NCBI GenBank assembly: GCA_028716225.1
Contig: JAQUQE010000016.1
Location: 1-35,686, forward strand
DNA length: 35,686 nucleotides
Direction of reading: 5' to 3'
Source: Dehalococcoidales bacterium
GTDB taxonomy: Bacteria; Chloroflexota; Dehalococcoidia; Dehalococcoidales; UBA5760
Part shown: positions 1-35,686 of the stretch, one piece after another
Layout: each line of letters begins with the position of its first letter
How positions within the stretch are numbered: position 1 is the stretch's first letter
Position numbers and translations under genes: made by a program
The notes under the pieces: generated by a model
Databases searched by the model: none
Seen by the model: only the letters and a program-made list of their open reading frames with translations
Told to the model about the DNA's origin: nothing

Positions 1-132
1 GTAGCCTTTACAATGGACGTCTATAGCCATATAATAAGCGGGATGCAAGAGGATGCTATGGCGCTGTTGGACGAAGTGCTGCCCGCGGGGGTAAATAGAA
101 AATCCGTCGCCAATTTGTCGCCAACTTATTGA
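1..132 (+). CDS. Tyrosine recombinase/integrase, C-terminal end only (partial)
   Basis: An open frame enters from the window edge and ends in TGA at 130-132, giving 43 residues. It contains TMDVYSHIISGMQEDAM, which matches the C-terminal catalytic stretch of phage-type and Xer-like tyrosine recombinases: the nucleophilic Tyr within DxYSH, followed by a helix. The Arg and His residues of the active site lie outside the window, so intactness cannot be judged. The gene points at the tRNA-Thr that begins 15 bases downstream, a common place for integrative elements, which suggests an island or prophage end. The motif is short but characteristic. Confidence 0.72.
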   Translation, partial: VAFTMDVYSHIISGMQEDAMALLDEVLPAGVNRKSVANLSPTY

Positions 133-147
133 GATTTAGCTTTAACT

Positions 148-222
148 GCCAGCGTAGCTCAGTGGTAGAGCAGCGGTTTCGTAAACCGCTGGCCGTCGGT
201 TCGAATCCGACCGCTGGCTCCA
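148..222 (+). tRNA. tRNA-Thr (anticodon CGT)
   Basis: A complete cloverleaf is visible. The acceptor stem is GCCAGCG (148-154) with CGCTGGC (212-218). The D-arm contains GCTC and AGTGGTAGAGC. The anticodon stem is GCGGT/ACCGC with the seven-base loop TTCGTAA, so the anticodon is CGT and reads ACG. The T-arm carries GGTTCGAATCC. The discriminator base is T and the CCA end is encoded in the DNA (220-222). The anticodon assigns it to threonine. It sits directly after the recombinase tail and may serve as an attachment site. Confidence 0.96.
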
Positions 223-252
223 TCAGAAACCAGATGGAATAAGTAAGCGCTG

Positions 253-705
253 CTAAGCAACTCCGTCATCAACATCCACCCAGAGATAGAGGCTCTCGTA
301 GACCCCGTCCTGGCCCTGCCGGTACAACAGGAACTCTACTTTCTGCCGGTCGCCTATCCGATCCGGAGTAAACGCCACCTCATTCTCCCATTTCTGGTCG
401 GGCTCAAGCTGCACCCTCTCTATCCCGCCGGAAATCACGCCGTCTGCCCTTATTTCTAGGCGGTAGCTTAGCGCCGCTTGCTCCCGGTTGACAATCCCCA
501 CAATCACCCGGGCCTCCTCTCCTACCGCCAGCTCCCCGGGATAATCGGCAGCCTTGCCCTCCGGCCCCAAGAGGTAAAACTCGGTATATCTCTCCGGATT
601 CGGCGGATGGGCGATGGTATAACCCAGCATACCTACCGCCCCTGCCAAAGCAGCTATCAAGACAGCGGTTAATACCTTATCACGAATACTCGAACCCTTA
701 ATCAT
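253..705 (-). CDS. Membrane-anchored DUF1616-type domain protein
   Basis: The protein has 150 residues, with a short cytoplasmic start and one hydrophobic segment at about residues 12-31. The outside domain contains TEFYLLGPEGKAADYPGEL, a VGEEARVIVGIVNRE stretch and, near the end, KVEFLLYRQG. These are hallmarks of the C-terminal extracytoplasmic part of DUF1616 proteins, an immunoglobulin-like beta domain seen in archaea and Chloroflexota. Full-length DUF1616 proteins also carry several N-terminal membrane helices, which are absent here, so this is a short standalone version. It is transcribed away from the glycan cluster and ends about 30 bases from the tRNA. Molecular function is unknown; a surface or envelope role is inferred from the topology and neighbours. 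Confidence 0.8.
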   Translation of the reverse strand: MIKGSSIRDKVLTAVLIAALAGAVGMLGYTIAHPPNPERYTEFYLLGPEGKAADYPGELAVGEEARVIVGIVNREQAALSYRLEIRADGVISGGIERVQLEPDQKWENEVAFTPDRIGDRQKVEFLLYRQGQDGVYESLYLWVDVDDGVA

Positions 706-847
706 ACCGGAGCAATGACTTACTTTCCCTTACTCAGGCTCATACCGGCACCTTTCTGATACCTGAAACCTTTATACACCCGCATAATTGCACTGTCAAC
801 CCGGCTATCACATGGGGCATTCCGACCTAAACGTTTATTTAGAACTA

Positions 848-876
848 TTGAATCGGCAAGTAAAGGCAACTATAAT
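848..876 (+). promoter_or_regulatory. Sigma-70-type promoter of the glycan cluster
   Basis: TTGAAT at 848-853 and a perfect TATAAT at 871-876 are separated by exactly 17 bases. The -10 element ends 43 bases before the ATG at 920. This is the best -35/-10 pair I found in the window and it supports 920 rather than 788 as the start of the first glycosyltransferase. Confidence 0.6.
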
Positions 877-919
877 CAGGATAAGTAGTGTCAGGTATTA
901 TCACAACCGGGAGCGTGAC

Positions 920-1627
920 ATGGGGGCTATCCAGCGAGTTCACCAGAAGATTATTGCCGGTATCCCGGCCTACAACCAGGAGAACAAAATAGGCGAGGTA
1001 ATTCGTAAAGCCTCAAAGTATGTCGACGCAGTTATCGTTGCCGACGACGGCTCGGCGGACGATACCGCCCGGGTTGCCGAAGCCGCCGGGGCTACAGTGA
1101 TAAGAAGTGACTCAAATCACGGTGCAGGGCAGGCAACTCGAACCTGCTTTACGACAGCTAAAGACAGAAATGCCGACCTACTGGTTACGCTCGATAGCGA
1201 CGGGCAGCATAATGCGGAAGAGATTCCCTTGGTGACAGCGCCTGTTATTGAAGGGAAAGCCGACCTTGTTATCGGATCAAGGTTCCTTAATGATAACTAC
1301 AATATTCCCCGCTACCGCAGATTTGGCATTAGTATCATAACATCACTGTTTAATATTGGTTCAAAAATAAAGGTGAGCGACTCCCAGAGCTGCTTCCGCT
1401 GCTACGGCAGAAAAGCTCTAAGCTGCCTTAATATTTCCGAAAGAGGGTTCGCCTTCAGCATCGAGCTACTGGTACAGGCGCGCCGGGAAGGGCTGGCGAT
1501 TGCGGAAGTGCCTATCTCATGCGTTTATGATTCCGCCAGTCATAGCCGCAACCCGGTCGTGCACGGCGTAGAGGTGGCCATTGCCGTGGTCAGGCTGAGG
1601 CTGAAGCGCAAGAAAAGGTATTATTGA
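920..1627 (+). CDS. Family 2 glycosyltransferase (DPM1/DpmA-like)
   Basis: This 235-residue protein has a GT-A fold signature. IIAGIPAYNQENKIGEVI opens the nucleotide-binding domain, VIVADDGSADDT holds the base-binding aspartates (about residues 40-49), and TLDSDGQH supplies the metal-binding DxD at about 92-94. It resembles dolichyl- or polyprenyl-phosphate mannosyl/glucosyltransferases, which move a sugar from a nucleotide to a lipid carrier or glycan. It has no C-terminal membrane helices, so it is probably peripheral. The open frame extends upstream to 788, but ATG 920 has GGGAG at 909-913 with six-base spacing and lies just after a strong promoter, while residues before it look unlike the family. 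It is probably the first gene of the surface-glycan cluster. The acceptor cannot be predicted. Confidence 0.88.
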   Translation: MGAIQRVHQKIIAGIPAYNQENKIGEVIRKASKYVDAVIVADDGSADDTARVAEAAGATVIRSDSNHGAGQATRTCFTTAKDRNADLLVTLDSDGQHNAEEIPLVTAPVIEGKADLVIGSRFLNDNYNIPRYRRFGISIITSLFNIGSKIKVSDSQSCFRCYGRKALSCLNISERGFAFSIELLVQARREGLAIAEVPISCVYDSASHSRNPVVHGVEVAIAVVRLRLKRKKRYY

Positions 1628-1701
1628 TGCCCGTCGGGTAGCTACTCTGCAAATGAATGGTTTCCCGTCGCATATCACATGGGAAATCTGAGAGCTGGAT
1701 T

Positions 1702-2958
1702 ATGAATATTCTTTTTGTACACGAGGTCGACTGGCTTAAGAAGGTGGTGCTTGAGTTCCACAACCTCTCCGAGGCCCTATCGCTTCTCAACCATCACGTC
1801 TATGCCATCGATTATGAGAGTATGTGGCAAAGAAACGGCCACTTGGGCCTGGACAGTCTCAAAACAAAGGAGATTGATGGGGTCTCCCGGGCAATTCCGG
1901 GAGCATCCGTTACCCTGAGACGCCCCGGTTTCATCCGGATCCCCGGCCTGAGCCGTCTATCGGCCGGCATCACCCACTACCGGGAAATCCAGCGGACAAT
2001 AAAGGAAAATGGTATCGATGTTATCGTGCTCTACTCCGTACCTACCAACGGATTACAGACGATACGCCTGGCCAGGAAATCCGGCATCCCCGTCGTCTTC
2101 CGGTCGATAGATATCCTGCACCGTTTGGTACCCAACGCCGCACTGCGGCCACTGACCATAACCCTGGAGAGGAAGGTCTATTCACAAGCCGATCTGGTCC
2201 TCCCCAATACTCCCCGATATTTACAGTACGTTCTGGGCATGGGAGCTGTCGAGTCAAGGGTTGAGCTGATTCTCATGCCAATTGATACCGGCATTTTCCA
2301 CCCCTCTGTTGACTGCTCCGCAATACGCCGGCAGTGGGGGTTCAGTGAGAAAGACCGGATAATCCTGTTCATCGGGACCCTGTTTCGCTTCAGCGGGCTC
2401 GATGGCTTTATCCGCAGCTTTCCCCGGGTTATCGAAAACTCGCCGGATGCCAGACTAATGATTGTCGGCGACGGTCCGCAACGACCCGAGCTCGAGAAAA
2501 TAATCACTGAACTCGGCCTGGAGAGACGGATTACCATCACCGGGTTTCAACCCTACCCGACCATGCCTCAGTTTATCAGCCTGGCCGACGTATGCATCAA
2601 CACTTTTCTTAATACTGATGCCACCAGGGATATCTTCCCGGGCAAGATTGTCCAGTATATTGCCTGCGGCAGACCGACAGTGGCTACGCCCCTGCCGGGA
2701 ATAACGACGCTGCTTCCCGGTGAATCTCACGGGGTTATTTATGCCGATAGCAGCGACGATATGGCTGGAGAAGTGGTTGGCCTGCTGAGGTCGCCTGAGC
2801 GCAGGCAGCAGATGGGACAGGCCGGGGTCCATTATGTAAAGCAGGCACACGAGCAGCAGAAGATAGCCCGCCAGTTGGAAGCGGAGCTGGAAGAAGCTAT
2901 TGAAAGGAAACGCGCGGCAACCACTACTCAAAAGGTGCGCCATGAAAATACGGGGTGA
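1702..2958 (+). CDS. Family 4 glycosyltransferase (GT-B)
   Basis: The protein has 418 residues from the ATG at 1702, where MNILFVHEVDWLKK matches the usual first beta strand of GT4 enzymes; the frame is open to 1657 but that extension looks non-conserved. The C-terminal half has the GT-B donor-binding domain: LFIGTLFRFSGLDGFI, then LMIVGDGPQRPELEKI and ITGFQPYPTMPQFISLADV. The usual E-x7-E region is modified to FPGKIVQYIACGRPTVATP, which fits the subgroup where a Lys-containing loop precedes the conserved IACG. It probably transfers a hexose from a nucleotide sugar to a growing lipid-linked glycan at the cytoplasmic face. It lies between a GT2 and an epimerase in the same direction. Donor and acceptor are unknown. 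Confidence 0.87.
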   Translation: MNILFVHEVDWLKKVVLEFHNLSEALSLLNHHVYAIDYESMWQRNGHLGLDSLKTKEIDGVSRAIPGASVTLRRPGFIRIPGLSRLSAGITHYREIQRTIKENGIDVIVLYSVPTNGLQTIRLARKSGIPVVFRSIDILHRLVPNAALRPLTITLERKVYSQADLVLPNTPRYLQYVLGMGAVESRVELILMPIDTGIFHPSVDCSAIRRQWGFSEKDRIILFIGTLFRFSGLDGFIRSFPRVIENSPDARLMIVGDGPQRPELEKIITELGLERRITITGFQPYPTMPQFISLADVCINTFLNTDATRDIFPGKIVQYIACGRPTVATPLPGITTLLPGESHGVIYADSSDDMAGEVVGLLRSPERRQQMGQAGVHYVKQAHEQQKIARQLEAELEEAIERKRAATTTQKVRHENTG

Positions 2959-3036
2959 AGTGTTAATATCGAGATTATATAAATATATGACGTGTAGTCT
3001 AGCACCATTCCATAAATATTCAGGAAAGAGGTAAAA

Positions 3037-3963
3037 ATGGCAAAAATTCTTGTAACCGGGAGTAAAGGTTCTCTGGGAAAACCACTGGTGAAGGAACTTA
3101 AAAGACGCGGCCACGAAGTCTGGCAGGTTGATTTGCAGCACCACCTGGATGATAATTACTTAAGGGCCGACATAAGTTCTTACCGGCAGATGGAACGCGT
3201 CTTCCAGCAACGCTACGATTACGTATACCATCTGGCTGCGGAGTTTGGACGGATCAACGGCGAAGAGTACTATGATACTCTGTGGCAGACCAATGTCATC
3301 GGCACCAGGAATATCCTGGAGTTGCAAAAGCAAAAGGGATTCCGGCTGATTTTCGCCTCTTCCTCGGAAATCTACGGAGAAGTGGATGCAGACATTCTCT
3401 CCGAGGAATTGCCGCTGTATCAATCTATCATTCAACTTAACGACTATGCCATCAGCAAGTGGGTGAACGAGCTGCAATGTATGAATTTCGAGAAGCGTTT
3501 CGGTTCGGAAATCGTACGGTGCCGCTTTTTTAACGCCTATGGCCCCGGTGAACATTATAACAATTATCGCAGTGTTGTCTGCCTGTTCTGTTACCGCGCT
3601 TTGCATGATCTGCCCTACCAGGTTTACCAGAACTATAACCGGGTATTTATGTATATTGATGATTTTATCCCCACGCTGGCTAATGTGGCGGACAGATTTA
3701 CCCCCGGCGAACTCTATAATATCGGGGGCCACGAATACAGAGGAGTAGAAGACCTAAGCAAGGTAATCCTCGACTATCTCGGACTGGATGATTCCAGGGT
3801 GGTCTATTTACCCCAGGATGTCCACAACGTCAAGAATAAGAGGCCCGACATCACCAGGGCACGCCAATTTCTTGGTCACGATCCCAGGATAACCTTAGAG
3901 GAGGGTATTCCCAGGACTATTGAGTGGATGCGCAAGGTTTATGCCGATGCAGTTAAGCATTAA
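3037..3963 (+). CDS. NAD-dependent sugar epimerase/dehydratase (extended SDR)
   Basis: This is a 308-residue extended short-chain dehydrogenase. The Rossmann nucleotide motif is GSKGSLG (residues 8-14), a variant of GxxGxxG. LAAEFG follows the fourth strand, FASSSEIYGE carries the catalytic Ser, and YAISK supplies Tyr137 and Lys141. The C-terminal region has LYNIGGHEYRGVEDLS and ends with a typical EEGIPRTIEWM helix. Relatives interconvert or dehydrate nucleotide sugars such as UDP-glucose, dTDP-glucose or GDP-mannose; the exact substrate cannot be read here. AGGAAAGAGG lies just before ATG 3037, a strong ribosome site. It is followed after about 50 bases by wecB, so nucleotide-sugar supply genes are grouped. 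Confidence 0.88.
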   Translation: MAKILVTGSKGSLGKPLVKELKRRGHEVWQVDLQHHLDDNYLRADISSYRQMERVFQQRYDYVYHLAAEFGRINGEEYYDTLWQTNVIGTRNILELQKQKGFRLIFASSSEIYGEVDADILSEELPLYQSIIQLNDYAISKWVNELQCMNFEKRFGSEIVRCRFFNAYGPGEHYNNYRSVVCLFCYRALHDLPYQVYQNYNRVFMYIDDFIPTLANVADRFTPGELYNIGGHEYRGVEDLSKVILDYLGLDDSRVVYLPQDVHNVKNKRPDITRARQFLGHDPRITLEEGIPRTIEWMRKVYADAVKH

Positions 3964-4014
3964 CTCTGAGTACGGGTGGTAGCTTATGATGACAGAGTCA
4001 ACGGAGATAGGTTA

Positions 4015-5163
4015 ATGCTGGTAGTCTATGTTGCTGGAGCCAGGCCAAACTTTATGAAGATCAGCCCGCTGATGCAGGCTATGAAGGACCAGGGGGATTT
4101 TGAATCCGTTCTGGTACATACCGGACAGCATTATGACCATAACATGTCCAAGATCTTCTTCCAGGATCTGGCTATTCCTGCACCGGACTTTCACCTTGGC
4201 GTCGGCTCCGGTTCGCAGGCATGGCAAACAGCGGAAATAATGGTGCGCTTCGAAAAGGTGCTGGCCGAAATAAATCCGAATTTGATTTTGGTGGTCGGTG
4301 ATGTAAATTCTACCCTCGCCTGCAGCTTGGTAGCTGCCAAACTGGGCATTCCTATCGCCCATGTTGAAGCCGGCCTCCGTAGTTTTGACCGTTCTATGCC
4401 GGAAGAAATCAATCGTCTGGTTACCGATCAACTTTCGGACTATCTCTTTACCACCTGCGTGGAGGCTAATGACAATCTTGAGCGGGAAGGCATTAGCAAG
4501 GAGAAAATCTTCTTCGTTGGCAATGTGATGGCGGACAGCCTACTGGCGAATCTAGCGGCAGCTAAACAGTCGGATATACTTAGCCGCCTCGGTATTGAGA
4601 GCAGTAAATATATCGCCATAACCTTGCACCGTCCCGGCAACGTGGAAAACCGGGAAAGGCTGGGCAATATTTTTCACGCTCTTAATACGATACAGCAGAA
4701 GCTGCCTGTCATATTCCCGGCTCACCCGCGTACACGCAAGCAAATAACGGGATTCGGCTTTAGCGAGCAAGCCAAAGAGATGGTTAACCTGCATCTGATT
4801 GAACCGCTCGGTTATCTTGACTTTCTGTCTCTTATGAGCCAGAGCAGGCTGGTACTTACCGACTCAGGCGGCATTCAAGAAGAAACCACCGTACTTGGCA
4901 TACCTTGCCTGACCCTGCGGGACAACACGGAACGCCCGGCAACTATTACCGAGGGAACCAACACAATTGTCGGCAGCGACCCGGACCGCATTGTAGGTGA
5001 AGCGATGAAGATTCTGGAGGGGTACGTAAAAGCAGGTCAGATACCAAAGCTGTGGGACGGGCGAGCCTCAGAGCGGATTGTCGCTATTCTGGAAGAGGAA
5101 GGGCGGCGGAAGATGATCAGCAAAGGCGATATAAAAGCAAAAGATACAGGAGCCCTACTATAA
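4015..5163 (+). CDS. wecB: UDP-N-acetylglucosamine 2-epimerase (non-hydrolysing)
   Basis: The 382-residue protein has the normal family length. The enzyme interconverts UDP-GlcNAc and UDP-ManNAc, supplying ManNAc for surface glycans. Visible motifs are GARPNFMK (8-15), HTGQHYD (35-41), VVGDVNST with Asp96, HVEAGLRSFDR with Glu118, MPEEINR with Glu130/131, LHRPGN, and TDSGGIQEE near the C-terminus, which together form the UDP-binding and catalytic site. The start at 4015 is chosen because GGAG lies at 4003-4006; a GTG at 3976 would add 13 unconserved residues. Its TAA shares one base with the ATG of the next glycosyltransferase, so the two are translationally coupled. No ManNAc dehydrogenase (WecC) is seen nearby, so ManNAc itself may be used. 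Confidence 0.94.
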   Translation: MLVVYVAGARPNFMKISPLMQAMKDQGDFESVLVHTGQHYDHNMSKIFFQDLAIPAPDFHLGVGSGSQAWQTAEIMVRFEKVLAEINPNLILVVGDVNSTLACSLVAAKLGIPIAHVEAGLRSFDRSMPEEINRLVTDQLSDYLFTTCVEANDNLEREGISKEKIFFVGNVMADSLLANLAAAKQSDILSRLGIESSKYIAITLHRPGNVENRERLGNIFHALNTIQQKLPVIFPAHPRTRKQITGFGFSEQAKEMVNLHLIEPLGYLDFLSLMSQSRLVLTDSGGIQEETTVLGIPCLTLRDNTERPATITEGTNTIVGSDPDRIVGEAMKILEGYVKAGQIPKLWDGRASERIVAILEEEGRRKMISKGDIKAKDTGALL

Positions 5164-6338
5164 TGAAAATCCTGCAGGTATTTGATTTCTTTTCTCCGCA
5201 TGGCGGCGGTACAGTTGATGTCGTGTACAAGCTATCCCGTGCCCTGACGAAGAGAGGACATGAAGTTACGATATATACCAGCGATTATAAATTAGACCGG
5301 GAGTATATTAACTCCCTTCCCGAAGTAAATGTACGTCTTTTTCACTGTATCTCAAGCCTAGCCTGCTTTTACCTGACGCCGGGGATGGTGATGGAAACAA
5401 AAAGACGTCTTAGAGAATTCGATATCATACATTTGCATTCCGCCCGAAGCTTCCAGAATATAGTGATACACCATTACGCTAAAAAGTATGGCATCCCCTA
5501 CGTGCTGGACACCCACGGCTCTCTCCCCCGCGCCGTTGCCGGCGAGGGGAAATTGAAGCCCATGCTCAAACGGCAGTTTGATATTGCCTTTGGCAACCGG
5601 ATATTAAGGGACGCCCACAGGCTCATTGCAGAGACTGAAGTAGGAGTTAAAGAGTATATCCAATTTGGAGCAAGTGAGGATAACGTAGCCTTAATACCCC
5701 CACCCTTCGATACGGAGTGGTTCTCTAAACTACCGCCATCCGGTCTGTTCAGAAAGAAATATGGCATCACGGAAAAGAAAATTGTCATGTTCCTGGGCAG
5801 GATAAACCGGATAAAGGGGCTTAGCTTCCTGCTCGAATCTTTTAACGAGTTAAGTAAATTGAGGGATGATGCCATTCTGGTAATAGTAGGAAATGACGAT
5901 GGCTATCAATCCACTTTAAAAAGCGAGATAGCAGAACTAAATCTATCCGATAAGGTCTTGTTCACCGGATTTCTGAGCGGTCAGGATAAACTATCGGCAC
6001 TGACAGATGCCGACGTGTTTGTTCAGACCTCCATTTATGAATATGGCACTAGAGTTACTTTTGAGGCATTATTGTGTGACACTCCCATCATAGTCACTAA
6101 AAATACGAGTGCTAGCGAGAATGTGAAGAAAATTAACGCCGGGTACTTAGTAGAATACGGTAATAAAAAGGAGTTACAGGAGGCTCTACAGCATGTATTG
6201 GACAATCCATCTGAGGCTAGATATCAAACGCGAGGGGCAAAGGAATATATAAAAGCAAATTTGTCCTTAGAGAAAGGGATTGAGAAATACGAGCATCTCT
6301 ACACCAACTGCATTGCTGCTAATAATAAGACAAAATAA
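5163..6338 (+). CDS. Family 4 glycosyltransferase (GT-B)
   Basis: The protein has 391 residues. MKILQVFDFFSPHGGGT is the glycine-rich acceptor-domain loop typical of GT4. LDTHGSLPRA lies in the middle, and the donor domain has VMFLGRINRIKGLSFLLES, ILVIVGNDDGY, LFTGFLSG and DVFVQTSIYEYGTRVTFEAL, where the last segment holds the expected glutamate pair. ATG 5163 overlaps the wecB stop codon by one base (TAATG), which fixes the start; the frame reads back to 5052 inside wecB but that part is not conserved. Codons shift toward A/T near the 3' end, compared with wecB. Likely adds a sugar to a lipid-linked intermediate; specificity is unknown. Confidence 0.88.
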   Translation: MKILQVFDFFSPHGGGTVDVVYKLSRALTKRGHEVTIYTSDYKLDREYINSLPEVNVRLFHCISSLACFYLTPGMVMETKRRLREFDIIHLHSARSFQNIVIHHYAKKYGIPYVLDTHGSLPRAVAGEGKLKPMLKRQFDIAFGNRILRDAHRLIAETEVGVKEYIQFGASEDNVALIPPPFDTEWFSKLPPSGLFRKKYGITEKKIVMFLGRINRIKGLSFLLESFNELSKLRDDAILVIVGNDDGYQSTLKSEIAELNLSDKVLFTGFLSGQDKLSALTDADVFVQTSIYEYGTRVTFEALLCDTPIIVTKNTSASENVKKINAGYLVEYGNKKELQEALQHVLDNPSEARYQTRGAKEYIKANLSLEKGIEKYEHLYTNCIAANNKTK

Positions 6339-6340
6339 AA

Positions 6341-6559
6341 ATGAACAAGCTCGGTACATATAACATTGGTAGCGGGTAAGAAGCAAGTGTCAGAGAACTG
6401 GCAGCTAAAATAATTAGTGTTACTGGTTCCCTATCTAAACTAGTCCTGAATGGAAAGGGTATAGGACGCCTTTTCAGATTATTCTTAGCTATAACGAGAG
6501 CAAGGGAAGTACTCGGTTATTCCCCCGTACACTTGAAGAAGACCTATCAAAAATCATGA
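6341..6559 (+). pseudogene. Decayed C-terminal fragment of a sugar-nucleotide epimerase
   Basis: Reading from ATG 6341 gives GTYNIGSG, then an in-frame TAA (6377-6379), then EASVRELAAKIISVTGS, and later TRAREVLGYSPVHLKKTY before TGA 6557-6559. This matches the C-terminal third of extended SDR epimerases, where YNIGSG is followed by a helix like SVRELA and, after the DVRRS segment, by a KAREELGYEP element. Here the DVRRS part is scrambled and the N-terminal two thirds are missing. It lies between a glycosyltransferase and an intact epimerase, so it is best read as the remnant of an older epimerase gene that was replaced. No usual track of coding would call this stretch. Confidence 0.72.
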
Positions 6560-6586
6560 ACAATTGAATACGGAGGCGTTAATTTT

Positions 6587-7576
6587 ATGAAGATATTGAT
6601 AACCGGGGGAGCTGGATTCATCGGCAGTCATCTGTGTGAGAAGTACACTAAGGAAGACCATACCATTATCTGCCTGGATAACTTTATGAGTGGCGACTTG
6701 ATGAATATCAGGCATCTATTAAACAACCGAAACTTCAAACTAGTAGAAGGTGATATCAGAGACTTTGCCCTGCTGGAAAAGGTAATGCGTGATGTCGATG
6801 TGGTATTTCATTTGGCGGCACAGGTACATGTCGACAGGTCATATATCGAACCCGTCCTCACCTATGAAGTAAATGTAAGGGGAACACAGAATATTCTGGA
6901 AGCAGCCAGACTCTGCGATGTTAAGAAGATAGTCTTTGCCTCCACCAGTGAGGTATATGGCTCGGCCCAGTACTCACCTATCGATGAAAAGCACCCCTTG
7001 AATGCTCCCCATCCCTACGGTGCCAGTAAGATTGCCGCCGACAGGATGTGCTTTGCCTATATTCAGACCTACGGAATGAACATCTCCGTCGTCAGACTGT
7101 TCAACATCTTCGGCCAACGTCAAAGAGACGTCGGATATGGCGGCGTCATATCCATCTTTACCAGAAGAATCCTGAAGAATATGCCTCCCATTATCTATGG
7201 CGACGGTCTGCAAACAAGAGACTATACCTACGTAGATGATGCGGTCAGAGCCTATGACTCAGTCCTGAAGTATAGTGACCCGATAGCCGAGCCGATAAAT
7301 TTCGGCAGCGGTCGGGAGGAATCTATAATCGCTCTAGCCGATATGCTCATCGACCTGGCCGGCAAAAAGGGAGAAATAAGACCGATCCATGTCGAGCCCA
7401 GAATCGGAGAGGTCAAGCGCCTTATCGCCAACTCGACAAGGGCAAAGGACCTGATGGGGTGGCAACCGCAGTACAAACTGGAAGAAGGACTGAAAAAATT
7501 CGTCCAGTGGTACAAAGACTACGGATTGGAGAGAGGATTGGCATCGGATGAAATCAACACACCGCTCCGTCAATGA
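6587..7576 (+). CDS. NAD-dependent nucleotide-sugar epimerase (GalE-like extended SDR)
   Basis: This 329-residue protein has a canonical GGAGFIG NAD motif at residues 7-13, GDIRDF near 55-60, VVFHLAAQVHVDRS, FASTSEVYG with the catalytic Ser/Thr, and HPYGASK with Tyr144 and Lys148. The C-terminal half has QTRDYTYVDDAVRA, INFGSGREESI and ARAKDLMGWQPQYKLEEGL-like elements. It resembles UDP-glucose/UDP-GlcNAc 4-epimerases and UDP-glucuronate decarboxylases; the long HVDRSY and QTRDY motifs favour an epimerase, but substrate choice is not certain. GGAGG precedes ATG 6587 at the expected distance. It follows a decayed epimerase remnant and runs into an E1-alpha remnant that overlaps its last 29 bases. 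Confidence 0.9.
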   Translation: MKILITGGAGFIGSHLCEKYTKEDHTIICLDNFMSGDLMNIRHLLNNRNFKLVEGDIRDFALLEKVMRDVDVVFHLAAQVHVDRSYIEPVLTYEVNVRGTQNILEAARLCDVKKIVFASTSEVYGSAQYSPIDEKHPLNAPHPYGASKIAADRMCFAYIQTYGMNISVVRLFNIFGQRQRDVGYGGVISIFTRRILKNMPPIIYGDGLQTRDYTYVDDAVRAYDSVLKYSDPIAEPINFGSGREESIIALADMLIDLAGKKGEIRPIHVEPRIGEVKRLIANSTRAKDLMGWQPQYKLEEGLKKFVQWYKDYGLERGLASDEINTPLRQ

Positions 7577-7760
7577 CAAGGCAATTTCAGATATTCCGCC
7601 AGCGACTCTGTGGTCGCTATACGCAACAATGCTCAAAATACGCTGTATCGAGGAGAGAGTGGCAGAGTTGCTCTGCCCCACCCCGGAGATAGTATGCCCG
7701 GTACACCTCTACATCGGCCAGGAAGCCGTAGCGCCTGGCTTATACCAGGGTGGCAACTGA
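7548..7760 (+). pseudogene. Truncated N-terminus of a thiamine-diphosphate dehydrogenase E1-alpha
   Basis: The 70 codons include LYATMLKIRCIEERVAEL and CPVHLYIGQEAVAPGL. These match the start of pyruvate/acetoin-type dehydrogenase E1-alpha subunits, which normally run to about 320 residues and bind thiamine diphosphate with E1-beta. The frame breaks directly after the conserved HLYIGQEAV segment, so the cofactor-binding GDG motif and the rest of the enzyme are missing. The first codons overlap the end of the epimerase, as in a normal operon. E1-like proteins do occur in some glycan clusters, so this may once have been a functional cluster member. It could still be translated as a short peptide, but not as an active enzyme. 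Confidence 0.75.
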
Positions 7761-7892
7761 CTACGCGATTATATAGCTCTATTGAAGCAGTTTGTCTCAG
7801 CGGAACGGATACAGGTTACCAGGATAACTGATAGTGCATGGCCGGTAAAACCATGGAACCAATGGAGTGCCGTTATTGAGGTTACCCTTTAA
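7761..7892 (+). pseudogene. Leftover C-terminal segment of an unidentified gene
   Basis: Directly after the stop of the E1-alpha fragment the same frame stays open for 43 codons and ends in TAA at 7890-7892, which overlaps the ATG of the next gene (TAATG). The encoded stretch includes RITDSAWPVKPWNQWSAVIE. It does not fit E1-alpha, and I do not recognise the family. The TAATG junction is what one expects from the true 3' end of an operon gene. The simplest reading is a deletion that joined the head of an E1-alpha gene to the tail of another gene. Confidence 0.45.
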
Positions 7893-9160
7893 TGAGTGAA
7901 ATGAAAAAGGTTCTGATCATAACCTATCTACCCTACGCCACCCCTCGCATAACGGGTCTAGCTAAATACCTTCCTGACTTTGACTGGGATCCTCTTATCA
8001 TGACTCCTCATTGTTTTAGAAGAACGGACCTGGAATTGAGGCTTATAGAAACACCTTACCGGGATGCATTTAGCTTATTGAGAAGAATACTTGGCCTGAA
8101 ACCAGGTGAGGATGACTTAAGGAGACAAGTAAAGGCACGGTTTGGCGTTAATTCCAAGAAATCATTGCTGGATTATATCTTGACTGCCGGCGGAGCGATA
8201 TTAAACTATCCGGATGCCGAAAGAGGGTGGAAATCTTTTGCTATCAGTGAAGGTAGCAAGATAATAGAGAACGAAGGCATAAACGCTATAATAAGCAGTT
8301 CCTCGCCGGTGACCAGCCATCTTATCGCTAAGGAGCTAAAAACTAGATATAAAATACCCTGGGTCGCTGACCTCCGTGATCTTTGGTCACAGAACCATAA
8401 TTATTACTACGGACCTTTAAGAAGACTTATAGATAGGAGGTTGGAACTCAAGACCTTAGCTAAGGCAGATGCTATAGTAACCGTCTCACAACCATGGGCA
8501 GAAAAGCTAAGCACCCTCCATAAGGGGAAAACAGTTTATGCCATTACCAGTGGCTTTGACCCAGCAGAAATCAATATCCCACCTGCGAGTTTAACACCTA
8601 AGTTCACGATAACTCACACGGGTAGCATCTACCCGGGAAAGCAGAACTTCTCCAAGTTTTTTACCGCTCTACGAGACCTAATCTCTGATGGGACAATAGA
8701 CCGAAATAATTTTGAGGTCAGACTCTACGGACCAGAGCAAGCATGGTTGACTTTAGAGATAAGAGAATACAGACTAGGAGACATCGTAAGACAATACGGG
8801 ATGATGTCGAGAAAGACCGCTATAGCGAAACAGAGGGAGTCTCATTTGTTATTACATTTGAGTTGGGAAGGTTGTGAGCAGGCAGGGTATTCGTATAAAC
8901 TCTTTGAATACCTCGCAGCACGAAGACCTATAATTTCTATCGGGTTGGGTAACGATATGACCGAAGAGTTGCTTAACGAAACCAAAGCTGGCGTGCATTT
9001 TAGCACTTTAGACGATATTAAGTGTGAGTTAACTAAGTTATATCAAGAGTACAGTCTAAGTGGGGAGATTTCCTATGGAGGGAATGAATCAATAATTTGT
9101 AGATATGACCACCGAGTAACAGCGATGAAATTTGTCGAAACTCTCAATAGGGTAGCATGA
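7892..9160 (+). CDS. Glycosyltransferase, GT4/GT-B type
   Basis: The 422-residue protein begins MSEMKKVLIITYLPYATPRI and has a middle segment with IISSSSPVTSHLIAKEL and WVADLRDLWSQN, a signature of GT4 enzymes of the group often named glycosyltransferase family 4 proteins in O-antigen clusters. The donor domain has ITHTGSIYPGKQNFSKF, FEVRLYGPEQ and a C-terminal YSYKLFEYLAARRPIISIG loop with the conserved Glu. It starts with ATG 7892 overlapping a TAA from the remnant upstream; GAGG lies about ten bases ahead. Base composition shifts to AT-rich from here to 11408. It precedes the PHP, ATP-grasp and PIG-L genes and may make their glycoside substrate, but donor and acceptor are not predictable. 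Confidence 0.85.
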   Translation: MSEMKKVLIITYLPYATPRITGLAKYLPDFDWDPLIMTPHCFRRTDLELRLIETPYRDAFSLLRRILGLKPGEDDLRRQVKARFGVNSKKSLLDYILTAGGAILNYPDAERGWKSFAISEGSKIIENEGINAIISSSSPVTSHLIAKELKTRYKIPWVADLRDLWSQNHNYYYGPLRRLIDRRLELKTLAKADAIVTVSQPWAEKLSTLHKGKTVYAITSGFDPAEINIPPASLTPKFTITHTGSIYPGKQNFSKFFTALRDLISDGTIDRNNFEVRLYGPEQAWLTLEIREYRLGDIVRQYGMMSRKTAIAKQRESHLLLHLSWEGCEQAGYSYKLFEYLAARRPIISIGLGNDMTEELLNETKAGVHFSTLDDIKCELTKLYQEYSLSGEISYGGNESIICRYDHRVTAMKFVETLNRVA

Positions 9161-9172
9161 TCCTTCTTAACT

Positions 9173-9853
9173 ATGGTGTCAAAAGAGATGAGAAAACAGT
9201 TTATATATAACAATATTCGATGCGGCGATTTCCACGTGCATACGAGTTATACGGATGGACAAAGTAACGTAGCCGAATACTGCGAAAGGGCTCGGCAGAA
9301 TGGATTAAAAGTGATCGCTTTTACAGAACATGTCAGAAAGATCATCACGTACAACTATCAGGAATTGTTGTCCGACATAAGAAAAGCACGAAATAAATTC
9401 GGGGACATTAAGATATTATCCGGTTGTGAGGCAAAAGTCTTAAACATATATGGTGAACTAGATGCACCAGGTGAAGTCTTAGAGCAATGTGACGTTGTTG
9501 TAGGAGTCTTTCATGGTTTTGAATGTAGTAACAGAAAGGAATATTTATCAGCATTAGTGGCAATGCTACAAAATCGCTTCGTGAGTATATGGGGACACCC
9601 GACACTATTCTTAAGCAGAAAATCGATTGAATTAGAAGAAAGAGAAATTAAGAATATAGTTGATGTTTGCATAAAAGAAGGTGTTTTTATTGAGAGAAAT
9701 ATTAAGTATGGCCTTCCCGATGCAAGGTTCATAGAGTTGGCAGTCAAAAGCGGCGCTAAGTTTATTGTCAGCAGTGATGCGCATGACGTAGACGAGCTAT
9801 TGACTACAGATAGATTAGTTGAGGAATGGAATTGGATAGACAGAATGTGCTAA
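9173..9853 (+). CDS. PHP-domain metal-dependent phosphoesterase
   Basis: The 226-residue protein is a single PHP domain. The metal-binding residues expected for a trinuclear site are all visible: HVH (His21, His23) in GDFHVHTSYTDGQ, Asp28, TEH (His53), Glu86 in SGCEAKV, His114 in VFHGF, His142 in WGHPT, and SSDAHD (Asp202, His204). PHP enzymes of this size hydrolyse phosphomonoesters, as in histidinol phosphatase HisK, or small phosphodiesters. The next gene starts inside its end (28-base overlap), so it is tightly coupled with the ATP-grasp and PIG-L genes. A role as the phosphatase in a small pathway with them is an inference. The gene is AT-rich compared with upstream cluster genes. Confidence 0.87.
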   Translation: MVSKEMRKQFIYNNIRCGDFHVHTSYTDGQSNVAEYCERARQNGLKVIAFTEHVRKIITYNYQELLSDIRKARNKFGDIKILSGCEAKVLNIYGELDAPGEVLEQCDVVVGVFHGFECSNRKEYLSALVAMLQNRFVSIWGHPTLFLSRKSIELEEREIKNIVDVCIKEGVFIERNIKYGLPDARFIELAVKSGAKFIVSSDAHDVDELLTTDRLVEEWNWIDRMC

Positions 9854-10800
9854 TCCCCGGTGCTGGTGGTGCAGCTGGTCTAGGAGCAATAAAATCACTA
9901 CGACTTTGTGGTTTTGAAGGTAGGATAGTAGCGACAGACGCAAATGCTCTTTCTTCTGGTTTATATTTGGCAGACTGTAGCTATGTTGTGCCATTTGCTG
10001 ATAACTACTCCTTTATTACAGAAGCAACCAAGATCATTGAAAATGAACGAATAGATACAATTATGCCAACTTCTGGCTCCGATCTTATACCTTACTCGAA
10101 AAACAAAAAGTCTATTGAGGAAAAAGGTATCATCGTTGCTATGAGCGATTACCAAGTAATTGAAAGTTGTTTGGATAAATTAAGGTTTTATCACCAGCTG
10201 AAGAACAAATTCAATTTACCTTATACAACTACCGATCAATCCGAGATTAATGCTTTCCCCTGTATAGTCAAACCTATTTGGGGAAAGGGGAGCAAGAATG
10301 TATTTACATGTCATTCCAAAGCGAATTTAGAGAACATTCTATTGAAAAATCATGATATGGTAATTCAAGAATATCTCCCAGGCAAAGAATACAGCATTGA
10401 CGTATTATCTGACCTAGAAGGTAAACCTCTATTAGCAATACCAAGGGAGCGAATTGAGGTAAAAGCAGGCATAAGTTTTAAGAGTAGAATAGTCTTGGAT
10501 AATGTAATAGCGAAAGAATGCTTACGAATAGCGGAGTGCTTATCAATAAAAGGACCATCGTGTGTCCAAATGAGATGTGATAAGAAGGGGAAACCTAGAG
10601 TTGTGGAGGTTAATCCTCGAATTGGTGGCGGTACAATATTGACTACATACGCAGGGGTAAACTTTCCTGAACTCGTTCTGGCAATGGCCAGTGCCAGTAG
10701 TTACAAAATACCAAAGCTAAAAGAACTTAAGGAGATAACAATGTTAAGGTATTATGAGGAGGTAATTCTGGACGCGAAAGGTAGAGTGATGAAGTTATGA
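9826..10800 (+). CDS. ATP-grasp carboxylate-amine ligase-like protein
   Basis: The 324-residue protein has an N-terminal Rossmann-like pre-ATP-grasp part with VLIPGAGGAAGLGAIKSL, similar to CarB-type ligases. The ATP-grasp core has FPCIVKPIWGKGSKNVF with Lys149 for ATP phosphate, VIQEYLPGKEYSIDVL, then VEVNPRIGGGTILT with Asn263 and Arg265 for Mg-ATP. The family joins a carboxylate, activated as acyl phosphate, to an amine or thiol nucleophile. It overlaps the PHP gene by 28 bases and its stop shares bases with the next ATG (ATGA at 10797-10800). Because the neighbour is a deacetylase that would expose a sugar amine, an amino-acid or carboxylate ligation to that amine is a reasonable guess, not shown by the sequence. 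Confidence 0.86.
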   Translation: MELDRQNVLIPGAGGAAGLGAIKSLRLCGFEGRIVATDANALSSGLYLADCSYVVPFADNYSFITEATKIIENERIDTIMPTSGSDLIPYSKNKKSIEEKGIIVAMSDYQVIESCLDKLRFYHQLKNKFNLPYTTTDQSEINAFPCIVKPIWGKGSKNVFTCHSKANLENILLKNHDMVIQEYLPGKEYSIDVLSDLEGKPLLAIPRERIEVKAGISFKSRIVLDNVIAKECLRIAECLSIKGPSCVQMRCDKKGKPRVVEVNPRIGGGTILTTYAGVNFPELVLAMASASSYKIPKLKELKEITMLRYYEEVILDAKGRVMKL

Positions 10801-11408
10801 AAATTTTAGCCTTTGGCGCGCATCCTGATGACGTAGAAGTTGGCATGGGAGGAACTATAGCTAAATATGCAAAAGCTGGGCATGAAGTGTTTATTGTAGT
10901 AACTTCCATACCCAATCGAAAGGAGGTAAGACGGAGGGAGGCTATGAAGTCAGCAAGAATATTGGGTGCTGAGCTAATAGTCTTAGATATCGAACCTGAG
11001 AAGCTAATATTCGATCGTGAACTCGTGCGTAGGTTTGATGAGGTACTCATGGAGTATTTGCCTGATATCACTTACACTCATTGGAACCACGACTCCCATC
11101 AAGACCACGTAGCAGTTGCAAATGCTGCAATTGCGGCGACCAGGGGAAATAATTGCTCCCTGTATATGTATGAGCAGACTATTCCGGGTGGTATTGTCCC
11201 CTACGGCTTCATGTTACAATCCTTTGTAGACATCTCAGAAGTAATTGACCTTAAGATAGACAGTATTAGTGAGCACAAATCACAGGTCAAGTTAAACGGG
11301 GAATGGTGGCTGTACGGGATAAGAGGTAGAGCCATGTATCACGGTTACCAAATCAATGTTAAATTCTCTGAAGCATTTGAGGTAGTAAGGGAGATTAAAC
11401 AGATATAA
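10797..11408 (+). CDS. PIG-L family deacetylase
   Basis: The 203-residue protein has the PIG-L zinc site: GAHPDDVE with His9, Asp11 and Asp12 near the N-terminus, and HWNHDSHQDHVAV with His104 later. By family knowledge (MshB, BshB, PIG-L) these residues bind zinc and deacetylate N-acetylglucosamine linked to an alcohol, lipid or glycoside. It starts at an ATGA overlap with the ATP-grasp gene and so is translationally coupled. GlcNAc-type substrates fit the presence of wecB and several glycosyltransferases upstream. It is the last AT-rich gene; the next gene returns to the base composition of the earlier cluster. Exact substrate is unknown. Confidence 0.9.
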   Translation: MKILAFGAHPDDVEVGMGGTIAKYAKAGHEVFIVVTSIPNRKEVRRREAMKSARILGAELIVLDIEPEKLIFDRELVRRFDEVLMEYLPDITYTHWNHDSHQDHVAVANAAIAATRGNNCSLYMYEQTIPGGIVPYGFMLQSFVDISEVIDLKIDSISEHKSQVKLNGEWWLYGIRGRAMYHGYQINVKFSEAFEVVREIKQI

Positions 11409-11470
11409 ATCCCACAAGTCATTCTTTATAGATACTCTTCTGATTTGCATGGATTTCTAAGGAGATGATA

Positions 11471-13714
11471 ATGACTGGGAGAAGTATTACCACCTCACCG
11501 GATAAATGGTTCGGCCCGATAGCAGCGGTGGTTGCCATCACCAGCATATCGGTAGTCCTGGACATTCCCGTCTTAAAACAGCTCTCCGGTTTTATCTTTC
11601 TAACTTTCGTTCCAGGCTTTCTTTTCCTCTCTATACTCAAGCTGAACAGGCTCGGAATAGCTGAGAAACTGGCTCTCTCGGTAGGTTTAAGCATCGCCTT
11701 CACCATGCTCTTCGGCTGGGCATTTAACAGCTCAGCGTTTGCCCTTGGCGACACCAAGCCTCTTGGAACCAACACCTTATTGATATCATTCAGCACCGCC
11801 ATTATTATTATGGCCGTCATTGCTTATGCGATAAACGGGGAATCAACTTTCGCCAACCTTGTTCCCAGACTGACCGTAAGAGAGAAGCTGTTCCTGATTG
11901 TACCATCGGTATTCCCCCTGCTCAGCATATTCGGTATGTACACTATGGAGGCAACCTCAAGTAATTTATTCTTAATCCTCCTGCTCTTCCTGATCCTAGC
12001 CTATATCGTCTTTTTATCTTTTTACCACCGGCAGGCATCGGAAAGGATAGTCCCCATCGCCATATTACTGATCAGTATCTCGCTGGTGCTTATGCTGGCG
12101 CTGCGGTCAAGCCATATCCTCGGTTCCGACATTCACGAACTGTATTACCTCTTTCAAACCACTCTACAGGAAGGGCACTGGAGAATAGTCGGTTACGGAA
12201 CGCTGGATGCCTGTTTGAGCGCCTCTATCCTGCCCGCAATTTATCAGTCATTTCTGAACATCAACCCGGAGTACCTGTTCAAACTCATCACCCCCCTTCT
12301 TTTCTCCGTTTCTCCGCTGGTGATATATATTACCGCACGGAAATACATCGGCAGTATTTACGCTCTGGTAGGCTCTTCACTATTTATGGCACAAACTGCC
12401 TTCTTATGGACAACAGGAGCCAACACCACCAACCTTGCCATTCTCTTCTTCGCCATCGTGGTTATGGTTATGTTCCACCGGGATATCGGCGAGCTTAACA
12501 AGAGGATCCTATTTATCGTTTTTGCAGTCGCTACCATTGTGTCACACTACGGAACAGCGTATATCTTCTTCTTTGTCCTACTGCTTACCTGGTTGGGAAT
12601 AAAAATAGTACCCATAGTACTTAAGAGAAAGACCAGCACCTCGCCCGAAAACAACATCATCATAGAAGACCACTCATCAACTCCACCAGGGGTGAGTAAC
12701 ATCTCGAACAACAGCATCGCGACATCTCCTTCACCGGACCTCGGCGCTTCTCACTCTTATCTACGAAAGGGCGTAACAGCAGCTACGGTAACACTATTCT
12801 TCGTTATGCTCTTTTTTTGGTACAGCCAGGCAACTCAGGGGGCCTTTACTGCCGGCGTGACATTTATTGAAACGACCTTCGCCAATCTACACAACTGGTT
12901 TCTGCTCGAGTCCAGAGGTTCTACCATTACCACCGCCGTGGGGGAGGAAATAGCCTCTATTCCGCAGAAGATACGGCTGCTTTTCTCCTGGCTTACCCTA
13001 GCCCTCATCGCAACAGGCGTATTGAGCACCATAGTAAGATACAGGAGGACTATTGCCACCCGCCGGCCTGTAGAGAACAAGCCTGATTATTTACGTTCCC
13101 GGTTCGAGATGGAATACATCATCTTAACCCTAGCATGCAGCCTGATACTGGTAATTACCGTTATCGTCCCCTATGTATCACAGGGTTATTCCATGGAGAG
13201 GACATATTTCCAGGCACTGGCTGTCCTGTCTCCTTTCTTCGTCATCGGGGGCATTACGATAGCCAGGTGGCTTAGAGCAAGAGCCTACGCGATTGCCCTC
13301 CTCGTGCTAGTACCTTTCTTTATGTGCACTACCGGTACGATGTACCAGGTGTTTGACCAACCAGTCTCAATGGTCCTCAACTCGGCAGGCAGTGAATATC
13401 AGCTCTGGTACGTGCACAACCAGGACTCTCACGCCGCCCAATGGCTAGGCCAGCATACCAAAGGGCAGGAGCGCATATACTCCGGATCATGGCCGGGACC
13501 GCGTGTGCTGGAAAGTCAGGGCATGATAGAAAGGAATCGCACATTCATAGACCGGGAGATTCCACTCGCGGATTGGGATCCCGCCAGTATACACGGAAAT
13601 ATTTACCTTAGATACACTGACATTACTCTCAATAGCGTTGTAGAAGAACACCCGGAAATATTTGTTGACAAGAGCAAAATCTATACTACCAATGGCTCAG
13701 TGGTATACAGGTAA
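11471..13714 (+). CDS. DUF2206-type polytopic membrane protein
   Basis: This protein of about 747 residues has many hydrophobic segments. The N-terminal part, with FIFLTFVPGFLFLSIL and AEKLALSVGLSIAF, resembles the membrane region of DUF1616/DUF2206 proteins. A GT-C-like architecture follows: an ordered series of helices with SSHILGSDIHELYYLFQ early on, a polar Ser/Thr/Pro-rich cytoplasmic or external loop near residues 390-430, further helices, and an extracytoplasmic tail ending in IYTTNGSVVYR. DUF2206 proteins are uncharacterised but sit in surface-glycan loci of archaea and Chloroflexota and may be glycosyl- or oligosaccharyl-transferase-like. ATG 11471 is chosen over 11465 because GGAG is at 11461-11464, six bases away. 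It closes the cluster. Confidence 0.82.
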   Translation: MTGRSITTSPDKWFGPIAAVVAITSISVVLDIPVLKQLSGFIFLTFVPGFLFLSILKLNRLGIAEKLALSVGLSIAFTMLFGWAFNSSAFALGDTKPLGTNTLLISFSTAIIIMAVIAYAINGESTFANLVPRLTVREKLFLIVPSVFPLLSIFGMYTMEATSSNLFLILLLFLILAYIVFLSFYHRQASERIVPIAILLISISLVLMLALRSSHILGSDIHELYYLFQTTLQEGHWRIVGYGTLDACLSASILPAIYQSFLNINPEYLFKLITPLLFSVSPLVIYITARKYIGSIYALVGSSLFMAQTAFLWTTGANTTNLAILFFAIVVMVMFHRDIGELNKRILFIVFAVATIVSHYGTAYIFFFVLLLTWLGIKIVPIVLKRKTSTSPENNIIIEDHSSTPPGVSNISNNSIATSPSPDLGASHSYLRKGVTAATVTLFFVMLFFWYSQATQGAFTAGVTFIETTFANLHNWFLLESRGSTITTAVGEEIASIPQKIRLLFSWLTLALIATGVLSTIVRYRRTIATRRPVENKPDYLRSRFEMEYIILTLACSLILVITVIVPYVSQGYSMERTYFQALAVLSPFFVIGGITIARWLRARAYAIALLVLVPFFMCTTGTMYQVFDQPVSMVLNSAGSEYQLWYVHNQDSHAAQWLGQHTKGQERIYSGSWPGPRVLESQGMIERNRTFIDREIPLADWDPASIHGNIYLRYTDITLNSVVEEHPEIFVDKSKIYTTNGSVVYR

Positions 13715-13793
13715 GGAATACTCCAGATAGAATCTAAGAGCAACTGTCCTGGTTCTCAGGGGAAGGTCAAATCTAGCTGTATACTTACAGTTC

Positions 13794-16577
13794 TCAATGA
13801 TTCTTGAACGGTTTATACTTACCAAAGCTATAGAGTTTAGGAAAGATGACTTTACGCAGCTCTTCGATGGCAAATAGCCCTCCGGCAGCCAGTACCACGA
13901 TGCCCCATTCGGTCAGCGTTAGCGGAACGGTACCGAAAGCCGCCTGCATGAATGGTGCATAAACTACCGCAATCTGCAATAGCACCGCCAGACCGATAGA
14001 CAATACCAGGGCACGGTTACGGAAGATACCCAGCCTGAATACCGTATGCTCATCGGAGCGGGCACTGAAAGCCGTAAACCACTCACAAGCCACGATGGTA
14101 CAGAAAGCCAGCGTCCGGGCTTCATCGATACTCATTCTGGCTTCAGCCCAGCGGAAGATCAGGAAAGTCCCCAGTCCGATCAGCACTGCCATCACCATCG
14201 TCCTTACGAATAGTCCGGAATACATAAGACCCACTCCGGGATGGCGGGGCGGTTGTTTCAGCTCATCACCGAATTTCGGTTCCATGCCGAGAGGAATATC
14301 TCCGGCCGTATCTGTGACCAGGTTAATCCAGAGAATCTGCACCGCCAGCAAAGGCGACTGGCCGATGAATACTAGGGTCAGTATCAGGGTAACCAGCTCA
14401 CCCAAATTGGTGTTCAAGGTATAGAAAAGAACGTTCCTCAGCCGGTTGAAAATAGCCCTGCCTTCATCAACCGCCGATACTACGGAAGCGAAGTTATCGT
14501 CCGCCAGGACCATATCGCTGGCCTCCTTGGAGACATCCGTTCCGGCGATACCCATAGCAACCCCGATATCAGCCGCTTTTAGTGCCGGAGCATCATTGAC
14601 ACCATCACCGGTCATCGCCACGATTTCTCCATTGGCCTTGAGAGCGTTCACGATCCTCATCTTATGCAGCGGCTCGATTCGTGCAAAAACCGAAATATCT
14701 TTGATCTCATTGGCCAGATCCTCATCGCTCATCTTCTGCAGTTCAGCACCCGTTACCGCTCTTCCCGAAGGGAGCCCAATCTGGCCCGCCACCGATTCCG
14801 CGGTTATCTTATTATCGCCGGTTATCATCTTTACCTTAATGCCGGCCTGTTTGCATAAAGCGACCGCTTCTTTAGCCTCCTGCCGGGGCGGATCCGACAT
14901 ACCAGCCAAGCCGATCAAGGTAAGGTTATCCTGCACCTCATCCTCCGTCAATTTGTCCGACTTCTCGGGGAAATCACGGTAGGCCAGGGCAATCACCCTG
15001 AGGGCATCCTTACCCATATTCATAGCAGCTTCAGACACTGCCGCGTAATCGGACTCCGTAATATCTACCACCCGGCCGTTTTTGAGAATATGTCTACTGT
15101 AGGAGAGGATTTTCTCCACCGAACCTTTTATGAAAGCCGCTTTATGTCCCGCTTCGGAATGCAGCGTGGCCATATAATGCAGGGTAACCATGTATTGTTT
15201 TTCACTGGCAAAAGGAAGCTCGTCTTGCCGCGGATAGGCCTTCTCCAAATCGGTTTTGTTCAGGTCAGCTTTGGCAGCCGCTACCACCAGAGCTCCTTCG
15301 GTAGGGTCGCCAAATATCCCGTATTTCTCGACGCTCTTAGTAAGGGACGCATCGTTACAGAGAGCACCTGCCCGCAGCAGCAGCATAAGCTGGTCATCTT
15401 CCGCCGGGTCGATCTTTTCTCCATCCCGCCTGAATTCACCCTTCGGATCATAACCCTCACCGGTAAGTTCGATAAACCTGCCATCAGCATAAATCCTGCG
15501 GACAGTCATCTGATTCAATGTCAATGTGCCGGTCTTGTCCGAACAAATCACCGTGGCGGAGCCCAGGGTCTCTACGGCCACCAGTTTGCGGATAATAGCG
15601 TTACGGCGTGCCATCGATCGCATACCTATCGCCAGAACTACGGTCACCACGGCCGGCAAACCCTCGGGAATGGAGGCGACGGCTGCCGAGATTGCCAGCA
15701 TAAAAAGCTCGAACAACCCCAGACCCTGGCGTAAACCGACTACTACCAACAGTGCACTAACCCCCAGGAAGACGAACACCAGATATCGGCTGAGCTTTTT
15801 GATGTTTCTCTGCAGCGGCGTCTCTTCCTGTTTGACTTCAGCCAGTCCGGTAGCTATCTTACCGATCTCGGTTGCCATACCGGTAAGTACCGCGACACCC
15901 ATTGCCCTGCCGCTGGTAACAATCGTGCTCATGAAAAGCATGTTGGTCCTTTCGGCAATAATAGCATCTTCCGGTACGGGGGCAAGCTGTTTCTCCACCG
16001 GGATGGACTCTCCGGTCAGGGCTGATTCATTGACCTTCAGGTTGGCACTTTCCAGCAGCCTGACATCGGCCGGGACTTTATCCCCCGCTTCGAACAGTAC
16101 GATATCGCCGGGGGCTATCTGGCGAGCCGGTATGGTCTCGATGTTACCGTTACGCCTCACTTTAGCTTTCGGCGCAGCCATCTCCAGCAGCGCTTCCATC
16201 GCTTTCTCAGCCCTGCCTTCCTGTAACGTCCCGATGACGGCATTGAGCACAATGACCCCGAAAATCACTATCGCATCTATGAAATGCTCCTGGCCGGTAA
16301 AGAACTGCGCCAGCAGAGAAATAATGCCGGCAGCGAGCAAAACGTAGATCATAGGGCTGCGGAACTGCCGCAGGAAGACCACAATCAGAGGAGTCTGTTT
16401 CTTGCCCACCAGTTCATTGGCACCGTACCGGATAACACGTTCTTTGGCTTCATTCTCGGTCAGACCGGAAATCCGGGAGCCGGTCTTCGTTAAGGCTTCT
16501 TGGCAGGGAAGATTGTGCCAGTTAGTTCCGGGGTTTTCCGTAGGAATGGGGCTATCCTGATTTTTGCTGGATTTCAT
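13794..16577 (-). CDS. P2A-type calcium-transporting ATPase
   Basis: The 927-residue protein is full length for SERCA/PMR1-like bacterial pumps, which use ATP to export Ca2+. Motifs: cation ATPase N-terminal domain (about 20-90), LTGES (187-191) of the actuator domain, PEGLPA in membrane helix 4 (304-309), the phosphorylation loop SDKTGTLT with Asp347, FIKGSVEK of the nucleotide domain (about 485), TGDGVNDAPAL (656-666), and NLVTDTAGDIPLGMEP in helix 6, which carries Asn and Asp ligands of calcium sites. Ten membrane helices are expected. It reads toward the glycan cluster and is convergent with the DUF2206 gene. No regulator is adjacent; closely related pumps can also move Mn2+ or Na+. Confidence 0.93.
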   Translation of the reverse strand: MKSSKNQDSPIPTENPGTNWHNLPCQEALTKTGSRISGLTENEAKERVIRYGANELVGKKQTPLIVVFLRQFRSPMIYVLLAAGIISLLAQFFTGQEHFIDAIVIFGVIVLNAVIGTLQEGRAEKAMEALLEMAAPKAKVRRNGNIETIPARQIAPGDIVLFEAGDKVPADVRLLESANLKVNESALTGESIPVEKQLAPVPEDAIIAERTNMLFMSTIVTSGRAMGVAVLTGMATEIGKIATGLAEVKQEETPLQRNIKKLSRYLVFVFLGVSALLVVVGLRQGLGLFELFMLAISAAVASIPEGLPAVVTVVLAIGMRSMARRNAIIRKLVAVETLGSATVICSDKTGTLTLNQMTVRRIYADGRFIELTGEGYDPKGEFRRDGEKIDPAEDDQLMLLLRAGALCNDASLTKSVEKYGIFGDPTEGALVVAAAKADLNKTDLEKAYPRQDELPFASEKQYMVTLHYMATLHSEAGHKAAFIKGSVEKILSYSRHILKNGRVVDITESDYAAVSEAAMNMGKDALRVIALAYRDFPEKSDKLTEDEVQDNLTLIGLAGMSDPPRQEAKEAVALCKQAGIKVKMITGDNKITAESVAGQIGLPSGRAVTGAELQKMSDEDLANEIKDISVFARIEPLHKMRIVNALKANGEIVAMTGDGVNDAPALKAADIGVAMGIAGTDVSKEASDMVLADDNFASVVSAVDEGRAIFNRLRNVLFYTLNTNLGELVTLILTLVFIGQSPLLAVQILWINLVTDTAGDIPLGMEPKFGDELKQPPRHPGVGLMYSGLFVRTMVMAVLIGLGTFLIFRWAEARMSIDEARTLAFCTIVACEWFTAFSARSDEHTVFRLGIFRNRALVLSIGLAVLLQIAVVYAPFMQAAFGTVPLTLTEWGIVVLAAGGLFAIEELRKVIFPKLYSFGKYKPFKNH

Positions 16578-16652
16578 GCCTTTAGCTCCAACAGAGTAGC
16601 TCCACCGATATAGTCTGTATCTTCAAAATAGCAGATAAGCAGAGCCGGAGAG

Positions 16653-17108
16653 CTATATTTTTACTATCTCGGCAGTGATCTCATCGCCAACAGTCAGTAT
16701 TCCGAAAGAGTCCCTGGCACACCCCGGGTTAAATAACAGGCTGCCCCGGATAAACTCCTGATACGCCTGGTGCGAATGGCCGTAAATAATAATATCCACG
16801 TCATCGAACATCCCCCTCACTCTGCCGGTTATCCCCCAGGGCGCTCCCGAACCGTGGGTGAGTCCGAATCTCTTGCCGTCAACCAAGAATAGCTCTTTTT
16901 GCGGTAATATCCTCCTGAGTTCGCCTGAGTCCATGTTGCCGCAGACAGCTTTTACCGGCGCTATTGACTTAAGCCCATCGAGAAGGGCTTTTCCGGTGAA
17001 ATCACCGGCATGGATAATCAAATCCACTCCGGCCAGCGCGGCTAGAATCGGAGCCGCCATTTCATTCAACTCCGCAACATGAGTATCCGAAACCACTCCG
17101 ATCCGCAC
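16653..17108 (-). CDS. YfcE/MJ0936-type metallophosphoesterase
   Basis: The 151-residue protein is a small calcineurin-like phosphodiesterase. The bimetal site is clear: SDTH (Asp8, His10), IHAGDFTG, VCGNMDSG, LTHGSG and GHSHQA near residue 115-120, followed by FNPGCAR. Members hydrolyse phosphodiesters in vitro, often without a known natural substrate. It ends about 75 bases before the ATPase start and begins two bases after the end of the RACo gene, so it probably shares a transcript with it. The short length matches the family, and no domain is missing. Confidence 0.9.
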   Translation of the reverse strand: MRIGVVSDTHVAELNEMAAPILAALAGVDLIIHAGDFTGKALLDGLKSIAPVKAVCGNMDSGELRRILPQKELFLVDGKRFGLTHGSGAPWGITGRVRGMFDDVDIIIYGHSHQAYQEFIRGSLLFNPGCARDSFGILTVGDEITAEIVKI

Positions 17109-17110
17109 TG

Positions 17111-19087
17111 TTACCCCTCCATCCCATTCTCCGCTCCCTGTTCAAAGCCCGGCAAAAGGTGCTTCAGATGAGGGAAGCTGTCTTTCACATTGGGAAACCA
17201 CATCGCCCGGGTAAAGACCTTGTCGAAGTCCGGCGCTAGAGTCAGTTCCAAATACTCCACCTCCCGCGCTCTCCGGTCAGCCTCCACCCTCTGGTCCACA
17301 TTGAGCAGGGCTATCCGTGCTCCGTCACCGGCGGCATTGCCTACGGCATAGACCTCCTCCTGGGCACAATCGGGAAACATCCCTATTATCGCCGCCGACT
17401 CTTTATCGATACAACTGCCGAAGGCCCCCGCCAGAATAATCTTGTCCAGTTTATCAATACCCAGCCGACGCATCATCAGCCTGGCACCGGCATACATCGC
17501 CCCCTTGGCCAGCTGAATATTTCTTACGTCCTGCTGGCAGACCACAATATCCTGACCGATGGAGGTCTCTCCGGCCCAGGCAATGACAAACTCCGGCCCG
17601 CCCTCAGCCTTGCGCAGGCGAAGCGTGCCCACATCCGTGTTAAACCGACCGGTACGGTCGATAACGCCCGCGAGAAATAGCTGCGCCACCGCGTCAATGA
17701 TACCCGAGCCGCAGATGCCGCTGGCCCCTACCTCATCCAAGTCGGTACTCCAGCCCTCCTTACCGATAACCTTAAAACGCACCTCACGGGTCTCCGGGTC
17801 TATTTTTACCTTTTCGATAGCTCCCGGCGCAGCACGCATCCCATACCTTATCTCAGCCCCCTCGAAAGCGGGGCCGGTAGCACATGACGCCGAGACAAGC
17901 CGGTCCCGGTTGCCCATTATTAGCTCTCCGTTGGTACCGACATCAATTATCAGTACCATGCTATCCTGACGGTAGGGCTCTTCGGCAATGAGCACCCCCA
18001 CATTATCCGCACCTACGAAACCGGCCTCGACAGGCAGGAAATGAACGTAAGCCCCCGGGGATATTCTAAGCCCCAGTTCACGTGCCTTGATATCCAGTGA
18101 ACGGTGCAACGCGGGAGGAAACGGCGACTGTCCGAGATACCCGGGATCAATACTCAGGAAGATGTGATGCATACAGGTATTACCGACAACGGCCATATCA
18201 ACGATAGCGCTCCGCTTGATTCCGGCCCGGGCGGCAGCCTTCCCCGCCAGCTCATTGATCCCGCGGATAATAGCCCGGTTCATCACCTCCAGACCATCTT
18301 TACAGGTCATCGCATAGTTGATACGGGCTATCACGTCTTCACCATAGGATACCTGCGGATTCACCATAGATTCGGTAGCGATGACATCTCCGGTGGAAAC
18401 CCGGCAGAGATAGGCCGCCACGGTGGTGGTACCGATATCCACCGCCAGCCCGTAGCTATTCCCGACAACTCCGGGCTCTACCCCGATGACTTCCCTGCCC
18501 ATCCAAAGCGATACGGTTATCCTCCAACTACCCTGGCGTACCACCTTTTGCAGGCTGCGGAGAGCCTGATAGTCGATAGTCAGATTAACGAGCTTAAACC
18601 TCTTCTTAAGCTCGGCCTGCAGCCGTTCCCAATCGCCCAGGGCATCATCCAGGGTAGCCGGCTTAAGCTCCACGCAGTATTTCCTGACCGCCGGCTTCAG
18701 CTCAACCGTTATTTCCCGGGCTGCCTTACGCACAACCTGATTTGCCAGCCGACTCTCTTCGGTAACGGAGATAATAACGTCGCCACGAATACGGGCCTGA
18801 CAGGCCAGGCGGTAACCATCACGCTGCTGCCTGGATGTTAGCAGCCCCTTTTCCGTCTTGTTGAGAGGAGAGAGGTTCTCCATCCGGGACTCGATGCCGT
18901 ACCGGGGGGAAATACCCTCTTCTATCCTGACTTTGCATTTGCCACAGGTGCCTTCGTCACCACATAGCCCTTCTATGCCGACGCCCAGTTCCCGTGCCGC
19001 CTGCTTGATACTCTTACCGCTACCGATATCACCACGCCGTTCCGAAGGCTGAAAGACGACCTTTACCTGTCCCGAACCCTTTGACAT
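17111..19087 (-). CDS. RACo/DUF4445 [2Fe-2S] ASKHA-domain corrinoid reductive activator
   Basis: This 658-residue protein has an N-terminal [2Fe-2S] ferredoxin domain with Cys42, Cys48 and Cys51 in LCGDEGTCGKCKV and Cys96 in ACQAR. A middle linker domain follows, then a large ASKHA ATP-binding domain starting at AVDIGTTTVAAYL (about 215-227), with VVGNTCMHH, IIDVGTNGELIMGN and ILAGAFGS further on. RACo-type proteins reduce corrinoid cofactors from inactive Co(II) to Co(I) using ATP to drive the electron uphill, in methyltransferase or reductive acetyl-CoA systems. No corrinoid protein or methyltransferase is present in the window, so its partner is elsewhere. It is followed by the metallophosphoesterase (two-base gap) and preceded by pfkA, all on the same strand. 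Confidence 0.92.
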   Translation of the reverse strand: MSKGSGQVKVVFQPSERRGDIGSGKSIKQAARELGVGIEGLCGDEGTCGKCKVRIEEGISPRYGIESRMENLSPLNKTEKGLLTSRQQRDGYRLACQARIRGDVIISVTEESRLANQVVRKAAREITVELKPAVRKYCVELKPATLDDALGDWERLQAELKKRFKLVNLTIDYQALRSLQKVVRQGSWRITVSLWMGREVIGVEPGVVGNSYGLAVDIGTTTVAAYLCRVSTGDVIATESMVNPQVSYGEDVIARINYAMTCKDGLEVMNRAIIRGINELAGKAAARAGIKRSAIVDMAVVGNTCMHHIFLSIDPGYLGQSPFPPALHRSLDIKARELGLRISPGAYVHFLPVEAGFVGADNVGVLIAEEPYRQDSMVLIIDVGTNGELIMGNRDRLVSASCATGPAFEGAEIRYGMRAAPGAIEKVKIDPETREVRFKVIGKEGWSTDLDEVGASGICGSGIIDAVAQLFLAGVIDRTGRFNTDVGTLRLRKAEGGPEFVIAWAGETSIGQDIVVCQQDVRNIQLAKGAMYAGARLMMRRLGIDKLDKIILAGAFGSCIDKESAAIIGMFPDCAQEEVYAVGNAAGDGARIALLNVDQRVEADRRAREVEYLELTLAPDFDKVFTRAMWFPNVKDSFPHLKHLLPGFEQGAENGMEG

Positions 19088-19141
19088 CGCGTATCTTCCT
19101 TATCCTGCTTATATCCAAATTCCTCTTTTATCTTCTTCCCA

Positions 19142-20206
19142 TCAGCCAAAGAACAATTCCGCCACCTGATAGACCTTCATATCCATCCATCTGATATGAC
19201 CGGCTACCTTTGCCAGAGGGACCGCAGTAATACTATTACCCTGAAGAGCTGTCATCTCTCCGTATCTTTTTTCCTCGACAAGCCGGGCCGCCTTGACGCC
19301 AAACTGTATCGCCAGGTTCCTGTCGTAGGCCACCGGGGTACCTCCCCTCTGGATATAATCCAGTGAAGAAACCCGGGCCTCCAGACCCGTCCTCCCCTCA
19401 ATAATTGCCCCGACCACTTCGCCTATTCTCTCTCTCCGCCCTTCCCTACCATCAGAGGCCATCTCAGAGCCGCTGCTTCCGCTTTCTCCCTCCAACTTAA
19501 CCCCTTCCGCTACGACAACAATACTGAAACTCCTGTTAATCCTGTTTCTCCGCTCCAGCATCCGGCAGAGCTGCTCCAGCCCCTCCTCATTGACAGGAAT
19601 CTCCGGTATCAGTATGGCATCAGCCCCGTTAGCCATTCCGGCATAGGTGGCAATCCAGCCGGTATTACGTCCCATTACTTCAAGAAGCATTACCCGGTGA
19701 TGGCTGGCGGCAGTGGAACGCAGCCTGTCCAGAGCATCGGTGGCAATCTGGACAGCGGTCTGGAAACCTATGGTATAATCGGTCTCCATCACGTCATTAT
19801 CGATGGTCTTCGGTATTCCCACCACGGGGAGGCCCATCTCAAACAGTTTGGTGGCCACAGTTAAGGTCCCCTCCCCACCAAGAACTACCAACGCCTCCAG
19901 TCCCAGTTTCTCAAATCCGTCAAAGACAAGTTGAGGGCCATTTTCTACTCTCAACGGGCTGACTCTCGAAGTGCCCAGAATGGTTCCGCCGCGGTCGATA
20001 ATCCCCGAAGTATTGATACTGTCCAACACCTCGTTATCTCCATTGAAGAAACCCTCCCAGGCATTCCGAATCCCGATCACCTCATATCCCATTTTTATTG
20101 CCGTTTTAGCAGTCGCCCTGATGGCGGCATTAAGTCCCGGACAGTCTCCACCCCCGGTCAGGATACCGATTCTTTTTCCCCCTGTCATTTCCTTCTCCCG
20201 AAGCAT
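19142..20206 (-). CDS. pfkA: 6-phosphofructokinase, probably ATP-dependent
   Basis: The 354-residue protein phosphorylates fructose 6-phosphate at the committing step of glycolysis. It has ILTGGGDCPGLNAAIR (about residues 15-30), VLGGEGTLTVA, GIPKTIDND and MEVMGR-like sequence (LLEVMGRNTGWIA), the last for substrate binding. The position that decides the phosphoryl donor is Gly (GGEGT), not the Asp of pyrophosphate enzymes, so ATP is favoured; the Lys in PKTIDND is found in the mixed group of ATP enzymes. A start at the second Met (position 20188, six codons in) is also plausible, since GGAG precedes it by six bases. The stretch around residue 240 (GESGSSGSEM) looks like an added Ser/Gly-rich loop. 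Confidence 0.92.
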   Translation of the reverse strand: MLREKEMTGGKRIGILTGGGDCPGLNAAIRATAKTAIKMGYEVIGIRNAWEGFFNGDNEVLDSINTSGIIDRGGTILGTSRVSPLRVENGPQLVFDGFEKLGLEALVVLGGEGTLTVATKLFEMGLPVVGIPKTIDNDVMETDYTIGFQTAVQIATDALDRLRSTAASHHRVMLLEVMGRNTGWIATYAGMANGADAILIPEIPVNEEGLEQLCRMLERRNRINRSFSIVVVAEGVKLEGESGSSGSEMASDGREGRRERIGEVVGAIIEGRTGLEARVSSLDYIQRGGTPVAYDRNLAIQFGVKAARLVEEKRYGEMTALQGNSITAVPLAKVAGHIRWMDMKVYQVAELFFG

Positions 20207-20291
20207 AGATTCTTCCTAAACGAACGACAAATGAAGGCAACCCTGAAATAATACCACGGAAACCGGATAAGGTCCACACTGCCCTTCCTTG

Positions 20292-20322
20292 TTGATACAG
20301 AGGAAAGGCGCTATACTATAAT
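20292..20322 (+). promoter_or_regulatory. Candidate promoter of the two-component genes
   Basis: A perfect TATAAT occurs at 20317-20322 with TTGATA at 20292-20297. The 19-base spacer is longer than ideal, so the -35 box is uncertain. The site is about 85 bases before the response-regulator start and in the divergent gap between pfkA and that gene, where a promoter is expected. Confidence 0.4.
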
Positions 20323-20405
20323 CAACCGGATTAAGGCGGTGGGGCAGTACTCCGGCCGAGTGTATAGAACGAAATCGAGACAGTCTGATTCGGGAAATAT
20401 TGAGC

Positions 20406-21080
20406 ATGAAAAAGATCAGCGTGATTATTGCCGATGACCACCCGGTATTTCGAGAAGGGTTATTAAGAGTATTTGAAGGCGTAAAGAGCTTACGATGCAT
20501 CGGTACCGCACAGGACGGCGAGGAAGCGGTCAGGCTGGCGCAAGAGCTCCGACCTGATGTCGCCATCCTTGATATCAACATGCCCAAAATAACAGGAGTC
20601 GATGCCGCTAAGCTGATTAAAAATTCCTGCCCTGAAACGGCAGTTTTGATGCTCAGTGCCTATAAATATGACCACTACATCATCTCATCTATCAAAGCGG
20701 GAGTAGACGGCTACCTTTTGAAGAATACCCCCCACAACGAGCTGATCAACGCTATCCATATGGTTCACGCCGGGGAGGGTGCGTTTAATAATGAAGCCGC
20801 CGGTAAGATACTGCACAAAATAGCCGGCAGCAAAGGCAGTGTGGAAACAGCCTATCCGGTACTGGGCCCCCGGGAGCTGGAGGTACTCGACCTAGCAGCG
20901 AAAGGCATGACTAACAAACAGATTTCATATAAACTCAATATCAGTGAAAATACGGTTGGTGCCCACCTGGCCAATATCTTTCGGAAACTTAAGGTTGAAT
21001 CAAGAACTGAAGCTATTCTGCATGCCATGAAAATGGGCCTGCTTAGCATGGACGAAACCGCTGGCGAGCAAGAAACCTGA
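20406..21080 (+). CDS. NarL/FixJ-type response regulator
   Basis: This 224-residue protein has an N-terminal receiver domain, with Asp10 and Asp11 in IIADDHPVF, phosphoacceptor Asp56 in AILDINMP, and Lys106 in GYLLKNTP. A C-terminal LuxR-type helix-turn-helix covers about residues 155-215, with LGPRELEVLDLAAKGMTNKQ and ISENTVGAHLANIFRKLKV. Such proteins bind DNA as phosphorylated dimers. A TTG at 20400 is an alternative, but ATG 20406 gives the family-like start MKKISVIIADD. The cognate kinase is the next gene, 90 bases downstream. The TRAP transporter beyond the kinase is a natural candidate target, but no operator was identified. Confidence 0.93.
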   Translation: MKKISVIIADDHPVFREGLLRVFEGVKSLRCIGTAQDGEEAVRLAQELRPDVAILDINMPKITGVDAAKLIKNSCPETAVLMLSAYKYDHYIISSIKAGVDGYLLKNTPHNELINAIHMVHAGEGAFNNEAAGKILHKIAGSKGSVETAYPVLGPRELEVLDLAAKGMTNKQISYKLNISENTVGAHLANIFRKLKVESRTEAILHAMKMGLLSMDETAGEQET

Positions 21081-21170
21081 ATGGACGTTTACAGTACCAC
21101 AATAAGACAGTCTTTATATCTACCATCACAGTACCGAATTTCTCGTTATCGAACAGGGATGTAAGGGAAA

Positions 21171-22694
21171 ATGCAAAGCAAGCAAAAAGAAGAAGAACAG
21201 ACTGTAGAGAGATTTATAGGAATCAGCAAAGGAACACGTAGCAGAAACGGCGCATCGCGTTCTAGAATATCGGCAAGAGAAGACAAGTTTCATTTACTGG
21301 CATCGGATATACCGGACGTACTGTGGAAGATAGATAGCAACAACTATATCATATATATCAGCGAGAATGTGGAAGCGATTACCGGATATACCGCAGAAGA
21401 AGAATGCACGATGGGTCCCTCTCTGAACTGGATCGATAGGGTTCATCCCGACGATGTCAAAGAATACGTAGCTGCCAACGATGCCCTGTTCGAAAAGGAT
21501 AAGACCTTCAATATTGAATACCGCTTCAGGAGAAAGGACGGGGAGTGGGTCTGGATACATGACAGAGCCGTAGTTACCTATGATGAGGACGGGAAGAAGT
21601 ATGCCAGCGGCGTACTCTCTGATATCACCGAGCGCAAGCAGGCGGAGCTAAACATTAAAGATCTGAAGGAGAAATATGAGGCCCTGATCAAGAACATACC
21701 CGACGCAATATATTCCAGTCTACCCGATGAGAAAAACACGTCGATTTTTCTATCCGACCGATATCAGGACTGGACAGGCTACTCTCCTCAAGATGGCTAT
21801 AAAGACCCCGAAACGTGGCTGAAATCAATTCATCCCGAAGACAGGGAGTGCGCAACCAAGGCCTACATCGAAGCCTGTAAAAAGAGGAAGGAGTTTATTT
21901 GTGAATACAGGGTGGTTCATAGAAACACCGGGCAGGTGCGTTGGGTTAGGGATCACGGTGTGCCTATCAAAGACGAAAAAGGCAATATCATACGCTACGA
22001 CGGCATACTCACCGACATAACCGAACACAATCAGCTCAAGGAAGACCTGGAGTTTTATATCAGGGAAACGACTATCGCTCAAGAACAAGAGCGAAAACGA
22101 ATCTCCCGCGAGCTGCACGATGAGACGGCCCAATTGATAGCCAATCTGTACAACAGAATTAATGTGATCCTGATGAATGAAAAATTAACAAAGCGTACTG
22201 TTGAGAGATTAGAACAGCTTCGTTCTGAGGTTGATGTGATATTGGAAGGAGTACGCCGATTTAGCCACAATCTGCGTCCCGGACTCCTGGACCAGTTCGG
22301 ATTGATCCCCTCACTGGCATTGCTCAGTGAGGAGGTCATCGATCAGGGAATATTGGACTGTAGCTTGAATATCGCCGGTCATGAACAACGACTGTTACCC
22401 GAAAAAGAGATAATACTATTCCGCATTACGCAAGAGGCGCTACGGAATGTGGTAAAACATTCTAAAGCGACCAAGGTCGTGATAGATATCGCCTTCTACA
22501 ACGGGAGCGTCAGGCTCAAAGTCACCGATAATGGCCAGGGGTTCAAGGTACCCGGTATACTCAGTAGTTTCGCCCGCGACGGTAAATTGGGACTAATGGG
22601 TATGCAAGAAAGGTTGCACCTGTTCAACGGGAGACTGAGCATTCACTCTGACAAAGGCCAAGGTACCGTTATCACTGCCGACATACCATTATAA
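21171..22694 (+). CDS. Cytoplasmic double-PAS sensor histidine kinase (HisKA_3 type)
   Basis: The 507-residue kinase has two PAS domains. The first, about residues 42-160, includes DVLWKIDSNNYIIYISENVE and ends with LSDITERKQAE; the second, about 168-290, ends with LTDITEHNQL. A coiled linker leads to the HisKA_3 dimerisation helix with His316 in ISRELHDETAQLIANL. The HATPase_c domain has ITQEALRNVVKHSKA (N box), TDNGQGF (452-458) and GLMGMQERL (474-482). No membrane segment is visible, so it probably senses an internal signal through its PAS domains; no haem or flavin ligand could be recognised. The HisKA_3 type pairs with NarL-family regulators, which fits the gene just upstream. Confidence 0.93.
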   Translation: MQSKQKEEEQTVERFIGISKGTRSRNGASRSRISAREDKFHLLASDIPDVLWKIDSNNYIIYISENVEAITGYTAEEECTMGPSLNWIDRVHPDDVKEYVAANDALFEKDKTFNIEYRFRRKDGEWVWIHDRAVVTYDEDGKKYASGVLSDITERKQAELNIKDLKEKYEALIKNIPDAIYSSLPDEKNTSIFLSDRYQDWTGYSPQDGYKDPETWLKSIHPEDRECATKAYIEACKKRKEFICEYRVVHRNTGQVRWVRDHGVPIKDEKGNIIRYDGILTDITEHNQLKEDLEFYIRETTIAQEQERKRISRELHDETAQLIANLYNRINVILMNEKLTKRTVERLEQLRSEVDVILEGVRRFSHNLRPGLLDQFGLIPSLALLSEEVIDQGILDCSLNIAGHEQRLLPEKEIILFRITQEALRNVVKHSKATKVVIDIAFYNGSVRLKVTDNGQGFKVPGILSSFARDGKLGLMGMQERLHLFNGRLSIHSDKGQGTVITADIPL

Positions 22695-22879
22695 TACCCC
22701 TCCGGAAATATTACCGATACGCACCTATTACCAGATTCGCGGAACGACGGCTGGCTCCTCGCTATAACAAAAACCATTACCCGAAATTAACCCAAACCAA
22801 CGATTTCAACATGAGCCATTCTATGAGAAGATATCCCTAAATGCGCATGGTAATTCCAGACTATTTAAGAGTAGACTTT
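22695..22879. other. First part of a 431-base gap, nothing recognised
   Basis: Between the kinase stop and the transporter binding protein lies a 431-base gap. This first part shows no open frame with a ribosome site and no clear hairpin. The structured element described next is the main signal in the gap; the remaining 160 bases before the transporter gene carry only a GGAG ribosome site and AT-rich sequence that could hold a weak promoter. Confidence 0.5.
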
Positions 22880-22964
22880 GCTTTTCAACCTCCTTACTGA
22901 CTGGTGGTTCGGCGCTGCTTATCAGTAGCGCCGAACCCTGTGGGGTTTTGGAGTACTGAAAAGC
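22880..22964 (+). repeat. Nested inverted repeats before the TRAP operon
   Basis: An outer pair, GCTTTTCA (22880-22887) with TGAAAAGC (22957-22964), is supported by CTCC/GGAG just inside it. Within lies a perfect 11-base inverted repeat, GGTTCGGCGCT (22906-22916) with AGCGCCGAACC (22927-22937), around a 10-base loop. Only a short GGGGTTTT follows, so it is not a classic terminator. It may be a weak terminator of the kinase gene, a structured leader of the transporter mRNA or a small mobile repeat. Confidence 0.5.
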
Positions 22965-23125
22965 GATTAAATTATAAATTACTTTGACGGATATCAAGTA
23001 AATCGGCTACGGACATTACCCAGAATGAAAAAGTATATTCTATGGCTGATGGCAGGAGGTAGCGAATGTAGCAGGGTTCAATTCAATCATAGAAGCAAAT
23101 TACAGTTCCAGAAAGGAGATTTGTA

Positions 23126-24295
23126 ATGAAAAACAAAAAAATGCTAAAGATCATGATCGGCGTCTCACTGGTAGTAGTGATGGCAATTGCCATACCGCTG
23201 ACGACCGGATGTACCAGTCAAGCCCCGACACCGGAACCGACGCCCACTCCTACCCCGGGAGAACCGACACCGACTCCGGAACCGGCACAGGACCTGCCGA
23301 TATACGAGTGGCGAATCACCAGCCCCTTCGGTGCTCCGGACACTGAGGAGGACATGAGGTTAAACTACGCTGACATCCTGGAAGAGATGAGCGGCGGGCG
23401 AATCAAGGCCACGGTCTATGAACCGGGCGAGCTGGTCCCGGAGGGTGAAGTAGTGGCCGCCGTCAGGTCGGGCACCATTGACATCGGCTGGTGGTACGCT
23501 ACCGCCGGTGCCGAGACGCTCTTCAGGGACATCGAGTGCGGCATGCCGTTTGAGACATCCTGCCCCTCCGAGATGCAGAGTCTGTTCACAAGACGGGGGC
23601 TGGCAGAGCTTACTGCTGACTCCTACGCTGATATCGGCGTCCACTACATCAGAAACGCCATGACCGATCCCTTCAACGTGATCGCGACAAAACCGATTAC
23701 AAGCTATTCGGATTTTCAGGGTTTGAAGATGAACGCCACCGGACCGATGGCTCCTCCCTTTGTCGGGGCCGGCTGCTCAACAGTGGTCTTCCCCGTTGAA
23801 GAGTTCTACCTGACCGGTCAGACCGGTGTTGTCGACGCCCTCTTCTGGGCCGGGGCAACCGAGTACACCGGCATGAAGCTCTATGAGGTCTACCCGTATA
23901 TAGTAATGCCCTGCCTGGTCGACTGCTGTAACTCGTCAATACTGATGAACCAGGAACTGTGGGATTCGCTACCCTCCGATATCCAGGCTATTGTCTACTA
24001 CGCCACCGAGCACATGAGTGAACACTGTTTCATCAAGAGGTTCAACGGCCAGAGCACCGACATCAAGAACTGGGAACACATCATAACCTTGGACGACGAG
24101 TCGATCCAGAAGCTGTACGAGCATGAACTGGAGTAGTGGTACCGGCTAGCGACGCTGGATGCACGGAATGCCCAGGGAATCCAGATTCTGCTTGAGTACC
24201 AGCTCGAGCTGGAGGAGATGAACTTTACGCACCGTGCCTACAGATTGGACACGCAGCCGATCAAAGACCTCCTGGCACGTGTAAAAGCGCTCTAA
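23126..24295 (+). CDS. TRAP transporter substrate-binding lipoprotein, interrupted by in-frame TAG
   Basis: The gene starts with a lipoprotein signal (hydrophobic residues about 10-24, cysteine 29 in PLTTGC) and a Pro/Thr-rich linker (about 33-55) that tethers the domain to the membrane. The binding domain resembles DctP proteins: SGGRIKATVYEPGELV, AVRSGTIDIGWW, SDFQGLKM, TGQTGVVDALFWAG. A TAG at 24134-24136 would end it at 336 residues. The same frame then stays open for 52 codons to TAA 24293, including LDARNAQGIQILLEYQLELE, which looks like the usual C-terminal helices of the family. Read through, the mature domain has normal length; stopped at TAG, it is short. It may be a recent nonsense mutation, a sequencing error or readthrough. 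GAAAGGAG precedes the ATG. The Arg normally found in GLKxR is Asn203. Confidence 0.85.
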
Positions 24296-24351
24296 CCACT
24301 AACCAGAAACGTAGTATTTAACAGTATAGGAAATATTGTTCGCGGAATGAT

Positions 24352-24391
24352 CCTCCTCCCCCGGGTCAAAAACCCTAACCGGGGGAGGAGG
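24352..24391 (+). promoter_or_regulatory. GC-rich hairpin between binding-protein and permease genes
   Basis: CCTCCTCCCCCGG (24352-24364) and CCGGGGGAGGAGG (24379-24391) form a perfect 13-base stem with a 14-base loop. No T-run follows. Its place between the binding protein and the membrane subunits fits an mRNA-stabilising or attenuating structure that would give more binding protein than permease, as known from other binding-protein operons. Confidence 0.6.
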
Positions 24392-24424
24392 TGATTGTGG
24401 TGATTGCTTATTCAAGGAGTTAAA

Positions 24425-24937
24425 ATGCCCAGGGTATTAGCGAACTACGTACGATATATCGATACAATGAACCGGAAGGTGGGAGTGGGAGTCGGTTATG
24501 TCGTCCTCGTCATAATCGGTATCCTGCTCGTTGAAGCCATCCGAAGGTACGGATTTAACATGCCCACCGTATGGTCCATTGAAGTCTCGCAGTTTCTGTT
24601 CGGGGCCTACTTTATTGTCGGCGGCGGGTATGCTCTTCTCAGCGGCGGCATGGTCAGGATGGATATCCTCTACTCCCGGTGGTCGCCACGGAAGAGAGCG
24701 ATCATAGACGCTGCCATGTTTGTTTTCATGGTCATCTACTTAGTCGCTACTCTAATGGCATGTACCGAACATGCTATAATATCAACCTCTATGCTGCAAC
24801 ACAGCGGCAGCCCTTGGCGCCCTCCGCTATACCCGATCAAGATTATCATAACGATCGGAGTCTTCCTGTTGCTCCTGCAAGGAATATCCTGCTTCATTAG
24901 GGATATCGCTACTATTCGAGGAAAGCCACTACCATGA
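24425..24937 (+). CDS. TRAP transporter small permease (DctQ type)
   Basis: The 170-residue protein has four predicted membrane helices, at about residues 20-38, 50-72, 86-110 and 136-156, as expected for the small TRAP subunit. VWSIEVSQFLFGAYFIVGGGYAL-like sequence around the second helix and a GMVRMDI segment are typical. DctQ partners with the large subunit DctM and helps couple the binding protein to the Na+-driven carrier in the cytoplasmic membrane. ATG 24425 is chosen over 24404 since AAGGAG lies at 24414-24419. The end overlaps the large permease gene by four bases (ATGA). Confidence 0.91.
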   Translation: MPRVLANYVRYIDTMNRKVGVGVGYVVLVIIGILLVEAIRRYGFNMPTVWSIEVSQFLFGAYFIVGGGYALLSGGMVRMDILYSRWSPRKRAIIDAAMFVFMVIYLVATLMACTEHAIISTSMLQHSGSPWRPPLYPIKIIITIGVFLLLLQGISCFIRDIATIRGKPLP

Positions 24938-26247
24938 GTATACAGATAATTGCTTTAGTAATGTTCGCCTCAATGGCAATGCTTCTCATCAGCGGGCGTT
25001 ATATCTTCGTCGCCGTAGGCAGCATCGGTGCTATCTTTGCCATCGCCCTGTGGGGTACCGGCGGCATTGATATGGCCTTCTTCTCCGCCTACAGCTTCAT
25101 GAAGTGGTACGTTCTACTGGCCATCCCTCCCTTCATCTTTATGGGGTTGATTCTATCCAAGTCAGGAGTAGCCGACGACCTCTACGACATGATACATAAG
25201 TGGTTTGGCGGCATTGCCGGCGGCCTGGCCATGGGAACGATAGGCATCAGCGCCCTGATAGCCGCCATGGTCGGAGAGGCTACCTGCGGTACGGTGACGG
25301 CAGGTCTTATCGCCATGCCCGCCATGCTCAAGCGGAAGTACAACAAGCTGATGGTGACCGGGGTTGTCCAGGCAGGCGGCGCCCTCGGTTTTCTTATTCC
25401 GCCCAGCGTAGTCTTCATCATCTACGGGATAATCGCCAGGGTCTCCATCGGGCACCTGTTTCTCGCCGGCGCCATACCCGGCATCCTGTTGGCGGTGATG
25501 TACGTTATCTATATCGGCGTAAGGTGCCGCCGGAACCCCAGTATGGGTCCACCACTGCCGGTTGAAGAACGGGTCAACTGGAAAGGAAAATTCGTCTCGC
25601 TGAAAAGCGGTATTGCCCCCATAATCCTTATCTTTACCGTCCTCGGTCTGCTCTTTATGGGAGTAACCACCGTAATGGAATCTGCCGCGGTCGGAGCGGT
25701 AGGCGCTATAGTATGTGCCGCAATCCACCGGAAGCTAAGCTGGTCGGTTGTCAAGATAGCTATGGCGGAAACACTGAGAGTTTCCTGCCTCTTCCTCTGG
25801 ATTCTGGTAGCTGCCCTGCTTTTTTCTTCCGTCTATGATGGCCTGGGTGCCGTCAAGATTCTCGAGCCACTGTTCCTCTCTCTGGGAAACCCGGTATTAG
25901 TACTCGTGATGATGCAGGCTAGCTTTATCGCGATGGGGACATTCCTAGATGACACCGCAATGCTTCTTATCGTCGCCCCGCTTTACATCCCGATAGTGGC
26001 AACTCTGGGTTACGACCTGGTCTGGTACGGCGTCCTTTATGTAATTACCTGTGAGATGGCATACCTGACACCGCCATTCGGCTACACCCTGTTCATCATG
26101 AGAGGTATCGTTCCCAAAGAAATTACCATGGGGGATATCTACCGGTCGGTGATACCGTTCGTGATCATTCAGGGCGTCTGCCTGGCTCTGGTATTCGCCT
26201 TCCCGCAAATAGCCCTATGGTTGCCCAACCTGATTATGGGTGGGTAA
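24934..26247 (+). CDS. TRAP transporter large permease (DctM type)
   Basis: The 437-residue protein is hydrophobic throughout and has the normal length of the large TRAP subunit, with about 12 membrane segments. Family-typical sequences include LLAIPPFIFMGLILSKSGVA, GEATCGTVTAGLIAMPAM, LGFLIPPSVVFIIYGIIA, the region FLDDTAMLLIVAPLYIP and a C-terminal LTPPFGYTLFIM. The subunit carries the substrate together with Na+ down the ion gradient. It is translationally coupled to the small permease by an ATGA overlap. A strong inverted repeat follows 13 bases after the stop. Confidence 0.95.
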   Translation: MSIQIIALVMFASMAMLLISGRYIFVAVGSIGAIFAIALWGTGGIDMAFFSAYSFMKWYVLLAIPPFIFMGLILSKSGVADDLYDMIHKWFGGIAGGLAMGTIGISALIAAMVGEATCGTVTAGLIAMPAMLKRKYNKLMVTGVVQAGGALGFLIPPSVVFIIYGIIARVSIGHLFLAGAIPGILLAVMYVIYIGVRCRRNPSMGPPLPVEERVNWKGKFVSLKSGIAPIILIFTVLGLLFMGVTTVMESAAVGAVGAIVCAAIHRKLSWSVVKIAMAETLRVSCLFLWILVAALLFSSVYDGLGAVKILEPLFLSLGNPVLVLVMMQASFIAMGTFLDDTAMLLIVAPLYIPIVATLGYDLVWYGVLYVITCEMAYLTPPFGYTLFIMRGIVPKEITMGDIYRSVIPFVIIQGVCLALVFAFPQIALWLPNLIMGG

Positions 26248-26259
26248 AGCAGCTTAAAA

Positions 26260-26315
26260 TGAGAAGTGAAGGAGAGTTTCATAGCCAACATCGAGACGCT
26301 CTCCTTCACTTCTCA
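26260..26315 (+). terminator. Long hairpin after the TRAP operon
   Basis: TGAGAAGTGAAGGAGAG (26260-26276) is perfectly complementary to CTCTCCTTCACTTCTCA (26299-26315), giving a 17-base stem with a 22-base loop. It starts 13 bases after the permease stop. The tail has no T-run, so it may act as an mRNA 3' stabiliser or Rho-linked end rather than an intrinsic terminator. Confidence 0.55.
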
Positions 26316-26396
26316 GGTAGTAGATTATTGTTACGGAAATAACATCTTGAGGGAATATATCCACCCCAGGATAAACCTTAGAGAACGGAGTGAAAA

Positions 26397-27194
26397 ATGG
26401 GAAAACTAGAGGGGAAAATAGCGATTGTAACCGGAGCTGCCAGAGGTAATGGCGAAGGGGCAGCCAGGGTGATGGCAAGAGAGGGGGCTACCGTAGTGCT
26501 GACCGATGTTCTGGACATAGTCCACGATACGGCCAAGAGCATCGTTAATAACGTTCATAAGGCCGTTTCTTTCAAGGTAGACGTCACCAAGCCGGCTGAG
26601 GTCGGCAGTGTCGTTCAGGAAGTGCTGAAAAGGTTCGGCCGGGTGGAGATACTGGTTAATAATGCCGGCGTGCTTAAACTGGTACCCCTTGTCGATATGA
26701 CGGATGACATTCTGGACAGGATGTTTAATATTAATGTCAAAGGTATGTTCATCTGCACCAGGGCCGTACTCCCCGGTATGATAGAGAGGAAGTACGGTAA
26801 GATAGTGAATATGTCATCGGTTACCGGGCCAATCGTTGCCGATGCGGGCGAAACAGACTATGCGGCTACCAAAGCAGCCGCTTGGGGTTTTACCAAAGCG
26901 CTGGCCATGGAGGTCGCCGCATACGGAATAAACGTGAACGCAATCTGCCCTGGGATGATTGAGACCGACATGGTAAGACAAATGGCGAGAGAGACAAACC
27001 CGGCAGACCCGGACAGCGTCATAAAAACGATGGCCAGAGGAATTCCTATGGGCCGACTGGGTACAATTGAGGAGCTGGGCGAACTGGTGGCATTTCTCGC
27101 ATCGGAAGAGTCAAGGTACCTGACGGGTACATCCATCGTTATTGATGGAGCCAGTACCTTACCCGAGTCCAACGTAATGGGGGTCTCCTGTTAA
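26397..27194 (+). CDS. Short-chain dehydrogenase/reductase (classical SDR)
   Basis: The 265-residue NAD(P)-dependent oxidoreductase has TGAARGNG (12-19) for cofactor binding, NNAGV (88-92), and the catalytic tetrad Asn112, Ser141, Tyr155 and Lys159 (TDYAATKAAAW). ICPGMIETDM follows the active site and YLTGTSIVIDGAS closes the protein, as in FabG-like and sugar or hydroxyacid dehydrogenases. An Asp (TDV, residue 37) after the second strand favours NAD over NADP. Substrate is unknown. Position between the TRAP genes and the electron-transfer genes hints at oxidation of the imported compound. AGAACGGAGTG precedes ATG 26397. Confidence 0.92.
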   Translation: MGKLEGKIAIVTGAARGNGEGAARVMAREGATVVLTDVLDIVHDTAKSIVNNVHKAVSFKVDVTKPAEVGSVVQEVLKRFGRVEILVNNAGVLKLVPLVDMTDDILDRMFNINVKGMFICTRAVLPGMIERKYGKIVNMSSVTGPIVADAGETDYAATKAAAWGFTKALAMEVAAYGINVNAICPGMIETDMVRQMARETNPADPDSVIKTMARGIPMGRLGTIEELGELVAFLASEESRYLTGTSIVIDGASTLPESNVMGVSC

Positions 27195-27352
27195 TCATCT
27201 CCTCAACTCTAAATGGGCCCTATGACGTAATCCTTGCATAAACCGGCTGGCTACAGGTATACTGGAAACGAAGCCGACCCCCTATCAGTGTAAACTGAAT
27301 GGCGTCTATGGCTTATTACCGCAGTAGTTGGCTGCCCGAGAGGTGATTAACA

Positions 27353-27727
27353 GTGATTTTCGGCCGGAAGCGAAAAGGAAGCAGCACGCTAAAAGACAAC
27401 CTCGCGGAGTGGCGGGAAATAAGGGAAGGTAAGAGGATTGCTGTCGATCCGGACGAAGGGCAGGAAAAAGATGGCCAGTGCTTCGTTGTAACAGCAGTCT
27501 ACGGAACTCCACTGGCCCAAGAAGTAAACACCATGCGCTCCTTCAGGGATGAGTTCCTGTTGCGTTACAAGGCGGGCAGGCTGTTTGTCAGCACCTATTA
27601 CAGGGTAAGCCCTCCCGCAGCCCGATTCATATCCAGCCGCAGACACATGAGAAGCTTCCTGAGAACAGTGCTTCTGGCACCCATGGTGAGCATGGTAAAA
27701 ATGACCAGCAGCCGATGGTCACGCTAG
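27353..27727 (+). CDS. Small CFI-box-CTERM domain protein
   Basis: The 124-residue protein has a basic N-terminus, then GQCFVVTAVYGTPLAQEV, RSFRDEFLL, GRLFVSTYYRVSPPAA and a hydrophobic end with FLRTVLLAPMVSMVK. This matches the CFI-box C-terminal domain (family sequence CFIATAAYGSPL followed by FRD and YY..SP), found at the end of many secreted or membrane proteins of unknown role. Here the motif reads CFVVTAVYG and the domain stands alone. The start is GTG 27353 with GAGAGGTGA upstream. It ends 20 bases before the convergent LhgO-like gene. Function is unknown; the final hydrophobic stretch may sit in the membrane. Confidence 0.75.
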   Translation: MIFGRKRKGSSTLKDNLAEWREIREGKRIAVDPDEGQEKDGQCFVVTAVYGTPLAQEVNTMRSFRDEFLLRYKAGRLFVSTYYRVSPPAARFISSRRHMRSFLRTVLLAPMVSMVKMTSSRWSR

Positions 27728-27746
27728 CCGGGGAAAAGACTAATCT

Positions 27747-28874
27747 TCAACTACCCAGTATCTCATCCACCAGCCGGCTGACATAACCGGCGATTGCTGG
27801 TGATGAGGTTAGTCCCGGTGATTCTATACCAACCAGATTAACGAAACCGGGTAGCCCTCTTTTGTACTCATGTTCTATTACGAAGTCACGCTGGCCCTCT
27901 CCTTTATCCTGAAGCATCGCCAGTATGCCTGATGTCTCGGGGGCTAAATCAGACGGCTCGATAAACGGCAGGGCTTTCATCATGCTTGACTCCAGAAAGG
28001 CGTACTTCCTGGAGTCATCAACCTTATAGCCTATCTCGTCAACGTAGTAGAAATGAGGGCCGAGACGTAGTCTCCAATCAACGTCGAAGCAAACATGCAC
28101 CCCGACACTGATATCCGTAGGCACAGGGTATATCAACCTGTTAAGCAGCTTATTCTTAACGCCGCTTACACTGTAATACTCCCCTTTACACCAGTGCAGG
28201 TGATATCCCGCCTCTTCCAAATCTATCCCCGCCATCTCAGCCACTTTGTCGCTATACAGTCCGGCACAATTTATGATTACCCTGCTTATGAAGGAAAAAT
28301 CACCTGACGCATCATTGACACTGATTTGATAGCCATCGGGCTGTTTTTCTATGCCGTTGACCTCGGTCTTATACACTACCTGCACGCCGTTTTCCCTGGC
28401 CCTGGCGAAAAAGTAGTTCATCAGGGCATAAGAGTCTACGATACCTGTAGTCGGTGAGAGGAATGCGGCCATTCCTTTCAAATTCGGCTCGAGCTGTCTC
28501 ATTTCCTTACCGGAAAGCATTTGCAGCGGGACACCGTTATCCCGGCCTCTTAGATATAGCTTTTCTAATTCACGGGATTCCATCTCGTTAGTGGCGACGA
28601 TTATTTTGCCACATTTCCGGCAGGCTATCCCGTTCTTTTCACAGAGTTCGTATAAAAGGCTGTTGCCTTCCAGACACAGCTTCGCTTTCAAGGAACCTCT
28701 GTCATAGTAGATACCGGCATGAACGACCTCGCTGTTACGGGAGCTCTGTTCCTGTCCGAACTTTTCATTTTTCTCCAGCAGATAGACCTCTCTACGACCC
28801 TTTGCTACCATTGAAGCTACGGCCAGCCCGACTACGCCAGCCCCAATGATAGTAACATCAACTCGATGCGCCAT
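27747..28874 (-). CDS. lhgO: LhgO-like FAD-dependent oxidoreductase (2-hydroxyacid type)
   Basis: The 375-residue protein is a DAO-family flavoenzyme. DVTIIGAGVVGLAVAS binds FAD, then come EQSSRNSEVVHAGIYYD, typical of L-2-hydroxyglutarate oxidase/dehydrogenase, SPTTGIVDSYAL, INCAGLYSDKVAEMAG and a C-terminal LVGIESPGLTSSPAIAGYV. LhgO oxidises L-2-hydroxyglutarate to 2-oxoglutarate and can pass electrons to a quinone or ETF. ATG 28874 is chosen because GGAG lies seven bases ahead; 28889 is an in-frame alternative. It is divergent from etfB, so shared regulation through the 290-base gap is possible. Other 2-hydroxyacid or glycerol-3-phosphate-like substrates cannot be excluded. Confidence 0.85.
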   Translation of the reverse strand: MAHRVDVTIIGAGVVGLAVASMVAKGRREVYLLEKNEKFGQEQSSRNSEVVHAGIYYDRGSLKAKLCLEGNSLLYELCEKNGIACRKCGKIIVATNEMESRELEKLYLRGRDNGVPLQMLSGKEMRQLEPNLKGMAAFLSPTTGIVDSYALMNYFFARARENGVQVVYKTEVNGIEKQPDGYQISVNDASGDFSFISRVIINCAGLYSDKVAEMAGIDLEEAGYHLHWCKGEYYSVSGVKNKLLNRLIYPVPTDISVGVHVCFDVDWRLRLGPHFYYVDEIGYKVDDSRKYAFLESSMMKALPFIEPSDLAPETSGILAMLQDKGEGQRDFVIEHEYKRGLPGFVNLVGIESPGLTSSPAIAGYVSRLVDEILGS

Positions 28875-29164
28875 ATGACAACTCCTCAAATTAATATGAA
28901 ATAACCCGCAAATTCGCGCCTAAGCAGGTCGACCAGTGTCTTTTCCATGTAGCACTGGCGTTTTGCCGGACGTGTCACAATTATAACACATCGGCGTACT
29001 GCTTGAGCTTGAAAGACTGCCCCGGCACCCCATTTCAGCAACTATCAAGCGTTACTGATAGATTGTCCTTTATGATTCCGTGCATTCCGTTGTACAATAC
29101 CTTAATACAATACCTCATGGTTATATCTTTACGACGACCCGTATTACGTAGGAGATGCTGACCA

Positions 29165-29974
29165 ATGACCGCCGTCAGAATGATCGTCTGCTGTAAGCAG
29201 GTACCCGACCCCGAAGCACCGCCGGAGAGCTTCAGGATTAACCCCGAACTTAACAGAATAGTGCTACCGCCGGGCGTATCGGCAGTAATTGACCCTTATG
29301 CTGAACGTGCTTTGGAAGCGGCGCTCAGAGTTAAGGATGATCAGGGAGGCACAATCACCGTACTGAGCCTGGGTACCAACCTCTTACCGGATGTGGTAAT
29401 AAAACCCCTGTCCATGGGGGCTGATGAGCTAATCCTGCTCGATGACGAAGCCTTCGCCGGGGGTGATAGCTGGTCAACAGCCTATGCACTATCGATGGCC
29501 ATCAAAAAAGTAGGCGACTATGACCTTATCTTCTGCGGCCGGCAGGCTTCGGATTGGGACGCCGGGCAGGTGGGCCCGGGCATCGCTGAGATGCTGGGGC
29601 TGCCCCTCGTAACCATCGCCAGAAAGATAACGGTCGGCAACGGGAAGGCAACGGTTGAGAAGGTCACCGATGATGGATATGAAGTGGTTGAGGTATCCCT
29701 GCCCGCCCTGGTCACGGTAAGCAATGAAGTCGGTGAGCCCCGGTACCCTACCATAAAGGGAATAATGGGGGCCAGGAAGAAAGAGCCGGTTATCTGGAAA
29801 CCAGACGACATCGGGGCCGAATCTTCCTGGATAGGTGCCGCGGGTTGCCGCACGAAGCTGCTGAAGCTATTCCAGCCGGTTCACGAAGGGAAATGTGAAA
29901 TCATCGAAGGTGACAGCCCCGGGGAAGCGATAGCTAACCTGGTTGCAAAACTGAAGGAAGCCAGAATAGTATGA
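29165..29974 (+). CDS. etfB: Electron transfer flavoprotein, beta subunit
   Basis: The 269-residue protein begins with VRMIVCCKQVPDPEA and INPYAE-like sequence (IDPYAERALEAAL), both standard for EtfB. The conserved signature for the nucleotide site is present as IFCGRQASDWDAGQVGPG, followed by AEMLGLPLVT, and LPALVTVSNEVGEPRYPTI is the family C-terminal motif. With EtfA it forms a soluble dimer that takes electrons from flavin dehydrogenases; some types bind a second FAD here and bifurcate electrons, but the sequence alone does not prove that. It opens an operon with etfA, an HdrBC-like gene, hdrA and an MvhD-like gene. A 91-base gap separates it from etfA. Confidence 0.95.
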   Translation: MTAVRMIVCCKQVPDPEAPPESFRINPELNRIVLPPGVSAVIDPYAERALEAALRVKDDQGGTITVLSLGTNLLPDVVIKPLSMGADELILLDDEAFAGGDSWSTAYALSMAIKKVGDYDLIFCGRQASDWDAGQVGPGIAEMLGLPLVTIARKITVGNGKATVEKVTDDGYEVVEVSLPALVTVSNEVGEPRYPTIKGIMGARKKEPVIWKPDDIGAESSWIGAAGCRTKLLKLFQPVHEGKCEIIEGDSPGEAIANLVAKLKEARIV

Positions 29975-30065
29975 ATGCAAAGGAATTGGGACCCGCTTTG
30001 AGCGTCCTGCACCGTAGTTAAAGGGCAGGTCCCGATGAGCAAATACGAAGAGAGGGTAGTTAGCA

Positions 30066-31079
30066 TTGGCTGAATATAAAGGGGTGATGATCTTCGGCGA
30101 AGTCAGAGAGGGGAAACTGGCGGCAGTAACTACGGAACTGCTGGGCTGCGGCCGGAACCTGGCTGATGCGCTGGGTCAGGAATTATATTGCCTGCTGGTA
30201 GGCAATGATATCACCAGCCTGGCCGGGGAAGCAATTGCCTATGGCGCAGACAGGGTATACGTAGTCGATACCCCACCAATGAAGGACTACGACACAGATT
30301 TATATCTATCAGTCTCGGAAAAGGTAGCGAGGCAGGTAATGCCCTGCATTGTACTTTTCGGACAGACCGCTATCGGCCGTGACCTGGGGCCCTGCCTGGC
30401 CTTCCGGCTGGGTACGGCAATCTCCACGGACTGCGTCGAGCTGGCTATCGAACCTGGCTCAAAACTGTTGCTACAAACCAAGCCTGTTTACGGTGACAAT
30501 GCCCGGGCTACCTTTACCTGTGAGTCCTATCCCCAGATGGCTACGGTTAGAGCCAGGGTAATGTCCTCTCCGGAGCGAGACGGTTCCAGAGAGGGGCAGA
30601 TTATTAATGTTGAGGCTTCCTTAGACGCTCCGTCCGTAAGAACTAAGGTAATCAAGAGGGTGGTCGAAGAATCGACAGGGATAAAGCTTGAGGATGCTAA
30701 CGTGGTAGTCTGCGGAGGCAGAGGCATCGGCAGCGCTGAAGGTTTTAAGAAGCTGGAGAAACTGGCTGAGATATTGAAGGGTGCCGTGGGTGCCAGTAGA
30801 CCGCCATGCGACAACGGCTGGGTGTCGAATAGCCTGCTAGTCGGCCTGACGGGTAAGATCATCGCCCCCGACCTTTATATCGCTGTTGCCCTCTCCGGCT
30901 CCAGTCAGCATATGACCGGTTGCTCTGGAGCTAGGAATATCGTGGCGATAAACAAAGACCCCGAAGCTAACATATTCAAGGAAGCGACGCTGGGGATAAT
31001 CGGGGACTGGGAGGAGTTGCTGCCCGTTTTTACCAACAAGATTGAGGAACTAATGGCAGGACGGAAAAAGGACAGGTAG
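30066..31079 (+). CDS. etfA: Electron transfer flavoprotein, alpha subunit
   Basis: The 337-residue protein starts at TTG 30066, with AGAGGG ahead; family-like sequence (GVMIFGEVREGKL) follows at once. The C-terminal FAD domain has VVVCGGRGIGSAEGF, ASRPPCDNGW, APDLYIAVALSGSSQHMTG and VAINKDPEANIF. The usual QVGQTGK element reads LVGLTGK, so both glutamines are leucine, which may change the flavin environment. It pairs with EtfB and supplies the main FAD for electron transfer. The stop codon TAG lies nine bases before the next gene, consistent with one operon. Confidence 0.94.
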   Translation: MAEYKGVMIFGEVREGKLAAVTTELLGCGRNLADALGQELYCLLVGNDITSLAGEAIAYGADRVYVVDTPPMKDYDTDLYLSVSEKVARQVMPCIVLFGQTAIGRDLGPCLAFRLGTAISTDCVELAIEPGSKLLLQTKPVYGDNARATFTCESYPQMATVRARVMSSPERDGSREGQIINVEASLDAPSVRTKVIKRVVEESTGIKLEDANVVVCGGRGIGSAEGFKKLEKLAEILKGAVGASRPPCDNGWVSNSLLVGLTGKIIAPDLYIAVALSGSSQHMTGCSGARNIVAINKDPEANIFKEATLGIIGDWEELLPVFTNKIEELMAGRKKDR

Positions 31080-31087
31080 ACATCGGA

Positions 31088-32248
31088 ATGGAGACGAGCG
31101 CACATCTGGTAACTCCGCTCAAAGAAGTGGCGGACATCATAAATGAGGAAGGCGGCGAAATCCTCAATCTATGCTACCAGTGCGGTACCTGCACGGCAGT
31201 GTGCCCGTGGAATAGGGTGAGGGATTTTATCGTCCGCCGTATAATACGCCGGGGCCAGCTGGGCCTGATTGATTTCGAAGGTGAGGATATATGGCTGTGT
31301 GCTACCTGCAACAGCTGCGTGAAGCGATGCCCCCGCGGTGTGGAAATAGTAGACGTTATGCGGGCCCTGCGCCGGGTCGTTACCGAGATGGGTATTGCCC
31401 GGGTCCCCGATTCACTACGACTCACCATCAAGAATATCTCCGCAACGGGCAATCCGTTAGGCGAAGCTCCGGATAAGCGGGCCGATTGGGCCAAAGACCT
31501 TGACGTGAAGCCATATAGCGAGGGAACCGAGATATTGTACTTCCCCTGCTGCATCCCGGAATATGATGCCAGTGTTCGGAGGGTGGCCCGGGCTGCCGTC
31601 AATATCCTGAAAAAAGCCGGAGTCGACTTCGGTATACCGGGTAGTAAGGTAAACTGCTGTGGTGAAAGTGTCCGTAAAGCCGGCGACGAGAAGGTCTTCG
31701 AGCGCCTCGCCAGGAGTAACATCCGTACTTTTGCCGAAATGGGAGTTAAAAAGGTGGTTACCTCATCCCCACACTGCTACCACACCTTCAGGAATGAATA
31801 TCCCGGGCTGGGAGGTGACTTCGAGACTATTCATTTATCCCAGTATCTGCTTGAACTTATCAGGGAAAACCGCTTAAGCTTTAGCAGAGAAGTAAACAAA
31901 AAGGTTGCCTATCACGACCCCTGCTATCTGGGGCGTTATAACGATATCTACGAGGAGCCGCGCCAGGTACTGGAGAGCATCCCCGGTCTGGAATTGATCG
32001 AACTGCCGGATTGTCGGGAAAACAGCTTGTGTTGCGGTGGCGGCGGCGGCCGGATATGGATGGAAACCAAAAGCGGCGAGAGGTTTTCCGACATGCGAGT
32101 AGAACAGGCTCTTGCTGCAGGCGCTGATGTCCTGGCCGTGGCATGCCCCTACTGTATGCTCAACTTCGACGATAGCGTGACGACTATGGAAAAGGGTGAT
32201 TTTATCGAGATCAGGAGTATTTCAGAATTAGTAAGCGAAGCAATCTAG
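31088..32248 (+). CDS. HdrD/HdrBC-like iron-sulfur protein with two CCG domains
   Basis: The 386-residue protein has an HdrC-like part with two [4Fe-4S] motifs, CYQCGTCTAVCP (Cys29, 32, 35, 39) and CATCNSCVKRCP (Cys71, 74, 77, 81), fused to an HdrB-like part with two CCG domains. The second CCG domain is complete: Cys279, Cys315-316 (SLCCGGGGG) and Cys353/356 (CPYC). The first has Cys154-155 and Cys190-191 but reads SPHC at 227-230, with Ser where a Cys is usual. In heterodisulfide reductases these domains bind the noncubane clusters that reduce disulfides. It follows etfA by eight bases and precedes hdrA. There are no membrane helices, so it is soluble. The substrate need not be CoM-CoB. Confidence 0.91.
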   Translation: METSAHLVTPLKEVADIINEEGGEILNLCYQCGTCTAVCPWNRVRDFIVRRIIRRGQLGLIDFEGEDIWLCATCNSCVKRCPRGVEIVDVMRALRRVVTEMGIARVPDSLRLTIKNISATGNPLGEAPDKRADWAKDLDVKPYSEGTEILYFPCCIPEYDASVRRVARAAVNILKKAGVDFGIPGSKVNCCGESVRKAGDEKVFERLARSNIRTFAEMGVKKVVTSSPHCYHTFRNEYPGLGGDFETIHLSQYLLELIRENRLSFSREVNKKVAYHDPCYLGRYNDIYEEPRQVLESIPGLELIELPDCRENSLCCGGGGGRIWMETKSGERFSDMRVEQALAAGADVLAVACPYCMLNFDDSVTTMEKGDFIEIRSISELVSEAI

Positions 32249-32256
32249 CCAGCAGT

Positions 32257-34224
32257 ATTACGGGAAATAAACCGCGCATCGGCGTATATGTCTGTCACTG
32301 CGGCAGCAATATCGCCGGAACTGTAGATACGGAAGAACTAACCGGGTTCGCCCGTGGTTTAGACTCGGTGATAGTAGCCCGCGACTATGTCTTCATGTGC
32401 TCCGAGCCCGGGCAGGAAATGATCGGCAAAGATATCAGGGACCTGGGCCTTAATCGGGTAGTGGTAGCTGCCTGCTCTCCGATAATGCACGAGTCCACCT
32501 TCCGCAGAACATGTCAGAAAGCGGGGCTGAATCCGTATTTAATCGAAATAGCCAATATTCGCGAGCAGTGCTCCTGGGTGACCGAGAACAAGCAGATGGC
32601 GACGGAGAAGGCCAAAGCCCTGCTGAATGCCGCTGTAAAGCGGGTTTACTATCACCAACCTCTGGAAACCAGGAAGATACCGTTTAATCCCAATACTCTG
32701 ATAGTAGGCGGCGGCATCGCCGGTATCAGAGCCGCGCTGGAAATCGCCGATTCCGGACACAAGGTCTATCTGGTCGAACGAAGCCCCAGTATCGGCGGAC
32801 ATATGATGCAACTGGACAAGACGTTCCCCACCCTGGACTGCTCGGCTTGCATCCTCACCCCAAAGATGACTGAAGCAGGAAATCATCCCTATATTGAGCT
32901 CATGAGCTACAGCGAGGTGGTAGAAGCTTCGGGTTACATCGGGAATTTCAGGATTAGAATTCGAAAAAAGGCACGGTATGTCAACGGCGACAGGTGTAAC
33001 GGCTGTGGTTTGTGTCAGGAGAAATGCCCCTCGAAGGTCGATAGCGAGTTTGAGGCCGGCATGGGTAAGAGGAAGGCTATCTATACCCCGTTCCCCCAGG
33101 CCGTACCCAACATACCGGTCATCGACGCCGATCACTGCACCTATTTCCTGAAAGGTACCTGCCGTCTTTGTGAGGAGGTCTGTGAGGCGGGTGCGATCGA
33201 TTTCGGGCAGGAAGATGAAATAGTCGAGGTGGAGGCAGGCTCAATAATCTTAGCCACCGGATACAGCGTGTTCGACCCTGTTGCCATCCACCAGTATGGC
33301 TACCGGCGACTGGATAACGTTATTACCAGCCTCGAGTTCGAGAGGCTGGTCAACTCATCCGGTCAGACGGGCGGCAATATAGTGCTGAAAGACGGCTCCG
33401 TCCCCCGGAGCATTGCTATCATTCAATGTGTGGGCAGTCGGGACAGGAACTACCATGATTACTGCTCCCGGGTGTGCTGTATGTACGCCCTTAAGTACGC
33501 CCACCTGATAAAAGAGAAAACCGGCGCCGAAGTGTATCAGTACTATATCGATATGCGCTGCTTCGGCAAGGGCTACGAGGAATTCTATGAGCGTATTGCC
33601 GGCGAAGGGGTCAGCTTCATACGCGGCAAGGTGGGTGAAGTTACCGACAGGGCCCTTAATGACGAGGAGAAGGGTAGACTGGTTGTGGTAGCCGAAGATA
33701 CTCTGCTGGGATCGATGATAAGGGTGCCGGTGGATATGGTTATCCTGTGTACCGCTATGGAACCGCAGCAAGATGCTGAGGCCGTGGCCCGGCTCTTCAA
33801 TATCAGCCGGAGTGCCGACGGCTTCTTTTTGGAGAGGCACCCCAAGCTGGATCCGGTAGCCACCAGCAGCGAGGGTATTTTTGTGGCCGGTTGCTGCCAG
33901 AGCCCCAAGGACATTCCCGATACCGTCGCTCAAGCCTCGGCAGCGGCGGCTCGCATTCTGTCCCTGATCAGTAAAGGTGAGGTAGAGATCGAGGCAGCTA
34001 TCGCCAGCATTGATGAGAAGCTTTGCTCCGGATGCGGGATATGCGGATCCCTCTGCCCTTACAGTGCTATCTTGCTCGATGAGGAAAAGAAGTTTTACAA
34101 AGTAAATGAAGCCTTGTGTAAAGGCTGCGGCACGTGCGTTGCTGCCTGCCCTGTCAGCGCTATTACCGGCAGGCATTTTACCGCCGAGCAAATCATGGCT
34201 GAAATCGAGGGCCTGTTGATATGA
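32257..34224 (+). CDS. hdrA: HdrA-like flavin and iron-sulfur electron-transfer subunit
   Basis: HdrA carries the FAD that can bifurcate electrons in Hdr complexes. Motifs: N-terminal IGVYVCHCGSNIAGTVD, VGGGIAGIRAALEIADSG for FAD, FPTLDCSACILTPKM, ferredoxin motifs CNGCGLCQEKCP and CRLCEEVCEAGAI, the middle signature IQCVGSRDRNYHDYCSRVCC, and C-terminal CSGCGICGSLCP and CKGCGTCVAACP. A start at GTG 32368 gives 618 residues but drops the conserved CHCG segment, which lies in frame just upstream. No ATG, GTG or TTG precedes it after the last in-frame stop; ATT 32257 is the best candidate and gives 655 residues. The true start is unproven. The end overlaps the next gene by four bases. Confidence 0.93.
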   Translation: MTGNKPRIGVYVCHCGSNIAGTVDTEELTGFARGLDSVIVARDYVFMCSEPGQEMIGKDIRDLGLNRVVVAACSPIMHESTFRRTCQKAGLNPYLIEIANIREQCSWVTENKQMATEKAKALLNAAVKRVYYHQPLETRKIPFNPNTLIVGGGIAGIRAALEIADSGHKVYLVERSPSIGGHMMQLDKTFPTLDCSACILTPKMTEAGNHPYIELMSYSEVVEASGYIGNFRIRIRKKARYVNGDRCNGCGLCQEKCPSKVDSEFEAGMGKRKAIYTPFPQAVPNIPVIDADHCTYFLKGTCRLCEEVCEAGAIDFGQEDEIVEVEAGSIILATGYSVFDPVAIHQYGYRRLDNVITSLEFERLVNSSGQTGGNIVLKDGSVPRSIAIIQCVGSRDRNYHDYCSRVCCMYALKYAHLIKEKTGAEVYQYYIDMRCFGKGYEEFYERIAGEGVSFIRGKVGEVTDRALNDEEKGRLVVVAEDTLLGSMIRVPVDMVILCTAMEPQQDAEAVARLFNISRSADGFFLERHPKLDPVATSSEGIFVAGCCQSPKDIPDTVAQASAAAARILSLISKGEVEIEAAIASIDEKLCSGCGICGSLCPYSAILLDEEKKFYKVNEALCKGCGTCVAACPVSAITGRHFTAEQIMAEIEGLLI

Positions 34225-34628
34225 GCTTCGAGCCCGTAATCACCGTTTTTATGTGTAACTGGTGCTCCTACCGCGGCGCTGACCTGGCAGGGACTTCCCG
34301 CATGAAATACGCCCCCAATGTTCGGCCGATAAGGGTTAAGTGCAGCGGCCGGGTGGAGCCGACCTTCATCGTGAAGGCACTTCAGGCCGGTGCCGACGGG
34401 GTGCTGGTCCTTGGTTGCCATCCCGGGGATTGCCACTATACCGACGGCAACTACAAAGCAATGCGACGCATGGCATTGCTTACCCGGATGCTCGAGCAGC
34501 TCGGCATCGAAAAAGAGCGCGTATCCCTGGACTGGGTCTCTGCCTCCGAGGGTAACCGGTTTGTCTCAATCGTTAACGACATGACAGCCAGGATAAGAAA
34601 GCTCGGTCCCCTGGTCAAGGAATCATAA
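34221..34628 (+). CDS. MvhD/FlpD-like [2Fe-2S] electron-transfer subunit
   Basis: The 135-residue protein belongs to the MvhD (hydrogenase iron-sulfur subunit) family, which links an electron-donating enzyme to HdrA. Motifs: FMCNWCSYRGAD, VKCSGRVEPTFI, and LVLGCHPGDCHYTDGNYKA. These five cysteines hold the [2Fe-2S] cluster. Despite the family name, no hydrogenase gene is present, so the partner may be the Etf pair or another dehydrogenase. The ATGA overlap with hdrA at 34221-34224 shows tight coupling. It is the last gene of the operon and converges with the following minus-strand gene. Confidence 0.94.
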   Translation: MSFEPVITVFMCNWCSYRGADLAGTSRMKYAPNVRPIRVKCSGRVEPTFIVKALQAGADGVLVLGCHPGDCHYTDGNYKAMRRMALLTRMLEQLGIEKERVSLDWVSASEGNRFVSIVNDMTARIRKLGPLVKES

Positions 34629-34686
34629 TGACTGATAAAGGCCGAGGTTTCTTACGGATTCCCAGCTTTTATTATTACCTTTTTTA

Positions 34687-35211
34687 CTATTCCTCTATCT
34701 TCTTTAGTACTTCCGGATTTAGTAAGTTCTCCAAACATACAACAGCTTTGTTATAGGAGTCTTCTAGCTTAAACCAATCTAAATCAATAGCTGAATCTTT
34801 GCTCATATGACACTTGTCATCAGATATAGTTGACCTTATAGCGATACTAGCTAATCTGAATGCGCCCAGAGCGTGCGACATTATACCACGTACCTCGTTA
34901 TCCAGATAGATTGACGCTGCCACCTTAGCTTTCAAATAAGAATCCTCTTTTGTTACAACCTCATCTATATACTCTTGGTAGGTAGACGGAGCGTAATTCC
35001 CATAACGGTTCACAGCAAAATAGCAATCAACCAACGAGGTAAATAGATTATTTAAAGCGTCAATCTTCCTCCCCAAAAAGTAATCAGCGTACCACCTTTT
35101 TTCTTCGGACCCTCTCTTTCTTGATTCATTACGTTGCGTTAACCAAACAGCCAATAGAGTGCTAGCAGCAGTTATTATCGGTGTGACTATAGCAATTATC
35201 GTTGTATCCAT
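34687..35211 (-). CDS. Membrane-anchored protein of unknown function
   Basis: I do not recognise a family. The 174-residue protein has one N-terminal hydrophobic segment (residues 4-24, IIAIVTPIITAASTLLAVWL) followed by a charged TQRNESRKRGSEEKRW stretch, so the remainder probably lies in the cytoplasm. The rest looks all-helical, with no Cys or His pattern that suggests a cofactor. A GGGGGAG ribosome site lies about ten bases before ATG 35211. The gene is AT-rich compared with the electron-transfer operon it converges with. Similar short single-helix proteins are often found near mobile or accessory DNA, but nothing here proves that. Confidence 0.7.
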   Translation of the reverse strand: MDTTIIAIVTPIITAASTLLAVWLTQRNESRKRGSEEKRWYADYFLGRKIDALNNLFTSLVDCYFAVNRYGNYAPSTYQEYIDEVVTKEDSYLKAKVAASIYLDNEVRGIMSHALGAFRLASIAIRSTISDDKCHMSKDSAIDLDWFKLEDSYNKAVVCLENLLNPEVLKKIEE

Positions 35212-35454
35212 TTTGGAGACGCTCCCCCTTACTCAGGTAGAACGATTCTATCCCCATACAGCATGGGTGTCAATAAGATCTATGTTTGCAGAGAGGACTG
35301 ATGAGAGGATTCGGTTGAAATAACCGATGTTTTTCCGAATGGTGGGCTAACGTGTACAATAGGCAGAACTTTCAGCCTAACCTTCGCTCTTGAGCTCTAG
35401 AATACTTACCCGATAATCACTACAGCGCATTATAAGGCTTAACAGCCCAGTAAT
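35212..35454. other. Gap before an isolated terminator, no protein gene seen
   Basis: No open frame with a ribosome site is visible on either strand. A small 6-base hairpin, TCGGTT/AACCGA (35311-35327), is followed by GTTTTT and might end a short transcript. TACAAT at about 35356 could be a -10 element for the transcript that stops at the terminator below, but its -35 box is poor. A small RNA is possible. Confidence 0.3.
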
Positions 35455-35495
35455 AAACCCTTCTGCTATTTACAGCAGAGGGGTTTTCTTTTTAT
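35455..35495 (+). terminator. Strong rho-independent terminator
   Basis: AAACCCTTCTGCT (35455-35467) pairs with AGCAGAGGGGTTT (35474-35486) apart from one G-T wobble, with loop ATTTAC, and is followed by TCTTTTTAT. This is the best intrinsic terminator in the window on the plus strand. No plus-strand gene ends near it; the closest upstream plus-strand stop is at 34628. Confidence 0.8.
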
Positions 35496-35671
35496 CCCAC
35501 TCAAAACGCTATCCGTAAAACCATCATGTAAATATAGGTTCATTCTGAAATTAAACATTAGCGCTTTTTGTTCAATACTGAAGCTGTAAACATAAAGCGC
35601 ACCTTAACAGTTGAATAGAACGAAACCTTGACCTGAGCGCTTGCCCTAGTAATGACAGGGGGGATAAGCGA

Positions 35672-35686
35672 ATGACTACAGCGTTA
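35672..35686 (+). CDS. Possible start of a gene cut by the window edge
   Basis: ATG at 35672 opens MTTAL and runs off the edge. AGGGGGGAT lies about six bases upstream, and TTGACC plus TAATGA with a 16-base spacer occur just before that, so a promoter and ribosome site are plausible. Five codons are too few to identify a product. Confidence 0.35.

Follow-up and report, generated by a model that had tools for sequence, protein, structure and literature searches.

Mycothiol and bacillithiol synthesis combine a GT4 glycosyltransferase, a PIG-L deacetylase and the ligation of an amino acid to the free amine of GlcN. The cysteine ligase of the bacillithiol pathway is BshC; in the mycothiol pathway, MshC is CysRS-like and MshD is a GNAT. 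Amino sugars are also thought to be re-acylated in a glycan pathway: the passages of PMC7468200 dealing with the Wbp/Vim pathway of Porphyromonas gingivalis and Tannerella forsythia present VimE as a putative deacetylase that removes the C-2 acetyl group and VimA as the enzyme that transfers Ser or Gly in its place, with the deacetylase and aminoacyl transferase genes adjoining. In addition, Parabacteroides distasonis has a PIG-L gene in a gene order resembling that of vim. Parts of the Bordetella papers describe mid-locus O-antigen genes that are predicted to alter the terminal sugar, and sections of PMC4000134 and PMC12419801 place ATP-grasps in other gene neighbourhoods. Our search of the literature on ATP-grasps with PIG-L, LmbE, PHP domains or polysaccharides, a scope outside which Iyer et al. 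2009 (ATP-grasp amidoligases) falls, found no description of the cassette reported here.

Organization of the locus

The window, that is, the whole stretch of 35,686 nucleotides under analysis, carries four intact and tightly packed open reading frames on the + strand at 7892-11408. The first encodes a divergent GT4-type glycosyltransferase (7892..9160; PF13579, 29.8 bits against a cut-off of 29.7) and is followed after 12 nt by a standalone PHP phosphoesterase (9173..9853; PF02811, 59.8 bits, cut-off 26.4). The PHP gene overlaps by 28 nt that of a PF15632/PRK12767-like ATP-grasp ligase (9826..10800; PF15632, 87.1 bits, cut-off 29.1), which in turn overlaps by 4 nt the gene of a PIG-L family de-N-acetylase (10797..11408; PF02585, 81.5 bits, cut-off 28.2), the sole PF02585 match of the whole genome. 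The coordinates match those given in the initial annotation, as does its layout, with the last three genes overlapping and the GT4 12 bases ahead. The cassette is surrounded by a surface-glycan locus with further glycosyltransferases and epimerases: a UDP-GlcNAc 2-epimerase (WecB, 3976..5163), a second GT4 glycosyltransferase (5052..6338 as the longest open reading frame, its real start probably lying downstream, beyond the WecB stop) and an SDR-type NDP-sugar epimerase/dehydratase (6587..7576), all on the + strand. A DUF2206 membrane protein assigned by Pfam (11465..13714, +), which may have a GT-C-like role, begins 56 nt after the PIG-L gene.

The three overlapping genes retain the residues that are conserved in the alignments of their families. 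PIG-L has the metal motifs AHPDD and HQDH, its H9, D11, D12, H101 and H104 are invariant in an alignment of 21 sequences, and inspection by eye revealed no signal peptide. In the PHP protein the metal-ligand residues HxH, E, H, H and DxH are all present; H23, H53, E86, H114, H142, D202 and H204 are invariant among eight aligned sequences, and H21 of the HxH is present in the window sequence. The ATP-grasp, whose ATP/Mg residues K118, K149, E188, E261, N263 and R265 are invariant in 16 sequences, is predicted to be a carboxylate-amine ligase. Its model is closest to 2pn1 (Z 32.1, rmsd 2.2, 283 aligned), with the amino-acid ligase PylC one of the folds ranked next (Z 28.3). It scores below the NCBIfam equivalog cut-offs for PRK12767 (NF009402, 190.9 against 218 bits; NF009405, 189.8 against 390).

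Recurrence of the module in other genomes

PHP, ATP-grasp and PIG-L form a real conserved module. All three lie side by side on one strand, in permuted order, in four other loci: a Halobaculum plasmid, where they overlap by 4 nt, and three archaeal genomes of one class (L147, L148 and L149), the assignments in L147 and L148 being confirmed by Pfam. Because the trio recurs contiguously in four such distant loci, its linkage goes beyond chance. The PHP of the window is 40-41% identical to the archaeal PHPs that adjoin ATP-grasp and PIG-L; the ATP-grasps of the archaeal PHP-bearing trios are only ~25% identical to ours and therefore may act on other substrates. Closer relatives of the ATP-grasp, at 44-58% identity, adjoin PIG-L in L004, L056, L109 and L110, in L004 with no adjoining PHP. 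A Methanosarcinaceae genome and viral contigs also carry ATP-grasp next to PIG-L, in many cases with a 4-nt overlap, and in the viral contigs a HAD-like gene, ATP-grasp and PIG-L overlap. A first ATP-grasp search of the viral contigs had returned no match, no PHP was found in them, and the INPHARED phages gave only seven weak ATP-grasp matches (24-27%) and seven weak PHP matches.

Among 16 other loci with ATP-grasp relatives, none has PIG-L nearby, and a HAD phosphatase stands beside the ATP-grasp in place of PHP in 11. Counting a YfcE-like protein, the phosphoesterases found beside these ATP-grasps are of three unrelated types. The phosphatase seems to go with the ATP-grasp rather than with the glycosyltransferase. 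The PRK12767-type ATP-grasp and HAD pairs of polysaccharide loci resemble our cassette in having an ATP-grasp of the same broad group with an adjoining phosphatase, but here the phosphatase is a PHP and a PIG-L deacetylase belongs to the same operon.

The initial annotation had suggested looking for the four-gene order elsewhere. The trio recurs as described, and in L148 a co-directional GT4 lies 43 nt ahead of it and WecB behind, but the relatives of our GT4 within the phylum stand apart: seven other GT4 loci (L115-L121, from 241 phylum genomes) are without PIG-L, ATP-grasp and PHP in the short stretches covered, so the GT4 belongs only loosely to the module.

N-acylating families in the neighbourhood of PIG-L

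Among 75 loci retrieved with PIG-L queries, four N-acylating families were found within 700 bp of PIG-L, namely ATP-grasp (9 loci), WbqC (9), hexapeptide transferase (8) and formyltransferase (3), in mutually exclusive sets of loci; 46 of the 75 have none of the four, and in the GC-rich loci L012, L013, L015 and L018 the PIG-L neighbours are without a family assignment. When loci were clustered at 80% PIG-L identity, ATP-grasp was near PIG-L in 7 of 9 clusters with a match (null mean 3.44, p 0.005), WbqC in 8 of 11 (2.95, p 0.001) and formyltransferase in 2 of 2 (0.40, p 0.04), with non-significant results for hexapeptide transferase (2/3, p 0.075) and HAD (1/1, p 0.17); it is important to read these values against a crude null, profiles partly built from loci found via PIG-L, and several loci of only ~3.6-5.9 kb, in which nearness comes easily.

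These frequencies bear on the reading that two separate functions adjoin here, with PHP and ATP-grasp acting on one sugar and PIG-L serving elsewhere in the locus, where, for instance, the amine that it exposes might stay uncapped or receive an acyl group from some other enzyme. Most PIG-L loci have no ATP-grasp, Sinorhizobium has PHP and ATP-grasp together without PIG-L, and the GC content of PHP and ATP-grasp (38.5%) is below that of PIG-L (42.8%). Nevertheless, we regard such a separation as unlikely, given the contiguity of the trio in permuted order and the overlapping genes of the viral contigs.

Ligase exchange in a sister genome and the WbqC family

A locus from the same genus has the order GT4 (59% identity), GNAT, WbqC, PIG-L (56%) and DUF2206 (59%), so that GNAT and WbqC take the place of PHP and ATP-grasp between orthologous GT4 and PIG-L genes. 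Independent occurrence of the four genes in relatives had been named at the outset as evidence against a common pathway, and this is in part what the sister genome presents, with GT4 and PIG-L but neither PHP nor ATP-grasp.

The WbqC family (PF08889), widespread in O-antigen loci and of putative function, thus adjoins PIG-L at the position of the ATP-grasp, as it adjoins PIG-L in other loci, but by prediction its fold is a different one, BshC/class I synthetase-like. The predicted model of a WbqC from L020 (pLDDT 86) matches BshC best (4wbd; Z 13.8, rmsd 3.4, 219/227 aligned), sharing its fold over the whole chain, followed by 1irx (Z 12.7, rmsd 2.5, 172 aligned). Foldseek gave no match at E<=0.001, and a WbqC profile built from only five sequences retrieved no BshC chain from the PDB up to E 10. 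WbqC is also found without PIG-L, including at a second locus in the source genome.

Discussion

We consider it probable that the cassette serves to de-N-acetylate and re-N-acylate an amino sugar that belongs to a surface glycan. A sugar of the GlcNAc/ManNAc type would come from the GT4 or neighbouring genes, and in the cytosol PIG-L would take off its N-acetyl group. With ATP, the ATP-grasp would activate a carboxylic acid, probably an amino acid or a small hydroxy acid, and join it to the freed amine as an amide. The phosphate that PHP would remove more likely sits on the acyl donor or its product than on a glycosyltransferase acceptor, and the modified sugar would then be built into the glycan. 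All the reactions and their order, the substrate, the acid and the destination at the surface are inferred. Of the small four-enzyme pathway originally suggested, a candidate deacetylation followed by ATP-grasp acylation persists, supported by the conserved trio, the GNAT and WbqC exchange and the match of the WbqC model to BshC; the GT4 as a core member does not. The scheme differs in its enzymes from Wbp/Vim as described in those passages of PMC7468200, which pair a CE4 deacetylase (VimE) with a FemAB/GNAT-like transferase (VimA) where our cassette has PIG-L, ATP-grasp and PHP. An exosortase-linked amino-sugar anchor, an idea taken from the same source, was discarded, PF09721 being absent in the source genome and in the 63%-complete genome G001.

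More tentatively, at somewhat under an even chance, this may be a general scheme for surface sugars, in which PIG-L strips the acetyl group and the amine is capped anew by an N-acylating enzyme of any of several unrelated kinds; WbqC would be one of these, a BshC-fold aminoacyl ligase, exchangeable at one locus with PHP and ATP-grasp.

The product might instead be a soluble, thiol-like glycoside, for which the GT4 would act on a phospho-acceptor, PHP would dephosphorylate it, PIG-L would deacetylate it and the ATP-grasp would add cysteine or another amino acid. The order of enzymes follows mycothiol and bacillithiol logic, and the sister locus holds the broad enzyme classes of the mycothiol pathway: GT4, PIG-L, a class-I-synthetase-like ligase fold and GNAT. 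As an analogy, with the chemistry of the cassette predicted, this part of the initial annotation stands, but membership in either pathway is ruled out by profile cut-offs and the absence of BshC. The cassette GT4 has no NCBIfam match and so is neither MshA (TIGR03449) nor BshA (TIGR03999); PIG-L falls below the cut-offs for MshB (TIGR03445, 29.2 against 224.35 bits), BshB1 (TIGR04001, 89.2 against 182.5) and BshB2; and the ligase is an ATP-grasp, not MshC or BshC. BshC (PF10079) is found in none of 151 phylum genomes, the source genome included, by a profile that does match in Bacillus subtilis, Thermus composti and Deinobacterium chartae. Moreover, an exchange of ligases between sister genomes is easier to reconcile with a variable surface glycan than with a redox thiol that is conserved. 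We therefore find a soluble thiol-like product distinctly unlikely; the annotation had left the product as either soluble or surface-borne, and the surrounding glycan genes make a surface-glycan product the likelier. Very unlikely, finally, is that PHP hydrolyses some other bond and that the ATP-grasp, in place of an amide, makes a product that is carboxylated or resembles carbamoyl phosphate, since, for all that relatives of the ATP-grasp bear a carbamoyl phosphate synthase-like name in NCBIfam and that biotin carboxylases and PurK rank close to PylC in the fold comparison, three unrelated phosphoesterase types adjoin these ATP-grasps.

Under the re-N-acylation reading, PRK12767-type ATP-grasps, standalone PHP proteins and WbqC, which often go unnamed in surface-polysaccharide loci, would gain a function open to testing, and the acyl diversity of bacterial, archaeal and phage amino sugars would be linked to a few exchangeable enzymes. 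The WbqC-BshC fold link, if true, would mean a ligase fold common to thiol-cofactor and surface-glycan chemistry, tying redox-thiol synthesis to glycan modification.

Organization of the cassette and its genes

The + strand glycan locus of the window runs GT2, GT4, SDR, WecB, GT4, SDR, GT4, PHP, ATP-grasp, PIG-L and DUF2206. The last GT4 (7892-9160), which is divergent and matched no NCBIfam model, ends 12 nt before the PHP phosphoesterase (9173-9853); this overlaps the ATP-grasp ligase (9826-10800) by 28 nt, which overlaps the PIG-L de-N-acetylase (10797-11408) by 4 nt, and DUF2206 (11465-13714) begins after a further 56 nt. Our analysis found 38.5% GC for PHP and ATP-grasp (9173-10800), 42.8-42.9% for PIG-L and GT4, and 49.9% for the whole window; because PHP and ATP-grasp share the lowest value among the 18 window genes measured, their composition fits a pair that may have been gained together.

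PIG-L, the only PF02585 match in the 2.64-Mb assembly, keeps the family's invariant metal residues in alignment; its nearest structures by sequence are 2ixd, which is LmbE-related (E 7e-21), and one of BshB1 type. Profile searches identified the ATP-grasp as a PF15632/PRK12767-like protein, and its predicted model (pLDDT 90.7) best matched 2pn1 (Z 32.1, rmsd 2.2, 283 aligned), an entry with the title carbamoylphosphate synthase large subunit, followed by biotin carboxylase and PylC, both at Z ~28; as differences below Z 1 were counted as ties, PylC is not singled out. PHP is closest to PolX C-domains and YcdX.

Conservation of the three-gene module

PHP, ATP-grasp and PIG-L are a real, conserved three-gene module, to which GT4 is loosely attached. 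In a PHP search of 236 genomes, all from the class of the Methanosarcinaceae genome that carries L004, the best four matches (E 1.6e-44 to 2.1e-46) separate from the rest (next 3.5e-23); among the matches listed, open frames from 3.5e-23 onward are mostly PolX-sized. PIG-L, ATP-grasp and PHP are contiguous in three of these four loci (L122/L147, L123/L148, L124/L149), and in the fourth (L125/L150) the contig ends 177 nt away on the upstream side. L148 has a GT4 43 nt ahead of the trio and WecB behind it. A plasmid of Halobaculum sp. XH14 carries PIG-L, ATP-grasp and PHP with 4-nt overlaps, per its record annotation. The gene order of these trios is not that of the window (PHP, ATP-grasp, PIG-L). 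On Sinorhizobium plasmids PHP overlaps ATP-grasp (4 nt in L143), and PIG-L was not found beside them within the stretches examined. Sulfate-activation genes lie near PHP and ATP-grasp, or near formyltransferase, ATP-grasp and HAD, in the Sinorhizobium/Ensifer plasmid loci L143, L144 and L145.

Among 16 other ATP-grasp loci (excluding the window and L004; L049 and L051 are parts of one region), a HAD adjoins the ATP-grasp in 11, a YfcE-like phosphoesterase does so in L051, and in L050 a HAD lies one gene off; no phosphatase was seen in three, and PIG-L in none of the 16. Since a phosphatase adjoins the ATP-grasp in most of them, this suggests that PHP acts with the ATP-grasp and not with the glycosyltransferase, which speaks against the order of the initial annotation, in which the phosphatase followed glycosyl transfer. 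The L049/L051 region (G455:C6) also encodes a WbmS-like polysaccharide deacetylase between two ATP-grasps, with the YfcE-like phosphoesterase ahead and a HAD after them, so that gene sets of this kind include another type of deacetylase.

Variation of the candidate acylating enzyme

In L027, from a 63% complete genome of the same genus, the flanks are those of the window (GT4 59%, PIG-L 56%, DUF2206 59%), and GNAT and WbqC occupy the place of PHP and ATP-grasp between GT4 and PIG-L. In L014, L017, L019, L020, L036, L057, L061 and L065, too, PIG-L has a WbqC no more than 700 bp away; a hexapeptide transferase lies near PIG-L in L083 and in the closely related methanogen loci L005-L011, and a formyltransferase does so in L098, L101 and L102. 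Locus by locus, therefore, the deacetylase is the constant part and the candidate N-acylating enzyme the variable part.

The name wbqC comes from the O121 cluster. An AlphaFold model of the L020 WbqC (five sequences, pLDDT 86) had no Foldseek match at E<=0.001; its top VIA-align match was B. subtilis BshC, the bacillithiol cysteine ligase (Z 13.8, 219/227 residues, rmsd 3.4), followed by class I LysRS (Z 12.7 over 172, rmsd 2.5) and others at Z 9.2 or less. As the two scores are close, the safe statement is that the modeled fold is BshC/class-I-synthetase-like, with BshC spanning nearly the whole chain. Sequence profiles did not reveal the link to BshC, and the likeness of fold is no proof of like function. 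A second locus of the window's genome (L113, G000:C1) has WbqC (6577-7287) without PIG-L, beside ORFs that by eye resemble SpsF, PseG and NeuB, of nonulosonate type, and a 252-aa ORF (2922-3680) with no Pfam match.

ATP-grasp/PIG-L pairs, some on viral contigs

The nearest ATP-grasps found all adjoin PIG-L: L004 (58%) and L056 (47%), reached via PIG-L, and L109 (45%) and L110 (44%), reached via the ATP-grasp itself, with overlaps of 4 nt, or 8 nt in L109. In L109 and L110 a small upstream protein with no Pfam match, weakly like EcbF/BcbF capsule phosphatases, overlaps the ATP-grasp by 4 nt. IMG/VR viral contigs (L056, L059/L060/L062, L077, L109, L110) bear ATP-grasp and PIG-L, some also HAD, the order in L059/L060/L062 being ATP-grasp, HAD, PIG-L. 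The L056 stretch ends in phage tail genes downstream of the pair, suggesting that genes for putative sugar re-acylation can be phage-borne.

Predicted function

The initial annotation likened the cassette to mycothiol and bacillithiol synthesis; the predicted working logic is indeed alike, but membership in a thiol pathway was ruled out by the tests made, PIG-L scoring below the thiol-pathway profile cut-offs. The predicted logic also resembles the Wbp/Vim glycan pathway of Porphyromonas gingivalis and Tannerella forsythia, for which PMC7468200 describes 2-N-seryl and 2-N-glycyl linking sugars, VimE as a putative deacetylase, and VimA as determining serine versus glycine. In Parabacteroides distasonis, a PIG-L with 29% identity to that of the window (L146, 5983-6618) lies within a vim-like gene order. 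PMC3210612 lists O-antigens whose amino sugars bear N-acetylglycyl or N-acetylalanyl groups, and gives E. coli O121 as the N-acetylglycyl source. The trio with its loosely attached GT4 would most likely be a system that strips the N-acetyl group from a surface amino sugar and re-acylates the freed amine.

Follow-up and report, generated by a model that had tools for sequence, protein, structure and literature searches.

Organization of the dctPQM locus

The window analysed here is a stretch of 35,686 nucleotides from a Dehalococcoidales bacterium (contig JAQUQE010000016.1). It carries, on the forward strand, a truncated gene for a TRAP transporter solute-binding protein of the DctP family with a lipoprotein-like signal (23126–24136). 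The open reading frame (ORF) runs from an ATG at 23126 to a TAG at 24134–24136 and encodes 336 amino acids. Past this TAG, the same frame continues for 52 sense codons (24137–24292) before it reaches a TAA at 24293–24295; ORF reading thus confirms the in-frame TAG and the 52 open codons reported in the first-pass annotation of this DNA. The 336-residue product matches the Pfam DctP family (PF03480; E = 4.6e-27, 95.5 bits against a gathering cut-off of 23.4) and lies above the cut-off of NF037995, the NCBIfam model for TRAP binding proteins.

The two permease genes lie directly downstream, both intact and on the forward strand. The small subunit gene, dctQ (24425–24937), matches PF04290 (E = 1.9e-18); its listed ORF opens at an upstream TTG (24404), and the ATG at 24425 is likely to be the start, as judged from the nucleotide sequence. 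The large subunit gene, dctM (24934–26247), matches PF06808 (E = 1.5e-69) and is above the cut-off of TIGR00786. The DctP matches and the adjoining dctQ and dctM therefore show that the window gene encodes the binding protein in a dctPQM operon for a TRAP transporter. In its family match, the dctPQM gene order and the N-terminal lipoprotein-like signal, it resembles the DctP-family TRAP proteins (PF03480; for example, PDB 4uab and 2zzv).

Further along the window, a FAD-dependent oxidoreductase gene on the opposite strand (27747–28889) precedes a set of genes at 29165–34628 comprising etfB, etfA, a CCG-domain iron–sulphur protein (HdrD-like), an HdrA-like flavin/iron–sulphur protein and a small ORF resembling MvhD. 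This set by the TRAP operon looks like an electron-transfer or bifurcation module, the Hdr and Mvh names being assigned by eye. A small ORF at 27353–27727 (within the region 27340–27727) has no Pfam match; the ORF of a congeneric genome (G001, below) that overlaps this region meets a window TAA at 27430, in a different frame.

The segment beyond the TAG

Of the genomes compared that belong to the same genus as that of the window (G000), only two have the orthologue of the window dctP (orthologues L063 and L064), and a scan of genome contigs returned these two relatives alone. In Dehalococcoidia bacterium UBA5760 (G001; DIFA01000024.1), the gene is whole, with a 407-codon open frame; in Dehalococcoidales STD1_192 (G006), it lies in two pieces at contig ends (JAQUOC010000085.1 and JAQUOC010000034.1). 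By tblastn, identity to the window protein is 93% over the whole protein for G001 and 97% over residues 174–389 for G006, and the part after the TAG aligns to both with no insertions or deletions. In the codon alignment, codon 337, which is the TAG at 24134–24136 in the window, is GAG (Glu) in both relatives, and in both the frame continues with WYRLATLDARNAQGIQILLEYQLELEEMN... until a TAA at the position of the window's TAA (24293–24295), which is thus the original stop, common to the orthologues. In a search with the complete orthologue, the window copy alone was reported with an internal stop, exactly one and a TAG; the orthologues had none.

More distant comparisons agree. Paralogues from the same genome and from the congeners align beyond the TAG site, to about query residue 368–373, and the alignment of 4uab, the closest solved structure, extends to query residue 366, some 30 residues past the site. 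No homologue ending naturally at the TAG position was found among the orthologues and the more distant paralogues compared. An AlphaFold2 model of the intact orthologue had a mean pLDDT of 34 and was given no weight. Together, the orthologues that reach the same TAA and the paralogues and 4uab that align past the TAG show that the 52-codon segment (24137–24292) did not stay open by chance but is the usual C-terminus in this family. The window copy lacks the complete C-terminal part that the orthologues and the solved relatives have: unlike the orthologues, it ends at codon 337 without their last 53 residues. The window gene is a member of the DctP family by descent, and its allele is truncated.

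Constraint on this segment was compared with that on the rest of the gene. Relative to G001, pN/pS is 0.124 upstream of the TAG and 0.104 downstream; relative to G006, the values are 0.078 and 0.076, respectively. Relaxed constraint 3′ of the TAG left no sign in pN/pS, although 52 codons offer few changes and a brief relaxation could escape. The segment has been under purifying selection equal to that on the rest of the gene for almost the whole period since the lineages split. Values near 0.1 both before and after the TAG therefore argue that the extension is a true protein end, normally constrained until very recently. The proposal that the extension is the usual DctP C-terminus, first made on the appearance of its residues, is thus upheld both by the indel-free alignment to the two congeneric orthologues and by the equal pN/pS on either side.

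TAG is an ordinary terminator in this genome

An intact and conserved frame after a TAG would also be expected if the stop were read through, and in having an in-frame TAG with conserved sequence downstream, the window dctP resembles pyrrolysine-containing or amber-suppressed genes. About 116 kb of G000 was aligned to G001 and checked for interrupted genes, using non-overlapping ORFs, about 107 of which had an orthologue. TAG ends 27–28 of these orthologous ORF pairs in both species, and the window's genome encodes release factor 1, the factor that reads TAG. TAG is an ordinary terminator in this genome, and recoding of TAG, previously judged unlikely because the codon serves as a usual stop nearby, is ruled out by these conserved TAG-ended pairs together with the release factor.

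An Rfam model located 65 tRNA places, and reading them with ARAGORN gave no CTA anticodon, a result that applies to a draft genome (156 contigs, 96% complete, estimated 3% contamination) and assumes the standard tRNA shape of the model. RNA 3′ of the TAG has no unusual structure (z = −0.25). Near-cognate suppression, or a suppressor tRNA, with some full-length protein made, is very unlikely in view of these results, the presence of release factor 1, the conserved use of TAG as a terminator and the lack of a stop at codon 337 in the relatives; the conservation on which it draws is predicted equally by a recent mutation. A species-specific site of partial readthrough, giving both a short and a full-length binding protein, is highly improbable.

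Elsewhere in the genome (L075:4499–5896; G000 contig C29:14498–15895), a tight array contains nine or more tRNA genes (Leu, Leu, Trp, Ser, Tyr, Ser, Lys, Lys and Gln), whose Rfam scores are weaker than those of the other tRNAs. The array, which has no CTA anticodon, sits at the end of a contig close to an HNH endonuclease and a DNA methyltransferase, and resembles a tRNA-carrying phage or other mobile element.

Insertion of pyrrolysine at the TAG has in its favour solely the identity of the codon. In the window's genome and eight congeners, pyrrolysyl-tRNA synthetase (PylS) gave only matches below the cut-off (at most 26.3 bits against 178.15), and a control search of 14 genomes returned one above it, most of the others giving weak sub-cut-off matches. 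The residue at this position is Glu in the relatives, and DctP does not belong to the methylamine methyltransferases. With no PylS above the cut-off and no CTA-anticodon tRNA found, pyrrolysine is refuted within the limits set by a genome that is 96% complete, and we consider it extremely improbable. The window's genome thus differs from those with pyrrolysine-containing or amber-suppressed genes, in that neither PylS nor a CTA tRNA was found, release factor 1 is present and the stop is not conserved. Of the four options raised by the first-pass annotation, suppression and pyrrolysine are therefore left unsupported, whereas recent nonsense mutation and assembly error are both favoured by the GAG of the relatives and the normal C-terminus downstream.

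A recent nonsense change or a consensus error

Where G001 and G006 agree, their shared state was taken as ancestral; on this basis, one G-to-T substitution on the window branch separates TAG from GAG. Our preferred explanation, which we hold to be probable, is that this very recent nonsense change (Glu337 to TAG) was truly carried by the sampled cells, as a mutation or a strain variant. The syntenic 12-kb block aligns at 93%, and over 5,488 aligned sites the window branch has 162 substitutions against 160 on the G001 branch; this lack of a general excess speaks for a sound assembly. Among the approximately 107 orthologous ORFs (about 116 kb), only the dctP stop takes a sizeable portion away from a gene with a family assignment; of three further nonsense interruptions, two fall in ORFs of fewer than 100 codons and one lies 7 residues short of the end.

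With dctQ and dctM intact and no decay apart from the TAG, either the event is very recent or the base is a consensus error; a true null allele could only be very young, which counts against a real mutation. Alternatively, the TAG may be absent from the organism, the real gene having GAG and the T arising in the metagenome-assembly consensus from low-depth sequencing error or chemical DNA damage. The GAG at codon 337 of the relatives, the lack of relaxed selection in the downstream frame and the fragmented, slightly contaminated state of the draft described above are all in keeping with such an error, as is the mildly raised number of G>T and C>A changes along the window branch (24 of 162, against 12 of 160 on the G001 branch). 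Codon 367 (24224–24226), 3′ of the TAG, is TTT (Phe) in the window copy only and TGG (Trp) in both relatives, that is, two adjacent G-to-T changes (a tandem GG to TT). The excess and this tandem change speak against a real mutation and might hint at sequence damage, but are too weak to decide. With substitutions not raised overall, and with almost no other broken genes, which argues that the assembly is not generally error-rich, we regard a consensus error as a serious possibility but not as the expected outcome.

If the nonsense change is real, as we favour, an ordinary dctP of a dctPQM operon would have acquired a single G-to-T change, converting the GAG of Glu337 to TAG. Translation would end there, and the protein would lose the last 53 of its 389 residues, predicted to be the terminal helices of the binding-protein fold. 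The binding protein would then be non-functional or impaired in this strain.

Implications

The window dctP is like other nonsense-mutated bacterial alleles (recent pseudogenes): it is one base from the sense codon of its close relatives, its downstream frame is intact and the genetic code is normal, and no difference from such alleles was observed. The case is thus of an ordinary kind, a broken gene copy or a sequence error. Its significance is slight, concerning one solute-binding protein of a metagenome-assembled Dehalococcoidia genome in which the change is either a recent nonsense mutation or a wrong base. A very young nonsense mutation and a consensus error are both expected to look just like this, with an in-frame stop and a conserved C-terminus behind it, and two close relatives settle such cases quickly.
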